A stretch of 39,721 nt of DNA from positions 1 through 39,721 of IMG/VR virus record IMGVR_UViG_3300045973_000943; one strand, given 5' to 3'. Position 1 is the stretch's first letter. Every line of letters begins with the position of its first letter. The notes beneath the pieces are model-generated. The model saw nothing but the letters and a program-made list of their open reading frames with translations. It was not told the origin of the DNA and did not search any database. Origin of the DNA: a virus. A program made the position numbers and the translations under genes. Below are positions 1 to 39,721 of this stretch, piece by piece.

Positions 1-42
1 GCAGGAAGGTTTGAAGATGAAGCAAGAATGATGTATAGGGGG

Positions 43-75
43 GCGATATAATAAGTATGTAAGAAGTGACATAAT
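43..75. repeat. Left-end transposase-binding sites (two)
   Basis: GCGATATAAT at 43-52 and GTGACATAAT at 66-75 are 23 bases apart. They match inverted sites at the right end with the same spacing. By analogy with the L sites of Mu they are likely bound by the phage transposase. The first site lies 11 bases inside the proposed terminus. No gene is seen in 1-165. Confidence 0.6.
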
Positions 76-128
76 GAGGTTGGAGATGATTGGAAAGTGA
101 TTGTCAGGAGGTTATCGACGGCCCCGTT

Positions 129-145
129 TTCAAATCAACTTTGAT
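129..145. promoter_or_regulatory. Palindrome TTCAAA-N5-TTTGAT
   Basis: One mismatch from ATCAAA-N5-TTTGAT. The same 6-5-6 palindrome recurs at 2311-2327, 38816-38832 and 39616-39632. It lies just downstream of the last leftward gene and inside the left end. The binding protein is unknown. Confidence 0.5.
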
Positions 146-165
146 GATGTTTATTGACAGTGATT

Positions 166-495
166 TTATCTGCCGTGACGTTCGTTGAACCGCTTATTAT
201 CCTCTGCAAATTTACGCTTCATATCTTCAATTTCTTGTTTCTTCTCCTGGATCTTCACGGCGATCGCATCTGCATTCTTTTGTTCTGCTATTAATAATTT
301 TTGCACTCGATCACGTTCTTGTCTGACATCTTCAATTTGCCGCGCTTTATCAGACGCGGGTGCCGTTGGATTTTCGGGGGCCCCTTCACACACAATCTCA
401 TTATGGTCAGGATATTCAACAACCTTGCAGTCCGCGGCAAACACCACACCGGCATAAATCAACAAACCAATAACCGTAAAAACGAACATTTTCAT
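166..495 (-). CDS. Small exported coiled-coil protein
   Basis: A 109-residue protein of unknown function. The N-terminus (residues 1-20) is a typical signal peptide ending VFA-AD, so the mature protein should be periplasmic or surface-exposed. Two cysteines (in ADCKV and IVCEG) could form a disulfide. Residues 50-105 are charged with heptad-like spacing and probably form a coiled coil. It is the last gene of a three-gene leftward set after the phage repressor, 14 bases from its neighbour, so it is probably expressed in the lysogen. An envelope role such as superinfection exclusion is possible, but this rests only on position and export signal. Local composition is more AT-rich than the phage core. 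Confidence 0.65.
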   Translation of the reverse strand: MKMFVFTVIGLLIYAGVVFAADCKVVEYPDHNEIVCEGAPENPTAPASDKARQIEDVRQERDRVQKLLIAEQKNADAIAVKIQEKKQEIEDMKRKFAEDNKRFNERHGR

Positions 496-509
496 AAGTA
501 GTAATCCTT

Positions 510-941
510 CTATTCAAATATTGGCTCTAACATGCACTCGCACCCAGCATGATGCGGTAGCTCGGGCAGATTTGCCTTTGTATAGACCACTTTTGCAAGC
601 TTTTGGCAATAACTACAACACCTATCGCTATTCCATATTTTAAATTTATTAACCTGAAAATCTGGATCAAGAAGCTGTTTTCTTTCACGAGAACAGGATT
701 TAATCCTAAAATGTGTACCATATATTAAAAAAGCCGGAGTCTGTTGGAAGGCAGTCCCATGTAGCTGTTCACTTTTATTCAGGTATTCTTCAACCTCAGA
801 ACAAGTGACCTTGTATTCCCTTATATATTCCCCTACCAATGAAACGGCGGTATTGGGATCGTTCAAAGCAATCGCATTATCTAGTAATCGTTTAAATTCC
901 TTGTTTGTAATCCCTGAAAGCTTAAAATGAAGAGACTTCAT
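510..941 (-). CDS. Orphan protein with MuF-like C-terminal cysteine motif
   Basis: A 143-residue protein starting 3 bases after the repressor stop, so it is probably translated from the repressor mRNA. The N-terminal half is helical and unrecognised. The last 40 residues hold a CCSYC cluster followed by PHHAGCECMLEP. A C..C, then P..P, then H.GC.C layout is typical of the C-terminus of MuF/SPP1 gp7 minor head proteins, and the phage's own MuF-like protein ends with GCGCMHVP. No other part of a head protein is present. It may be a decoy or immunity factor acting on incoming phage heads, or an unrelated zinc-binding fold. Function is uncertain. AT-richer composition than the structural genes suggests separate acquisition. 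Confidence 0.6.
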   Translation of the reverse strand: MKSLHFKLSGITNKEFKRLLDNAIALNDPNTAVSLVGEYIREYKVTCSEVEEYLNKSEQLHGTAFQQTPAFLIYGTHFRIKSCSRERKQLLDPDFQVNKFKIWNSDRCCSYCQKLAKVVYTKANLPELPHHAGCECMLEPIFE

Positions 942-944
942 AAA

Positions 945-1658
945 TCACATCCTCCGACCACACCACACAACCCGTCCTATAATATTCAATAGCTCTATTG
1001 CCTCACCTGAGACCGTCTCAGGGTCGTAAATCAAATTGTCACTCTTCACAACCACACTCCCGTCCAGCTTATGTTGTAGGCGTTTCACCAGGAGAGATCC
1101 ATTCAGCTGTAGAACATAAATAGCGTTGTCCTTCATCCCGCGGTGGCTCATGTCGATCAGGATCAGATCGCCCTCCGACAGCGTCGGCTCCATACTATCA
1201 CCCGTCACATTGATCAAAGCCAAATCCTTGACCGGCACGCCCAGGGCGTTATGCACCCACTCAGCCTTGAATGATAGATGATCCACAATCTGCTCACTAT
1301 GGATCACTGCACCGCCGCCGGCACTAGCTGCGACTTCATACCTTGGTACCTGAACAAACCCTTCCGTTAGCTCTCCGCCGATATCCGCAGTTTTAAACCC
1401 TTCCGACAACGGATATGAAACTTTATCCGGATCTATCTCTCCAGTGCTAGACAGCAGCCAATTGATATTCACGTTTTCGTCAATTGCCCACTTGATAATA
1501 AACGGCAGCAATGTACCGCGTTTCTTGCGGTTGCTGAGGTCAGACCCTGATAAATCAAAGAGTTTTGCAACCTCTTTCTCATTTTCAAAACCTGCCTTAG
1601 CGATGATCTTTTCTAAAATCTGATCATAATTCACGGTTATGTAATTTTCAGTTGACAT
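945..1658 (-). CDS. CI-type repressor with S24 self-cleaving peptidase domain
   Basis: A 237-residue LexA/CI-like repressor. Residues 8-72 form a phage CI helix-turn-helix domain (VAKLFDLSGSDLSNRKKRG) with the usual NINWLLSSTGE ending. Residues 100-235 form the S24 domain: probable cleavage site Ala113-Gly114 (AASAGGG), catalytic Ser155 in GDSMEPT, and Lys192 in LLVKRL. It should silence the early operon and be inactivated by RecA after DNA damage. Mu itself uses an unrelated Clp-sensitive repressor, so this phage is probably SOS-inducible. It is transcribed away from the Ner-like gene across a short control region with direct repeats. One repeat (1632-1645) lies within its own first codons, allowing autoregulation. 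Confidence 0.92.
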   Translation of the reverse strand: MSTENYITVNYDQILEKIIAKAGFENEKEVAKLFDLSGSDLSNRKKRGTLLPFIIKWAIDENVNINWLLSSTGEIDPDKVSYPLSEGFKTADIGGELTEGFVQVPRYEVAASAGGGAVIHSEQIVDHLSFKAEWVHNALGVPVKDLALINVTGDSMEPTLSEGDLILIDMSHRGMKDNAIYVLQLNGSLLVKRLQHKLDGSVVVKSDNLIYDPETVSGEAIELLNIIGRVVWCGRRM

Positions 1659-1720
1659 AGTTTCACGATTCCGTTATTTGTTATTTGACAACACGGTTAC
1701 TAAAAACACGATTATGTAAC
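1632..1720 (+). promoter_or_regulatory. Operator region with four CACGRTT direct repeats
   Basis: Direct repeats start at 1632, 1664, 1692 and 1707. The two best copies read CACGGTTATGTAAT and CACGATTATGTAAC, and the two weaker ones share CACGRTT. They span the divergent repressor and early promoters. A TTGACA at 1685-1690 is a candidate early -35, but no convincing -10 follows at 16-18 bases. The RTTATGT core also appears in the end sites, recalling the Mu operator/internal activation sequence. Confidence 0.55.
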
Positions 1721-1750
1721 TTACAACACAGATTAAAAAAGGGGTGCCGC

Positions 1751-2029
1751 ATGACACGACACGTTTTAAATCTCCCCCCTGGCGGGCTTGCCTCAGTTCC
1801 GATAGCTGACCGGCCCCGATATCGTCAGGCGCTGCTTATTGCAGCAGGCAAAACCTATGATGACCTCGCTGTAGCCGCCCAAAAGAGCCCGGTTTATATC
1901 GGGTTAATCATCAATGATCAGCGGACTGGTTATACAGTTCGCCCGGTAATTGCCAAGATTCTTGGGTTCAGGGTTGCAGATCTCTGGCCCGATACTCCGC
2001 TCCATCACCAACATCGGGAGGCAGCATGA
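1751..2029 (+). CDS. ner: Ner-like DNA-binding protein
   Basis: A 92-residue first gene of the rightward operon, in the position of Mu ner. Residues 28-85 read as a small helix-turn-helix (RQALLIAAGKTYDDLAVA) followed by the VADLWPD ending typical of Ner/Nlp proteins, which dampen early and repressor transcription. The frame is open upstream to 1685, but the ATG at 1751 is preferred because a GGGGTG ribosome site precedes it and the upstream part overlaps operator repeats. The family assignment comes from motif and position, not from an alignment. Confidence 0.75.
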   Translation: MTRHVLNLPPGGLASVPIADRPRYRQALLIAAGKTYDDLAVAAQKSPVYIGLIINDQRTGYTVRPVIAKILGFRVADLWPDTPLHHQHREAA

Positions 2030-2268
2030 ACACACCTCGCACCAGGATCAAGAAACGTCAAGCGGCGGATCGGATCGCCCGAATGATGGCGGCCACGCCA
2101 ATGGTGGTTCAAGGCCAACTCCGGATTGAAGTTGCAGAGCTGTCCTCAGTAGTGATCGCTGACAAAAATCAATCTCTTCAGGGCTTAAACGCGTTTGACG
2201 GCTTTGCTGAAAAAGTAGCGCAGTTGAGTTCAATGCCAAAATCTTCACATACGCCAGCAACTCATTAA
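2026..2268 (+). CDS. Small early protein sharing a transposase C-terminal motif
   Basis: An 80-residue basic protein translationally coupled to the Ner-like gene by an ATGA overlap, with GGGAGG upstream. Residues 54-72 (LNAFDGFAEKVAQLSSMPK) match transposase residues 466-484 (MNAFEGFAEKASNIAAMPK) at 11 of 19 positions. The transposase copy lies beyond the catalytic core, where MuA-type transposases make partner contacts, so this protein may compete for the MuB-like ATPase or another partner. Residues 1-25 are arginine/lysine-rich. A leftward ORF with its own ribosome site overlaps it at 2048-2284. Confidence 0.6.
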   Translation: MNTPRTRIKKRQAADRIARMMAATPMVVQGQLRIEVAELSSVVIADKNQSLQGLNAFDGFAEKVAQLSSMPKSSHTPATH

Positions 2269-2310
2269 ATTGATCATCATTCATACCGAGCCTCCAGCAA
2301 GCGGGAATCT

Positions 2311-2327
2311 ATCAAAGTAAGTTTGAT
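2311..2327. promoter_or_regulatory. Palindrome ATCAAA-N5-TTTGAT
   Basis: A perfect 6-bp inverted repeat with a 5-base spacer, in the 83-base gap before the gene at 2352. It is a likely operator for the downstream early genes. It is identical in its half-sites to the site before the methylase gene at the other end of the phage. Confidence 0.6.
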
Positions 2328-2351
2328 TTTAACAGAAAAAACGAGGGTGTC

Positions 2352-2789
2352 ATGTCGAAACGCACAGCGAAAATAACAGAAGGGTTGTCAATGCAGCAGG
2401 ATCTGTTTGACGGGGGAAAGGAAGAGGGTGCCCTTGATATAGACCTGGGCCACCGTCAATGCCTTTCCAGGGCAATGCAGGCCAGTGGCAAAGACCGCTA
2501 CCAGATCGCCGCCGAAATGTCGCGGCTGATGGCCACCACAATCAGCAAAGAGATGCTGGACAAATATGCAGCCAGCGATCCGCACAACGGCATGCGGGCC
2601 GTCATGCTCACAGCCTTCTGCTTTGTCACCGGGACAATGGAGCCCTTCAGTTATCTACTCGAGCCACTTGATGCCGAGGTGATCACCTCCGGAGATATGA
2701 AGTGGATGAAGCTTGCCCGGTTGGAAGAACAGCGCCGCCGGTTAGACCTTGAAATACAGCAGACCCGCAGTCAATGCGGGATTAAATAG
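2352..2789 (+). CDS. Conserved early protein of Mu-like phages
   Basis: A 145-residue soluble protein of the type commonly encoded between ner and the transposase in Mu-like phages. The middle (residues 35-80) reads as a helix-turn-helix-like segment (GKDRYQIAAEMSRLM...ISKEMLDKYAA), followed by a hydrophobic helix and a charged C-terminal helix (residues 115-140). I do not recognise a specific function, and DNA binding is a guess. The ATG at 2352 follows a GAGGGTG ribosome site. It is the first gene after the ATCAAA palindrome and may start its own transcription unit. Confidence 0.75.
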   Translation: MSKRTAKITEGLSMQQDLFDGGKEEGALDIDLGHRQCLSRAMQASGKDRYQIAAEMSRLMATTISKEMLDKYAASDPHNGMRAVMLTAFCFVTGTMEPFSYLLEPLDAEVITSGDMKWMKLARLEEQRRRLDLEIQQTRSQCGIK

Positions 2790-2800
2790 GGAGGTATCAC

Positions 2801-3100
2801 GTGGCAACCAAATCATACACACGCATCGCATCAGTATCCAAAGCCTGCGACATCCTGGCAATCCTGGCCGAAGCAAAAGAGCCCATTACCGGCAACGAGG
2901 TTGCTACCAGGGTGAATTTACCCGCCGGAACCGTCATGTGCCAGCTGATCACCCTGGAGGATGCCGGCTTTGTTCAGGAAGTCGGTGGAGGCTGGCGGCT
3001 GGGGATGAAGCTGGCACTGTTCTGGGCGAAAGTGAAAGCCGGTAAAGAGTCCGAGCGGACCAGGATTGACAAAGACATTTCAGCATTAGGGGAGGAATAA
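2801..3100 (+). CDS. IclR-type winged-helix DNA-binding protein
   Basis: A 99-residue protein with a single winged helix resembling the N-terminal domain of IclR regulators: SVSKACDILAILAEAKEPIT, a recognition region NEVATRVNLPAGTVMCQLITL and a wing GFVQEVGGGWRLG. The IclR ligand-binding domain is absent. The start is GTG at 2801 after GGGAGGTATCAC. It sits in the early operon, 1 base from the next gene, and probably binds phage or host DNA during early growth. The target is unknown. Confidence 0.8.
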   Translation: MATKSYTRIASVSKACDILAILAEAKEPITGNEVATRVNLPAGTVMCQLITLEDAGFVQEVGGGWRLGMKLALFWAKVKAGKESERTRIDKDISALGEE

Positions 3101-3101
3101 C

Positions 3102-4043
3102 ATGGCACCAAGAACGAAAGAACCGCGAGCGCATGAAGTAGAAGTAACCGGAGTGCAGGAAATATATAGAACCGCTCGCGCCCAGGCTGATGAGGAAATG
3201 GCTAAACTGCGAGGGGATATAGATGCAATCAGAGCCGAAGCCGAAACAATCGGATCTCTGAAAGCAATCTCCGCAACGGTAGCCCATCAGGAACTGCTGA
3301 AGGCATTGACACTGTATAAGCTGAAAGAATCGAAATCCTATAAATCAGGTGGACTAACCTGGGCTGAATTCTGTGAGTCCATAGATATGCCGGTCAGAAC
3401 AGTCGACACGATGCTTTCTGACATGCGTCCGCTGTTTGAAGAATTTTCGGCAGCGACCTGCCGATTATCTGTAATCCCTTTCAATAAAATCAGGCTCTTA
3501 GGAAAACAGGTTTCGGCAGAACTTGCCGAAATAAGAGACAACTGCCTCATCTACGGTGACGAATCTATCCCCCTGGCCCCCGAATTTCGTGACGACATTC
3601 AGGCCCTGATTGAGCGGATCGTAGAGGAGTCCAAAGAAAAAGTTGAAACCCTGGAGGCTCAAGTATCCGCCAAGGACAAAGTCCTCAAGAGCAAAGAAGA
3701 CGTCATCAACAAGCAGGAACGCCAGCTGAAAAAATACGATAAAGATGCCGCTGCCAAAGGCATGACAACCGATGAAGATGCTTTCCTGCAGCTGATGTTC
3801 AACAAGCGGACCGCCTTCGATGGCTACCTACTCTCAGTAGATCCCGACTTCGTCATGGAAAACGCCGGAGAGGTCACCCCGCGCATGCGGGCCGCCCTGA
3901 TCTCAACCCTGCAATACATGAAGATGCAGATGCTGGTTATCTGCGAAACATCGGTAACCCACTACGGTGCGGATATGGCCCCCGAAGTTATGGAGGAGTT
4001 TGAAGATTGGTTCAAACAGCAGGAAGCGGCTGTACCAGAGTAA
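3102..4043 (+). CDS. Coiled-coil early protein of unknown function
   Basis: A 313-residue protein. Residues 70-120 contain a possible helix-turn-helix (LTWAEFCESIDMPVRTVDTML). Residues 160-215 are a long charged coiled coil (VEESKEKVETLEAQVSAKDK onward). The C-terminal 90 residues are helical and acidic. Proteins of this shape occur just before the transposase in Mu-like phages, but I do not know a function. A DNA-organising or transposition-accessory role would fit the position. It ends 23 bases before the transposase start and is probably co-transcribed with it. Confidence 0.75.
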   Translation: MAPRTKEPRAHEVEVTGVQEIYRTARAQADEEMAKLRGDIDAIRAEAETIGSLKAISATVAHQELLKALTLYKLKESKSYKSGGLTWAEFCESIDMPVRTVDTMLSDMRPLFEEFSAATCRLSVIPFNKIRLLGKQVSAELAEIRDNCLIYGDESIPLAPEFRDDIQALIERIVEESKEKVETLEAQVSAKDKVLKSKEDVINKQERQLKKYDKDAAAKGMTTDEDAFLQLMFNKRTAFDGYLLSVDPDFVMENAGEVTPRMRAALISTLQYMKMQMLVICETSVTHYGADMAPEVMEEFEDWFKQQEAAVPE

Positions 4044-4066
4044 ATCTCCATCAAAGGCGGCATCAC

Positions 4067-5755
4067 ATGATATGGCAACGTGAAATGGCACTAAAACTGA
4101 GGGATGAAGCACCATCAGGCCGCAAGGCGATCATCGCCGAATACCGGGCTCTGTATGGCGGCAGCGAGGCAACTATGTACCGCATAGCCAAAACCCACGG
4201 CTTCACTACCGGTCGCAAACCGCGCACCGACAAGGGTATCGGTATCCTGGCAGAAGAACAGATCGAATTCATCGCCGCCACCATCTACAAATGCGGCCGT
4301 GAGAACAAAGGCGCCTTCATGCCGATCGAGAACGCCATGGAATTCGCCATAGACAACGGCATCATCCTGCGCGGCGAAGTCTCCCTGGCCACCGTCCAGC
4401 GCCAACTACGGGAGAGGGAGTTGAACAAACAGCAACTCAACGCCCCAACCCCGCACGTCGACATGCGCTCTCTGCATCCCAACCACGTCCACCTGGTCGA
4501 CGTCTCCACCTGTATCCAATATTACCTGGATGATGGCGGAATGAAGATCATGCGTCAGGATGAGTTCTACAAGAATAAATTCGAGAACTTCAAAAAGGTC
4601 AAGACCCCGCTGCAGCGCTACATCCTCACCGATCACTTCAGCGGCTTCATGTTTGTGCACTACTACCTGGCGGCCGGTGAAACCGCCGAGAATTTGTTTG
4701 ATTTTATCTGCCGCGCCTGGGAAGCCAAGGCCGAAGGTAACTTCCCCTTTCGCGGCGTCCCCTTCGCCATGCTCATGGACGGCGGCAGCCGTGCCAAGGC
4801 CAAAGCCCTGGGTGGTTTTTGGGATGGCCTCGGCATCGATATCCTGGCCGGTACGCCCGGCAACTCACGCCGCCAGGGCAGCGTCGAAACCTCACACAAG
4901 ATCTGGGAAGAATGGTTCGAAACCAGATTGCGCATCGAACCGGCAACCAGCATCGAAGACCTCAATCGCAAAACCCGCGGCTTCTGTATCTGGATGAACG
5001 CCACCCGCAAGCACACCCGCACCGACATGACTCGACTGTCATGCTGGCTGATGATCAAACAAGAGCAGCTGCGCGAGCTGCCCGAGCGGTCACTATTGCA
5101 GGATCTGATGAACAAGCCCGAAGAGGAGCGCACCGTTACCAACTATCGCATTTTGTTTGAAGGCAAAGAATTCAACCTCAAACACGCCGGCATCCCCCAC
5201 GGCACCAAGGTCAAAGTCATCAAAAACATCTGGAAATGGAAAGACGGCATCGTCACCGTCAGCCATGACAACCAGCTCTATGAGGCCAAAGCCATCGACA
5301 AGCTGCCGGCCGAGCTGGGCGGCTTCTCGGCCAACGCCGCCGTCATCGGCATGGAATACAAGGCCCAACCAGAAACCGCCACTCAAAAGGCCAAGAAGCG
5401 CCTTGATGAACTAGCCACCGGCTCACGTACACCGGGTCGCGACGCCATGCCCTTCGCCGGCATGAACGCCTTTGAAGGTTTCGCCGAAAAGGCCTCCAAC
5501 ATCGCCGCCATGCCCAAAAAAGGCACCCCCATGGAGCTGACCCGCACCGCCGGATCAGTGCAGCATCCCATCATGGAGCTCTTCAAGCGTATGCGGGCTG
5601 CAGATGTAAAGGTCACCAAAGAAATCAACCAGGCCCTGCGGGATGAGTATGGCGACACCATCGACGCAACGGCCATGGATGCAGTTATACGGCACTACAG
5701 CGAAGGCATAGCACCGGCGCCGGTCTTCGGCCTCTCGCTGGTAGTCAACAAGTAA
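4067..5755 (+). CDS. MuA-type DDE transposase
   Basis: A 562-residue transposase that would join phage ends to target DNA for integration and replicative transposition. N-terminal residues 1-130 carry helix-turn-helix segments for end binding. The catalytic core has Asp145 (HLVDVS), Asp238 (LMDGGSR) and Glu274 (GSVETSHK), with 35 residues between the last two. The C-terminal third contains a beta-rich region (residues 355-430) and then the NAFEGFAEK motif at 466-484 shared with the small protein at 2026. The frame is open to 4007, but ATG 4067 has an AAAGGCGG ribosome site and avoids overlapping the upstream gene. The MuB-like ATPase follows 25 bases downstream. Confidence 0.93.
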   Translation: MIWQREMALKLRDEAPSGRKAIIAEYRALYGGSEATMYRIAKTHGFTTGRKPRTDKGIGILAEEQIEFIAATIYKCGRENKGAFMPIENAMEFAIDNGIILRGEVSLATVQRQLRERELNKQQLNAPTPHVDMRSLHPNHVHLVDVSTCIQYYLDDGGMKIMRQDEFYKNKFENFKKVKTPLQRYILTDHFSGFMFVHYYLAAGETAENLFDFICRAWEAKAEGNFPFRGVPFAMLMDGGSRAKAKALGGFWDGLGIDILAGTPGNSRRQGSVETSHKIWEEWFETRLRIEPATSIEDLNRKTRGFCIWMNATRKHTRTDMTRLSCWLMIKQEQLRELPERSLLQDLMNKPEEERTVTNYRILFEGKEFNLKHAGIPHGTKVKVIKNIWKWKDGIVTVSHDNQLYEAKAIDKLPAELGGFSANAAVIGMEYKAQPETATQKAKKRLDELATGSRTPGRDAMPFAGMNAFEGFAEKASNIAAMPKKGTPMELTRTAGSVQHPIMELFKRMRAADVKVTKEINQALRDEYGDTIDATAMDAVIRHYSEGIAPAPVFGLSLVVNK

Positions 5756-5780
5756 CTTTGAATGCATTGGAGGTAACGCA

Positions 5781-7031
5781 ATGGCACAAACAAGTATCTA
5801 CGCAAAAGAAATTGAACCGCTGAAATTGAAAAACCTGCTGCTGGATCTGGATATTTCTCAGGGAGCACTCGCCACGTTCTGCAACGTATCCCGTCCGGCC
5901 ATCAACCTCGTTATCAACCGCGGATACGTCCCCCCCAAATCACCCAGTTTACGGGGCAATATCGAATCGTTTCTGGCCTCTGCCGAAAACGTCCGCAAGG
6001 TGGAACTATGGCTGGCGCAGAACGGGCTGAAAATGTCAGACCTCTGGAATATATCCAATGAACCCCTACGGTACCGGCATTCCGTTGAAAGCATCAAACG
6101 GAGAGAAAAAACAAAGAAATACGGCAGCTCGGCGCTGGTCCCCGGAGATCCAAATTTAATCATATGCAAGGAGACAGAAATGGTAAACGCAGAGGCACTG
6201 AAACACTTCAAGATATTCCGCAACCCCTTTGTTTCAGACGTCGAAAAGAGCAGCGACATCTACAAAAGTGATGAACATCACTACATCGAAATGGCCATGA
6301 TGGACACGGCCAAACACGGCGGATTCCTGGCTGTAATCGGCGAAGTCGGCAGCGGCAAAACAACCATGCGCCGCGAAGTCATGGAGCATCTGAAAAAGGA
6401 CAGCAACGTCCAGGTCATCTTCCCGCAGATCATCGACAAGGGTCGCATCACCGCCGGCTCCATCTGCGACGCCATCATCATGGACCTGTCCGAAGAAAAG
6501 CCCAAGATCCGGCTCGAACAAAAGACCCGCCAGGTGCAGAAACTCCTGATGGACCGCAGCCGCGCCGGGTATCAGGCCTGTTTGATACTCGAAGAAGCCC
6601 ACGACCTGACCACCCAGACACTCAAATATCTCAAGCGCTTTTACGAGCTCGAAGACGGCTACAAAAAACTGCTCGGCATCATCCTGGTAGGTCAGACCGA
6701 GCTGAAGCATATGTTTAACGAAAGCCAGCACGTTGAAATGCGCGAAGTCATCCGCCGGGTCCAGGTCGCCGAAATCAAAGGGCTCAATGGCCACCTGTCC
6801 GATTATCTGACCGTCAAATTCAAGCGGGTCGGCGCCAAGCTGGCCGATATCATGGATGATGACGCCGTCAATGCCCTTTCCAAACGCCTGACCTCCGACG
6901 ATGGCCGCGGCAAAAAGCCGGTCTCCCACGCCTACCCGCTGCTGGTCAATAACTTCACCGCCCGCGCTATGAACCTGGCCTTCGACATGGGCGAATCCCG
7001 AATTACTGTTGAAGTCGTGGAGGCGATATGA
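5781..7031 (+). CDS. MuB-type transposition ATPase
   Basis: A 416-residue AAA ATPase that would select target DNA and activate the transposase. Residues 15-70 are an N-terminal helix-turn-helix (SQGALATFCNVSRPAINLVI), as in MuB. Walker A is GEVGSGKTT at about 187-195. Walker B is CLILEEAHD at about 267-275. A sensor-like ILVGQTEL and an arginine pair (REVIRRVQ) follow. A segment of about 60 residues (YRHSVESIKRREKT and beyond) links the HTH to the ATPase domain. It overlaps gemA by 4 bases. Length is somewhat above MuB of Mu (312 residues). Confidence 0.9.
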   Translation: MAQTSIYAKEIEPLKLKNLLLDLDISQGALATFCNVSRPAINLVINRGYVPPKSPSLRGNIESFLASAENVRKVELWLAQNGLKMSDLWNISNEPLRYRHSVESIKRREKTKKYGSSALVPGDPNLIICKETEMVNAEALKHFKIFRNPFVSDVEKSSDIYKSDEHHYIEMAMMDTAKHGGFLAVIGEVGSGKTTMRREVMEHLKKDSNVQVIFPQIIDKGRITAGSICDAIIMDLSEEKPKIRLEQKTRQVQKLLMDRSRAGYQACLILEEAHDLTTQTLKYLKRFYELEDGYKKLLGIILVGQTELKHMFNESQHVEMREVIRRVQVAEIKGLNGHLSDYLTVKFKRVGAKLADIMDDDAVNALSKRLTSDDGRGKKPVSHAYPLLVNNFTARAMNLAFDMGESRITVEVVEAI

Positions 7032-7522
7032 ATACCAGTAAAAAAACAGCTGCACCCTTCGTCAAAGGCCGCATCGCCCCCAGCCAGATCAAAGCCATCC
7101 ACGCCGTGATCGGCAAGCTCGGCATGGATGACGAAACCTACCGCCACATGCTGCACAGCCGCTACGGTGCCACCAGCTGCAAGGATATCACCTGGCGCCA
7201 GGCCGAGGAGCTGTTGGAAACTTTGAACGGCCAGGGCAAAAGTGGGCGTCCCCAATCCGCGCCTGCCCGCCACGGTCTCAAATACACCGACATGGACAGC
7301 CGCCCCGGCTTCGCCAGTGGGTCGCAGCTGCGTCTGATTGACGCCATGTGGAACCAGGTCACCCGGGCCGAGGGTGAAGAAGCACAGGAAAAGGCCTTGG
7401 ATGGCTTTTGCCGCCGTATCACCGGAGTGGCCGGATTGCGCATGGTTAAAAGCTGGCAGATCGAGAAGATCGTCAAGGCCCTGGAGGCCATGGGCGCAGT
7501 TAAAAAGGAGGCCGGGGCATGA
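7028..7522 (+). CDS. gemA: GemA/Gp16 family regulatory protein (DUF1018)
   Basis: A 164-residue member of the GemA family, found in the early region of most Mu-like phages and linked in Mu to altered host gene expression and DNA topology. Diagnostic features are the N-terminal IKAIHAVIGKLGMDDETYR with a following SRYGATSCKDIT, and the second half SGSQLRLIDAMWNQV...FCRRITGV...L. The ATGA overlap with the ATPase gene indicates coupled translation. Confidence 0.9.
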   Translation: MNTSKKTAAPFVKGRIAPSQIKAIHAVIGKLGMDDETYRHMLHSRYGATSCKDITWRQAEELLETLNGQGKSGRPQSAPARHGLKYTDMDSRPGFASGSQLRLIDAMWNQVTRAEGEEAQEKALDGFCRRITGVAGLRMVKSWQIEKIVKALEAMGAVKKEAGA

Positions 7523-7668
7523 TCCACTGGGGATGGATGGTAGCCGCATTCTGTGCCGGCATGCTGGCCGGTGTATTCATCATCGCATTATGTTCGGCAG
7601 CCGGCACAGCCGATGACCGAATGGAGCAACTGACTCGTAAAACGACAGAGGAGGAAATCACATGCTGA
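7519..7668 (+). CDS. Small single-span membrane protein
   Basis: A 49-residue ORF coupled to gemA by ATGA, with AAGGAGGCC upstream. Residues 5-30 (WGWMVAAFCAGMLAGVFIIA) form one membrane span, followed by a short charged tail. No family is recognised. It is probably real because of the tight packing and strong ribosome site. Confidence 0.6.
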   Translation: MIHWGWMVAAFCAGMLAGVFIIALCSAAGTADDRMEQLTRKTTEEEITC

Positions 7669-7769
7669 GACGAATCTTCACGCGGATTAAACAGGTAATC
7701 AAAGAGGAATATGAATGGATGAAAACCCGCATCTGGCTGAAGAGCCGGGCTGTTCGGTGGGTCAGGTGA
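7662..7769 (+). CDS. Possible tiny basic peptide
   Basis: A 35-residue arginine/lysine-rich peptide (MLRRIFTRIKQVIKEEYEWM onward) with a strong GAGGAGGAAATCAC ribosome site. It overlaps both neighbours in other frames: the previous gene by 7 bases and the next by 55. It is amphipathic in character. It could be a real peptide, or a leader whose translation delivers ribosomes to the next start. Confidence 0.35.
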   Translation: MLRRIFTRIKQVIKEEYEWMKTRIWLKSRAVRWVR

Positions 7770-7945
7770 TCCGTTTACTGCTCGGTCTGCTGGTTGGTTG
7801 CGCCCTGGGCTGGTTTACCAGGGCGCATACCTCCGGCGATCGCTACATCACAGCCCTGGCCAGCCGCATGATTGCCGAGGCCAGTTACTTCAATAACAAA
7901 ACGGATCAGATGATCCAGGACAATGAAAGGAAATACAAAAAATGA
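7715..7945 (+). CDS. Small membrane protein
   Basis: A 76-residue protein with a membrane span at residues 16-36 (VIRLLLGLLVGCALGWFT) and a polar C-terminal half rich in charged residues. The start ATG has AAGAGGAAT upstream. It overlaps the DUF3164 gene by 4 bases. It is the second single-span protein in this stretch. No function is recognised. Confidence 0.65.
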   Translation: MDENPHLAEEPGCSVGQVIRLLLGLLVGCALGWFTRAHTSGDRYITALASRMIAEASYFNNKTDQMIQDNERKYKK

Positions 7946-8787
7946 ACTTTTACAGCTACAGCCTCTACGAAGGCATGCAGTACCACGCCACCGCAACCGA
8001 AGCCAAGCAGGCCGCCGAAGAGGCTCAACGCAAGCTGGTCGTTAGTACGCCATCCTACAGCGCTGCTGATCTGGCTACAACCACGTGGGGCGAAGTCACG
8101 GAGCGGATACAGATGGCCGGGGAACATGTCGGCTGTCTCAAACGCCAGGATCGCCTCTCTTACGAAACCGAACATCCACAGGTAGTCGACGGCCGCATGG
8201 AAGACGCCGAAGGCTCCCTGGTCCTGGTCCGCAATATCCACGAAAAAGACCTGCTCTTCAATGACCTGGTGCTTTCAATAGCCTGTATCTGGATGAACCT
8301 CTCCGGCAAGATCCAGCGCTTCAAACAGCACAACTTTGAAGACGTCGCCACCATCCTGGATCTTATCTTCGAGAAATACGGCGTCAAGCGCGGCGGCCGG
8401 GAAGGCAACATGCAGTTCTTCACCTTTGATCGCCGCTACAAACTGCGCATCACTGTTCAGAAACAAATCGACTTCGGACCCGAGCTGCAGGCTGCCCAGT
8501 CCAAGCTACTGGAAGCGGTCGAGCAGATGGCGCCCTCCGACACCGACAACGCCGCCGATCTCAAAACCATCGTGCTCGGCACCTTTTCCCTGCTCGACGG
8601 CAAACTTCGTGTATCCGAAATTCTGCGCCTGCGCAGTTACAAAATCAGCAATGCCCTCTGGAACGAAGGCATCCAGATCATCAATGAAGCCATCGTCATC
8701 ATTAGCCGCAAAAAGCAGATCCTGCTGTACGAGCGTGACGCCCAGGGCGAATACATCGCCATCCCGCTCGATATCGCGGCGTTGTAG
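7942..8787 (+). CDS. DUF3164 family protein
   Basis: A 281-residue protein. Residues 85-281 carry the DUF3164 pattern of Mu-like phages: LVLVRNI, a conserved RFKQHNFED, KYGVKRGGREGNMQFFTFDRRY, IDFGPELQAAQ, LRLRSYKI, and the Y-proximal end IAIPLDIAAL. The N-terminal 85 residues extend beyond the usual family length of about 200. The role in the phage is not known. The family sits in the semi-essential early region of Mu. Confidence 0.85.
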   Translation: MNFYSYSLYEGMQYHATATEAKQAAEEAQRKLVVSTPSYSAADLATTTWGEVTERIQMAGEHVGCLKRQDRLSYETEHPQVVDGRMEDAEGSLVLVRNIHEKDLLFNDLVLSIACIWMNLSGKIQRFKQHNFEDVATILDLIFEKYGVKRGGREGNMQFFTFDRRYKLRITVQKQIDFGPELQAAQSKLLEAVEQMAPSDTDNAADLKTIVLGTFSLLDGKLRVSEILRLRSYKISNALWNEGIQIINEAIVIISRKKQILLYERDAQGEYIAIPLDIAAL

Positions 8788-8794
8788 GTGGGAC

Positions 8795-8968
8795 ATGGGA
8801 AATAATAAGCCATGCCCTTTCTGCGGTGAATCCAACATCTATATAGACGGCCCGTTACTTATTGATGAAGTTGAACATTATTTCATGTGCTGCAAGGACT
8901 GTGGAGCGGAAGGCCCGATTAAACCCAGACCGATGCATGCCAAATATTTCTGGAATAGGAGGGCGTGA
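8795..8968 (+). CDS. Lar-like zinc-ribbon restriction alleviation protein
   Basis: A 57-residue protein with two CxxC knuckles: CPFCG at residues 7-11 and CKDCGAEG from 33. An aromatic/WNRR ending follows (KYFWNRRA). This is the signature of the Lar family, which in the Rac prophage relieves type I restriction by stimulating host modification. Sequence length and spacing fit. The start ATG follows TAGGTGGGAC. It overlaps the next gene through TGATG. Together with the terminal methylase it would help the phage evade restriction. Confidence 0.7.
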   Translation: MGNNKPCPFCGESNIYIDGPLLIDEVEHYFMCCKDCGAEGPIKPRPMHAKYFWNRRA

Positions 8969-9141
8969 TGACTGTCAACGACGTACTCAACAGATTCACT
9001 CAGCTCGTAAAAGAAGGTCACGGCGACCAGCACGTCTACCTGGATACCGACCCGATCAATCTCTACACCATCGGAGAAATCGACGTCGACAGCGATGGCG
9101 ATGGGGTCATCATCTGGAAGGAAGATGGTCATGACACCTGA
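8968..9141 (+). CDS. Small acidic protein
   Basis: A 57-residue acidic protein (many Asp, including IDVDSDGDGVIIW) sharing one base with the upstream Lar-like gene stop, with GGAGGGCG upstream. No family is recognised. The DxDxDG stretch could bind calcium, but this may be chance in such an acidic peptide. Confidence 0.6.
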   Translation: MTVNDVLNRFTQLVKEGHGDQHVYLDTDPINLYTIGEIDVDSDGDGVIIWKEDGHDT

Positions 9142-9502
9142 AAAATACATTGAACTCAGCACAACCCTGGCCGGGCAGGGCCTCACCGTCCTGCCCACCA
9201 GGGACTTCGACAGCATCCTGATCCAGCTGGCACGCCTGGCTCAGTTCGAGCGGCTGATGCTCACCAAAGCTGAATCGGACAAACGCCTAGCCGAAACCAT
9301 CAACATGGTCCGGCTGATCCAGGACTCCGTACCGACTCTGTCCGCTGATCAGCCGCGGCATCTGGAGATATTGGATATCCCCACCATCGTCACCGACGTT
9401 CACCATGAACTGCACGATCAGCTTGGGCGCTGCGCCCGGATTGATCACAACTCTATCCACGCCGCCACCGCGGCCTTCATCGGAATTTTGTTCCGGAGGT
9501 AA
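9131..9502 (+). CDS. Hypothetical early protein
   Basis: A 123-residue, mostly helical soluble protein. ATG 9131 is chosen because GGAAGGAAG precedes it; the frame is open to 9095. Features are a hydrophobic/charged helical centre (ILIQLARLAQFERLMLTKAE) and a C-terminus rich in His (VHHELHDQ, RIDHNSIHAA). No family is recognised. It lies in the early/middle operon with short intergenic gaps. Confidence 0.6.
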   Translation: MTPEKYIELSTTLAGQGLTVLPTRDFDSILIQLARLAQFERLMLTKAESDKRLAETINMVRLIQDSVPTLSADQPRHLEILDIPTIVTDVHHELHDQLGRCARIDHNSIHAATAAFIGILFRR

Positions 9503-9504
9503 CC

Positions 9505-9765
9505 ATGTCCCGCATGCATGCCGGAAATATCGATAGCAGCCCGCGCCTCCAGAAGGTGCGGGATTTTCTACGCCGCCAGCGTAACGGCGCCACCACTCGC
9601 GAGATCAGCAATGCCTGTGACGTCTATGCCGTCAACAGCATCGTTGCCGAACTCCGCGCCAACGGCTTCACCGTAGACTGCAGCCCGGTCAAGGGCCAGC
9701 GCGGCGTCTATCGCTATACCCTTCAGGAGGCTGATCAGCTCAGCCTCTTTGGAAAGGCGGCCTGA
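9505..9765 (+). CDS. Winged-helix DNA-binding protein
   Basis: An 86-residue protein. Residues 14-70 read as a winged helix: KVRDFLRRQRNGATTREISN, a recognition helix around NSIVAELRANG, then a two-stranded wing (TVDCSPVKGQRGVYRYTL). Small helix-turn-helix proteins of this type occur in phage early regions. Its target is unknown. Confidence 0.65.
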   Translation: MSRMHAGNIDSSPRLQKVRDFLRRQRNGATTREISNACDVYAVNSIVAELRANGFTVDCSPVKGQRGVYRYTLQEADQLSLFGKAA

Positions 9766-9766
9766 C

Positions 9767-9967
9767 ATGGGCAAAAAGAAAGAAAACCCGCGCTACAACA
9801 TCCTATCCATCCGGGTCAGCGACTACGAGCTGCGCGAGATATCCGAACAGATCAGCGGGACTACCCGGCAGGATTTTATACTTCAAGCCGTCCTTGAAAA
9901 ATGCAGCCGAGATCGACAGACGTCGCTTGATCATCACCTGCGCTCCCTGGGAGTAACCGACCTATGA
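9767..9967 (+). CDS. Small ribbon-helix-helix-like protein
   Basis: A 66-residue protein with the pattern of a ribbon-helix-helix DNA-binding fold: a basic start, a short beta strand (ILSIRVSD), helix 1 (YELREISEQISG) and helix 2 (TRQDFILQAVLEKC). The ATG at 9767 is used; the frame is open to 9749 but would overlap the upstream gene further. It ends in a 4-base overlap with the next gene. Confidence 0.6.
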   Translation: MGKKKENPRYNILSIRVSDYELREISEQISGTTRQDFILQAVLEKCSRDRQTSLDHHLRSLGVTDL

Positions 9968-10440
9968 AATGCCTCACACCACAACTCACCGTCCAGGGTT
10001 TCCCGGTCCGCACCGGCCCTGGCGGCTCATATATCCCAAAGACCGCTCAGGGGATGCAATCCCTGGTGGTCTGGAGAAACGAAAACACCGAGCGTCCTGA
10101 TCACTGGTTGTGTGATGAAATCAGCCGGGGCTTTAATAAACTGCTGCTGCTGCTGCGCCTGGATGGCGTCCCCGCCGCCGAGCTGATCGCCATGACCGCC
10201 GAGCTCTGGGTAGATACCATCGGTTACGGCATGAACGAAGAACAGGACCGAGAGCGCATAGCCAGGGGTTTTACCTTGCTACAGGGTAAAATCAAAAAGT
10301 GGCCGCAACCGGTGGAGTTGATGCAGATCCTGCCCACCCGCATGAAATCAACGTCCAAAACCACGGAAGCCCCGGTCAGCGACGAATCACATGCGCGCGG
10401 CCGTGCTGCCTTTGATGAAATATTGGAGGGGCTGAAATGA
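9964..10440 (+). CDS. Hypothetical phage protein of the WPxPxxxxxxLP type
   Basis: A 158-residue protein of unknown function. The central part is helical, and residues 105-125 carry KKWPQPVELMQILPTRM. A WP.P....LP.R pattern recurs in small replication-region proteins of many phages. ATGA overlaps join it to both neighbours, so it is part of the same operon as mor. Confidence 0.65.
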   Translation: MKCLTPQLTVQGFPVRTGPGGSYIPKTAQGMQSLVVWRNENTERPDHWLCDEISRGFNKLLLLLRLDGVPAAELIAMTAELWVDTIGYGMNEEQDRERIARGFTLLQGKIKKWPQPVELMQILPTRMKSTSKTTEAPVSDESHARGRAAFDEILEGLK

Positions 10441-10754
10441 GCGATCAACATGCAAAATACTTGGAGTATCTGCAGGTGGAAGAGCTTCCGGAGCGTTATC
10501 AGGAGGTAGCTCTCGCCATCGGAGTCGAAGCCATGGTCAAGCTGGCTCAGGCTTTTCCCGGCGTGCCAATCTACCTCAAGCAGGCCGATAAAATACTATT
10601 CCCGGCCAAGCGCCGCTACATCCAGGCCAATTTCACCGGCGCCAATCATCGTCGTCTGGCGCTGGAGACCGGTTTGCCCCTGGCTTCGGTCTACGAAGCG
10701 CTCAAACCCGAAGTAGCCGAAAAGGATCGCTGGAAACAGGAGACGTTGATATGA
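10437..10754 (+). CDS. mor: Mor family transcription activator
   Basis: A 105-residue member of the Mor/C family. The N-terminal half (RYQEVALAIGVEAMVKLAQAFPGVPIYL) matches the dimerisation domain, and the C-terminal half holds the helix-turn-helix (HRRLALETGLPLASVYEAL). In Mu, Mor activates the middle promoter with host RNA polymerase. It is the last large early gene here, as in Mu. No separate C homologue is seen, so late control may differ from Mu. Confidence 0.9.
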   Translation: MSDQHAKYLEYLQVEELPERYQEVALAIGVEAMVKLAQAFPGVPIYLKQADKILFPAKRRYIQANFTGANHRRLALETGLPLASVYEALKPEVAEKDRWKQETLI

Positions 10755-10765
10755 AAGGAGTGAGT

Positions 10766-10975
10766 ATGAAAACACGGAAATATGATTGGTACGACATGGA
10801 GCATCACCGCCCGCTGTACGGGATACAGGTCCGCTGGGATGGCGAATGGCTGAATGCTGCCGAAGATGGCAAACCTTTGTTGTTTCATACACAGGAGTTG
10901 AGAGATGCCAAGCGCAAGGAAATCAACAAGCGCGGCACCGTCAACGGATTGATCAGAAAAGGAGCTGAACGATGA
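10766..10975 (+). CDS. Small protein downstream of mor
   Basis: A 69-residue basic protein (RKYDWYDMEHHRPLYGIQVR, WDGEWLNAAEDGKPLLFHT, KRKEINKRGT). ATG 10766 is preferred over 10751 because AAAGGAGTGAG is correctly spaced before it. It occupies the place of the middle gene C in Mu but does not resemble the Mor/C fold. No family is recognised. Confidence 0.6.
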   Translation: MKTRKYDWYDMEHHRPLYGIQVRWDGEWLNAAEDGKPLLFHTQELRDAKRKEINKRGTVNGLIRKGAER

Positions 10976-11112
10976 GCTGTCCAAAATGCGGTTGCCAGGT
11001 CACATATGTATTCCAGGATGATGACCTGGATAATGACGACAGCATGGAGCGTTGCTCGGCGTGCGGGAACATCTTTTATTTTGATGAAGCCGGCCCTGAT
11101 AATGATGAATAA
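10972..11112 (+). CDS. Small zinc-ribbon protein
   Basis: A 46-residue acidic protein with CPKCGC at the N-terminus and CSACG about 25 residues later, a standard zinc ribbon. It overlaps the previous gene by 4 bases, with AAAGGAGCTGAACG upstream. Its TAA stop overlaps the AAC that opens an attC-like hairpin, exactly as the radical SAM gene stop does with the second hairpin. Confidence 0.65.
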   Translation: MSCPKCGCQVTYVFQDDDLDNDDSMERCSACGNIFYFDEAGPDNDE

Positions 11113-11167
11113 CGGCTAAGTGCTGTGCGGCGAGCGCAGCGAAGGCCGAACCAGCACGTTGTTATAG
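11108..11167 (+). repeat. attC-like hairpin 1
   Basis: ATAAC (11109-11113) can pair with GTTAT (11161-11165). Inside these, GTGCTG pairs with CAGCAC and CGGC with GCCG around a GAGCGCAGCGAAG loop. The layout (AAC core, spacer, imperfect inner stem, GTT core, about 60 bases, beginning on a stop codon) resembles an integron attC recombination site. The right core does not match GTTRRRY perfectly. Confidence 0.5.
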
Positions 11168-11184
11168 TGCGAATTGAGGATTTT

Positions 11185-11952
11185 ATGAATTTTGACGCAG
11201 ATAGAAAAGGAACTGGAACGGCAGAGTGGGCAGAGGTGACAGAGAACATCTGTCGTGGTTGCCGGAATAATTGCCTGTACTGCTATGCTGCTCATAACGC
11301 CAACAGATTCAACCAGCGGCCACGAGCAGAATGGGAGCGCGAAGAGTTTACCAAACGTGCCGCCATGACTTCGTACCCTGCCCGTGAGGGTGTCGTGATG
11401 TTTCCGAGTAGTCACGATATTACCCCCTTCAACGTCGAGGAATATATCAGGGTGTCAAAGCTGATACTTAGCAAGGGCAATCGGCTACTGATCGTGACAA
11501 AGCCAGACTTTGAATGTGTGCGCCGGATGCTTATGGAGCTGGTGGATTGGGTAGATCAGATCCTTTTCCGCTTCACTATCGGCACACTTGACCCCGAAGT
11601 ATCGAAATTTTGGGAGCCGGGCGCACCTTCGCCGGCCAGCAGAATAGATGCACTTCGCATGGCATGGAACACAGGTTTTGCAACGTCAGTTTCTATTGAG
11701 CCAATGCTGTCTGGCAGACTCGGGGCGGCTGAAGTCGTTGACGCAGTGGGTCCGTATGTTACGGAAACTATTTGGATCGGCAAGATGAACAAGGCTCTAT
11801 TGCGGGTGGACAAAGCGCATGAAGAGGCAATCAGGAACGTGTTGGAAATGCAGCGAGATGAGGAAATTATCAAGATGGTGAATGACCTCAAAGCATACCA
11901 GCAAATCCGCTGGAAAGACAGCATCAAGGAAGTCGTAGCCAGAGCACTATAA
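11185..11952 (+). CDS. Radical SAM protein of the SPL/DUF5131-like type, possible integron cassette gene
   Basis: A 255-residue protein with the radical SAM iron-sulfur motif C26-x3-C30-x2-C33 (CRNNCLYC), plus an additional Cys23. The order of elements (cluster motif, SSHDITPF, LLIVTKPDF, ILFRFTIGTLDP, SVSIEPML) resembles spore-photoproduct-lyase-like and phage Gp37/Gp68-like radical SAM proteins. It would use S-adenosylmethionine to start a radical reaction; the substrate is unknown. GAGGA precedes ATG 11185. It interrupts the phage gene order between the middle operon and the lysis region, with an attC-like hairpin on each side and a short leader. This looks like a captured gene cassette, perhaps a defence or DNA-repair accessory. 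Confidence 0.8.
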   Translation: MNFDADRKGTGTAEWAEVTENICRGCRNNCLYCYAAHNANRFNQRPRAEWEREEFTKRAAMTSYPAREGVVMFPSSHDITPFNVEEYIRVSKLILSKGNRLLIVTKPDFECVRRMLMELVDWVDQILFRFTIGTLDPEVSKFWEPGAPSPASRIDALRMAWNTGFATSVSIEPMLSGRLGAAEVVDAVGPYVTETIWIGKMNKALLRVDKAHEEAIRNVLEMQRDEEIIKMVNDLKAYQQIRWKDSIKEVVARAL

Positions 11953-12004
11953 CAGCAAGCACAGCGGCGGAACGTAGTGGAGTCCGCTGCTGCGGGAGTT
12001 AGGC
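11948..12004 (+). repeat. attC-like hairpin 2
   Basis: Begins on the radical SAM stop codon with AAC at 11951-11953 and ends with GTTAGGC at 11998-12004, a perfect GTTRRRY core. CAGCGGCGGA pairs with TCCGCTGCTG (one G-T) around ACGTAGTGGAG. Size (57 bp), core and stop-codon overlap are as in integron cassettes. Confidence 0.6.
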
Positions 12005-12024
12005 CCGCTTTTGAAATTCCACCA

Positions 12025-12053
12025 TTGACAGCCAGACCGAAAAAGAGTACAAA
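12025..12053 (+). promoter_or_regulatory. Late promoter, copy 1 (TTGACA-N17-TACAAA)
   Basis: TTGACA at 12025-12030 and TACAAA at 12048-12053 with a 17-base spacer ending AAAAGAG. The same boxes, spacing and AAAAGAG recur at 25821-25849 before the tail block. Transcription would start near 12060 and meet a terminator within about 50 bases. Confidence 0.65.
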
Positions 12054-12077
12054 CCCGAAAACAGCAAAAACCACCTC

Positions 12078-12114
12078 AAGCCCCTTTCCTCCCCGGATTG
12101 GGGCTTTTCTTTTT
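12078..12114 (+). terminator. Rho-independent terminator right after late promoter 1
   Basis: Stem AAGCCCC (12078-12084) with GGGGCTT (12100-12106), extended inwards by CC/GG, followed by CTTTTCTTTTT. It ends a transcript of only about 55 bases from the upstream promoter unless read through. Confidence 0.75.
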
Positions 12115-12134
12115 CAGCGTCTGAAAGTACTTCC
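12115..12134 (+). repeat. Shared post-terminator element, copy 1
   Basis: CAGCGTCTGAAAGTACTTCC, identical to 25896-25915 and at the same position after the T-tract. Weaker similarity continues for about 25 bases in both copies. This is a candidate regulatory RNA or DNA element. Confidence 0.65.
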
Positions 12135-12186
12135 ACCATTGTTCCCCGTATAGTCCCCACCAGATATTGAACACCTCCTTGCAATA

Positions 12187-12213
12187 GGGGCCGGGCATCC
12201 GGTCCCGCTTTTT
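12187..12213 (+). terminator. Second rho-independent terminator before the lysis genes
   Basis: GGGGCCGG and CCGGTCCC form an 8-bp stem (one G-T) with a GCAT loop, followed by GCTTTTT. It lies 24 bases before the endolysin start, so late transcription must pass two terminators. Confidence 0.65.
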
Positions 12214-12236
12214 ACAACAGAAGTCAGGGGCCTGCC

Positions 12237-12755
12237 ATGCAACCCATTCAACGCTCAATCAATGCCATCGTGATCCATTGCGCCGACACCCCCAACGGCC
12301 GGCCGCAAACCGTCGCGGATATCGACTCCTGGCATCTGGCCAACGGCTGGCAGCGCGTACCGTACTGGCGCATGAACAAAACCTTTAACCAGGGATTAAC
12401 CTCCATCGGTTATCACTTCGTCATCTATACCGACGGATCAATCCATACCGGCCGTCACCCCGATGAGATCGGCGCCCATGTCGGCGGGCACAACAGCAAC
12501 ACCATCGGCATCTGCCTGGTCGGTAAAAATGCTTTTTCAGCCCTGCAGTGGGCGGCCCTGGAGCAATTGGTAGCCGAGCTTCAGACCAACATCAAAGCCG
12601 GTCCCCATCATCTGAATGCCAAGGTCCTGGGTCACTACCAGTTCGATACTGCCATCAAACAGGGCAAAACCTGCCCCAACTTCGACGTCCCGGCCTGGCT
12701 TCAGGCCGGTATGAAACCTGATCCCAAAAATATCTTTACCCCCAAGGAGGCTTAA
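12237..12755 (+). CDS. Endolysin, N-acetylmuramoyl-L-alanine amidase
   Basis: A 172-residue amidase_2/T7-lysozyme-type enzyme that cuts the bond between N-acetylmuramic acid and L-alanine. Zinc-ligand regions are IVIHCADTP near residue 14, HVGGHNSNTIGICLVG near 80-95 and the C-terminal KTCPNFDV. GYHFVIYTDGSIHTGR is the conserved core strand. There is no signal peptide, so it needs the holin-like partner to reach the wall. It is the first gene of the lysis block. Confidence 0.92.
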   Translation: MQPIQRSINAIVIHCADTPNGRPQTVADIDSWHLANGWQRVPYWRMNKTFNQGLTSIGYHFVIYTDGSIHTGRHPDEIGAHVGGHNSNTIGICLVGKNAFSALQWAALEQLVAELQTNIKAGPHHLNAKVLGHYQFDTAIKQGKTCPNFDVPAWLQAGMKPDPKNIFTPKEA

Positions 12756-12757
12756 CA

Positions 12758-13426
12758 ATGAAAACCTGGTACCTGTCAAAAACCCTTTGGTTCAACGCTA
12801 TCACAGTAGTGGCTCTACTACTCCAATCCCGTTTCGGTTTTATTCTTGATCCGGAGATACAAACCGGCCTGCTGGCCGTCATCAACCTGATCCTGCGTGC
12901 TGTCACCGGGCAGCCTCTCGATTGGAAACCATCCGCCACCGACGATTCCGGCATCGACCCGCCACATTTTATTCCGCCTGCCACCGCCGGTTTTATCCGA
13001 CTGCCGCTGCTTTTTGCCAAATTGATCATTTTGTCTATTTTGTCTATTTTGATGTTTGCCGGCTGCGCCACTTTCGGCCAGACCTCCGAGGTCTCAAATA
13101 CCTCGGAGGTCTCCACTGCCAAAGACACCCCCCTGCAGAAGGCCGGCAAATCCCTGCTGGCCGTCAAAGCCACCATCGTCACTTCCGCTACCGCCGTTGA
13201 TGCATTCTGTAAGGCCGGCAAGATCGGACCCGACAAGTGTGCCCAGGCCAAGGACGCCTATGACAAGTCCAAACCGGCCTACGATGCGGCAATCAACGCC
13301 TACCTGCTCATGTCCCAGGGCTATGGCGATCCCAATGACTTCGGCATAGCCCTGGTGAAGGTACAGGGCATTGCTGCCAGCCTTTTGACATTGAGCGGAA
13401 TCGAAATGCCGGGAGGTGCCAAGTGA
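12758..13426 (+). CDS. Holin-like protein fused to a lipoprotein-like domain
   Basis: A 222-residue protein with two parts. Residues 1-55 (SKTLWFNAITVVALLLQSRF, ILDPEIQTGLLAVINLILRAVTG) resemble small phage holins. Residues 85-106 form another hydrophobic segment ending FAGC-ATFG, a lipobox-like site, followed by a soluble Ala/Lys-rich domain (residues 120-222). Separate holin and spanin lipoprotein genes may have fused; alternatively the second part could be made from an internal start. The hydrophobic segment is encoded by a short direct repeat (ttgtctatttt twice) at about 13032-13052. It sits directly after the endolysin, as expected for lysis. Confidence 0.7.
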   Translation: MKTWYLSKTLWFNAITVVALLLQSRFGFILDPEIQTGLLAVINLILRAVTGQPLDWKPSATDDSGIDPPHFIPPATAGFIRLPLLFAKLIILSILSILMFAGCATFGQTSEVSNTSEVSTAKDTPLQKAGKSLLAVKATIVTSATAVDAFCKAGKIGPDKCAQAKDAYDKSKPAYDAAINAYLLMSQGYGDPNDFGIALVKVQGIAASLLTLSGIEMPGGAK

Positions 13427-13599
13427 GCCCCGCCGCCATTGCCCAGCTGTTCATCATCCTTGCCCCCCTGGCCAAAGACGTCTGGGTCGAGGGGACAAAG
13501 ATCGCCGCTACCTTCCGGGATGATCTCACCCAGGAAGACATAAACAAAGTCCTGGAACAGTCCAAGTCCGTCAGCTGGCCGGCATTGGATTTCAAATGA
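13423..13599 (+). CDS. Small protein of the lysis region
   Basis: A 58-residue protein with GTG start (GTGA overlap with the previous stop) and GGGAGGTGCC upstream. Hydrophobic residues 4-17 precede a polar tail (FRDDLTQEDINKVLEQSK). No function is recognised. It is coupled to both neighbours by overlaps. Confidence 0.65.
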   Translation: MSPAAIAQLFIILAPLAKDVWVEGTKIAATFRDDLTQEDINKVLEQSKSVSWPALDFK

Positions 13600-14012
13600 A
13601 AGCCGCCGGCACAGACATACTCAGGGACATGGGCTTGATGCTGGCACTGCTGCTGATGGTCTTTTTTCTGGCGCTCGTAACCAGCGCCGTGGCCTACCAG
13701 CCCGGACCGGCTGATCTGATCATCAACGCCGGCGAGGATTATTACCTCGAATTCTACGAGGCCAATAACGGAGTCCGGATCGACCAGACCGGCACAACCT
13801 GGGCTTCCCAGTGCATGGCCGCGCCCGGTGGAGCCGTGTTTTTTAATTTAAGCGCATCGCTGAAAGACTCCACTACCATCAAGGGCACTCTCTCCAAGGC
13901 TCAGAGCTCCAAAAACTCCGGAAAAGCGGGCGTCTGGTGGGTTCGTCGCACCGATTCCGGCGGCAAGGTCAGCTACCGGATAGCGGGCAAATGCTCGGTT
14001 ATACCACGATGA
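13596..14012 (+). CDS. Exported or membrane-anchored protein
   Basis: A 138-residue protein. Residues 12-33 (GLMLALLLMVFFLALVTSAV) form a signal peptide or anchor. The rest is predicted beta-rich and extracytoplasmic, with two cysteines (SQCMA, GKCSV). The tryptophan-rich GVWWVRR precedes the end. No family is recognised. It overlaps the collagen-like gene by 4 bases. Confidence 0.65.
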   Translation: MKAAGTDILRDMGLMLALLLMVFFLALVTSAVAYQPGPADLIINAGEDYYLEFYEANNGVRIDQTGTTWASQCMAAPGGAVFFNLSASLKDSTTIKGTLSKAQSSKNSGKAGVWWVRRTDSGGKVSYRIAGKCSVIPR

Positions 14013-15382
14013 CACTGCGAACCGTTCTGATACTGGCGTTGATGCCCCTGCTGGCCTTTGCCGCGGCCGATACCATAACCGTTATCCAGCCCGCGCCGAC
14101 TACCGTCACGATCTCCAGCAGCACCCAGCCGACCGTGACCATCAACGCTTCTGGTCCCGATACGCTCACTCTGGTCGTGCCCGGTCCTCAGGGTCCCCCG
14201 GGATCGACCACCGTGCCGAACCTGTCCGAACTGGGTGCCGTCCCGACCTTCTCCGGAGATTCATCCAACCTCTCCGCCGTAATCAGCAACCAGGTCGGAG
14301 AGCTGTTTTTCAAATCCGAACAGTACAACGATTCCGGCCCCAACAATATCTCCTCTATTCATCTCTACAGCGGTGCGTATATCGATCTGGACGGCTACAC
14401 CCGCGTCAACGGCCAGCCGTTTCACCCGATCACGTTTTCCGGCGATTACAACAGCCTGATCAACATCCCACCTAACGGTCTGCGCGGGTACGATGGCCGT
14501 CCTGGTATCAATGGATTCGACGGCCGGCCGGGCGCTGCGTCCTTATTTTGCAACATCTCCAGCGGTACTCGCACCATCAATTACGACCAGAGCGGGTTCA
14601 ACCCGGCACCGGCCATGGCCCCATTCCGCTATGTGCTCTATGTGGGAGGCCAGGTTGTCACGGCACTCCGCCAGGTCTGGAACACCGGCGTCGGAGTCCT
14701 CTCCGGAACCGCCACCACGACATCCTTTACCCCGGCCGTATCGGCCTCCTATGTGGCCGGCAACAACTATGTCCAGGTATTTGCCACCTACAGCGCCAGC
14801 GCCCTGCTTGGGGGCAAGCGGACCTGCACGACCGGCACACCCGTCGCTGTCACCCGGACCGGTGCCACTGGTGCCCAGGGTGAACCGGGCCAGTCCGTCT
14901 CCGTCACCGAGCAGGCCGTCGTGCATGCCATGATGACCGGCCCCGCCAGTGATGATCCCTTTGTATTACAGGCCGCCACCGGTACCCGCACCAAACTGGA
15001 TATACGCGACACAACCGGGGCCACCCGCCTGTCCGTCGATTCCAACGGCCAGATGCAGGCCATCAGTGCCGTACCGAAACTAGTCACCGCCACAACCAGC
15101 GGCCCGACTTATTCCATCGATACCCGTTCCTCCACCGCGTATTTACTGACGCTTAACGGAGCCGTGACGTTTTCGGCCACGACCCCCTATCGGAGTCAGG
15201 AGTCATTTACGCTGATTTTAAAACAGGGCAGCGTTGGCAGTTACGCTTGGCCCGCCAATTTCAAATGGGGTCCGGTCTCCGCGCCCACCATGACCGCCAC
15301 AACCGGGGCGCAGGATCTGATCAGCTGTCTGACAGCGGATGGGGGGATATCGTGGCTCTGCCAATATGCACTCGGTTATTGA
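14009..15382 (+). CDS. Secreted collagen-like repeat protein with tail-fibre-type C-terminus
   Basis: A 457-residue protein. Residues 1-20 are a signal peptide (TLRTVLILALMPLLAFAAA). Three short Gly-X-Y patches (GPQGPPG, GYDGRPGINGFDGRPG, GATGAQGEPG) separate beta-rich segments. The last 90 residues (SFTLILKQ, WPANFKWG, DGGISWLCQ) resemble the end domain of many phage fibre proteins. The signal peptide is odd for a virion protein and suggests export, perhaps as a lysogen surface protein. ATG 14009 is chosen for the ATGA overlap; the frame is open to 13937. Confidence 0.75.
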   Translation: MTLRTVLILALMPLLAFAAADTITVIQPAPTTVTISSSTQPTVTINASGPDTLTLVVPGPQGPPGSTTVPNLSELGAVPTFSGDSSNLSAVISNQVGELFFKSEQYNDSGPNNISSIHLYSGAYIDLDGYTRVNGQPFHPITFSGDYNSLINIPPNGLRGYDGRPGINGFDGRPGAASLFCNISSGTRTINYDQSGFNPAPAMAPFRYVLYVGGQVVTALRQVWNTGVGVLSGTATTTSFTPAVSASYVAGNNYVQVFATYSASALLGGKRTCTTGTPVAVTRTGATGAQGEPGQSVSVTEQAVVHAMMTGPASDDPFVLQAATGTRTKLDIRDTTGATRLSVDSNGQMQAISAVPKLVTATTSGPTYSIDTRSSTAYLLTLNGAVTFSATTPYRSQESFTLILKQGSVGSYAWPANFKWGPVSAPTMTATTGAQDLISCLTADGGISWLCQYALGY

Positions 15383-15555
15383 TAATTGCCCTGATCCTGA
15401 TGCCGGCCACCGCCTCCGCCGGTTGGTTTAGCTGGTGGTTCGGCAGAGGCCAGACACAGGTAGCCAGTAATGCAGTCGCTGTTCCGGCCATGGATTTTTA
15501 CGGGCTGGCCATAGCAGGCGGTGTGCTGGTCGCCATGATGAGGAGGCGTAAATGA
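15352..15555 (+). CDS. Small double-hydrophobic membrane protein
   Basis: A 67-residue protein with GTG start and GGGGGGATATC upstream, overlapping the end of the collagen-like gene in another frame. It has an N-terminal signal-like segment (LLIIALILMPATASAG), an aromatic WFSWWFG patch, and a C-terminal span followed by RRRK. The end recalls sorting tags of exported proteins, but no clear sorting motif is present. Confidence 0.55.
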   Translation: MALPICTRLLIIALILMPATASAGWFSWWFGRGQTQVASNAVAVPAMDFYGLAIAGGVLVAMMRRRK

Positions 15556-15674
15556 CCTTCAAAGAGTACGAAGAGATGATCGCGATCATCGAAAGAAAGG
15601 GCTACACGCCGCTCTACATGGCGCGGCACATAGCAATACGGCTGATCATGGCCGGATTCATACCAGGAGAATAG
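15552..15674 (+). CDS. Small helical protein
   Basis: A 40-residue ORF coupled by ATGA to the previous gene, with GAGGCGTAA upstream. MTFKEYEEMIAIIERKGYTP and a second helix are amphipathic. No function is recognised. Confidence 0.5.
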   Translation: MTFKEYEEMIAIIERKGYTPLYMARHIAIRLIMAGFIPGE

Positions 15675-15676
15675 CG

Positions 15677-15919
15677 ATGGGCATACCAAATACCGGATAT
15701 CTGATGATGAGTCCCCTGGGGCTGTATGTGCTGTTCGGCCTGTTTGCCAGGGTTGCAGTACCAAAAAATACTGAACTGGCCGCCGACCTGGAGCGGACCT
15801 ACAACAATGGATTGGAGGGCAATCATGGTACCACCGAGCGGAATGCTGATAGCGGCAGGTCTGGCGGTAATTGCAGTGGGGATCGGGCTGCGGGCCTGGA
15901 CGGGGCGAAAGCCCAATGA
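15677..15919 (+). CDS. Small membrane protein with overlapping 3' gene
   Basis: An 80-residue ORF with CAGGAGAATAGCG before its ATG. Residues 8-30 are hydrophobic (YLMMSPLGLYVLFGLFARVA). The last 33 residues are Gly/Asn/Asp-rich and look like an out-of-frame reading of the next gene, which starts inside it at 15825. Either the two genes truly overlap or this ORF has lost its original stop. Confidence 0.5.
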   Translation: MGIPNTGYLMMSPLGLYVLFGLFARVAVPKNTELAADLERTYNNGLEGNHGTTERNADSGRSGGNCSGDRAAGLDGAKAQ

Positions 15920-15980
15920 TCCTGTCCGGCGATATCCAGATCAACGACCTGACCCGGACAGTCCTCGTACAGGATATTGA
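15825..15980 (+). CDS. Small single-span membrane protein
   Basis: A 51-residue protein with TTGGAGGGCAATC before its ATG. Residues 6-24 (GMLIAAGLAVIAVGIGLRAW) span the membrane, followed by a proline/arginine-rich tail. It overlaps the genes on both sides in other frames. Confidence 0.5.
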   Translation: MVPPSGMLIAAGLAVIAVGIGLRAWTGRKPNDPVRRYPDQRPDPDSPRTGY

Positions 15981-16209
15981 GGTCCACCTGACCGCGACGG
16001 AATACCGGCTGCTGTTCTATCTGGCCGTCCAACCCGGCTATGTATTCAGCCAGGATCATCTGCTCGATCAGGTCTGGGGCTACGACAGCGAGGTGCAATC
16101 CCGCACCGTAGTCACCAACATCAAGCGGTTGCGTAAAAAACTGGGATCGTCCGGCCAGCGCATCAAAAACATCCGTTCATTCGGCTACAAACTCCAGGAG
16201 GCAGCATGA
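15916..16209 (+). CDS. Lone OmpR/PhoB-type winged-helix protein
   Basis: A 97-residue protein that is only the C-terminal effector domain of a response regulator: LTATEYRLLFYLAVQPGYVF, SQDHLLDQVWGYDSEVQSRT and VVTNIKRLRKKLG, then the RSFGYKL wing. There is no receiver domain, so it would bind DNA without phosphorylation control. It sits among exported proteins in the late block. It may regulate late phage genes or host genes. ATG 15916 is chosen; the frame extends upstream to 15871 without a better start. Confidence 0.8.
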   Translation: MILSGDIQINDLTRTVLVQDIEVHLTATEYRLLFYLAVQPGYVFSQDHLLDQVWGYDSEVQSRTVVTNIKRLRKKLGSSGQRIKNIRSFGYKLQEAA

Positions 16210-16616
16210 ACCTGATAACCGCATTGTTTCTGTTGGCGGTCGGTGCCACCGTCTCCCTGAACTGGCAGGCCGGCCAGGACCCCAGCATCATCGGATATAC
16301 GATCCACTATGGCCAGTACAGCAGCGTAAAACCATTCCCGACGATGGTCGACGTGGGCAATGTGACCGGGGTGACATTCACCCACATCAGCACCAACAAG
16401 CAGTACTGTTTCGCCACGACCCAGTACCGTTACAGTTCGGGCACCCGCATGGATTCCGGCTACAGCAATATCCAGTGCGGCACAATTCAGCCCCACGACA
16501 GCCGTTACGGAATGCCTAATTACCGCGTGTCCGGAACCCCGGTCTATCCACCGGACGGTACGCCCTTGACTCAATTGCCCGATTGTACTCAATGCCATTC
16601 AGGAGCCACACCATGA
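16206..16616 (+). CDS. Exported Fn3-like protein with CxxCH
   Basis: A 136-residue protein. Residues 1-15 are a short signal-like segment. Residues 17-95 read as a fibronectin type III-like beta sandwich (LNWQAGQDPSIIGYTIHYG ... VTGVTFTHI ... YCFATTQY). Near the C-terminus PDCTQCHSG contains a CxxCH, the haem-attachment motif of c-type cytochromes. Whether haem is attached is unknown and no clear axial methionine follows. An ATGA overlap joins it to the winged-helix gene. Confidence 0.6.
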   Translation: MNLITALFLLAVGATVSLNWQAGQDPSIIGYTIHYGQYSSVKPFPTMVDVGNVTGVTFTHISTNKQYCFATTQYRYSSGTRMDSGYSNIQCGTIQPHDSRYGMPNYRVSGTPVYPPDGTPLTQLPDCTQCHSGATP

Positions 16617-17191
16617 ATTACATCATCAATCAGCTGTCCAAAATTACACCCACGTTTATTGAGGTTGACGGACCCCACGGCCTGGTTAATCGCCTCAATC
16701 CCGGTCCGGAGCGACAGACTCCCCCAGGCGGTATCCGCTGCGTATATTCCGATCTGACCGGGTTGTACGGCGATGATCCTGCCAAACGGATTGAGCTCTG
16801 GGAAGCCTCATCGGGCAGCGACAGTGATGTGGATATCTTTGCCGCCTGTGCCGGTTTACGCGACTGGCAGGCCGGCCTGATCCGGGCGGGAGGCAACACC
16901 CGGCTGCTGGCCATAGCCAATCCCTACCAGCCCGCCGAGCGTGAAACATGGGCCGTACAGATGACCGAAGCCGAAGCCTGGCTGGCCGATAACAACAATA
17001 CAACTCCCATGATCGACGCTATCTGTGCCGGCCGTGGTATCGACAAGCCCACGCTGGTCGGCTACATCATGGCCAACACTAACCTGTTCCGGCAGGCCAG
17101 TGGCGGCATACTCGGCATACAGCAGGCTTTGCTGATGGAGATCTACACTGCCCCGACCGTGGATGCCCTGCTGGCAGTGGAGTGGCCATGA
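16613..17191 (+). CDS. Hypothetical protein with tail-assembly-like C-terminus
   Basis: A 192-residue protein. ATG 16613 follows CAGGAGCCACACC. Residues 100-190 (ERETWAVQMTEAEAWLADNN, DAICAGRGI, LVGYIMANTNLFRQASG) resemble the helical DUF4376-type domain in proteins near phage fibres. The N-terminal half is beta-rich. The precise role is uncertain, and a fibre-associated or assembly function is inferred. Confidence 0.6.
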   Translation: MNYIINQLSKITPTFIEVDGPHGLVNRLNPGPERQTPPGGIRCVYSDLTGLYGDDPAKRIELWEASSGSDSDVDIFAACAGLRDWQAGLIRAGGNTRLLAIANPYQPAERETWAVQMTEAEAWLADNNNTTPMIDAICAGRGIDKPTLVGYIMANTNLFRQASGGILGIQQALLMEIYTAPTVDALLAVEWP

Positions 17192-17421
17192 ATCTGGGTT
17201 TCCTCAATCGTGGCCGGCAGCGCGGCTATTTTCTCAATATCCTCCTGGGCATCGATCAGAGCCTGGGGACCCTGATCGGCATCGACGCCGATGAATCCAT
17301 TAGCTCCTATGTAGGTCGTACCATGTCCGGATCACGTACCGAGCGGGCTATTGACTGGGTATTTGAGCGATTGTTCGGAGAGCGGAATCACTGCCTGGCC
17401 AATATCGAGTGGAAACGCTGA
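17188..17421 (+). CDS. Small conserved-looking phage protein
   Basis: A 77-residue protein starting at ATG 17188 with a 4-base overlap. The C-terminal half ERAIDWVFERLFGERNHC is amphipathic and ends in His-Cys. Proteins with this ending are frequent in phage lysis regions, but I know no function for them. Confidence 0.55.
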   Translation: MNLGFLNRGRQRGYFLNILLGIDQSLGTLIGIDADESISSYVGRTMSGSRTERAIDWVFERLFGERNHCLANIEWKR

Positions 17422-17642
17422 TGGATGAGATGGATCGGGCCCAGGGGCATAACGAGGATTTTCAGAGTTTCGCCCTGCATCACCAGCAGAAGAATCGCGA
17501 GCCGGGTAACTACACCGGCGAGCTGTGCCTCGACTGCGAAGAGATCATCCCCGTAAAACGCCGCCAGGCCGTGCCGGGCTGCCGCCGATGTATCAGTTGT
17601 CAAGAAGAGTTTGAAATTCACCTGCATTGGAGGTCTATGTAA
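17421..17642 (+). CDS. DksA/TraR-type zinc-finger protein
   Basis: A 73-residue protein with C36-x2-C39-x17-C57-x2-C60 (CLDCEEIIP ... CRRCISC), the C4 zinc finger of TraR/DksA. An acidic N-terminal helix begins MDEMDRAQ. TraR-like proteins bind the RNA polymerase secondary channel and mimic DksA plus ppGpp, so this may redirect host transcription late in infection. TGATG coupling joins it to the upstream gene. Confidence 0.85.
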   Translation: MDEMDRAQGHNEDFQSFALHHQQKNREPGNYTGELCLDCEEIIPVKRRQAVPGCRRCISCQEEFEIHLHWRSM

Positions 17643-18124
17643 TGGAAGCCCTGTCACCCTCAATCATCCAGATTATTATCAACACGCTCGGCCTGCCGGG
17701 CCTGGTCTTCGTAATCTGGCACTTCGATAACAAACGCCTGGATAAACAGCAGGGTCTCTACCGTGAACAACAGCAGCAGTACCGCGATCTGTACGAAAAA
17801 GAGCAGGCCAAAACCCGCGAACTGTACGAGAAGGAACAGCAAAAGTTACGCGAATCCTATGACCGTGAGCATCGCTGCGACCGCGACATGTTCAGCAAGA
17901 TCCTCACTCAGTACAAAGAAGACGTCAACGCCATCGCCGGGCTCTACAAAAGCAATGTCCACCTGGTATCCGATTACGACAAGGGTATGGCCCGGCTGGA
18001 GCGCATGGCCGAGGACATGATGTCCATCGTCTCGCTCAACGCCCAGACCAATGCCCAGCTGGCCGACGCCATCAAGAACAATACTTTTTGCCCGCAGGTC
18101 AGGAAGGAGCTGGGAAAATCATGA
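17642..18124 (+). CDS. Membrane-anchored coiled-coil protein (spanin-like)
   Basis: A 160-residue protein with one N-terminal membrane span (residues 8-27, IIINTLGLPGLVFVIWHF) and a long charged coiled coil with YEKEQ repeats (residues 30-80). This topology is that of an inner-membrane spanin (Rz), but similar proteins of unknown role are common in Mu-like phages. ATG 17642 is chosen for TTGGAGG; the frame is open to a TTG at 17627. Confidence 0.65.
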   Translation: MEALSPSIIQIIINTLGLPGLVFVIWHFDNKRLDKQQGLYREQQQQYRDLYEKEQAKTRELYEKEQQKLRESYDREHRCDRDMFSKILTQYKEDVNAIAGLYKSNVHLVSDYDKGMARLERMAEDMMSIVSLNAQTNAQLADAIKNNTFCPQVRKELGKS

Positions 18125-18366
18125 ACATGGAACGCGCCGCGATGAAGGGGAGACTGGCCGAGGCCGAGGCTGAACAGGCCCGCCTGCAAATGAGGATCGA
18201 ATCCGCTGCGCGTGTCATACGGCAGGGGCTCAATACCACCCTTTACACGGTGGAGGCCTTGGAGATCCCGCAGCTGGATGAACAGTGGGACGTGTTGAAA
18301 AGCGCCTGGGCGGAATATCTGCGTCTGGAGGGTGAGTGCTCCCGGCTGAAAAAGGAATTAAGCTGA
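18121..18366 (+). CDS. Small coiled-coil protein
   Basis: An 81-residue charged helical protein (GRLAEAEAEQARLQMRIESA ... LRLEGECSRLKKEL). ATG 18121 overlaps the previous stop. Similar small coiled-coil genes precede the small terminase in Mu-like phages. The function is unknown. Confidence 0.65.
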   Translation: MNMERAAMKGRLAEAEAEQARLQMRIESAARVIRQGLNTTLYTVEALEIPQLDEQWDVLKSAWAEYLRLEGECSRLKKELS

Positions 18367-18512
18367 TGACCGGTCAGGACTACGCCCAGCGATGTATGGA
18401 CGCAGTAAAAGTAATGCGGGAAGCATCTGCAGAAGATTCTGCTTTGGCCGAATTTTTAAATCTGTTTGGTCTGCTGCAGGAACCTTGTCTGGAGGAATTC
18501 ACCAATGGCTGA
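18366..18512 (+). CDS. Small hypothetical protein before terminase
   Basis: A 48-residue acidic ORF (MTGQDYAQRCMDAVKVMREA onward) that shares one base with the upstream stop and overlaps the next gene by 8 bases. The ribosome site of the terminase gene (GGAGG) lies inside it. No family is recognised. Confidence 0.5.
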   Translation: MTGQDYAQRCMDAVKVMREASAEDSALAEFLNLFGLLQEPCLEEFTNG

Positions 18513-18996
18513 GAAGGGAGCACGCAAGCAACTGGAGCCGGTGGCCCGTCAGATGTTTATCGAGGGACAATCTCTCTCGGCGATTTCCGAGGCATTGGAA
18601 GTCTCCCGCAATACCCTGACCGACTGGAAGGCCCGGACCAAGCGTTCCGGAGATGACCTGGATGAATGGGACAAGGCCCGCGAGCGCAAGAACAGCTTCG
18701 GGTTGCGTATGGAGTCGCTCCTGGAGCGCGAACTGACCTATGCCGAAGAACGCCAGGCCGGAGCCATCGAAGGGGTCACCCTTGACAATCTTTCCAAACT
18801 GGGCGCCCTGGTGGTCAAGTTCAAACAGGTGGAAGCCACCGGCGCCGGTTTTGACCGTGCCAAAGTCTTTCTGGAAAACCTGCAATTTATTGCCGGCTGG
18901 ATGAAGGAAAACGAACCGCAAGGGCTGAAGGTGCTGGCCGAGTCTTTTGATGATTTGACATCCGCATTCAAGGAGTCGCTCGATGGCGTTGCGTAA
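18505..18996 (+). CDS. Terminase small subunit-like protein (DUF1804 type)
   Basis: A 163-residue protein. Residues 8-45 are a helix-turn-helix (ARQMFIEGQSLSAISEALEV, SRNTLTDWKAR) for packaging-site recognition. The C-terminal half is helical. The type and the position directly before the large terminase match the DUF1804/Mu gp27-like small subunits. ATG 18505 is preceded by GGAGGAATTCACC. Confidence 0.8.
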   Translation: MAEKGARKQLEPVARQMFIEGQSLSAISEALEVSRNTLTDWKARTKRSGDDLDEWDKARERKNSFGLRMESLLERELTYAEERQAGAIEGVTLDNLSKLGALVVKFKQVEATGAGFDRAKVFLENLQFIAGWMKENEPQGLKVLAESFDDLTSAFKESLDGVA

Positions 18997-20575
18997 GCGT
19001 CCCAATCTTACCGAAGGGCAGTTTGATCGTCAGGTTGCGGAGCTTCGCGCCTGGATCAAGGACAGCGTCTCGCCCTTCGAGAACGATACGCCTGCCATCC
19101 AGAAGGCCCGTAAGGAGCGTGCCAGTACGGACAAGCTCTATTTCATGGAGACCTACCTACCGCACTACTTCACCTGTCCCTTCGGTGAATTTCATGGGGA
19201 GTGGAGCGACTTCGCCAGGCTAAAAGACCAGTTCGGACTGATCGGCGCACCCCGTGAACATGCCAAAACGACCTTCTTTACCTTCGGGGATCCGCTGCAC
19301 GTCATCTGCTATGACCTGATCCATTTCGGCATAATCATCTCCGATACGCACGAGCAGGCCAGCGGCTTTACCGTGGCCATCAAGCTGGAGCTGGAAGAAA
19401 ATCCGCGCCTCAAGCATGACTTCGGCAGCTTCAAAACCCGCAACTGGAGTGATGACGACTTCAAGACCAAAAACGGCATCTGGATGCTGGCCCGCGGCCG
19501 CAAGGATAAAGTCCGAGGTCTGAAAAACGGACCGCACCGTCCCGACTACGTCCGTATTGATGACTTCGAGAATGACGACAATGTGGAGAATCCAAAGCTG
19601 GTACTGCGCGGCATCAAGTGGATACGCGGTACCGTGATCGGCTCCCTGGGGCAGGGTTACAACGCCCTGATGGTCGGCAACCTCTTTCATCCCAAGTCGG
19701 CCATCTCCACCCTGATCGCCGACCTGGATGACAACGGCCAGCTGCGTTATGCCTCCAAGGTCTACCAGGCCATCCTCGACGAAGGCTCGGTTACCGAGCG
19801 CCCCTTATGGCCACAGAACTGGTCCCTGGAGCGCCTTGATAAAAAACGCCATGACATGGGCACCTTCGACTTTAACCGCGAGATGCAGAACATTGTGGCG
19901 GTCGAGGGGTCACCCTTTCCGGAGAACCAGGCCAAGCATTACGAGCGCATCGAGGTGATCAACCGCAAGCTGATCGTCGCCACTTCACTCGATCCATCGG
20001 CCAAGGCCGGAGAAGGTAACGATTACCGCGCCTGTACCACCTGGGGACTTGATCCTGAAGAGATGACTTTCTTCTGCCTGCACGCCTGGCTGAAGAAACT
20101 GAGCATCGGCGAGATGTTCGCCGCCGCCTATGCCCAGGTTGATCAGTACGGCAGTGCCAAAGCATTCGTGGAAGAAAACATGCTCAAGGATTTCCTGCAT
20201 GAGGCCATTGCCACTTATGCCCGTCAGGTTGGCAAGTTCCTCCCCTGGCAGCCGATCCAGCACAATACCAACAAGATCGGCCGGATTATCGGTACCTGCG
20301 CTTACCTCTGGGAATTCGGCCATATGCAATTCGAGCGCAACCACAGCGACCAGAATCTGTTGGAGAGCCAGTTTGTCTACCTGCTGACACCATCGGTCAA
20401 TGATGACGGTCCGGATGCTTCGGAGATGTGTATCAGCGGGCTGCAGGGCGGCATGGTCACCGCGGCCGTAGCGCCACCACAGGATAGCGCACCCGATAAC
20501 TACCACGCAGAACGCAGGGGCCCCATGAGCAGGTTGAGCCGTCGCAGCATACATTCCGGGAGGCGTAGAGCATGA
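18983..20575 (+). CDS. Terminase large subunit
   Basis: A 530-residue packaging motor. The Walker A-like GAPREHAKTT is near residues 87-96, and Walker B-like YVRIDDFEND is near 188-197. The nuclease domain begins with SLDPSAKAGEGNDY near 334 and includes the acidic VEENMLKDFL. A Mu-type phage packages by headful from integrated copies, starting near the left end. It overlaps the small subunit by 14 bases and the portal by 4. Confidence 0.9.
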   Translation: MALRKRPNLTEGQFDRQVAELRAWIKDSVSPFENDTPAIQKARKERASTDKLYFMETYLPHYFTCPFGEFHGEWSDFARLKDQFGLIGAPREHAKTTFFTFGDPLHVICYDLIHFGIIISDTHEQASGFTVAIKLELEENPRLKHDFGSFKTRNWSDDDFKTKNGIWMLARGRKDKVRGLKNGPHRPDYVRIDDFENDDNVENPKLVLRGIKWIRGTVIGSLGQGYNALMVGNLFHPKSAISTLIADLDDNGQLRYASKVYQAILDEGSVTERPLWPQNWSLERLDKKRHDMGTFDFNREMQNIVAVEGSPFPENQAKHYERIEVINRKLIVATSLDPSAKAGEGNDYRACTTWGLDPEEMTFFCLHAWLKKLSIGEMFAAAYAQVDQYGSAKAFVEENMLKDFLHEAIATYARQVGKFLPWQPIQHNTNKIGRIIGTCAYLWEFGHMQFERNHSDQNLLESQFVYLLTPSVNDDGPDASEMCISGLQGGMVTAAVAPPQDSAPDNYHAERRGPMSRLSRRSIHSGRRRA

Positions 20576-22041
20576 ACATCATCAATCGCCTATTAGGCAT
20601 AGACAAAAAAGTTGAAGAGCAGCTCTCCGCCGCCGTAGACCAGCGCCTCAAAGCCGTCCTTCCTGCCGCCGTGGCCGAGCGTCTCTCTGCCGCTTCCATC
20701 TCCCTGGATAACGAAGCCGGCTGGCGACTGCTCAATGGTCAGAGCACTCGCGAGTTACTGATCGCCCCCTATGAACAACAGATCATCATGGCCTACTGGC
20801 TCTACAAGACCAACCCGCTGGCTGGTTTCCTGGTCGATACCCCGGCGGCCTTCATCGCCGCCGATGCCATGCCCTACAGCTGCAATGATGAACGCATCGA
20901 GGAGCTGATGCAGGCCTTCTGGGATCGCAACCGTCTGGAACTGCGCTGGGGCAACTATATGAAGGAACAATCCATCTTCGGCAATCTAGTCCTGACCGCC
21001 CACGTGGCCGAGCAGACCGGCCGGGTCAAGCTGGGTTATCTGGATCCTGGTCTGATCTCCACCACTATCTGTGACCCGGAGGATGTCCAGACCAAGATCG
21101 GCGTCAAGATCAAGGCCACCGAAATCCGTGGCGAGCGCATCCTGAAGGTCATCCTGGACAAGGATACCGAGGAGGATCTTTCCCTACCCGCCCAGGCGCT
21201 CCGCGAGCAGATGACTGATGGTCAGTGCTTCCTGCTGCAGGTCAACTGTATGAGTTCCGAGCTGCTCGGCACCTCCGACCTGTTCAATGTTGGCGATCAC
21301 CTGGACTCCTACGAGCAGACCATGATCGATGCCGGCGAAAAGCACTCCCAGTTCAATGCCTTCTATTACGACATCACCGTCGAGGGCGCCGACGCCAAGC
21401 AGCTGGAGCAGGAACGCCAGCTCTACACGCCGCCCCGTACCGGTGGCGCCTTTATCCATAACGAGAAGGTCAAGTGCGATGCGGTCGCTCCGGATCTAAA
21501 GGCACTGGATGCAGAAACGGCCACTCGCTTCCAGCGTCGTCATATCCTGGGAGCCAAGAACATCCCCAACCACTGGTATGCCGACCCGGACGGCAGCAAC
21601 CGCGCCACCGCCGACGCCATGGATCGCCCGACTCTGATGAACTTTACCCGCCGCCAGAATGAAGCCAAGGCCGTGCTGAAGACCATTGCCGACTTCGTCA
21701 TCACCTCGGCCCTGGAGGCCCGCTACCTGAATGTGCCCGAGGAGGAGGCTTACAAATACGCCATTTCAACCCCGCCCCTGACCGACAAGGACGTGGCCAA
21801 ACTCTCCACCATGCTGCGGGATGTTTCCACCTCGCTGGTAGTAGCCCAGACCCAGGGGTGGATTGACGACAAAAAGGCCGGCCAGATGTTTGCCTTCTGC
21901 CTGGCCATGCTGGGCTTCGAATACGACCCGGAGGAAAACAGCGAAATTCCTTCTGAAGGTAAGGATTATAAAAACGCCAAATTTGCCCCAGGAGAGGCGA
22001 CCGATACCCCAGCCGCTCCAAGGACCGGAGCCGACGCATAA
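20572..22041 (+). CDS. Portal protein
   Basis: A 489-residue protein between terminase and MuF-like genes, the usual place of the portal. Features typical of portals are the early YWLYKTNPLAGFLVDTPAAF, the central beta-rich wing, GTSDLFNVGDHLDSYEQTM, and the long helix around TRRQNEAKAVLKTIADFVIT. An acidic, proline-rich tail ends it. It would form the dodecameric ring for DNA entry. Family assignment rests mainly on length, order and these segments. Confidence 0.85.
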   Translation: MNIINRLLGIDKKVEEQLSAAVDQRLKAVLPAAVAERLSAASISLDNEAGWRLLNGQSTRELLIAPYEQQIIMAYWLYKTNPLAGFLVDTPAAFIAADAMPYSCNDERIEELMQAFWDRNRLELRWGNYMKEQSIFGNLVLTAHVAEQTGRVKLGYLDPGLISTTICDPEDVQTKIGVKIKATEIRGERILKVILDKDTEEDLSLPAQALREQMTDGQCFLLQVNCMSSELLGTSDLFNVGDHLDSYEQTMIDAGEKHSQFNAFYYDITVEGADAKQLEQERQLYTPPRTGGAFIHNEKVKCDAVAPDLKALDAETATRFQRRHILGAKNIPNHWYADPDGSNRATADAMDRPTLMNFTRRQNEAKAVLKTIADFVITSALEARYLNVPEEEAYKYAISTPPLTDKDVAKLSTMLRDVSTSLVVAQTQGWIDDKKAGQMFAFCLAMLGFEYDPEENSEIPSEGKDYKNAKFAPGEATDTPAAPRTGADA

Positions 22042-22168
22042 AAATGGCTGTAACAGGTGTTATAAACCGATTCAGGCGCTACCTGCTTGCGAGGTTTAAC
22101 CCCGTTGTCTGGATTCTTTAGATTTTATTCGTGCCCTTCGTGTCTTCGTGGTGAGGAAAGGTTTTGAA
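22042..22168. other. Intergenic stretch with CTTCGTG micro-repeat
   Basis: 127 bases without a convincing gene. A 25-codon ORF (22044-22121) is possible but has no good ribosome site. GTGCCCTTCGTGTCTTCGTG at 22130-22149 repeats TTCGTG, a type of low-complexity sequence frequent between bacterial genes. I see no terminator here. Confidence 0.4.
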
Positions 22169-23041
22169 ATGGCCGTAAAAGTAACCGACATACTCAAGGA
22201 TATTTTGATCGCCCAGGGACGTCGCACCATCGACGGCCAGGAAGCCGTCCGCCAGATTCTGGACGCGGTGCGCAAGCAGATCATCGGAGAGATTGCCCAG
22301 GTATCGGCCGAATCATTCACCGCCTACCGCCAGCAGCAGCTGCTGTCCCAGGTCAATCGCCTGCTATTCGATACCGAAGCCGAACTGCGGGTGGAAATAG
22401 GCAAGGGCATCAGCGCCGCCGGAGATGCCGGTGTCGGCATGCTGCCACAGATGGCCGCCGTCGGCAGCAACGTAACCCTCTCCACCGTCGGGATCTCCTC
22501 GCACCTGGTCGAGCAGATCAAAGAGTTCGCCTGGGGCCGGGTCAGTGCCATCACCAACGATGCCCAGGCCAAGATCCGGGCCGAGTTGTCCCTGGGACTG
22601 CTGGGGCAGAAGACACCGCAGGAAATCGCCGGAGCCATCGCCGGTACCCTGGAGCGTCCGGGAATATTCAAGGGGATCGCTGAGCGGGCCGAGGTGATTA
22701 CAAAGACCGAAATGGGGCGGGCCTTCAGCATGGCCGCTCAAAAGAGCTTTGAATCCGCCATCGATACCCTGCCCGAACTGCAAAAGATGTGGCTGCATGC
22801 CGGCCATCCCAAATCGCCGCGCATCTACCACCTGCACCTCAACGGCAATATCAAAGATATCGACCAGCCCTTCCTGGTCGGCAGCATCATCATGATGTAC
22901 CCGCGGGATCCCAAGGCCCCGATCGGCGAGATCATCGGTTGCGGCTGCATGCATGTGCCCTACATGGCCGCCTGGGGCACAAAAGAGCAATTTGTAAAGA
23001 GTTGGGAAAAGGCCCAGAAAGCCGCCAACTCGAAGCGATAG
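22169..23041 (+). CDS. MuF-like minor head protein
   Basis: A 290-residue protein of the Mu gpF/SPP1 gp7 type. The C-terminal half holds the diagnostic elements: ITKTEMGRAFSMAAQKSF, the KMWLHAGHPKSPRIYH strand, VGSIIMMYPRD and EIIGCGCMHVPY. It would bind the portal or injected DNA inside the head. ATG 22169 is used; a GTG at 22148 is an alternative. Its GCGCM end resembles GCECM in the leftward gene at 510-941. Confidence 0.85.
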   Translation: MAVKVTDILKDILIAQGRRTIDGQEAVRQILDAVRKQIIGEIAQVSAESFTAYRQQQLLSQVNRLLFDTEAELRVEIGKGISAAGDAGVGMLPQMAAVGSNVTLSTVGISSHLVEQIKEFAWGRVSAITNDAQAKIRAELSLGLLGQKTPQEIAGAIAGTLERPGIFKGIAERAEVITKTEMGRAFSMAAQKSFESAIDTLPELQKMWLHAGHPKSPRIYHLHLNGNIKDIDQPFLVGSIIMMYPRDPKAPIGEIIGCGCMHVPYMAAWGTKEQFVKSWEKAQKAANSKR

Positions 23042-23086
23042 TTTTCCAACCGGGGCAATCCCCCGCACAAACAAAGGAGGTACGAT

Positions 23087-23629
23087 ATGGCTGAAAAACA
23101 GGTAACAGAGGCCCGAGTAAAGGAGTTGATCGCTGGAGGAATCGGATCGCTCCTGGTTGATGTAGAAACCAGATTCGACAAGAAGATTGCCGAAACGATC
23201 GCGTTCCTGGTGACAAAAGAGGAGGTGGCAGGCGATCTCCAAAAGATCCTTAAAAACCTGAAAAACTTTGTGCCGGCAGAAGTACTGGAGAATCGTCTGT
23301 CTGATCTCATCACCAAAGATCAGTGGAATGAAGCGCTGGAGGGAATGCTTTCCACGGCAGTGCCGTTGTCAGGTATCCGTCCGGACCTGGCTCTGGCTGA
23401 AATGTCCGCCGACCCCGTCCCGCCTGAGTATCTGTCCGGGCTGTCCTTCCGGCAGTCTGTTCGCAAGGTAGTTGAGGAAGATGGCCAGTCAAAAGCCGCC
23501 TTCTCCGTCGAAGTGCGACCTTTGGAGCCAGGTGACGTCCTGAATTTCCGCGAGACAGCCACCGAGATGATCATCGTTACCGCCGACGGCCAGAAGCACA
23601 CCGTGGACAAAAAACGCCGCAAAGGCTAG
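23087..23629 (+). CDS. Hypothetical head-region protein
   Basis: A 180-residue protein with AAAGGAGGTACG before its ATG. The N-terminal 90 residues are helical and charged. The C-terminal 50 residues form a small beta-rich domain (PLEPGDVLNFRETATEMIIV, DGQKHTVDKKRRKG). It lies between MuF-like and capsid genes and may be a head accessory or scaffold-like factor. No family is recognised. Confidence 0.65.
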   Translation: MAEKQVTEARVKELIAGGIGSLLVDVETRFDKKIAETIAFLVTKEEVAGDLQKILKNLKNFVPAEVLENRLSDLITKDQWNEALEGMLSTAVPLSGIRPDLALAEMSADPVPPEYLSGLSFRQSVRKVVEEDGQSKAAFSVEVRPLEPGDVLNFRETATEMIIVTADGQKHTVDKKRRKG

Positions 23630-23639
23630 GGGGTAGCTC

Positions 23640-25817
23640 ATGAGTCTGAAGAGCTTTAACGAGATCCGCGATATGTTGGAAAAAGCCATTACCGATCGCC
23701 TCGGCGCCGACAAGTGGTGCTACATCGTGGATTTCTACCCGGACAGTCTGGTCTACGAATCGTCCGACCGTTATTACCAATGCAGTTACTCAATCCTGGA
23801 GGGTGTCGTCACTTTGGGTGACGCCACCGAGGTCGAGCGCAAGATCGAGTATGAGCCGGTCACGGCCACCGGCGCAATCATGGCCGCCAAGGCCGGAGAC
23901 GCCACCGGCTACAAATGGGATGTTCGCGTCGCTGCCTTTGGCATTGATCTGAACGGCAACTACTGGGACAAAGACGTACTGACCGCAGCCGTGGCCAAGT
24001 TCGAGGGCGCCAAGGTCTTCATGCTGGATGAAGCCCAACATCAAGCCAAGCCACATCGATTCGGCAAGCCGGTTGGCAATATGGTCGGCGTGCTGCAGGG
24101 TGCCACCGCCAAAAGCGACGGCATCTATGCCACCCTGATTCTGCTGCCCACTGCTACCTGGCTGCGCGACAACCTGGTGGGCTGTGCCGATATGGGCCTG
24201 GAAAATGTTCTGGGTCTCTCCGTGGATGTTAACGGCAAAATGGGCACCAAAATGGAGGGTGGCCGGAAATACCCCATGATGGCCAGCATTCATGCCGCAA
24301 CCGTGGACGTAGTATATGACCCCGTAGCCAAAGGGGAATTCTTAAAAATGGCGGCTGCCCGGCAGACCGATCCAAAACAGGAGGAAACACCAATGATCAT
24401 GATGTTATTGGCCGGCCTCGCCCGGCACAACAAACCAGAAGCGGATCGCATTCAGGCCGCAAGGGACAACAAGATCCTGACCGATGAACAGGCAGTGATA
24501 CAGGTATTTGCCGCACTGGATGCTGCAGCCGGCGGACAGATGCAGGCCGGAGCTGAGACGCTCCAGGAGATGAAACTGGTCGCCTGCGGTATGAAACTCG
24601 ACAGCCTGTTGTCCACCAGCAAACTGCCCGACGCGGTCCAGACCAAGCTGCGCGCCAGCTTCAACGGGGTTGTATTTCAGGAGGAATCCCTCCAGGCTGC
24701 CATCAAGGCCGAAAAGGAATGCCTCGACAGCCTGGCCGCCTCGGGTGTCGTCAACGGCGCCGGCGATGTGCGGATCATCCTCGACCAGCACGAAAAACAT
24801 GGAACCATGCTGGATGATTTCTTTGCCGGCAAGGTCCAAAGCTTCAAGGCCTGCTACCAGGACATCACCGGAGACTTGCGCGTCAGCGGCGATCTCCGCG
24901 ATGCGGGGCGTATGTCGGCCTCCATCGGCACCGCAAGTCTACCCGAGCTGCTTGGTGATTCAATCGCCCGCAAAATGGTCCAGGAATACAACGCGGCTAA
25001 CCTTGGCGACTGGAAAAGGGTCGTCCAGAGCGGACCGGTCTTCGATTTCCGTACCAACCGCCGCGTCCGTGTCGGCGGCTACGGCGATCTGGCAGCCGTT
25101 GCCCAGGCCGGTCCCTATGCGGCCGTCGCTTCTCCCACCGACGAAGAGTCGACCTACGCCGCCACCAAGCGGGGCGGCACAGAAGATATCACCCTGGAGG
25201 CCATCCGTAATGACGACGTTCTCGGCCTGCGCCGGGTACCGCAGAAGCTGGGCCGCGCTGCAGCCAGGACGCTCTACAAGTTTGTTTTCCAGACCCTGAT
25301 CGGTGCCAACCCCAACATTTACACCGGCACTGCCCTGGCTCTGGCTGGTCAGAACAACATCGGCGCCGCGGCTCTGGCCAAGGCTTCCCTGCTGGTCGGC
25401 CGTCTGGCCATGCAGAAGCAGACCGAAGCGGACTCCTCGGAACCCCTGGGAATTTCCCCCCGCTTTCTGCTGGTCCCGGCCGATCTGGAGACTACAGCCT
25501 ACGAGCTGATCGCGGTGCCCAATACCGGATCATTCGTCCCTACTGCCGCCAGCGCCGTCAACGCCCAGACCTGGGAGCTGATCGTCGTCAAAACCTGGAC
25601 CGATGCCAACAACTGGTGGCTGATGGCCGATCCCGCAGACATCCCTACCATCGAGATTGGTTTCCTCGACGGCAAAGAAGAACCCGAACTGTTCGTCCAG
25701 GATATGCCCAACGTAGGCAGCATGTTCAGTAACGACAAGCTCACCTACAAGATACGTCACATCTACGGCGGGTCGGTGCTTGACTACCGCGGTTTCTACG
25801 GGGCCATCGTGGCATAG
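23640..25817 (+). CDS. Fused prohead protease-scaffold-major capsid protein
   Basis: A 725-residue protein combining functions that Mu splits into I, Z and T. Residues 75-240 look like a prohead protease (AAFGIDLNGNYWDKDVL, a His in DEAQHQAKPHRFGKPVG, Ser in LGLSVDV). Residues 252-400 are a helical scaffold-like linker. Residues 400-725 look like an HK97-fold capsid (TGDLRVSGDLRDAG, FVFQTLIGANPNIYTG, ending GGSVLDYRGFYGAIVA). AGGAGG at 24379-24384 sits 8 bases before an in-frame ATG at 24393 (residue 252), so a shorter scaffold-capsid product is probably also made. The promoter-terminator unit for the tail block follows at once. Confidence 0.85.
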   Translation: MSLKSFNEIRDMLEKAITDRLGADKWCYIVDFYPDSLVYESSDRYYQCSYSILEGVVTLGDATEVERKIEYEPVTATGAIMAAKAGDATGYKWDVRVAAFGIDLNGNYWDKDVLTAAVAKFEGAKVFMLDEAQHQAKPHRFGKPVGNMVGVLQGATAKSDGIYATLILLPTATWLRDNLVGCADMGLENVLGLSVDVNGKMGTKMEGGRKYPMMASIHAATVDVVYDPVAKGEFLKMAAARQTDPKQEETPMIMMLLAGLARHNKPEADRIQAARDNKILTDEQAVIQVFAALDAAAGGQMQAGAETLQEMKLVACGMKLDSLLSTSKLPDAVQTKLRASFNGVVFQEESLQAAIKAEKECLDSLAASGVVNGAGDVRIILDQHEKHGTMLDDFFAGKVQSFKACYQDITGDLRVSGDLRDAGRMSASIGTASLPELLGDSIARKMVQEYNAANLGDWKRVVQSGPVFDFRTNRRVRVGGYGDLAAVAQAGPYAAVASPTDEESTYAATKRGGTEDITLEAIRNDDVLGLRRVPQKLGRAAARTLYKFVFQTLIGANPNIYTGTALALAGQNNIGAAALAKASLLVGRLAMQKQTEADSSEPLGISPRFLLVPADLETTAYELIAVPNTGSFVPTAASAVNAQTWELIVVKTWTDANNWWLMADPADIPTIEIGFLDGKEEPELFVQDMPNVGSMFSNDKLTYKIRHIYGGSVLDYRGFYGAIVA
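24379..24395 (+). promoter_or_regulatory. Internal ribosome site and start in the capsid ORF
   Basis: A perfect AGGAGG, spacer AAACACCA, then ATG (24393-24395) in the same frame as the large ORF. The expected nested product is 474 residues, without the protease domain. In Mu the scaffold Z is likewise made from an internal in-frame start within I. Confidence 0.65.
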
Positions 25818-25820
25818 TTC

Positions 25821-25849
25821 TTGACACCGTAGTTTCAAAAGAGTACAAA
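25821..25849 (+). promoter_or_regulatory. Late promoter, copy 2 (TTGACA-N17-TACAAA)
   Basis: TTGACA at 25821-25826 and TACAAA at 25844-25849 with a 17-base spacer ending AAAAGAG, identical in boxes and spacing to 12025-12053. It lies immediately after the capsid stop. Confidence 0.65.
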
Positions 25850-25858
25850 GCAGAAAAA

Positions 25859-25895
25859 AAGCCCTTATCCCCCGTGGATAGGGGCTTTTCTTTTT
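25859..25895 (+). terminator. Rho-independent terminator right after late promoter 2
   Basis: AAGCCCTTATCC pairs with GGATAGGGGCTT (12 bp, one G-T) around CCCGT, followed by TTCTTTTT. It could end capsid-operon transcription as well as transcripts from the promoter 10 bases upstream. Confidence 0.8.
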
Positions 25896-25915
25896 CAGCG
25901 TCTGAAAGTACTTCC
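25896..25915 (+). repeat. Shared post-terminator element, copy 2
   Basis: CAGCGTCTGAAAGTACTTCC, identical to 12115-12134. It is followed by a pyrimidine-rich stretch similar to the other copy up to the next start codon at 25944. Confidence 0.65.
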
Positions 25916-25943
25916 CGCCGTTCCTTCCTGTAATCTCCCTCCC

Positions 25944-26588
25944 ATGCCACTCTACGACCTGACAAAAAGCCGTGTAAAAGACGACTCCGGAAAACTGCTC
26001 GACCCTTTTGACTACAATGATGGAGTCGCTTCGGCTATTGCCCGTTACAGCAAGGTCCGTCCACTGGAGCTGGTTGCCGACACCCCTGGCAGCGGCAACC
26101 ACGATTGCGATCTCCCCAATGACTGGCTCGAAGGGTTTTCAGTAATTACCCAGGTGGAATACCCGGTCGACCGCATACCGGCCAACATCATCGACCGGGC
26201 CGATTATTCAATTTACGCAACGCCGATCGGCAAGAAGCTGCGCATCCTGATCGCCACACCCGCCGCCGATGAGATGATCCGCCAGACCTATACCGTCATG
26301 CACACCGAAGCAACTATCCCGGCCATAGATCTGGACGCCGTCGCCAGTCTGGCCGCCTCGATCTGCTGCCACCAGTTGGCCCTGGCCTTCGGCAATACCA
26401 GCGACCCGACCATTCAGGCCGACTCCGTCAATTATCGCTCCAAGGGTGACGAATACGCACGCCGGGCCAAAGAGCTGGAAGGCCGCTACAAGAGCCATCT
26501 TGGCATCAAGGACGGTGATACCGTTGCGGCCGCGTCGACAACCGCGCCGCCACCGGAAAAAGACTCACGTCCCTGGCATTCTAGATGA
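25944..26588 (+). CDS. Head-tail connector-like protein
   Basis: A 214-residue protein, first of the tail block. It starts PLYDLTKSRVKDDSGKLLDP and has a helical pattern (LDAVASLAASICCHQLALAF, then SKGDEYARRAKELEGRYK), as in head-completion/adaptor proteins. The function is inferred from place between capsid and neck genes. The ribosome site before ATG 25944 is weak (CTCCCTCCC region), so translation may depend on the leader. Confidence 0.65.
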   Translation: MPLYDLTKSRVKDDSGKLLDPFDYNDGVASAIARYSKVRPLELVADTPGSGNHDCDLPNDWLEGFSVITQVEYPVDRIPANIIDRADYSIYATPIGKKLRILIATPAADEMIRQTYTVMHTEATIPAIDLDAVASLAASICCHQLALAFGNTSDPTIQADSVNYRSKGDEYARRAKELEGRYKSHLGIKDGDTVAAASTTAPPPEKDSRPWHSR

Positions 26589-27085
26589 ACCTGCAGATCA
26601 AGGTCGAAACCAAGGGTGCACTGCTCTCCGGCAAGGCACCGGCAATCATCCAGGCCAACCTGGATCGCTTCGTTACCCAGGTCACCATGTTCCTGGACGG
26701 CGAAGTCAAGAAGCGCACCCCCCAGGGTGTCTTTGGTGCCCAGGGTGGCCTGATCGGATCGATTCAAAACGAGGTAACCGGCAAAGGGACGCCGCTGATC
26801 AAGGGCACCGTCATGAGCGCCCAAAAGCATGCCGAGGTGATCGAAAAGGGGCGCAGCCCAGGCAAGGGCATGCCGCCCAAGGGCATGCTGGTCCGCTGGA
26901 TAGAAGTCAAATTAGGTTTGAGCGAAACCGAGGCCAAGCGGGTTGAATTCGTTATCCGGCGCAGCATCGGCAAAAAAGGTTTTGAGGGGCGGCACATGTT
27001 TGAAAAAGCGGTAACCGAGAACATCGGCCGGATTGAAGCAATGGCACAGGCCTGCGGGCTGCAGATAGCGGTGGAGTTAAACTGA
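26585..27085 (+). CDS. HK97 gp10-like neck protein
   Basis: A 166-residue protein. VTMFLDGEVKKRTPQGVFGA, followed by LIGSIQNEV, HAEVIEKGRSPGKGMPPKGM, RSIGKKGFEGRHMFEKAV, is the typical layout of gp10/virion-morphogenesis neck proteins, where the RTP and F.G..MF segments recur. It probably joins connector and tail. Short overlaps link it to both neighbours. Confidence 0.8.
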   Translation: MNLQIKVETKGALLSGKAPAIIQANLDRFVTQVTMFLDGEVKKRTPQGVFGAQGGLIGSIQNEVTGKGTPLIKGTVMSAQKHAEVIEKGRSPGKGMPPKGMLVRWIEVKLGLSETEAKRVEFVIRRSIGKKGFEGRHMFEKAVTENIGRIEAMAQACGLQIAVELN

Positions 27086-27531
27086 TGAGTGACGAATCGG
27101 TCAGGCTGAAGATCAAGGAAGTCATCGAGCGGGTACCCAACCGCGGCACCGTTCATGAATACGAGCGCTGGTCCGCCGACTGGAACAAGTTCATCTCATT
27201 ATTCCAGGACTCGGCCAGTAAGAAGATCCTCGGCTGGGAGATCACCAGACAGGCCGCCCCCGGTCGATACATCAGCAACTGCGAGGAGGAAGTCTCTGCC
27301 AGCTATATCATCCACGGCTACATGGGCGTCCAGGATGCCGACCGCACCGATATCAAGTTCAATGCTCTGATCGACCTGATCCGTGCTGAGTTCCGCAAGG
27401 ACTTCACCCTGGGAGGTCTGAGCGAATTACCCAAAGGTTTCAACTGTCAGACCATCGACACCCGCATCTTCGGCAGCGTCATGTGCCACTACTGCGAAAT
27501 CATCATACCGGTTCAGGAAGTCCAATCATAA
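27085..27531 (+). CDS. Tail terminator-like protein
   Basis: A 148-residue protein at the tail-terminator position between neck protein and tube. The fold pattern is alpha/beta: NKFISLFQDSASKKILGWEI, beta strands around SYIIHGYMGV, a helix IKFNALIDLIRAEFRKDF and a final strand pair. It would cap the tube end and join it to the head. Assignment is by order and length. Confidence 0.7.
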   Translation: MSDESVRLKIKEVIERVPNRGTVHEYERWSADWNKFISLFQDSASKKILGWEITRQAAPGRYISNCEEEVSASYIIHGYMGVQDADRTDIKFNALIDLIRAEFRKDFTLGGLSELPKGFNCQTIDTRIFGSVMCHYCEIIIPVQEVQS

Positions 27532-27552
27532 TTCCGTAAAGGGAGGTCAAGC

Positions 27553-27840
27553 ATGTCCGAAAAAATCACAGTAAAAGCCAGGATCGACGGCGGCAATCAT
27601 GCCATCTACGGCAAGATCGAGAAAGGTAAAGAGTACACCATCAACCCGGATCATTTCGCCGATGAACTGTTCGAGCGTCCGAAAGACTTTAAATCCCGCC
27701 TGGAGATCCAGGATGAAGATCGCCGCGCAGCCAAGCAGGCCGAGCTCAAACCTGTCAGTGAAACCCCAGCGGATACCGTTACCGTTGCACCTGGTAAGGC
27801 CGGCAAAAAATCCACCACGGACGTAACCCCGGAGCCATAA
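27553..27840 (+). CDS. Small tail-region protein
   Basis: A 95-residue protein with GGGAGGTCAAGC before its ATG. The N-terminal part (KITVKARIDGGNHAIYGKIE, KGKEYTINPDHFADELFERP) is a small beta domain. The rest is a Lys/Pro/Thr-rich disordered tail. Similar small genes sit before tube genes in other phages. The role is unknown. Confidence 0.65.
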   Translation: MSEKITVKARIDGGNHAIYGKIEKGKEYTINPDHFADELFERPKDFKSRLEIQDEDRRAAKQAELKPVSETPADTVTVAPGKAGKKSTTDVTPEP

Positions 27841-27849
27841 GGAGGCACC

Positions 27850-28914
27850 ATGTCGATTGCAGGTATTGAAAAACGAATAGGCATCAAACAAAGCGGTGTC
27901 TGGGGAACCAAGGTAGCTTTGGGAGCCCTGTGCGAGTTACTGGTTCTGTCGGCCTCCGGCATGAATAACGGCGATGCATCCGGCAAGGACGCCTCACGCG
28001 GCCGCTATCACAGTACAGACGGCTGGCTGGGTGAGGTTAATTGTACGCCTGGCCTTGAATTCAACCTGCGCTATGACGGCTGTCAGGAAATCATGGCCGG
28101 TCTCATGGGGGCGTGTACTGTTCCCGCGCTGGTCGCTACAACGGCATTGTCATATGCCTGGACTATGGACCTGATCAACGATATCGAAGGCCTGATGTAC
28201 ACGTTGGCCGAAAATATGAAGACCTATATCAACGAGATTCCATCGTTCAAGATCACCGGTTTCACCCTCTCTGGAAACACCGGTGAGCCGATCGTGCTGA
28301 AAGTCAAGGGCATCGGTATCGAGGCCTTTACCGAGAGCCTGGTCAATACGCTGGCCACCATGAACAACCTGACCGCCCGTGAAACCGAGAACCTGATCAT
28401 GTTTTCCCAGGGCACCTACCTGATGAATGATCGTGACGGCATCGCGCTGGCCTCACCGACTCACAAAGTTAACATCAACGGTTTCTCGCTCGATTACGAT
28501 CGCAACCTGGCCGGTGTTACCGGTTCGTATGTTTCCAGCGGCGCCGTACCCCGTGATTGTGTCGATGAACCGACCATCAACGGCGAACCAAAGGCCGAAC
28601 TGACCCTCAAATTTCCCCGTCACACATCGGACACCCGGCTCCAGGATCTGGGAGACGACGTCCGCAAAAAGATGACGCTTTCTTTCACCGGCAAATTGAT
28701 CGAGGGCGTAACCAAGCGGGCCTTCGCCATCGATCTGGCCCACCTCCAGATCATCAACGCCAACCCGACCGATGACAACGGCATTATCAAGGAAGATTTG
28801 AAATGCCTGGTTCATTGTCCACCAGCTGCTCCGGCCGGCATGACCGGCCTGACGCAACCGTTCCGGCTGCGGGGCGTCAATAAACAGTCCACCAGCCCGA
28901 TCACGGCATATTGA
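27850..28914 (+). CDS. Major tail tube protein
   Basis: A 354-residue beta-rich protein, directly before the frameshifted chaperone and tape measure, which fixes it as the tube gene. Features: IEKRIGIKQSGVWGTKVALG at the start, NCTPGLEFNLRYDGCQEIMA, LSYAWTMDLINDIEGLMYTL, and a C-terminal lobe possibly carrying an extra domain. It is longer than minimal tube proteins. No sheath gene accompanies it, indicating a non-contractile tail. Confidence 0.8.
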   Translation: MSIAGIEKRIGIKQSGVWGTKVALGALCELLVLSASGMNNGDASGKDASRGRYHSTDGWLGEVNCTPGLEFNLRYDGCQEIMAGLMGACTVPALVATTALSYAWTMDLINDIEGLMYTLAENMKTYINEIPSFKITGFTLSGNTGEPIVLKVKGIGIEAFTESLVNTLATMNNLTARETENLIMFSQGTYLMNDRDGIALASPTHKVNINGFSLDYDRNLAGVTGSYVSSGAVPRDCVDEPTINGEPKAELTLKFPRHTSDTRLQDLGDDVRKKMTLSFTGKLIEGVTKRAFAIDLAHLQIINANPTDDNGIIKEDLKCLVHCPPAAPAGMTGLTQPFRLRGVNKQSTSPITAY

Positions 28915-28921
28915 TGCATCA

Positions 28922-28948
28922 GGGCGGGTTTAACCCGCCCTTTAACTT
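28922..28948 (+). terminator. Hairpin after the tail tube gene
   Basis: GGGCGGG (28922-28928) and CCCGCCC (28934-28940) form a perfect 7-bp stem with a TTTAA loop, followed by TTTAACTT. The T-tract is weak, so this is probably a partial terminator that lowers expression of the downstream tail genes relative to the tube. Confidence 0.6.
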
Positions 28949-28969
28949 ACCTTTATAAGGAGATGTAAC

Positions 28970-29386
28970 ATGGCACAAGTAGCGCTTTTCACTGAGGCAC
29001 CACAAGGCTGGATACAGTTTGATGAGGATACCGAAGTTCTGATTGAATACCTTGACCGCCCGGCAGCGATCGAGCTTAACAAGGCCGTGGATAAGATCGT
29101 GGCCCGTACCGGCGGCGATCAGCAGATTATCTGGGGTCGTGAGTTGGGCAAAAAAGCGGTTCATGGCTGGAGGAATATCGACCAGGAACATAACCCCGGT
29201 CACCCTGGTTTCGTTCTGCCGGATAAAGAAAAAACACCGATTCAATTTAACGACGCCAATCGCGACCTGATGATGAAGGGCTGTCGTGAGTTCTCAATCT
29301 TTGTCAACGGCAACGCCATTGATGCCGGGGTTTTCCTTGAGATCAACAAAAAGAATCAGGAGAAACAGGTCGCAAAAAACGACTGA
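28970..29386 (+). CDS. Tail assembly chaperone, short (G-like) product
   Basis: A 138-residue protein (VALFTEAPQGWIQFDEDTEV, LIEYLDRPAAIELNKAVDKI) in the position of lambda gpG between tube and tape measure. Its last codons GCA AAA AAC GAC TGA contain the slippery heptamer A AAA AAC at 29374-29380. Most ribosomes would stop at 29386; a fraction would shift to -1. AAGGAGATGTAAC precedes the start. Confidence 0.8.
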   Translation: MAQVALFTEAPQGWIQFDEDTEVLIEYLDRPAAIELNKAVDKIVARTGGDQQIIWGRELGKKAVHGWRNIDQEHNPGHPGFVLPDKEKTPIQFNDANRDLMMKGCREFSIFVNGNAIDAGVFLEINKKNQEKQVAKND

Positions 29387-29685
29387 CCGCTTACTTTCTG
29401 GCCCGCTCGGATGCGCCAAAAGTAAGCTGTACAACCTGCCGTAAGAATGCCCTGGTAGGGAAAGAAGATCCGGTCTGCATCGACGGAAAATGTCCAATCG
29501 GCTTTGATATTCTCCCACCAATGGCCCTACGATTGCTGGAAATCCGTGACCTGCTGGTAAGCCTCAAAGAGTTGAACCTGGCTGAAAAGATCTGTGATGA
29601 ATTCTCCGTCGACCTGGATGATTTGAGAATGTTGTCCGAGATCGAATCACTGCTGAAAGAGTTAAACCCGCCACCCAAGGGATAA
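28970..29685 (+). CDS. Tail assembly chaperone, -1 frameshift (GT-like) product
   Basis: The -1 frame is open from the slippery site to TAA at 29683-29685, adding about 100 residues after VAKN: RLTAYFLARSDAPKVSCTTC, then a second Cys pair (VCIDGKCPI), then a leucine-rich helical end. No independent start with a ribosome site lies at its beginning, so it is expressed only as a fusion, join(28970..29380, 29380..29685). The T part would bind the tape measure while the G part binds tube subunits. The cysteine pairs suggest zinc binding. Confidence 0.8.
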
Positions 29686-29689
29686 GACA

Positions 29690-32221
29690 ATGGCTGAAGT
29701 TAAACTGACAATATTGGGAGATGACAAGAGCGGACCTGCCCGGCAGGGCCTACTTGAAACCGAGAAGGCAATCGGCATGGTCAAGACCGCCGCCGCCGCT
29801 CTCGGCATCTCCCTGTCTGCCATGGCACTGGTTAAGTATGCCACGGATGCCGCCTTGATGACCGCCCGCTATAACACCATGGGCGCGACCATGACGGTGG
29901 TCGGCAACAATGCCGGCTACACCCGAGCGCAGATGGACGGTTTTGAAACGTCCCTCCGTAAAACGGGTATTGCCATGATCGAATCCCGCGAAACCCTGAC
30001 CAAAATGTCCTCCGCCCATATCGATCTGGCCAAGTCTGCAGAGCTGGCCAGGGTTGCTCAGGATGCCGCCGTTATCGGCGGCATCAACTCCACGGAAGCC
30101 TTTGGCCGCATGATTCAGGGTATCCAATCGGGCGAAGTGGAAGTACTCCGGAACATCGGTATCAACGTCAATTTTGAAGACAGCTACAAAAAGCTGGGTA
30201 AACAGATCGGCAAGAACGCCGAAGATCTGACCGAATACGAAAAGGTCCAGGCCCGCACCAACGCCGTCCTCGAAAAAGGCAAGGACATCGCCCGCACCTA
30301 CGAAGCCGCCATGGGTCTGGCCGGCAAGCAGATTACCTCCATGAAACGCTACATGGATGACCTCAAAGTTAAAGCTGGTGAAGTATTCCAGGATGCACTG
30401 ACCGTAGCCGTTGGCGTGGCCACCGATGGCCTGAAGGGATTGAATAAAGAAACCGAGGAGCTGGCCAAGAAAAAACAGCTCGATCAATGGGGCCGTGATG
30501 CGCTGATGGCCATGGCCTTTGTTGCCGACGGTGTGCAGGGTGTCGTGAAGTTATTCACTGCCGCTACCAAAACCATCATCTGGTCGGCACAGGAGATCTT
30601 CGGCTGGGCCAGCATCGCCCGCAATGCCCTGTCGGGAGATTTTGCGGCCGTAGGGGCCTGGTGGGACTGGATGACCCAGAAAACCAATGAGTACAACGCT
30701 TCGATGTCTAAAACGCTGGATGTCACCTCCTTCCAGGATCGCGCCAAGGGCTACCTGACTGAAAAAGACGCCGCCATGAAGAACGTCGACGCCCTGAAGG
30801 CAACCGAAGAGGCCCGCATAAAAGCCGGCGCCGCTAACCGCGCCGAACAGGAGTCCAAAGCCAAGCAGGAAGCCTCTGAAAAGAGTTTTATGGCTGATCT
30901 GAAGAACAACATCACCGGTATCAAAAACTACGCCTCAGCCATGAAGGATCTGGGCAAGGAACGCCTGGCACTGTCCAACGATCGTTATCAGGAAAAGCTG
31001 AAACAGGAGATCGATCGCTATAAAGAAGGCAAGGCTGGTCTCGAAGATATGATCAAGCCGCTGCGCGTCTATAACACTCAGATCAATGCCGTCTATAACG
31101 AGCGCCTGGTCAACGAGCGCAGCGCCCTGGACAAGATCGCCGGTCTGTATTCCGAGTTCCGCTCCAAGGTCACCATCACCGCCAACGCTAAAGAGGTCAA
31201 ACAGCAGGGAGTCGAGATCCTCCGGGAGGTCAAAGCCCAGGCCGAGCAGATCATCGCCGTAGAGTCCGACCGCTACAAGACCCTGATCGCTGGGGAGCAG
31301 GCCTATGCCTCGGCCGTCCTCGGCCTGATCCAGGCCAAGAAGAACGAGATCAAGGAACTTCAAACTCGCTTTGAAGACGCCAACAAATCCTTTGAGGAAA
31401 AGAAGCGTTCTGCCCTGGGGGATTACAGCGGTGGGTTCGGTTATCTCGACCCGGCCCTGGACGCCCTGGGTAAACGTCAGGCCATGATTAACAAATTGCG
31501 GGTCGATGAAGAGGCCTACAGCCAGATTGCCGACCCAAAACGCCAGTCAGACAAGATGCTTTCACTGATCGAATCCTGGGACAAACTGGACCAACAGGTC
31601 GATCTGGCCGGACAAACGGTCATCACACGTCAACAGGCAATTGGAGAGGTAGAACAGGAACGCACCAGGATTCAGGAAAAGATTATTGCCAACGCCGAGC
31701 GGGAAAAAGCCGCCCTGGAGGAGACCTATAACAAGGCTGTGGGCCGCATCGATCAATACAAACAAAAAGTTGTCGAGTTGGATGATCTGCTGCGGGGCTT
31801 GACCAAAGACATCACTATCAATCTGACGGTCAACGGGATGGAGCAGTTGAACAGGATCCAGGGCATTGTTGGCCAGGCCGTAACATCCCCGTTTTCATCG
31901 CAACCCAGCGGCGGCCCCGTCGACACTACCGACTATTCCGAAGCCGCGCTCTACAATGCCGTGGGCCCGGACGTCTATAATTCCTGGCCACAGTATGCCA
32001 CCGGTACTGATTATGTCCCGCGTACCGGCCCGGCGATAGTACACCAGGGCGAAAAGATCATCCCGGCCAACCAGAACAACGGCTCCTCCGCCCCCATCAC
32101 CATCCAATCCGCCCAGTTCATCCTGCCTAATGTCACCAACCAGACCTCGGCTAGTGAATTGTTCCGCCAGCTGACACCCATGCTGGACAAATACAACGAC
32201 CGCACGAAGAGGCGCTCCTGA
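29690..32221 (+). CDS. Tape measure protein
   Basis: An 843-residue, largely helical protein setting tail length. The N-terminus has hydrophobic segments (TAAAALGISLSAMALVKYAT) and the conserved QDAAVIGGINSTEAFGRMI, SGEVEVLRNIGI of tape measures. The middle has hydrophobic helices near residues 270-320. Residues 370-690 are coiled coil. The C-terminal AIVHQGEKIIPANQN is common to tape measures. At about 0.15 nm per residue this predicts a tail near 125 nm (a family rule of thumb). Confidence 0.92.
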   Translation: MAEVKLTILGDDKSGPARQGLLETEKAIGMVKTAAAALGISLSAMALVKYATDAALMTARYNTMGATMTVVGNNAGYTRAQMDGFETSLRKTGIAMIESRETLTKMSSAHIDLAKSAELARVAQDAAVIGGINSTEAFGRMIQGIQSGEVEVLRNIGINVNFEDSYKKLGKQIGKNAEDLTEYEKVQARTNAVLEKGKDIARTYEAAMGLAGKQITSMKRYMDDLKVKAGEVFQDALTVAVGVATDGLKGLNKETEELAKKKQLDQWGRDALMAMAFVADGVQGVVKLFTAATKTIIWSAQEIFGWASIARNALSGDFAAVGAWWDWMTQKTNEYNASMSKTLDVTSFQDRAKGYLTEKDAAMKNVDALKATEEARIKAGAANRAEQESKAKQEASEKSFMADLKNNITGIKNYASAMKDLGKERLALSNDRYQEKLKQEIDRYKEGKAGLEDMIKPLRVYNTQINAVYNERLVNERSALDKIAGLYSEFRSKVTITANAKEVKQQGVEILREVKAQAEQIIAVESDRYKTLIAGEQAYASAVLGLIQAKKNEIKELQTRFEDANKSFEEKKRSALGDYSGGFGYLDPALDALGKRQAMINKLRVDEEAYSQIADPKRQSDKMLSLIESWDKLDQQVDLAGQTVITRQQAIGEVEQERTRIQEKIIANAEREKAALEETYNKAVGRIDQYKQKVVELDDLLRGLTKDITINLTVNGMEQLNRIQGIVGQAVTSPFSSQPSGGPVDTTDYSEAALYNAVGPDVYNSWPQYATGTDYVPRTGPAIVHQGEKIIPANQNNGSSAPITIQSAQFILPNVTNQTSASELFRQLTPMLDKYNDRTKRRS

Positions 32222-32646
32222 TGCCCGGCGCCATCTTCAGTCATACCAATGGCAGCGTCACACTCTCGCGTGCCCCTCACCGTCCGGATAACTCCCTGGC
32301 TGTCATCCAGCCCCGTCGGGATACCGGCGTTGTCCGCTTCGGCTTTGCTCACACCATCACCGAAAAAACCATGCGTATGAAGATCCGCGCCACCAGCGAT
32401 GAAAAAGAACATTTCCTCACTTTTTTCAATACCATCGTCAACGGCATGGCCGAACTGTTCGTCTACACCGATCCCCTCGGGGCCACCGGTAACTTCCGTT
32501 TTGCCACGCCCTCACTGGATATATCCGAGCGGGCTTATAATAGTTGGGAGATCGGCTGCACCTTGCGAGCCTTCGGCGGTACCTGGATGTTTGCCGATGG
32601 TTCCACCATGCTCTTCGATGACAATCAGGAGATAATTTATGTCTAG
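32221..32646 (+). CDS. Distal tail protein-like
   Basis: A 141-residue beta-rich protein following the tape measure by a 1-base overlap. It contains RFGFAHTITEKTMRMKIRAT, EKEHFLTFFNTIVNGMAELF, YTDPLG and NSWEIGCTLRAFG. Proteins of this size and fold at this place form the ring at the tail tip. It is followed by the receptor-binding protein, which overlaps it by 8 bases. Confidence 0.65.
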   Translation: MPGAIFSHTNGSVTLSRAPHRPDNSLAVIQPRRDTGVVRFGFAHTITEKTMRMKIRATSDEKEHFLTFFNTIVNGMAELFVYTDPLGATGNFRFATPSLDISERAYNSWEIGCTLRAFGGTWMFADGSTMLFDDNQEIIYV

Positions 32647-35065
32647 CATTACTATTAAAAACGCCACGCAAGCGGCAACTGCAAATCTTACCGATCGGCT
32701 ACCTGTTTCCCAGGGCGATGATCAGGCAAAGACCTTAACAGTCGTGCAGATTGTGAACCGGGCGAACCGGGAGGATATCACCTTTGCGGGATTACTCGCG
32801 GCGCAAACAGGCGGCACTTTGCGGCCGGGGCAACGATACAGAATAACCGATTACGCGACGGTGAGACTTGTCGAAAATAGCAGCGCCGCGGCATCTTGGC
32901 AGGAAGAGATCGAGCCCTTGACGGTCACAGCAAAAAGCACTACGCGGATCCATTCGATCGCAACTTCCGAATTGTTCCCGGACGACGTTATCTATTACAC
33001 AACCGCCCCGCCGATCGAAAACGATAGCGACATGTATAACGCTGGATTGCCGCATACGGGCGTTATCTATTACCGGAAGGACGTCTATTACAATATAGAA
33101 TCAAATTGCGATTGGCGCGGGATCAAAGTCCGGAGATATCAAACGTCGCTGGGAAGCGGGATATTTTCAGAAATATACGACCAGGGGGCGGGGTATCTTG
33201 ACGTTTACCCGATCGGGAATCAAAGGACAATAAATCCGGCATCTCAAATGTTCAATATTTCAATCGGCTCACAAAATATGGTCGCGGGGGCGGATTCCCC
33301 GGAAATAAAACAATTTCTGCCCGACGTTTCGATCGGTTACGGATCAAAGCAAATCTATGTAAAAGATCAAGCCGCACCCGTTGCCATAGGCGCAAGGAAC
33401 GGGAGCATAACAATCGGGGCATTAAGCAACGCGATTCATGTCGGGGAGGATTGCAATAGTATCGACGTAGGTGCTGGGTCGTCGGCGATCCGTTTCGGCG
33501 TTAATTGTTATCAAGTAACCGTTCCCCGTTATAGTTCCGGCGTAACCTTCCCGGACGCTACACAAAACCCCTTGGACATTGCCCCCCAGGTTGTGAACAC
33601 GGATCATGGATCTATCGTCGCCCTAGTCAATTCAAGCGGGCTCACTCCTGGAATGAATTACCTTATACAGGATTTTGCGACCGACCACTTAATCGCCGGG
33701 GCGGGAACATGGGCAAGCGTGACAACGGAACCGCTCATCGTTACAGCAATTTCCCCCGCTGCTTTAAGCCCGATAGCGGTGTCAACTACCTACCCGCAGG
33801 ACGTAATCCTTTACGAACTTGTAAACACTGCCACGGTTGCCGGCGGGTATTCCCGCGGCCGAATCATACATCGGCACGATATTATTAATAACATTTCGGC
33901 TTATTCCGATTGGAGGCACATTTTAACAAGAAGATGGAATACACAAAGCAATGGATCCGGGACTTTTACCGTAATAGCCGACAACGGTTTCCCTTTCGTT
34001 GATTCTCTGCTTTTCGGCTCTGCCGCTCCGTCCGCGTTGACGCATTATAATATCAAAATCGGAACCCCGACAAGTACCGACGGAATTTCAAGGGATCGTT
34101 ACAATTCCGTATTTTTAGGAACCGTATTCGGATGCAGTTTCGGGGATGGTTTCAACGACAACACGGTCGGGGACGATTGCGCTGGCAACACTTCCGCCGG
34201 GAATTTTTATTCCAATAAGATAGGCGCATCCTTCCGAAGTAATTCCCTGGGGTTCGAATTTTCCGGGAATAATATCGGGGATATGTTCGCAAGCAATTTA
34301 ATCGGGAGCTTATTCAATACAAATCAGATCGGATCTTCCTTTATGGCGAATCTCATTTCCGGTCAATTTGCGGGGAATACGATCGGATATAATTGTAGGG
34401 ACAATGTATTCGATAATGATTACTCAACAAACACAATAGGGGATCAATTTACAAACAATAGAACGGGCGTTGCGGCAATGCGGAATACTTTTGGGAATGA
34501 GTGTCATGGCCTGAATATCGGACCCGCTGCGCATGACAATATCTTCGGGGATAATTGCGTATCAAGCGACATAGGCGCGCTTTTTACAAGCAACAAAATA
34601 CCTGGGGGCATGGCACAATGCCGGTTTAAGCCTTCACTCGGTTATATAGAATTCCCCCCCTCTTTTCTGCTTGATACCGAAATACTCCCTTCGTCGTCGA
34701 ATTGCGTTGGAACGATGGATCTATCCGGTAACAAGGACATGGCAACCGCATACGACCCGGCATTGACTCCGACTACCAGGGACATTCGGCATTGCGGAAT
34801 CGTTAGGCTTTTGGCATCGGCGGTCAATTCGTTGTCAACGATGTCAAATATGCCGGGGCATCCAGTAACCTTTATCGCCGCTGCGGGGACAACTAAAACT
34901 TTTAACTGCACCGCTTTTGCCTCAATAAACGCGAACGGTCAAATAATGGGATCCGCTAACATTGTTCTTGTCGGCAACAATGCCGACGAAGCGACCTTCA
35001 AACCCGCGACTATAACCAATGGAAACGGCACGTTCACAGTTTTACGCCGTGTCGGGTTGACGTGA
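32639..35065 (+). CDS. Putative receptor-binding/tail fibre protein with duplicated domain and beta-helix repeats
   Basis: An 808-residue protein inserted between tail-tip genes. After a fibre-like start (ATANLTDRLPVSQGDDQAKT) it has two copies of one domain, at about residues 47-200 and 324-470. Each has L.PG..Y.I.D.AT, EPL.VTA, DVI.YE/YT and a DWR..+.RR segment. Residues 497-655 hold many irregular N.IG..F..N repeats, which should form a beta-helix. The DNA is visibly less GC-rich than the flanking tail genes. All this fits a host-range module exchanged between phages. Receptor binding is an inference. Confidence 0.7.
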   Translation: MSSITIKNATQAATANLTDRLPVSQGDDQAKTLTVVQIVNRANREDITFAGLLAAQTGGTLRPGQRYRITDYATVRLVENSSAAASWQEEIEPLTVTAKSTTRIHSIATSELFPDDVIYYTTAPPIENDSDMYNAGLPHTGVIYYRKDVYYNIESNCDWRGIKVRRYQTSLGSGIFSEIYDQGAGYLDVYPIGNQRTINPASQMFNISIGSQNMVAGADSPEIKQFLPDVSIGYGSKQIYVKDQAAPVAIGARNGSITIGALSNAIHVGEDCNSIDVGAGSSAIRFGVNCYQVTVPRYSSGVTFPDATQNPLDIAPQVVNTDHGSIVALVNSSGLTPGMNYLIQDFATDHLIAGAGTWASVTTEPLIVTAISPAALSPIAVSTTYPQDVILYELVNTATVAGGYSRGRIIHRHDIINNISAYSDWRHILTRRWNTQSNGSGTFTVIADNGFPFVDSLLFGSAAPSALTHYNIKIGTPTSTDGISRDRYNSVFLGTVFGCSFGDGFNDNTVGDDCAGNTSAGNFYSNKIGASFRSNSLGFEFSGNNIGDMFASNLIGSLFNTNQIGSSFMANLISGQFAGNTIGYNCRDNVFDNDYSTNTIGDQFTNNRTGVAAMRNTFGNECHGLNIGPAAHDNIFGDNCVSSDIGALFTSNKIPGGMAQCRFKPSLGYIEFPPSFLLDTEILPSSSNCVGTMDLSGNKDMATAYDPALTPTTRDIRHCGIVRLLASAVNSLSTMSNMPGHPVTFIAAAGTTKTFNCTAFASINANGQIMGSANIVLVGNNADEATFKPATITNGNGTFTVLRRVGLT

Positions 35066-35067
35066 GC

Positions 35068-35439
35068 ATGAATAACGCACTTGCTCATACCCCCACCGGA
35101 GCCATCGTCCAGTTCCCGGCAGCTCCTCTGCGCAGCAATTCCACTGCCGTTGATCGTTTCCAGGCCAGCGGCTTCGATTCCAATGGGGACTTTTACTGTT
35201 ACAACCGCAGCAATGCCTATCGGCACGATATCCCTCTGGTCTACACCAATGTCCCCACTGCTGTCCTGGATGCCCTGTTGATCTTCATTCAGTCCCGTAA
35301 CGGCGATAAAAACACCTTCTCCTGGTACGACCATGATGCCGCCAGCCATACCGTCCGCTTCACCACTGGTGCCGCCAGCTACAAAGAAACATCCCCCGGC
35401 AAATACCGCGTCGAGATATCAGTCACCGAGGATCTATGA
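35068..35439 (+). CDS. Minor tail-tip protein
   Basis: A 123-residue beta-rich protein (GAIVQFPAAPLRSNSTAVDR, YRHDIPLVYTNVP, NTFSWYDHDAASHTVRF). A GTG at 35062 overlapping the previous stop is an alternative start. It resembles in style the 141-residue protein on the other side of the receptor-binding gene and probably belongs to the same tip complex. The next gene overlaps by 4 bases. Confidence 0.65.
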   Translation: MNNALAHTPTGAIVQFPAAPLRSNSTAVDRFQASGFDSNGDFYCYNRSNAYRHDIPLVYTNVPTAVLDALLIFIQSRNGDKNTFSWYDHDAASHTVRFTTGAASYKETSPGKYRVEISVTEDL

Positions 35440-37874
35440 AAAACTGGCCTGCCGAATTTATTACAGAGTTGGCAAAAAAGACCGGCCTCACACCCTGCCT
35501 GATCCTGCGTGTCACCATCGACAGCGTGGACTATCATATCACCGACCATGTCATCACCTTTCCGGCCGGTGCCCTGGGTGGCTTCGCCAATGTTGTCACT
35601 AAACCCTGGGTAGCAACCTGGGGCCAGATCCACGAACAGATCAGCGGCAACATCGGAGAAATACTGATAGCTGATATGGCCCTGACCCTGCTGGTCGATC
35701 AGGCCGATGACAACAACATCCGCCATCTGGCCCTACAACACGAACTGGAGAAAAACCCGACCGAACTCTACCTCTGGCTGCCCTCGCTGGATTCCACCCT
35801 GATCCCGCCCCAGTTGGTAACCAAAGGTCACATTGAGGACATCGACCTGCCCGACGAAACCCAGGTCAATATTACCATTGAGGATGAGACCTCCAGGCTT
35901 CAGGATTACCTGGGCACCAAGATCACCAGTGAAGCCTATCCGCTGGCTGATCCGGATATCGTGGGGAAAATGATTCCGATCATCTTCGGCTCTGTGAAAA
36001 AGCTCCCGGCCCTGTGTGTGGATTCCGGCTGGATTTCTACATTGCCGCTCGGTTTGGATGCAACTAGTACGTCCATGATCGTTTCGGAAATTCCAACCTA
36101 TAGCCTGGTGAATAAATATGTATGGGTAGAAGAGGAAATTGTGCTGGTTTCGGCACAGGCAGAAACAACATTGACGGTGATCAGGGGACAATCAGCGACA
36201 CAGCAGGTGGCTCATATCAAGGCAACTGTGGTTGTGGAGAAAAAAAACACTCCATTAATATATTTGCTGGCAGATCATGCCCTGGATACTATCGGTACCG
36301 TCCTGGCCAGAATCCGCGGCGTCAATGTTGATATCACCGCCGAAGCAACAAAATACCTGGGTACCGCCGGCAATCAGCTCTCCGGCTATCCCGGCCGTGC
36401 AGCCATATCGATACCTGATTACGCACGAGTCAGTCAAAAAATCGCGCTGGCGTTAGAGGGTGATGTCTCCGTCGGCGCCGGATCACATACCCATGCCGCG
36501 GGGACGGTAAATACAACCACCTCAGTTCCCTATACATGGAATGCAGCACAAGTGTCCTATACCCTGACTGCCACCAAAAACATGAGGGGTGTCGGCGGGA
36601 ATGGGATTTACACATATTATTATGGTATCTGCACCATTAATTATCCGGCTGGACGTGCCAGTGGTTTAACCCGCCGACTGTCGTTTACCCTGAATATTCC
36701 CGCTGCAGCCGGTCCGGTGGGCGTTTATGTGGTAAATGTCGGCTGGTTGACATCGTACACTCCCGGATCAGGCGCAAAACAATACACATTTGATTACAAT
36801 CCTAATTTCATGTCGCGGATCGGTGACGGCGGTAATCTGGTCCAGATACATGTCCCCTGTTTCTATATGAATTTGCCGGTCGGGCAAATGTATTCATATG
36901 ATTACATCGCTAGTTATCTTGTCTATGTTTCCGCGATATCGGACGCCGGATCATACAATTCGACGACCGCGTCAAACGTCTCAATCGCCGCTGCAAACAC
37001 TCCTCTGACGGTAATGAATACCCTGCGCCTGTCCGGTAACTCCGTGGCTGATATTTATATGGGCGATATGGTCCTGGTTGATTGCACCCGCAACATAACC
37101 ACCCCGTCCGCCGTCTTCAGCAATCTGCTCTCCACCTACTGCAACGACACCAGCCTGGTGCAGGTCGGTACCCTGCCGGCCTTCTATGCCTTCAACGGAG
37201 CCATAACTAAATATAAAAAGAAAATCGAGTGGTTTGACATCCTAGCCTTCCAGTGCCGCTGCTGGTACCGCAAAATCGCTGGCGTCTCCAAGCTGATCGT
37301 CCGCAAGGCCGAGCCCGATAATCCCGTCACTATCCCGGCTTGCTGCCTTACTGGTGAAGGTATCAAAGACCTGCGTTACCGCAAGGCCCCCAAAACCGAC
37401 GTCATCAACGATATCAACGTCCTCTACAACCGCGACTGGTCCAGCAATAATTCCAGTTCCGAATCCTACATGTCATCAAAGCGCAGTACCGATGATGTTT
37501 CCATCGCCGACTATGGCCGCATTGAACAGCCCAACATGTTCATGTTCGATTTCATCACCAGCGACTCCATGGCGTCCGATGTAGGATCATTTTTCCATGA
37601 CTTCTACGCCGTCCGCAAATGGCTGATCTTATTCCCCACCTATCTGGACTGGGCACATCTGGAATTTGCCGACGATGTCCTGTTGCCCTTTGCCAACGAT
37701 CTGACCGGCGTGATTGTCGAAGCCGGGTTGGATTTGTCCAGTGGAGAGCAGATGCCAAAAATCGCCTTTACCATCGCCACAACAAAAATCCCGCTGGAGG
37801 TAACAAATGGGATTCATACGCTACTGGGTATACAGGTTCATACAAAAAATAGGGAGGCTGCTACGTATGTCTAA
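35436..37874 (+). CDS. Tail tip/hub protein
   Basis: An 812-residue protein, the largest tip component. N-terminal segments LILRVTIDSVDYHITDHVIT and PWVATWGQIHEQISGNIGEI, then IPIIFGSVKKLPAL, followed by an Ig-like insert and a C-terminal part (FQCRCWYRKIAGVSKLIVRK, DINVLYNRDWSSNN, LTGVIVEAGLDLSSGEQMPK) fit a baseplate-hub/tail-tip protein. Residues 345-518 (Gly, Tyr and Thr-rich) are encoded by more AT-rich DNA than the ends and look like an inserted domain, probably exposed. Confidence 0.75.
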   Translation: MKNWPAEFITELAKKTGLTPCLILRVTIDSVDYHITDHVITFPAGALGGFANVVTKPWVATWGQIHEQISGNIGEILIADMALTLLVDQADDNNIRHLALQHELEKNPTELYLWLPSLDSTLIPPQLVTKGHIEDIDLPDETQVNITIEDETSRLQDYLGTKITSEAYPLADPDIVGKMIPIIFGSVKKLPALCVDSGWISTLPLGLDATSTSMIVSEIPTYSLVNKYVWVEEEIVLVSAQAETTLTVIRGQSATQQVAHIKATVVVEKKNTPLIYLLADHALDTIGTVLARIRGVNVDITAEATKYLGTAGNQLSGYPGRAAISIPDYARVSQKIALALEGDVSVGAGSHTHAAGTVNTTTSVPYTWNAAQVSYTLTATKNMRGVGGNGIYTYYYGICTINYPAGRASGLTRRLSFTLNIPAAAGPVGVYVVNVGWLTSYTPGSGAKQYTFDYNPNFMSRIGDGGNLVQIHVPCFYMNLPVGQMYSYDYIASYLVYVSAISDAGSYNSTTASNVSIAAANTPLTVMNTLRLSGNSVADIYMGDMVLVDCTRNITTPSAVFSNLLSTYCNDTSLVQVGTLPAFYAFNGAITKYKKKIEWFDILAFQCRCWYRKIAGVSKLIVRKAEPDNPVTIPACCLTGEGIKDLRYRKAPKTDVINDINVLYNRDWSSNNSSSESYMSSKRSTDDVSIADYGRIEQPNMFMFDFITSDSMASDVGSFFHDFYAVRKWLILFPTYLDWAHLEFADDVLLPFANDLTGVIVEAGLDLSSGEQMPKIAFTIATTKIPLEVTNGIHTLLGIQVHTKNREAATYV

Positions 37875-38532
37875 CTGGGAACAATGGGGCGCAAGCCCGG
37901 AGGATCTGACCGGCACCGAAACCCTGCCGATCAACAAAGCCGGAGTCAGTAAATACACAACCATCAACAAAATCCTGGCCTTTATCGGCGCAGCTTATGA
38001 GGCCGCCGGATCGATCGCCACCGCCATCGCTGCACATCTGGCGGCCTACGCTCACGCAGATATCGTCCACGACAACCGGGCCGAGCTGGATCTGGTAAGC
38101 GGAGAAAATACCGGTGACCAGGATATCGCCGCCTGGCTGGCCAGTAACAAACCTGGGCTCAACGCCCTTGAATCAGCAAACGTCGCCACCGCCTGGACAC
38201 CATCGGACATATCCGGAGCGGGGCTGACCCTGACACCGGTAAACTGCAAATATGTCAAGATCGGTAAGCTGATCCACCTGATGGGCCAGATCACCTATCC
38301 GACCACAGCCGATGCCACCGCTGCCAAAATAGGAGGGTTGCCATACAACCCGATCGCGCTGCAGGCCGCCACCTCGTTTAATACCACCGGCCTGTCAACC
38401 TTTTCCACCACCGCCGTTATTCCCGGATCTGCTCTGCAGTTTTACAACAGTTTCGGGGCCGGTATTCCTCGCGGCAACGCGACGCTATCCGGTAATACAG
38501 CCTATATCAACATTTCCTATATCTGCGAATAA
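37867..38532 (+). CDS. Short tail fibre-like protein
   Basis: A 221-residue protein. ATG 37867 follows AGGGAGGCTGCTACGT and overlaps the hub gene by 8 bases. The N-terminal part binds the tip in comparable proteins (SNWEQWGASPEDLTGTETLP). An alanine-rich helix (residues 40-65) precedes a C-terminal beta domain (AWTPSDISGAGLTLTPVNCK, KIGKLIHLMGQITYP, NTAYINISYIC) of the type that ends many phage fibres. It is likely an auxiliary fibre. Confidence 0.7.
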   Translation: MSNWEQWGASPEDLTGTETLPINKAGVSKYTTINKILAFIGAAYEAAGSIATAIAAHLAAYAHADIVHDNRAELDLVSGENTGDQDIAAWLASNKPGLNALESANVATAWTPSDISGAGLTLTPVNCKYVKIGKLIHLMGQITYPTTADATAAKIGGLPYNPIALQAATSFNTTGLSTFSTTAVIPGSALQFYNSFGAGIPRGNATLSGNTAYINISYICE

Positions 38533-38543
38533 TGGGGGCGGTC

Positions 38544-38663
38544 ATGAGAATATTCCTGCTGGTATGTATCTGTTGTCTGGGGTTGGTTGTTGCGGCCAAT
38601 GCGGCAAAGTTTGTTGTGAAGGGCGGGAAAATAGCTGTACGGGGACCGTTTAAAATAAGGTGA
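38544..38663 (+). CDS. Small exported peptide
   Basis: A 39-residue ORF. Residues 1-21 are a signal peptide (MRIFLLVCICCLGLVVAANA). The mature part would be about 18 basic residues (KFVVKGGKIAVRGPFKIR). GGGGGCGGTC precedes the start. No family is recognised. It could be a secreted peptide or a virion accessory. Confidence 0.45.
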   Translation: MRIFLLVCICCLGLVVAANAAKFVVKGGKIAVRGPFKIR

Positions 38664-38852
38664 TGATCGTGCCACAAACTATTTTAGATAACACATAACT
38701 ATATAGAAGAGGCAGCGGCCGGGAAGGTGCTTGAACACCATCCCGACCGCCAACCCACAGAGCAAGCTGTGAGCCAGCCAAGGCTGCCCCGCTCCGATCA
38801 GAGCAGGGGGAGTTTATCAAAACAACTTTGATAAAACAAGGAGACTCACATT
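38664..38852 (+). ncRNA. Structured untranslated stretch before the methylase
   Basis: No convincing gene in 189 bases, but several hairpins: CGGGA-A-GGTG (38720-38729) with CACC-A-TCCCG (38736-38745); AGCC with GGCT (38772-38785); CCCCGCTC (38787-38794) with GAGC-A-GGGG (38801-38809). Together they could form a compact leader RNA for the methylase mRNA or a small RNA. A frame starting at GTG 38727 is open to about 38830 but has no ribosome site. Confidence 0.4.
38816..38832. promoter_or_regulatory. Palindrome ATCAAA-N5-TTTGAT before the methylase
   Basis: A perfect 6-5-6 palindrome, extended here to TTTATCAAA and TTTGATAAA (38813-38835). It lies 20 bases before the methylase start and overlaps the leader, so a bound protein would block expression. 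The same half-sites occur at 2311-2327. Confidence 0.6.
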
Positions 38853-39614
38853 ATGCATCAACCAATTATCCCCTGGATCGGCGGCAAGCGTCGCCTGTCA
38901 AAACATATCCTTCCACTGATCCCCGAGCACACCTGTTATGTCGAACCCTTCGCCGGTGCTGCCGCCATCTTCTTTCTCAAACAACCCTCCAAGGTCGAAG
39001 TCATCAACGACATTAACTCCGATCTAATCACCCTGTATCGAGTAGTTCAGCATCATCTCGAGGAATTCATCCGACAGTACAAGTGGTCACTGAGCAGCCG
39101 TGAACAATATGAAATGTTCCTGCAAACTCCTCGAGAGATCCTGACTGACATTCAGCGCGCAGTCCGGTTCTTTTACCTGCAGAAGCTCTCGTTCGGTGGG
39201 AGGGTTTCAGGCCAGACCTTCGGGACAGCGACAACATCTCCACCCAGACTAAACTTCTTACGTCTCGAGGAAGAACTCAGCCAGGCCCATTTCAGATTGT
39301 CCAGAGTAACGATCGAACATCTTTCCTGGCATAAGTGCGTAGCGAAATACGATCGCCCTCACACCTTCTTTTTCGCTGATCCACCATATTGGCAAACAGA
39401 AGGCTACGGAGTTGATTTCGGCATGGAGCAATACCAGAACCTTGCCGAAGTCATGAAAGCCTCACAGGCGCGTTTTTTGGTAACCGTCAACGATCACCCG
39501 GACATGAAAAAAGTGTTCAAGGGATTCCATCATAAGACAGTCGATATTGACTATACAGTTGGAGGTGGAGGGAAGGGCAAAGGAAGGCGAGAATTAATTA
39601 TACAGAGCTGGTGA
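38853..39614 (+). CDS. Dam-type adenine-N6 DNA methyltransferase
   Basis: A 253-residue class D12 (alpha) enzyme. Motif I-like PIIPWIGGKRRLSKHI and VEPFAGAAAIFF bind S-adenosylmethionine. NDINSDLITLY follows. The catalytic motif is ADPPYW near residue 178. The target is probably a short site such as GATC, but this cannot be read from the sequence. It sits at the right end, where Mu has the mom modification genes, and probably protects phage DNA from restriction. AAGGAGACTCACATT precedes the start. A palindrome lies on each side of the gene. Confidence 0.9.
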   Translation: MHQPIIPWIGGKRRLSKHILPLIPEHTCYVEPFAGAAAIFFLKQPSKVEVINDINSDLITLYRVVQHHLEEFIRQYKWSLSSREQYEMFLQTPREILTDIQRAVRFFYLQKLSFGGRVSGQTFGTATTSPPRLNFLRLEEELSQAHFRLSRVTIEHLSWHKCVAKYDRPHTFFFADPPYWQTEGYGVDFGMEQYQNLAEVMKASQARFLVTVNDHPDMKKVFKGFHHKTVDIDYTVGGGGKGKGRRELIIQSW

Positions 39615-39615
39615 A

Positions 39616-39632
39616 ATCAAAGTATCTTTGAA
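39616..39632. promoter_or_regulatory. Palindrome ATCAAA-N5-TTTGAA
   Basis: One mismatch from ATCAAA-N5-TTTGAT. It lies just after the methylase stop, about 70 bases inside the right end, a mirror of the site at 129-145 in the left end. Confidence 0.5.
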
Positions 39633-39656
39633 GTGGTCAAGGTTTTTGAAAAGGCA

Positions 39657-39702
39657 GTTATGTCAATTTTTGGCGATCAGTTATGTCGCCGCGTTATATC
39701 AT
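39657..39702. repeat. Right-end transposase-binding sites
   Basis: GTTATGTCAA (39657-39666) and GTTATGTCGC (39680-39689) are 23 bases apart. They are inverted relative to the left-end sites GTGACATAAT and GCGATATAAT, which have the same spacing. A third related site, GTTATATCAT (39693-39702), overlaps the proposed terminus. No gene is seen in 39615-39721. Confidence 0.6.
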
Positions 39703-39721
39703 ACCTGTTACCGGGCTGATC

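Follow-up and report, generated by a model that had tools for sequence, protein, structure and literature searches.

Late transcription in this phage very probably starts at two copies of an activator-dependent promoter, P2, so placed that both late blocks would come under a switch of the type known from phage Mu. Each copy is part of a composite module in which a sigma70-type promoter (P1) is followed by an intrinsic terminator, a 20-nt element, and a second -10 element (Table 1); as we read the sequence, the 20-nt element is part of P2, which lies 3' of the terminator.

Genomic context of the late modules

The window (the whole stretch of DNA analyzed, a virus record of 39.7 kb) has the gene content of a Mu-like phage, as judged by gene calls and family matches. 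Along with the CI-type repressor, it encodes a transposase, an AAA ATPase in the MuB position, GemA, a Mor-family activator, an amidase, and a terminase and, further, a portal-like protein, a capsid/protease protein, tail genes, and a DNA methyltransferase. The nearest relatives of the terminase come from uncultured phages and prophages, several of them from Desulfuromonadales-type bacteria. The capsid region includes a 725-aa protein (23640-25817) with a C-terminal major-capsid domain (residues 423-720, PF25209), which matches both head and protease-type PHROG families; it may combine in one polypeptide the protease/scaffold and capsid roles that Mu divides among genes (I, Z, T). A 158-aa protein of unassigned function (phrog_8159, 9964-10440) is encoded immediately 5' of Mor and is present too in the related loci L066 and L067, in which Mor was not found. 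A gene for a radical SAM protein (PF04055, 11125-11952) separates Mor from the late block; the genes in this interval vary among the relatives L057, L005, and L003, resembling a cargo site.

Table 1 Genes and predicted control elements of the window
Feature	Position	Strand	Basis or remark
CI-type repressor gene	945-1658	minus	
Mor-family late transcription activator gene, 105 aa	10437-10754	+	PF08765, E=1.2e-6, above the cut-off; PHROG late transcriptional activator, E=4.6e-8
Predicted P1 of lysis module, TTGACA-N17-TACAAA, sigma70-type, ending in AAAAGAGTACAAA	12025-12053	+	Exact; kept in L003, L005, and L057
Predicted intrinsic terminator, lysis module	12078-12114	+	Fold -17.7 kcal/mol, z -3.3 versus shuffles
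Candidate Mor-type activator box TTTCA-GCGTC-TGAAA, copy 1	12112-12126	+	Centre about -42 from predicted start
20-mer CAGCGTCTGAAAGTACTTCC, copy 1	12115-12134	+	Repeat search
Predicted P2 -10 element TATAGT, lysis late promoter	12149-12154	+	Predicted start about 12161; TATAGT or TGTAAT kept in relatives
GC hairpin and T-run in leader of predicted P2 lysis transcript	12187-12212	+	Hairpin scan; fold of 12161-12212, z only -1.4
Amidase gene, opening the lysis/packaging block	12237-12755	+	PF01510, E=5.7e-17
Predicted P1 of tail module, TTGACA-N17-TACAAA	25821-25849	+	Exact
Predicted intrinsic terminator, tail module, 14-bp stem and T-run	25857-25895	+	Fold -20.9 kcal/mol, z -4.4 versus shuffles
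Candidate Mor-type activator box TTTCA-GCGTC-TGAAA, copy 2	25893-25907	+	Centre about -41
20-mer CAGCGTCTGAAAGTACTTCC, copy 2	25896-25915	+	Repeat search
Predicted P2 -10 element TGTAAT, tail late promoter	25929-25934	+	Followed by ATG of the tail gene at 25944; spacing shared with L057 and L070
First gene of tail block	25944-26588	+	N terminus of product aligns with L057 homologue

The first module (12025-12154) lies upstream of the amidase and terminase genes, and the second (25821-25934) follows the capsid gene and precedes the tail/connector genes, in agreement with a preliminary description of this DNA in which duplicated control modules head both late blocks. That description also named the P1 motif, a strong terminator, and an identical element after it at both sites, and all three hold. 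TTGACA-N17-TACAAA is found at these two sites only in the whole window, and both hairpins fold far below their shuffled counterparts. The 20-mer occurs exactly twice in the record, its reversed control not at all; terminator and 20-mer together form the longest direct repeat of the window, a block of 57 nt with 89% identity between its copies (12078-12134 and 25859-25915). The predicted P1 transcript, about 30-85 nt long, should end at the terminator.

Three further candidates were set aside. A weak P1-like match at 15560, considered as a third module in the window, is coding sequence. A host-wide motif is likewise not supported: TTGACA-N10-AAAAGAGTA is rare in the genomes of the relatives, where its matches are phage modules, regions upstream of genes or tRNAs, or ambiguous. 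Nor do we claim a host base preference at the last -10 position, the pattern count being confounded by coding sequence (Asp...Tyr-Lys) and the direct check limited to four tRNA genes.

A predicted activator box and second promoter past each terminator

Two features absent from the preliminary description define P2. One is the second -10 element, at a near-constant distance 3' of each 20-mer; the other is a 15-bp dyad with 5-bp inverted repeats, whose left arm is the end of the terminator T-run and whose remainder is supplied by the 20-mer. From the box centre to the end of the -10 hexamer there are 34-35 nt, which places the centre near -42 on the assumption that transcription starts 7 nt past the hexamer. 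The -35 position of P2 has no TTGACA-like hexamer, the hexamer 17 nt upstream matching at 2/6 positions in the lysis copy and 1/6 in the tail copy. The dyad is short and not significant taken alone; its centre lies between -39 and -43.5 from the expected start in all 14 modules with an assignable -10. An AGTACT palindrome within the 20-mer was considered as the activator site and rejected, since it is centered near -33 and is lost in L057, whereas the outer dyad persists. Wider searches with the 20-mer core and with GGGGCTTTTCTTTTTCA gave mostly chance matches.

In Mu, the Mor site at Pm is a 16-bp element of two 5-bp inverted repeats around a GC-rich 6-nt spacer, centered at -43.5 and replacing the -35 element (PMC4390567); the dyad spans -51 to -36, and at the late promoters C binds a dyad related to that of Mor (PMC4287176). 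We read the late switch of the present phage as Mor-type because the placement of its dyad fits the Mu Mor site and the phage encodes a Mor-family activator. The earlier suggestion that the late switch differs from that of Mu is not supported. The activator is related only distantly to Mu Mor/C, has homologues with 67-74% identity in L003, L005, and L057, and yielded no Mor structure when used in a sequence search of solved structures.

The parallels extend to the layout as a whole. As at the Mor/C promoters of Mu (Pm, Plys, PI, PP, Pmom), a Mor-family activator is coupled with a dyad of 5-bp arms and GC-rich spacer near -43, which stands in place of the -35 element and is followed by a -10. 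In the Mu record, predicted terminators overlap Pm (9179-9200), directly precede Plys (10383-10406), and precede PI (17908-17953); hence, a terminator followed by an activator-dependent promoter is the layout of Mu itself, which the present modules share along with late blocks that start at lysis and in mid-genome. The differences are that the box letters are not those of Mu, that one Mor/C-type gene was detected here, and that the tail promoter follows the capsid gene, with an mRNA that is probably leaderless. Further, a conserved sigma70-type P1 precedes the terminator in the present phage, whereas only weak sigma70 promoter matches lie upstream of the Pm, Plys, and PI terminators. P1 is the new part, conserved in about a dozen phages and with no clear Mu counterpart.

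The mechanism that we propose takes the observed sequence, conservation, spacing, and activator gene as its starting point and predicts binding, activation, start sites, and P1 activity. A dimer of the Mor-family protein, an early-region product, would bind the box TTTCA-N5-TGAAA; the occupied box would replace the -35 element and bring the host sigma70 RNA polymerase to TATAGT or TGTAAT, about 35 nt from its own centre. The terminator would block incoming transcription, with the end of its T-run doubling as the left arm of the box. Both late promoters appear to share a single Mor/C-type protein, giving a cascade that would pass from early to late with no counterpart of the Mu middle step. P1 would help P2, either by supplying polymerase or by controlling access to the box.

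The predicted late transcripts

The tail boundary offers a separate indication of where transcription may start. The ATG lies 9 nt past the -10 hexamer in the window and L070 and 8 nt past it in L057, no Shine-Dalgarno sequence precedes it in any of these three, and the alignment of the window protein with its L057 homologue begins, at the N terminus, with the ATG at 25944. On these grounds the tail-block mRNA is probably leaderless, starting at P2 near 25941; this placement of the gene start hardly fits a transcript from P1.

The lysis transcript predicted from P2 has a leader (12161-12212) containing CACCTCCTT or ACCTCCTT, which resembles the 3' end of 16S rRNA (anti-Shine-Dalgarno), and then a GC-rich hairpin. 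Leaders of this kind can be seen in L005, L057, L003, and L044, with similar hairpins in the first three; a T-run follows in L005, L003, and the window itself. Attenuation or translational masking of the late lysis mRNA is therefore possible.

Conservation among related phages

The composite module recurs in related phages at both kinds of boundary. The full composite (P1, terminator, element, and -10) is present at the lysis boundary of L003/L004, L005, and L057 and at the tail boundary of L057, L070, and L198; since related phages carry the same module, it is not a product of chance. The metagenomes of L005 and L004 also yielded the separate contigs L070 and L198, respectively, and we infer that these are probably the other halves of those phages. 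Taking them as such, four phages appear to carry the module at both late positions, a count that relies on these links.

Comparison of the two modules within each of these four phages indicates which segments are shared. For the 19 nt past the T-run, identity is 0.84-1.0 between the copies of one phage (mean, 0.89) and averages 0.56 between phages. The 10-nt P1 spacer (0.42 within and 0.38 between phages) and the leader (0.27 within and 0.38 between) show no within-phage sharing between lysis and tail modules. A duplicated, phage-specific element after the terminator would be the mark of an activator box rather than of put or nut sites. The box letters vary from phage to phage, and this covariation is suggestive of each activator recognizing its own box.

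More-distant Mor-bearing relatives retain the terminator and box, e.g., L020 (TTTTGACGCCCGTCAAAA) and L050 (TTTTGCACCCCGCAAAA), and P1-like promoters occupy the same place in L059, L043, L050, and L020 and, in weaker form, in L065 and L049. L041, L066, and L067 keep P1 and the terminator, with no clear P2 -10 where this spacing would place it; no match to Mor was found in L041, nor in L066/L067 by tblastn with the window Mor. At the lysis boundary of these three, TTGACA-N10-AAAAGAGTAAACA (L041 6893, L066 4468, L067 4354) is separated from the terminator by a longer leader, partly conserved as AACTTTCTCGCAT, and the expected Mor position is taken by a small protein with no annotation (107 aa in L067). 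A separate Mor-bearing group, L044, L047, and L054, has a conserved block of its own, TCTCAAGTGCTTTGGTAG, downstream of Mor and near the lysis boundary, after a GC-rich palindrome, which is perhaps another type of activator box.

The role of P1

Activation of P2 by Mor leaves P1 unexplained. In our reading, P1 does not itself give rise to the late mRNA, and the fact that it is conserved points to an auxiliary role beside P2. One possibility, which would supplement activation by Mor and is no alternative to it, is that P1 and the terminator regulate P2 through polymerase traffic; we consider this possible, if somewhat doubtful. In one version, polymerase released at the terminator would remain on the DNA and be captured at P2 by Mor, which is plausible because, in vitro, polymerase keeps sigma after termination, moves along the DNA by diffusion, and starts again at promoters close by (PMC6978380). 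In the other, the terminating polymerase would cover the Mor box and keep P2 off until Mor is abundant, which is plausible because such a polymerase would sit against the box.

P1 is indeed close to P2 and in the same orientation, and the box takes its left arm from the last bases of the T-run. A scan of both strands of the window and related loci gave 101 strong terminators; a P1-like promoter precedes six of the eight that have a Mor-type box after them and 12 of the 93 others (Fisher p 3e-4); at least six of these 12 are modules missed by the strict box filter (L041, L043, the L057 tail copy, L059, L066, and L067). This terminator scan is unbiased, whereas counts over all modules are biased, as L134, L135, and L198 were found via P1. 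Against a role in traffic, P1 is not obligatory, as L018 and L038 have the terminator and box with no P1 detected; Mu has no clear P1; and the distance from P1 to the box is variable. Since L018 and L038 have the box without P1, and L041, L066, and L067 have P1 without such a P2, P1 appears to be common yet neither necessary nor tied to a P2 of this spacing.

A stronger form of the same idea, in which P1 and the terminator would form a dedicated device for polymerase delivery or gating, with polymerase fired at P1, released beside the box, and captured by Mor at P2, seems unlikely. The arrangement of a promoter, a terminator, and a close downstream promoter, all codirectional, is that of the in vitro single-molecule work on recycling after intrinsic termination (PMC6978380, PMC6978322). 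In that work, however, recycling is a general property of the Escherichia coli polymerase, not a dedicated phage device; such a device is here predicted from sequence.

A trans-acting RNA or antitermination

It is very unlikely that P1 serves to make a short trans-acting RNA, with the terminator as its 3' end and the rest incidental. A transcript of the predicted length with a strong hairpin is expected at each site, but the leader before the hairpin is unconserved, also when the lysis and tail modules of a single phage are compared, and no Rfam match was found in the window.

Also very unlikely is the reading favored in the preliminary description, late expression by antitermination, in which polymerase starting at P1 would be modified by a phage factor and read through the terminator into the late genes. 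At lambda pR'-tR', the Q protein modifies the polymerase, which then reads through the terminator. The resemblance lies in a promoter followed within about 50 nt by an intrinsic terminator, and the pairing of a sigma70-type promoter with a terminator is real, being kept in relatives that include L041, L066, and L067, which lack P2 at this spacing. The site of a Q- or N-type factor must, however, precede the terminator, and it is past the terminator, too late for factor loading, that the shared element lies, with its own -10 after it; the P1 spacer and early leader, where such a site would be required, show no phage-specific sharing between its lysis and tail modules, their identity being hardly different from that between phages. 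Nor was any annotated antiterminator family or Q-like gene found among the early proteins scanned (part of the early open reading frames, several of unassigned function), and the ATG of the tail gene, with no Shine-Dalgarno sequence, stands at the expected P2 start.

Implications

With activation of P2 by Mor as the preferred reading, an apparent antitermination switch becomes a Mu-type activator switch, and the promoter logic of Mor would extend to uncultured phages of Desulfuromonadales-type bacteria. It also suggests an anatomical rule for finding such promoters: a terminator T-run, a 5-bp dyad, and a -10 about 35 nt from the dyad centre. Feeding of P2 and occlusion of its box predict opposite effects of a P1 mutation. 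The conserved and apparently abortive P1 beside each switch may serve as a natural test for regulatory recycling or occlusion at terminators in cells; were the dedicated delivery device to prove true, phage late control would be exploiting, in nature, the recycling of polymerase after termination.
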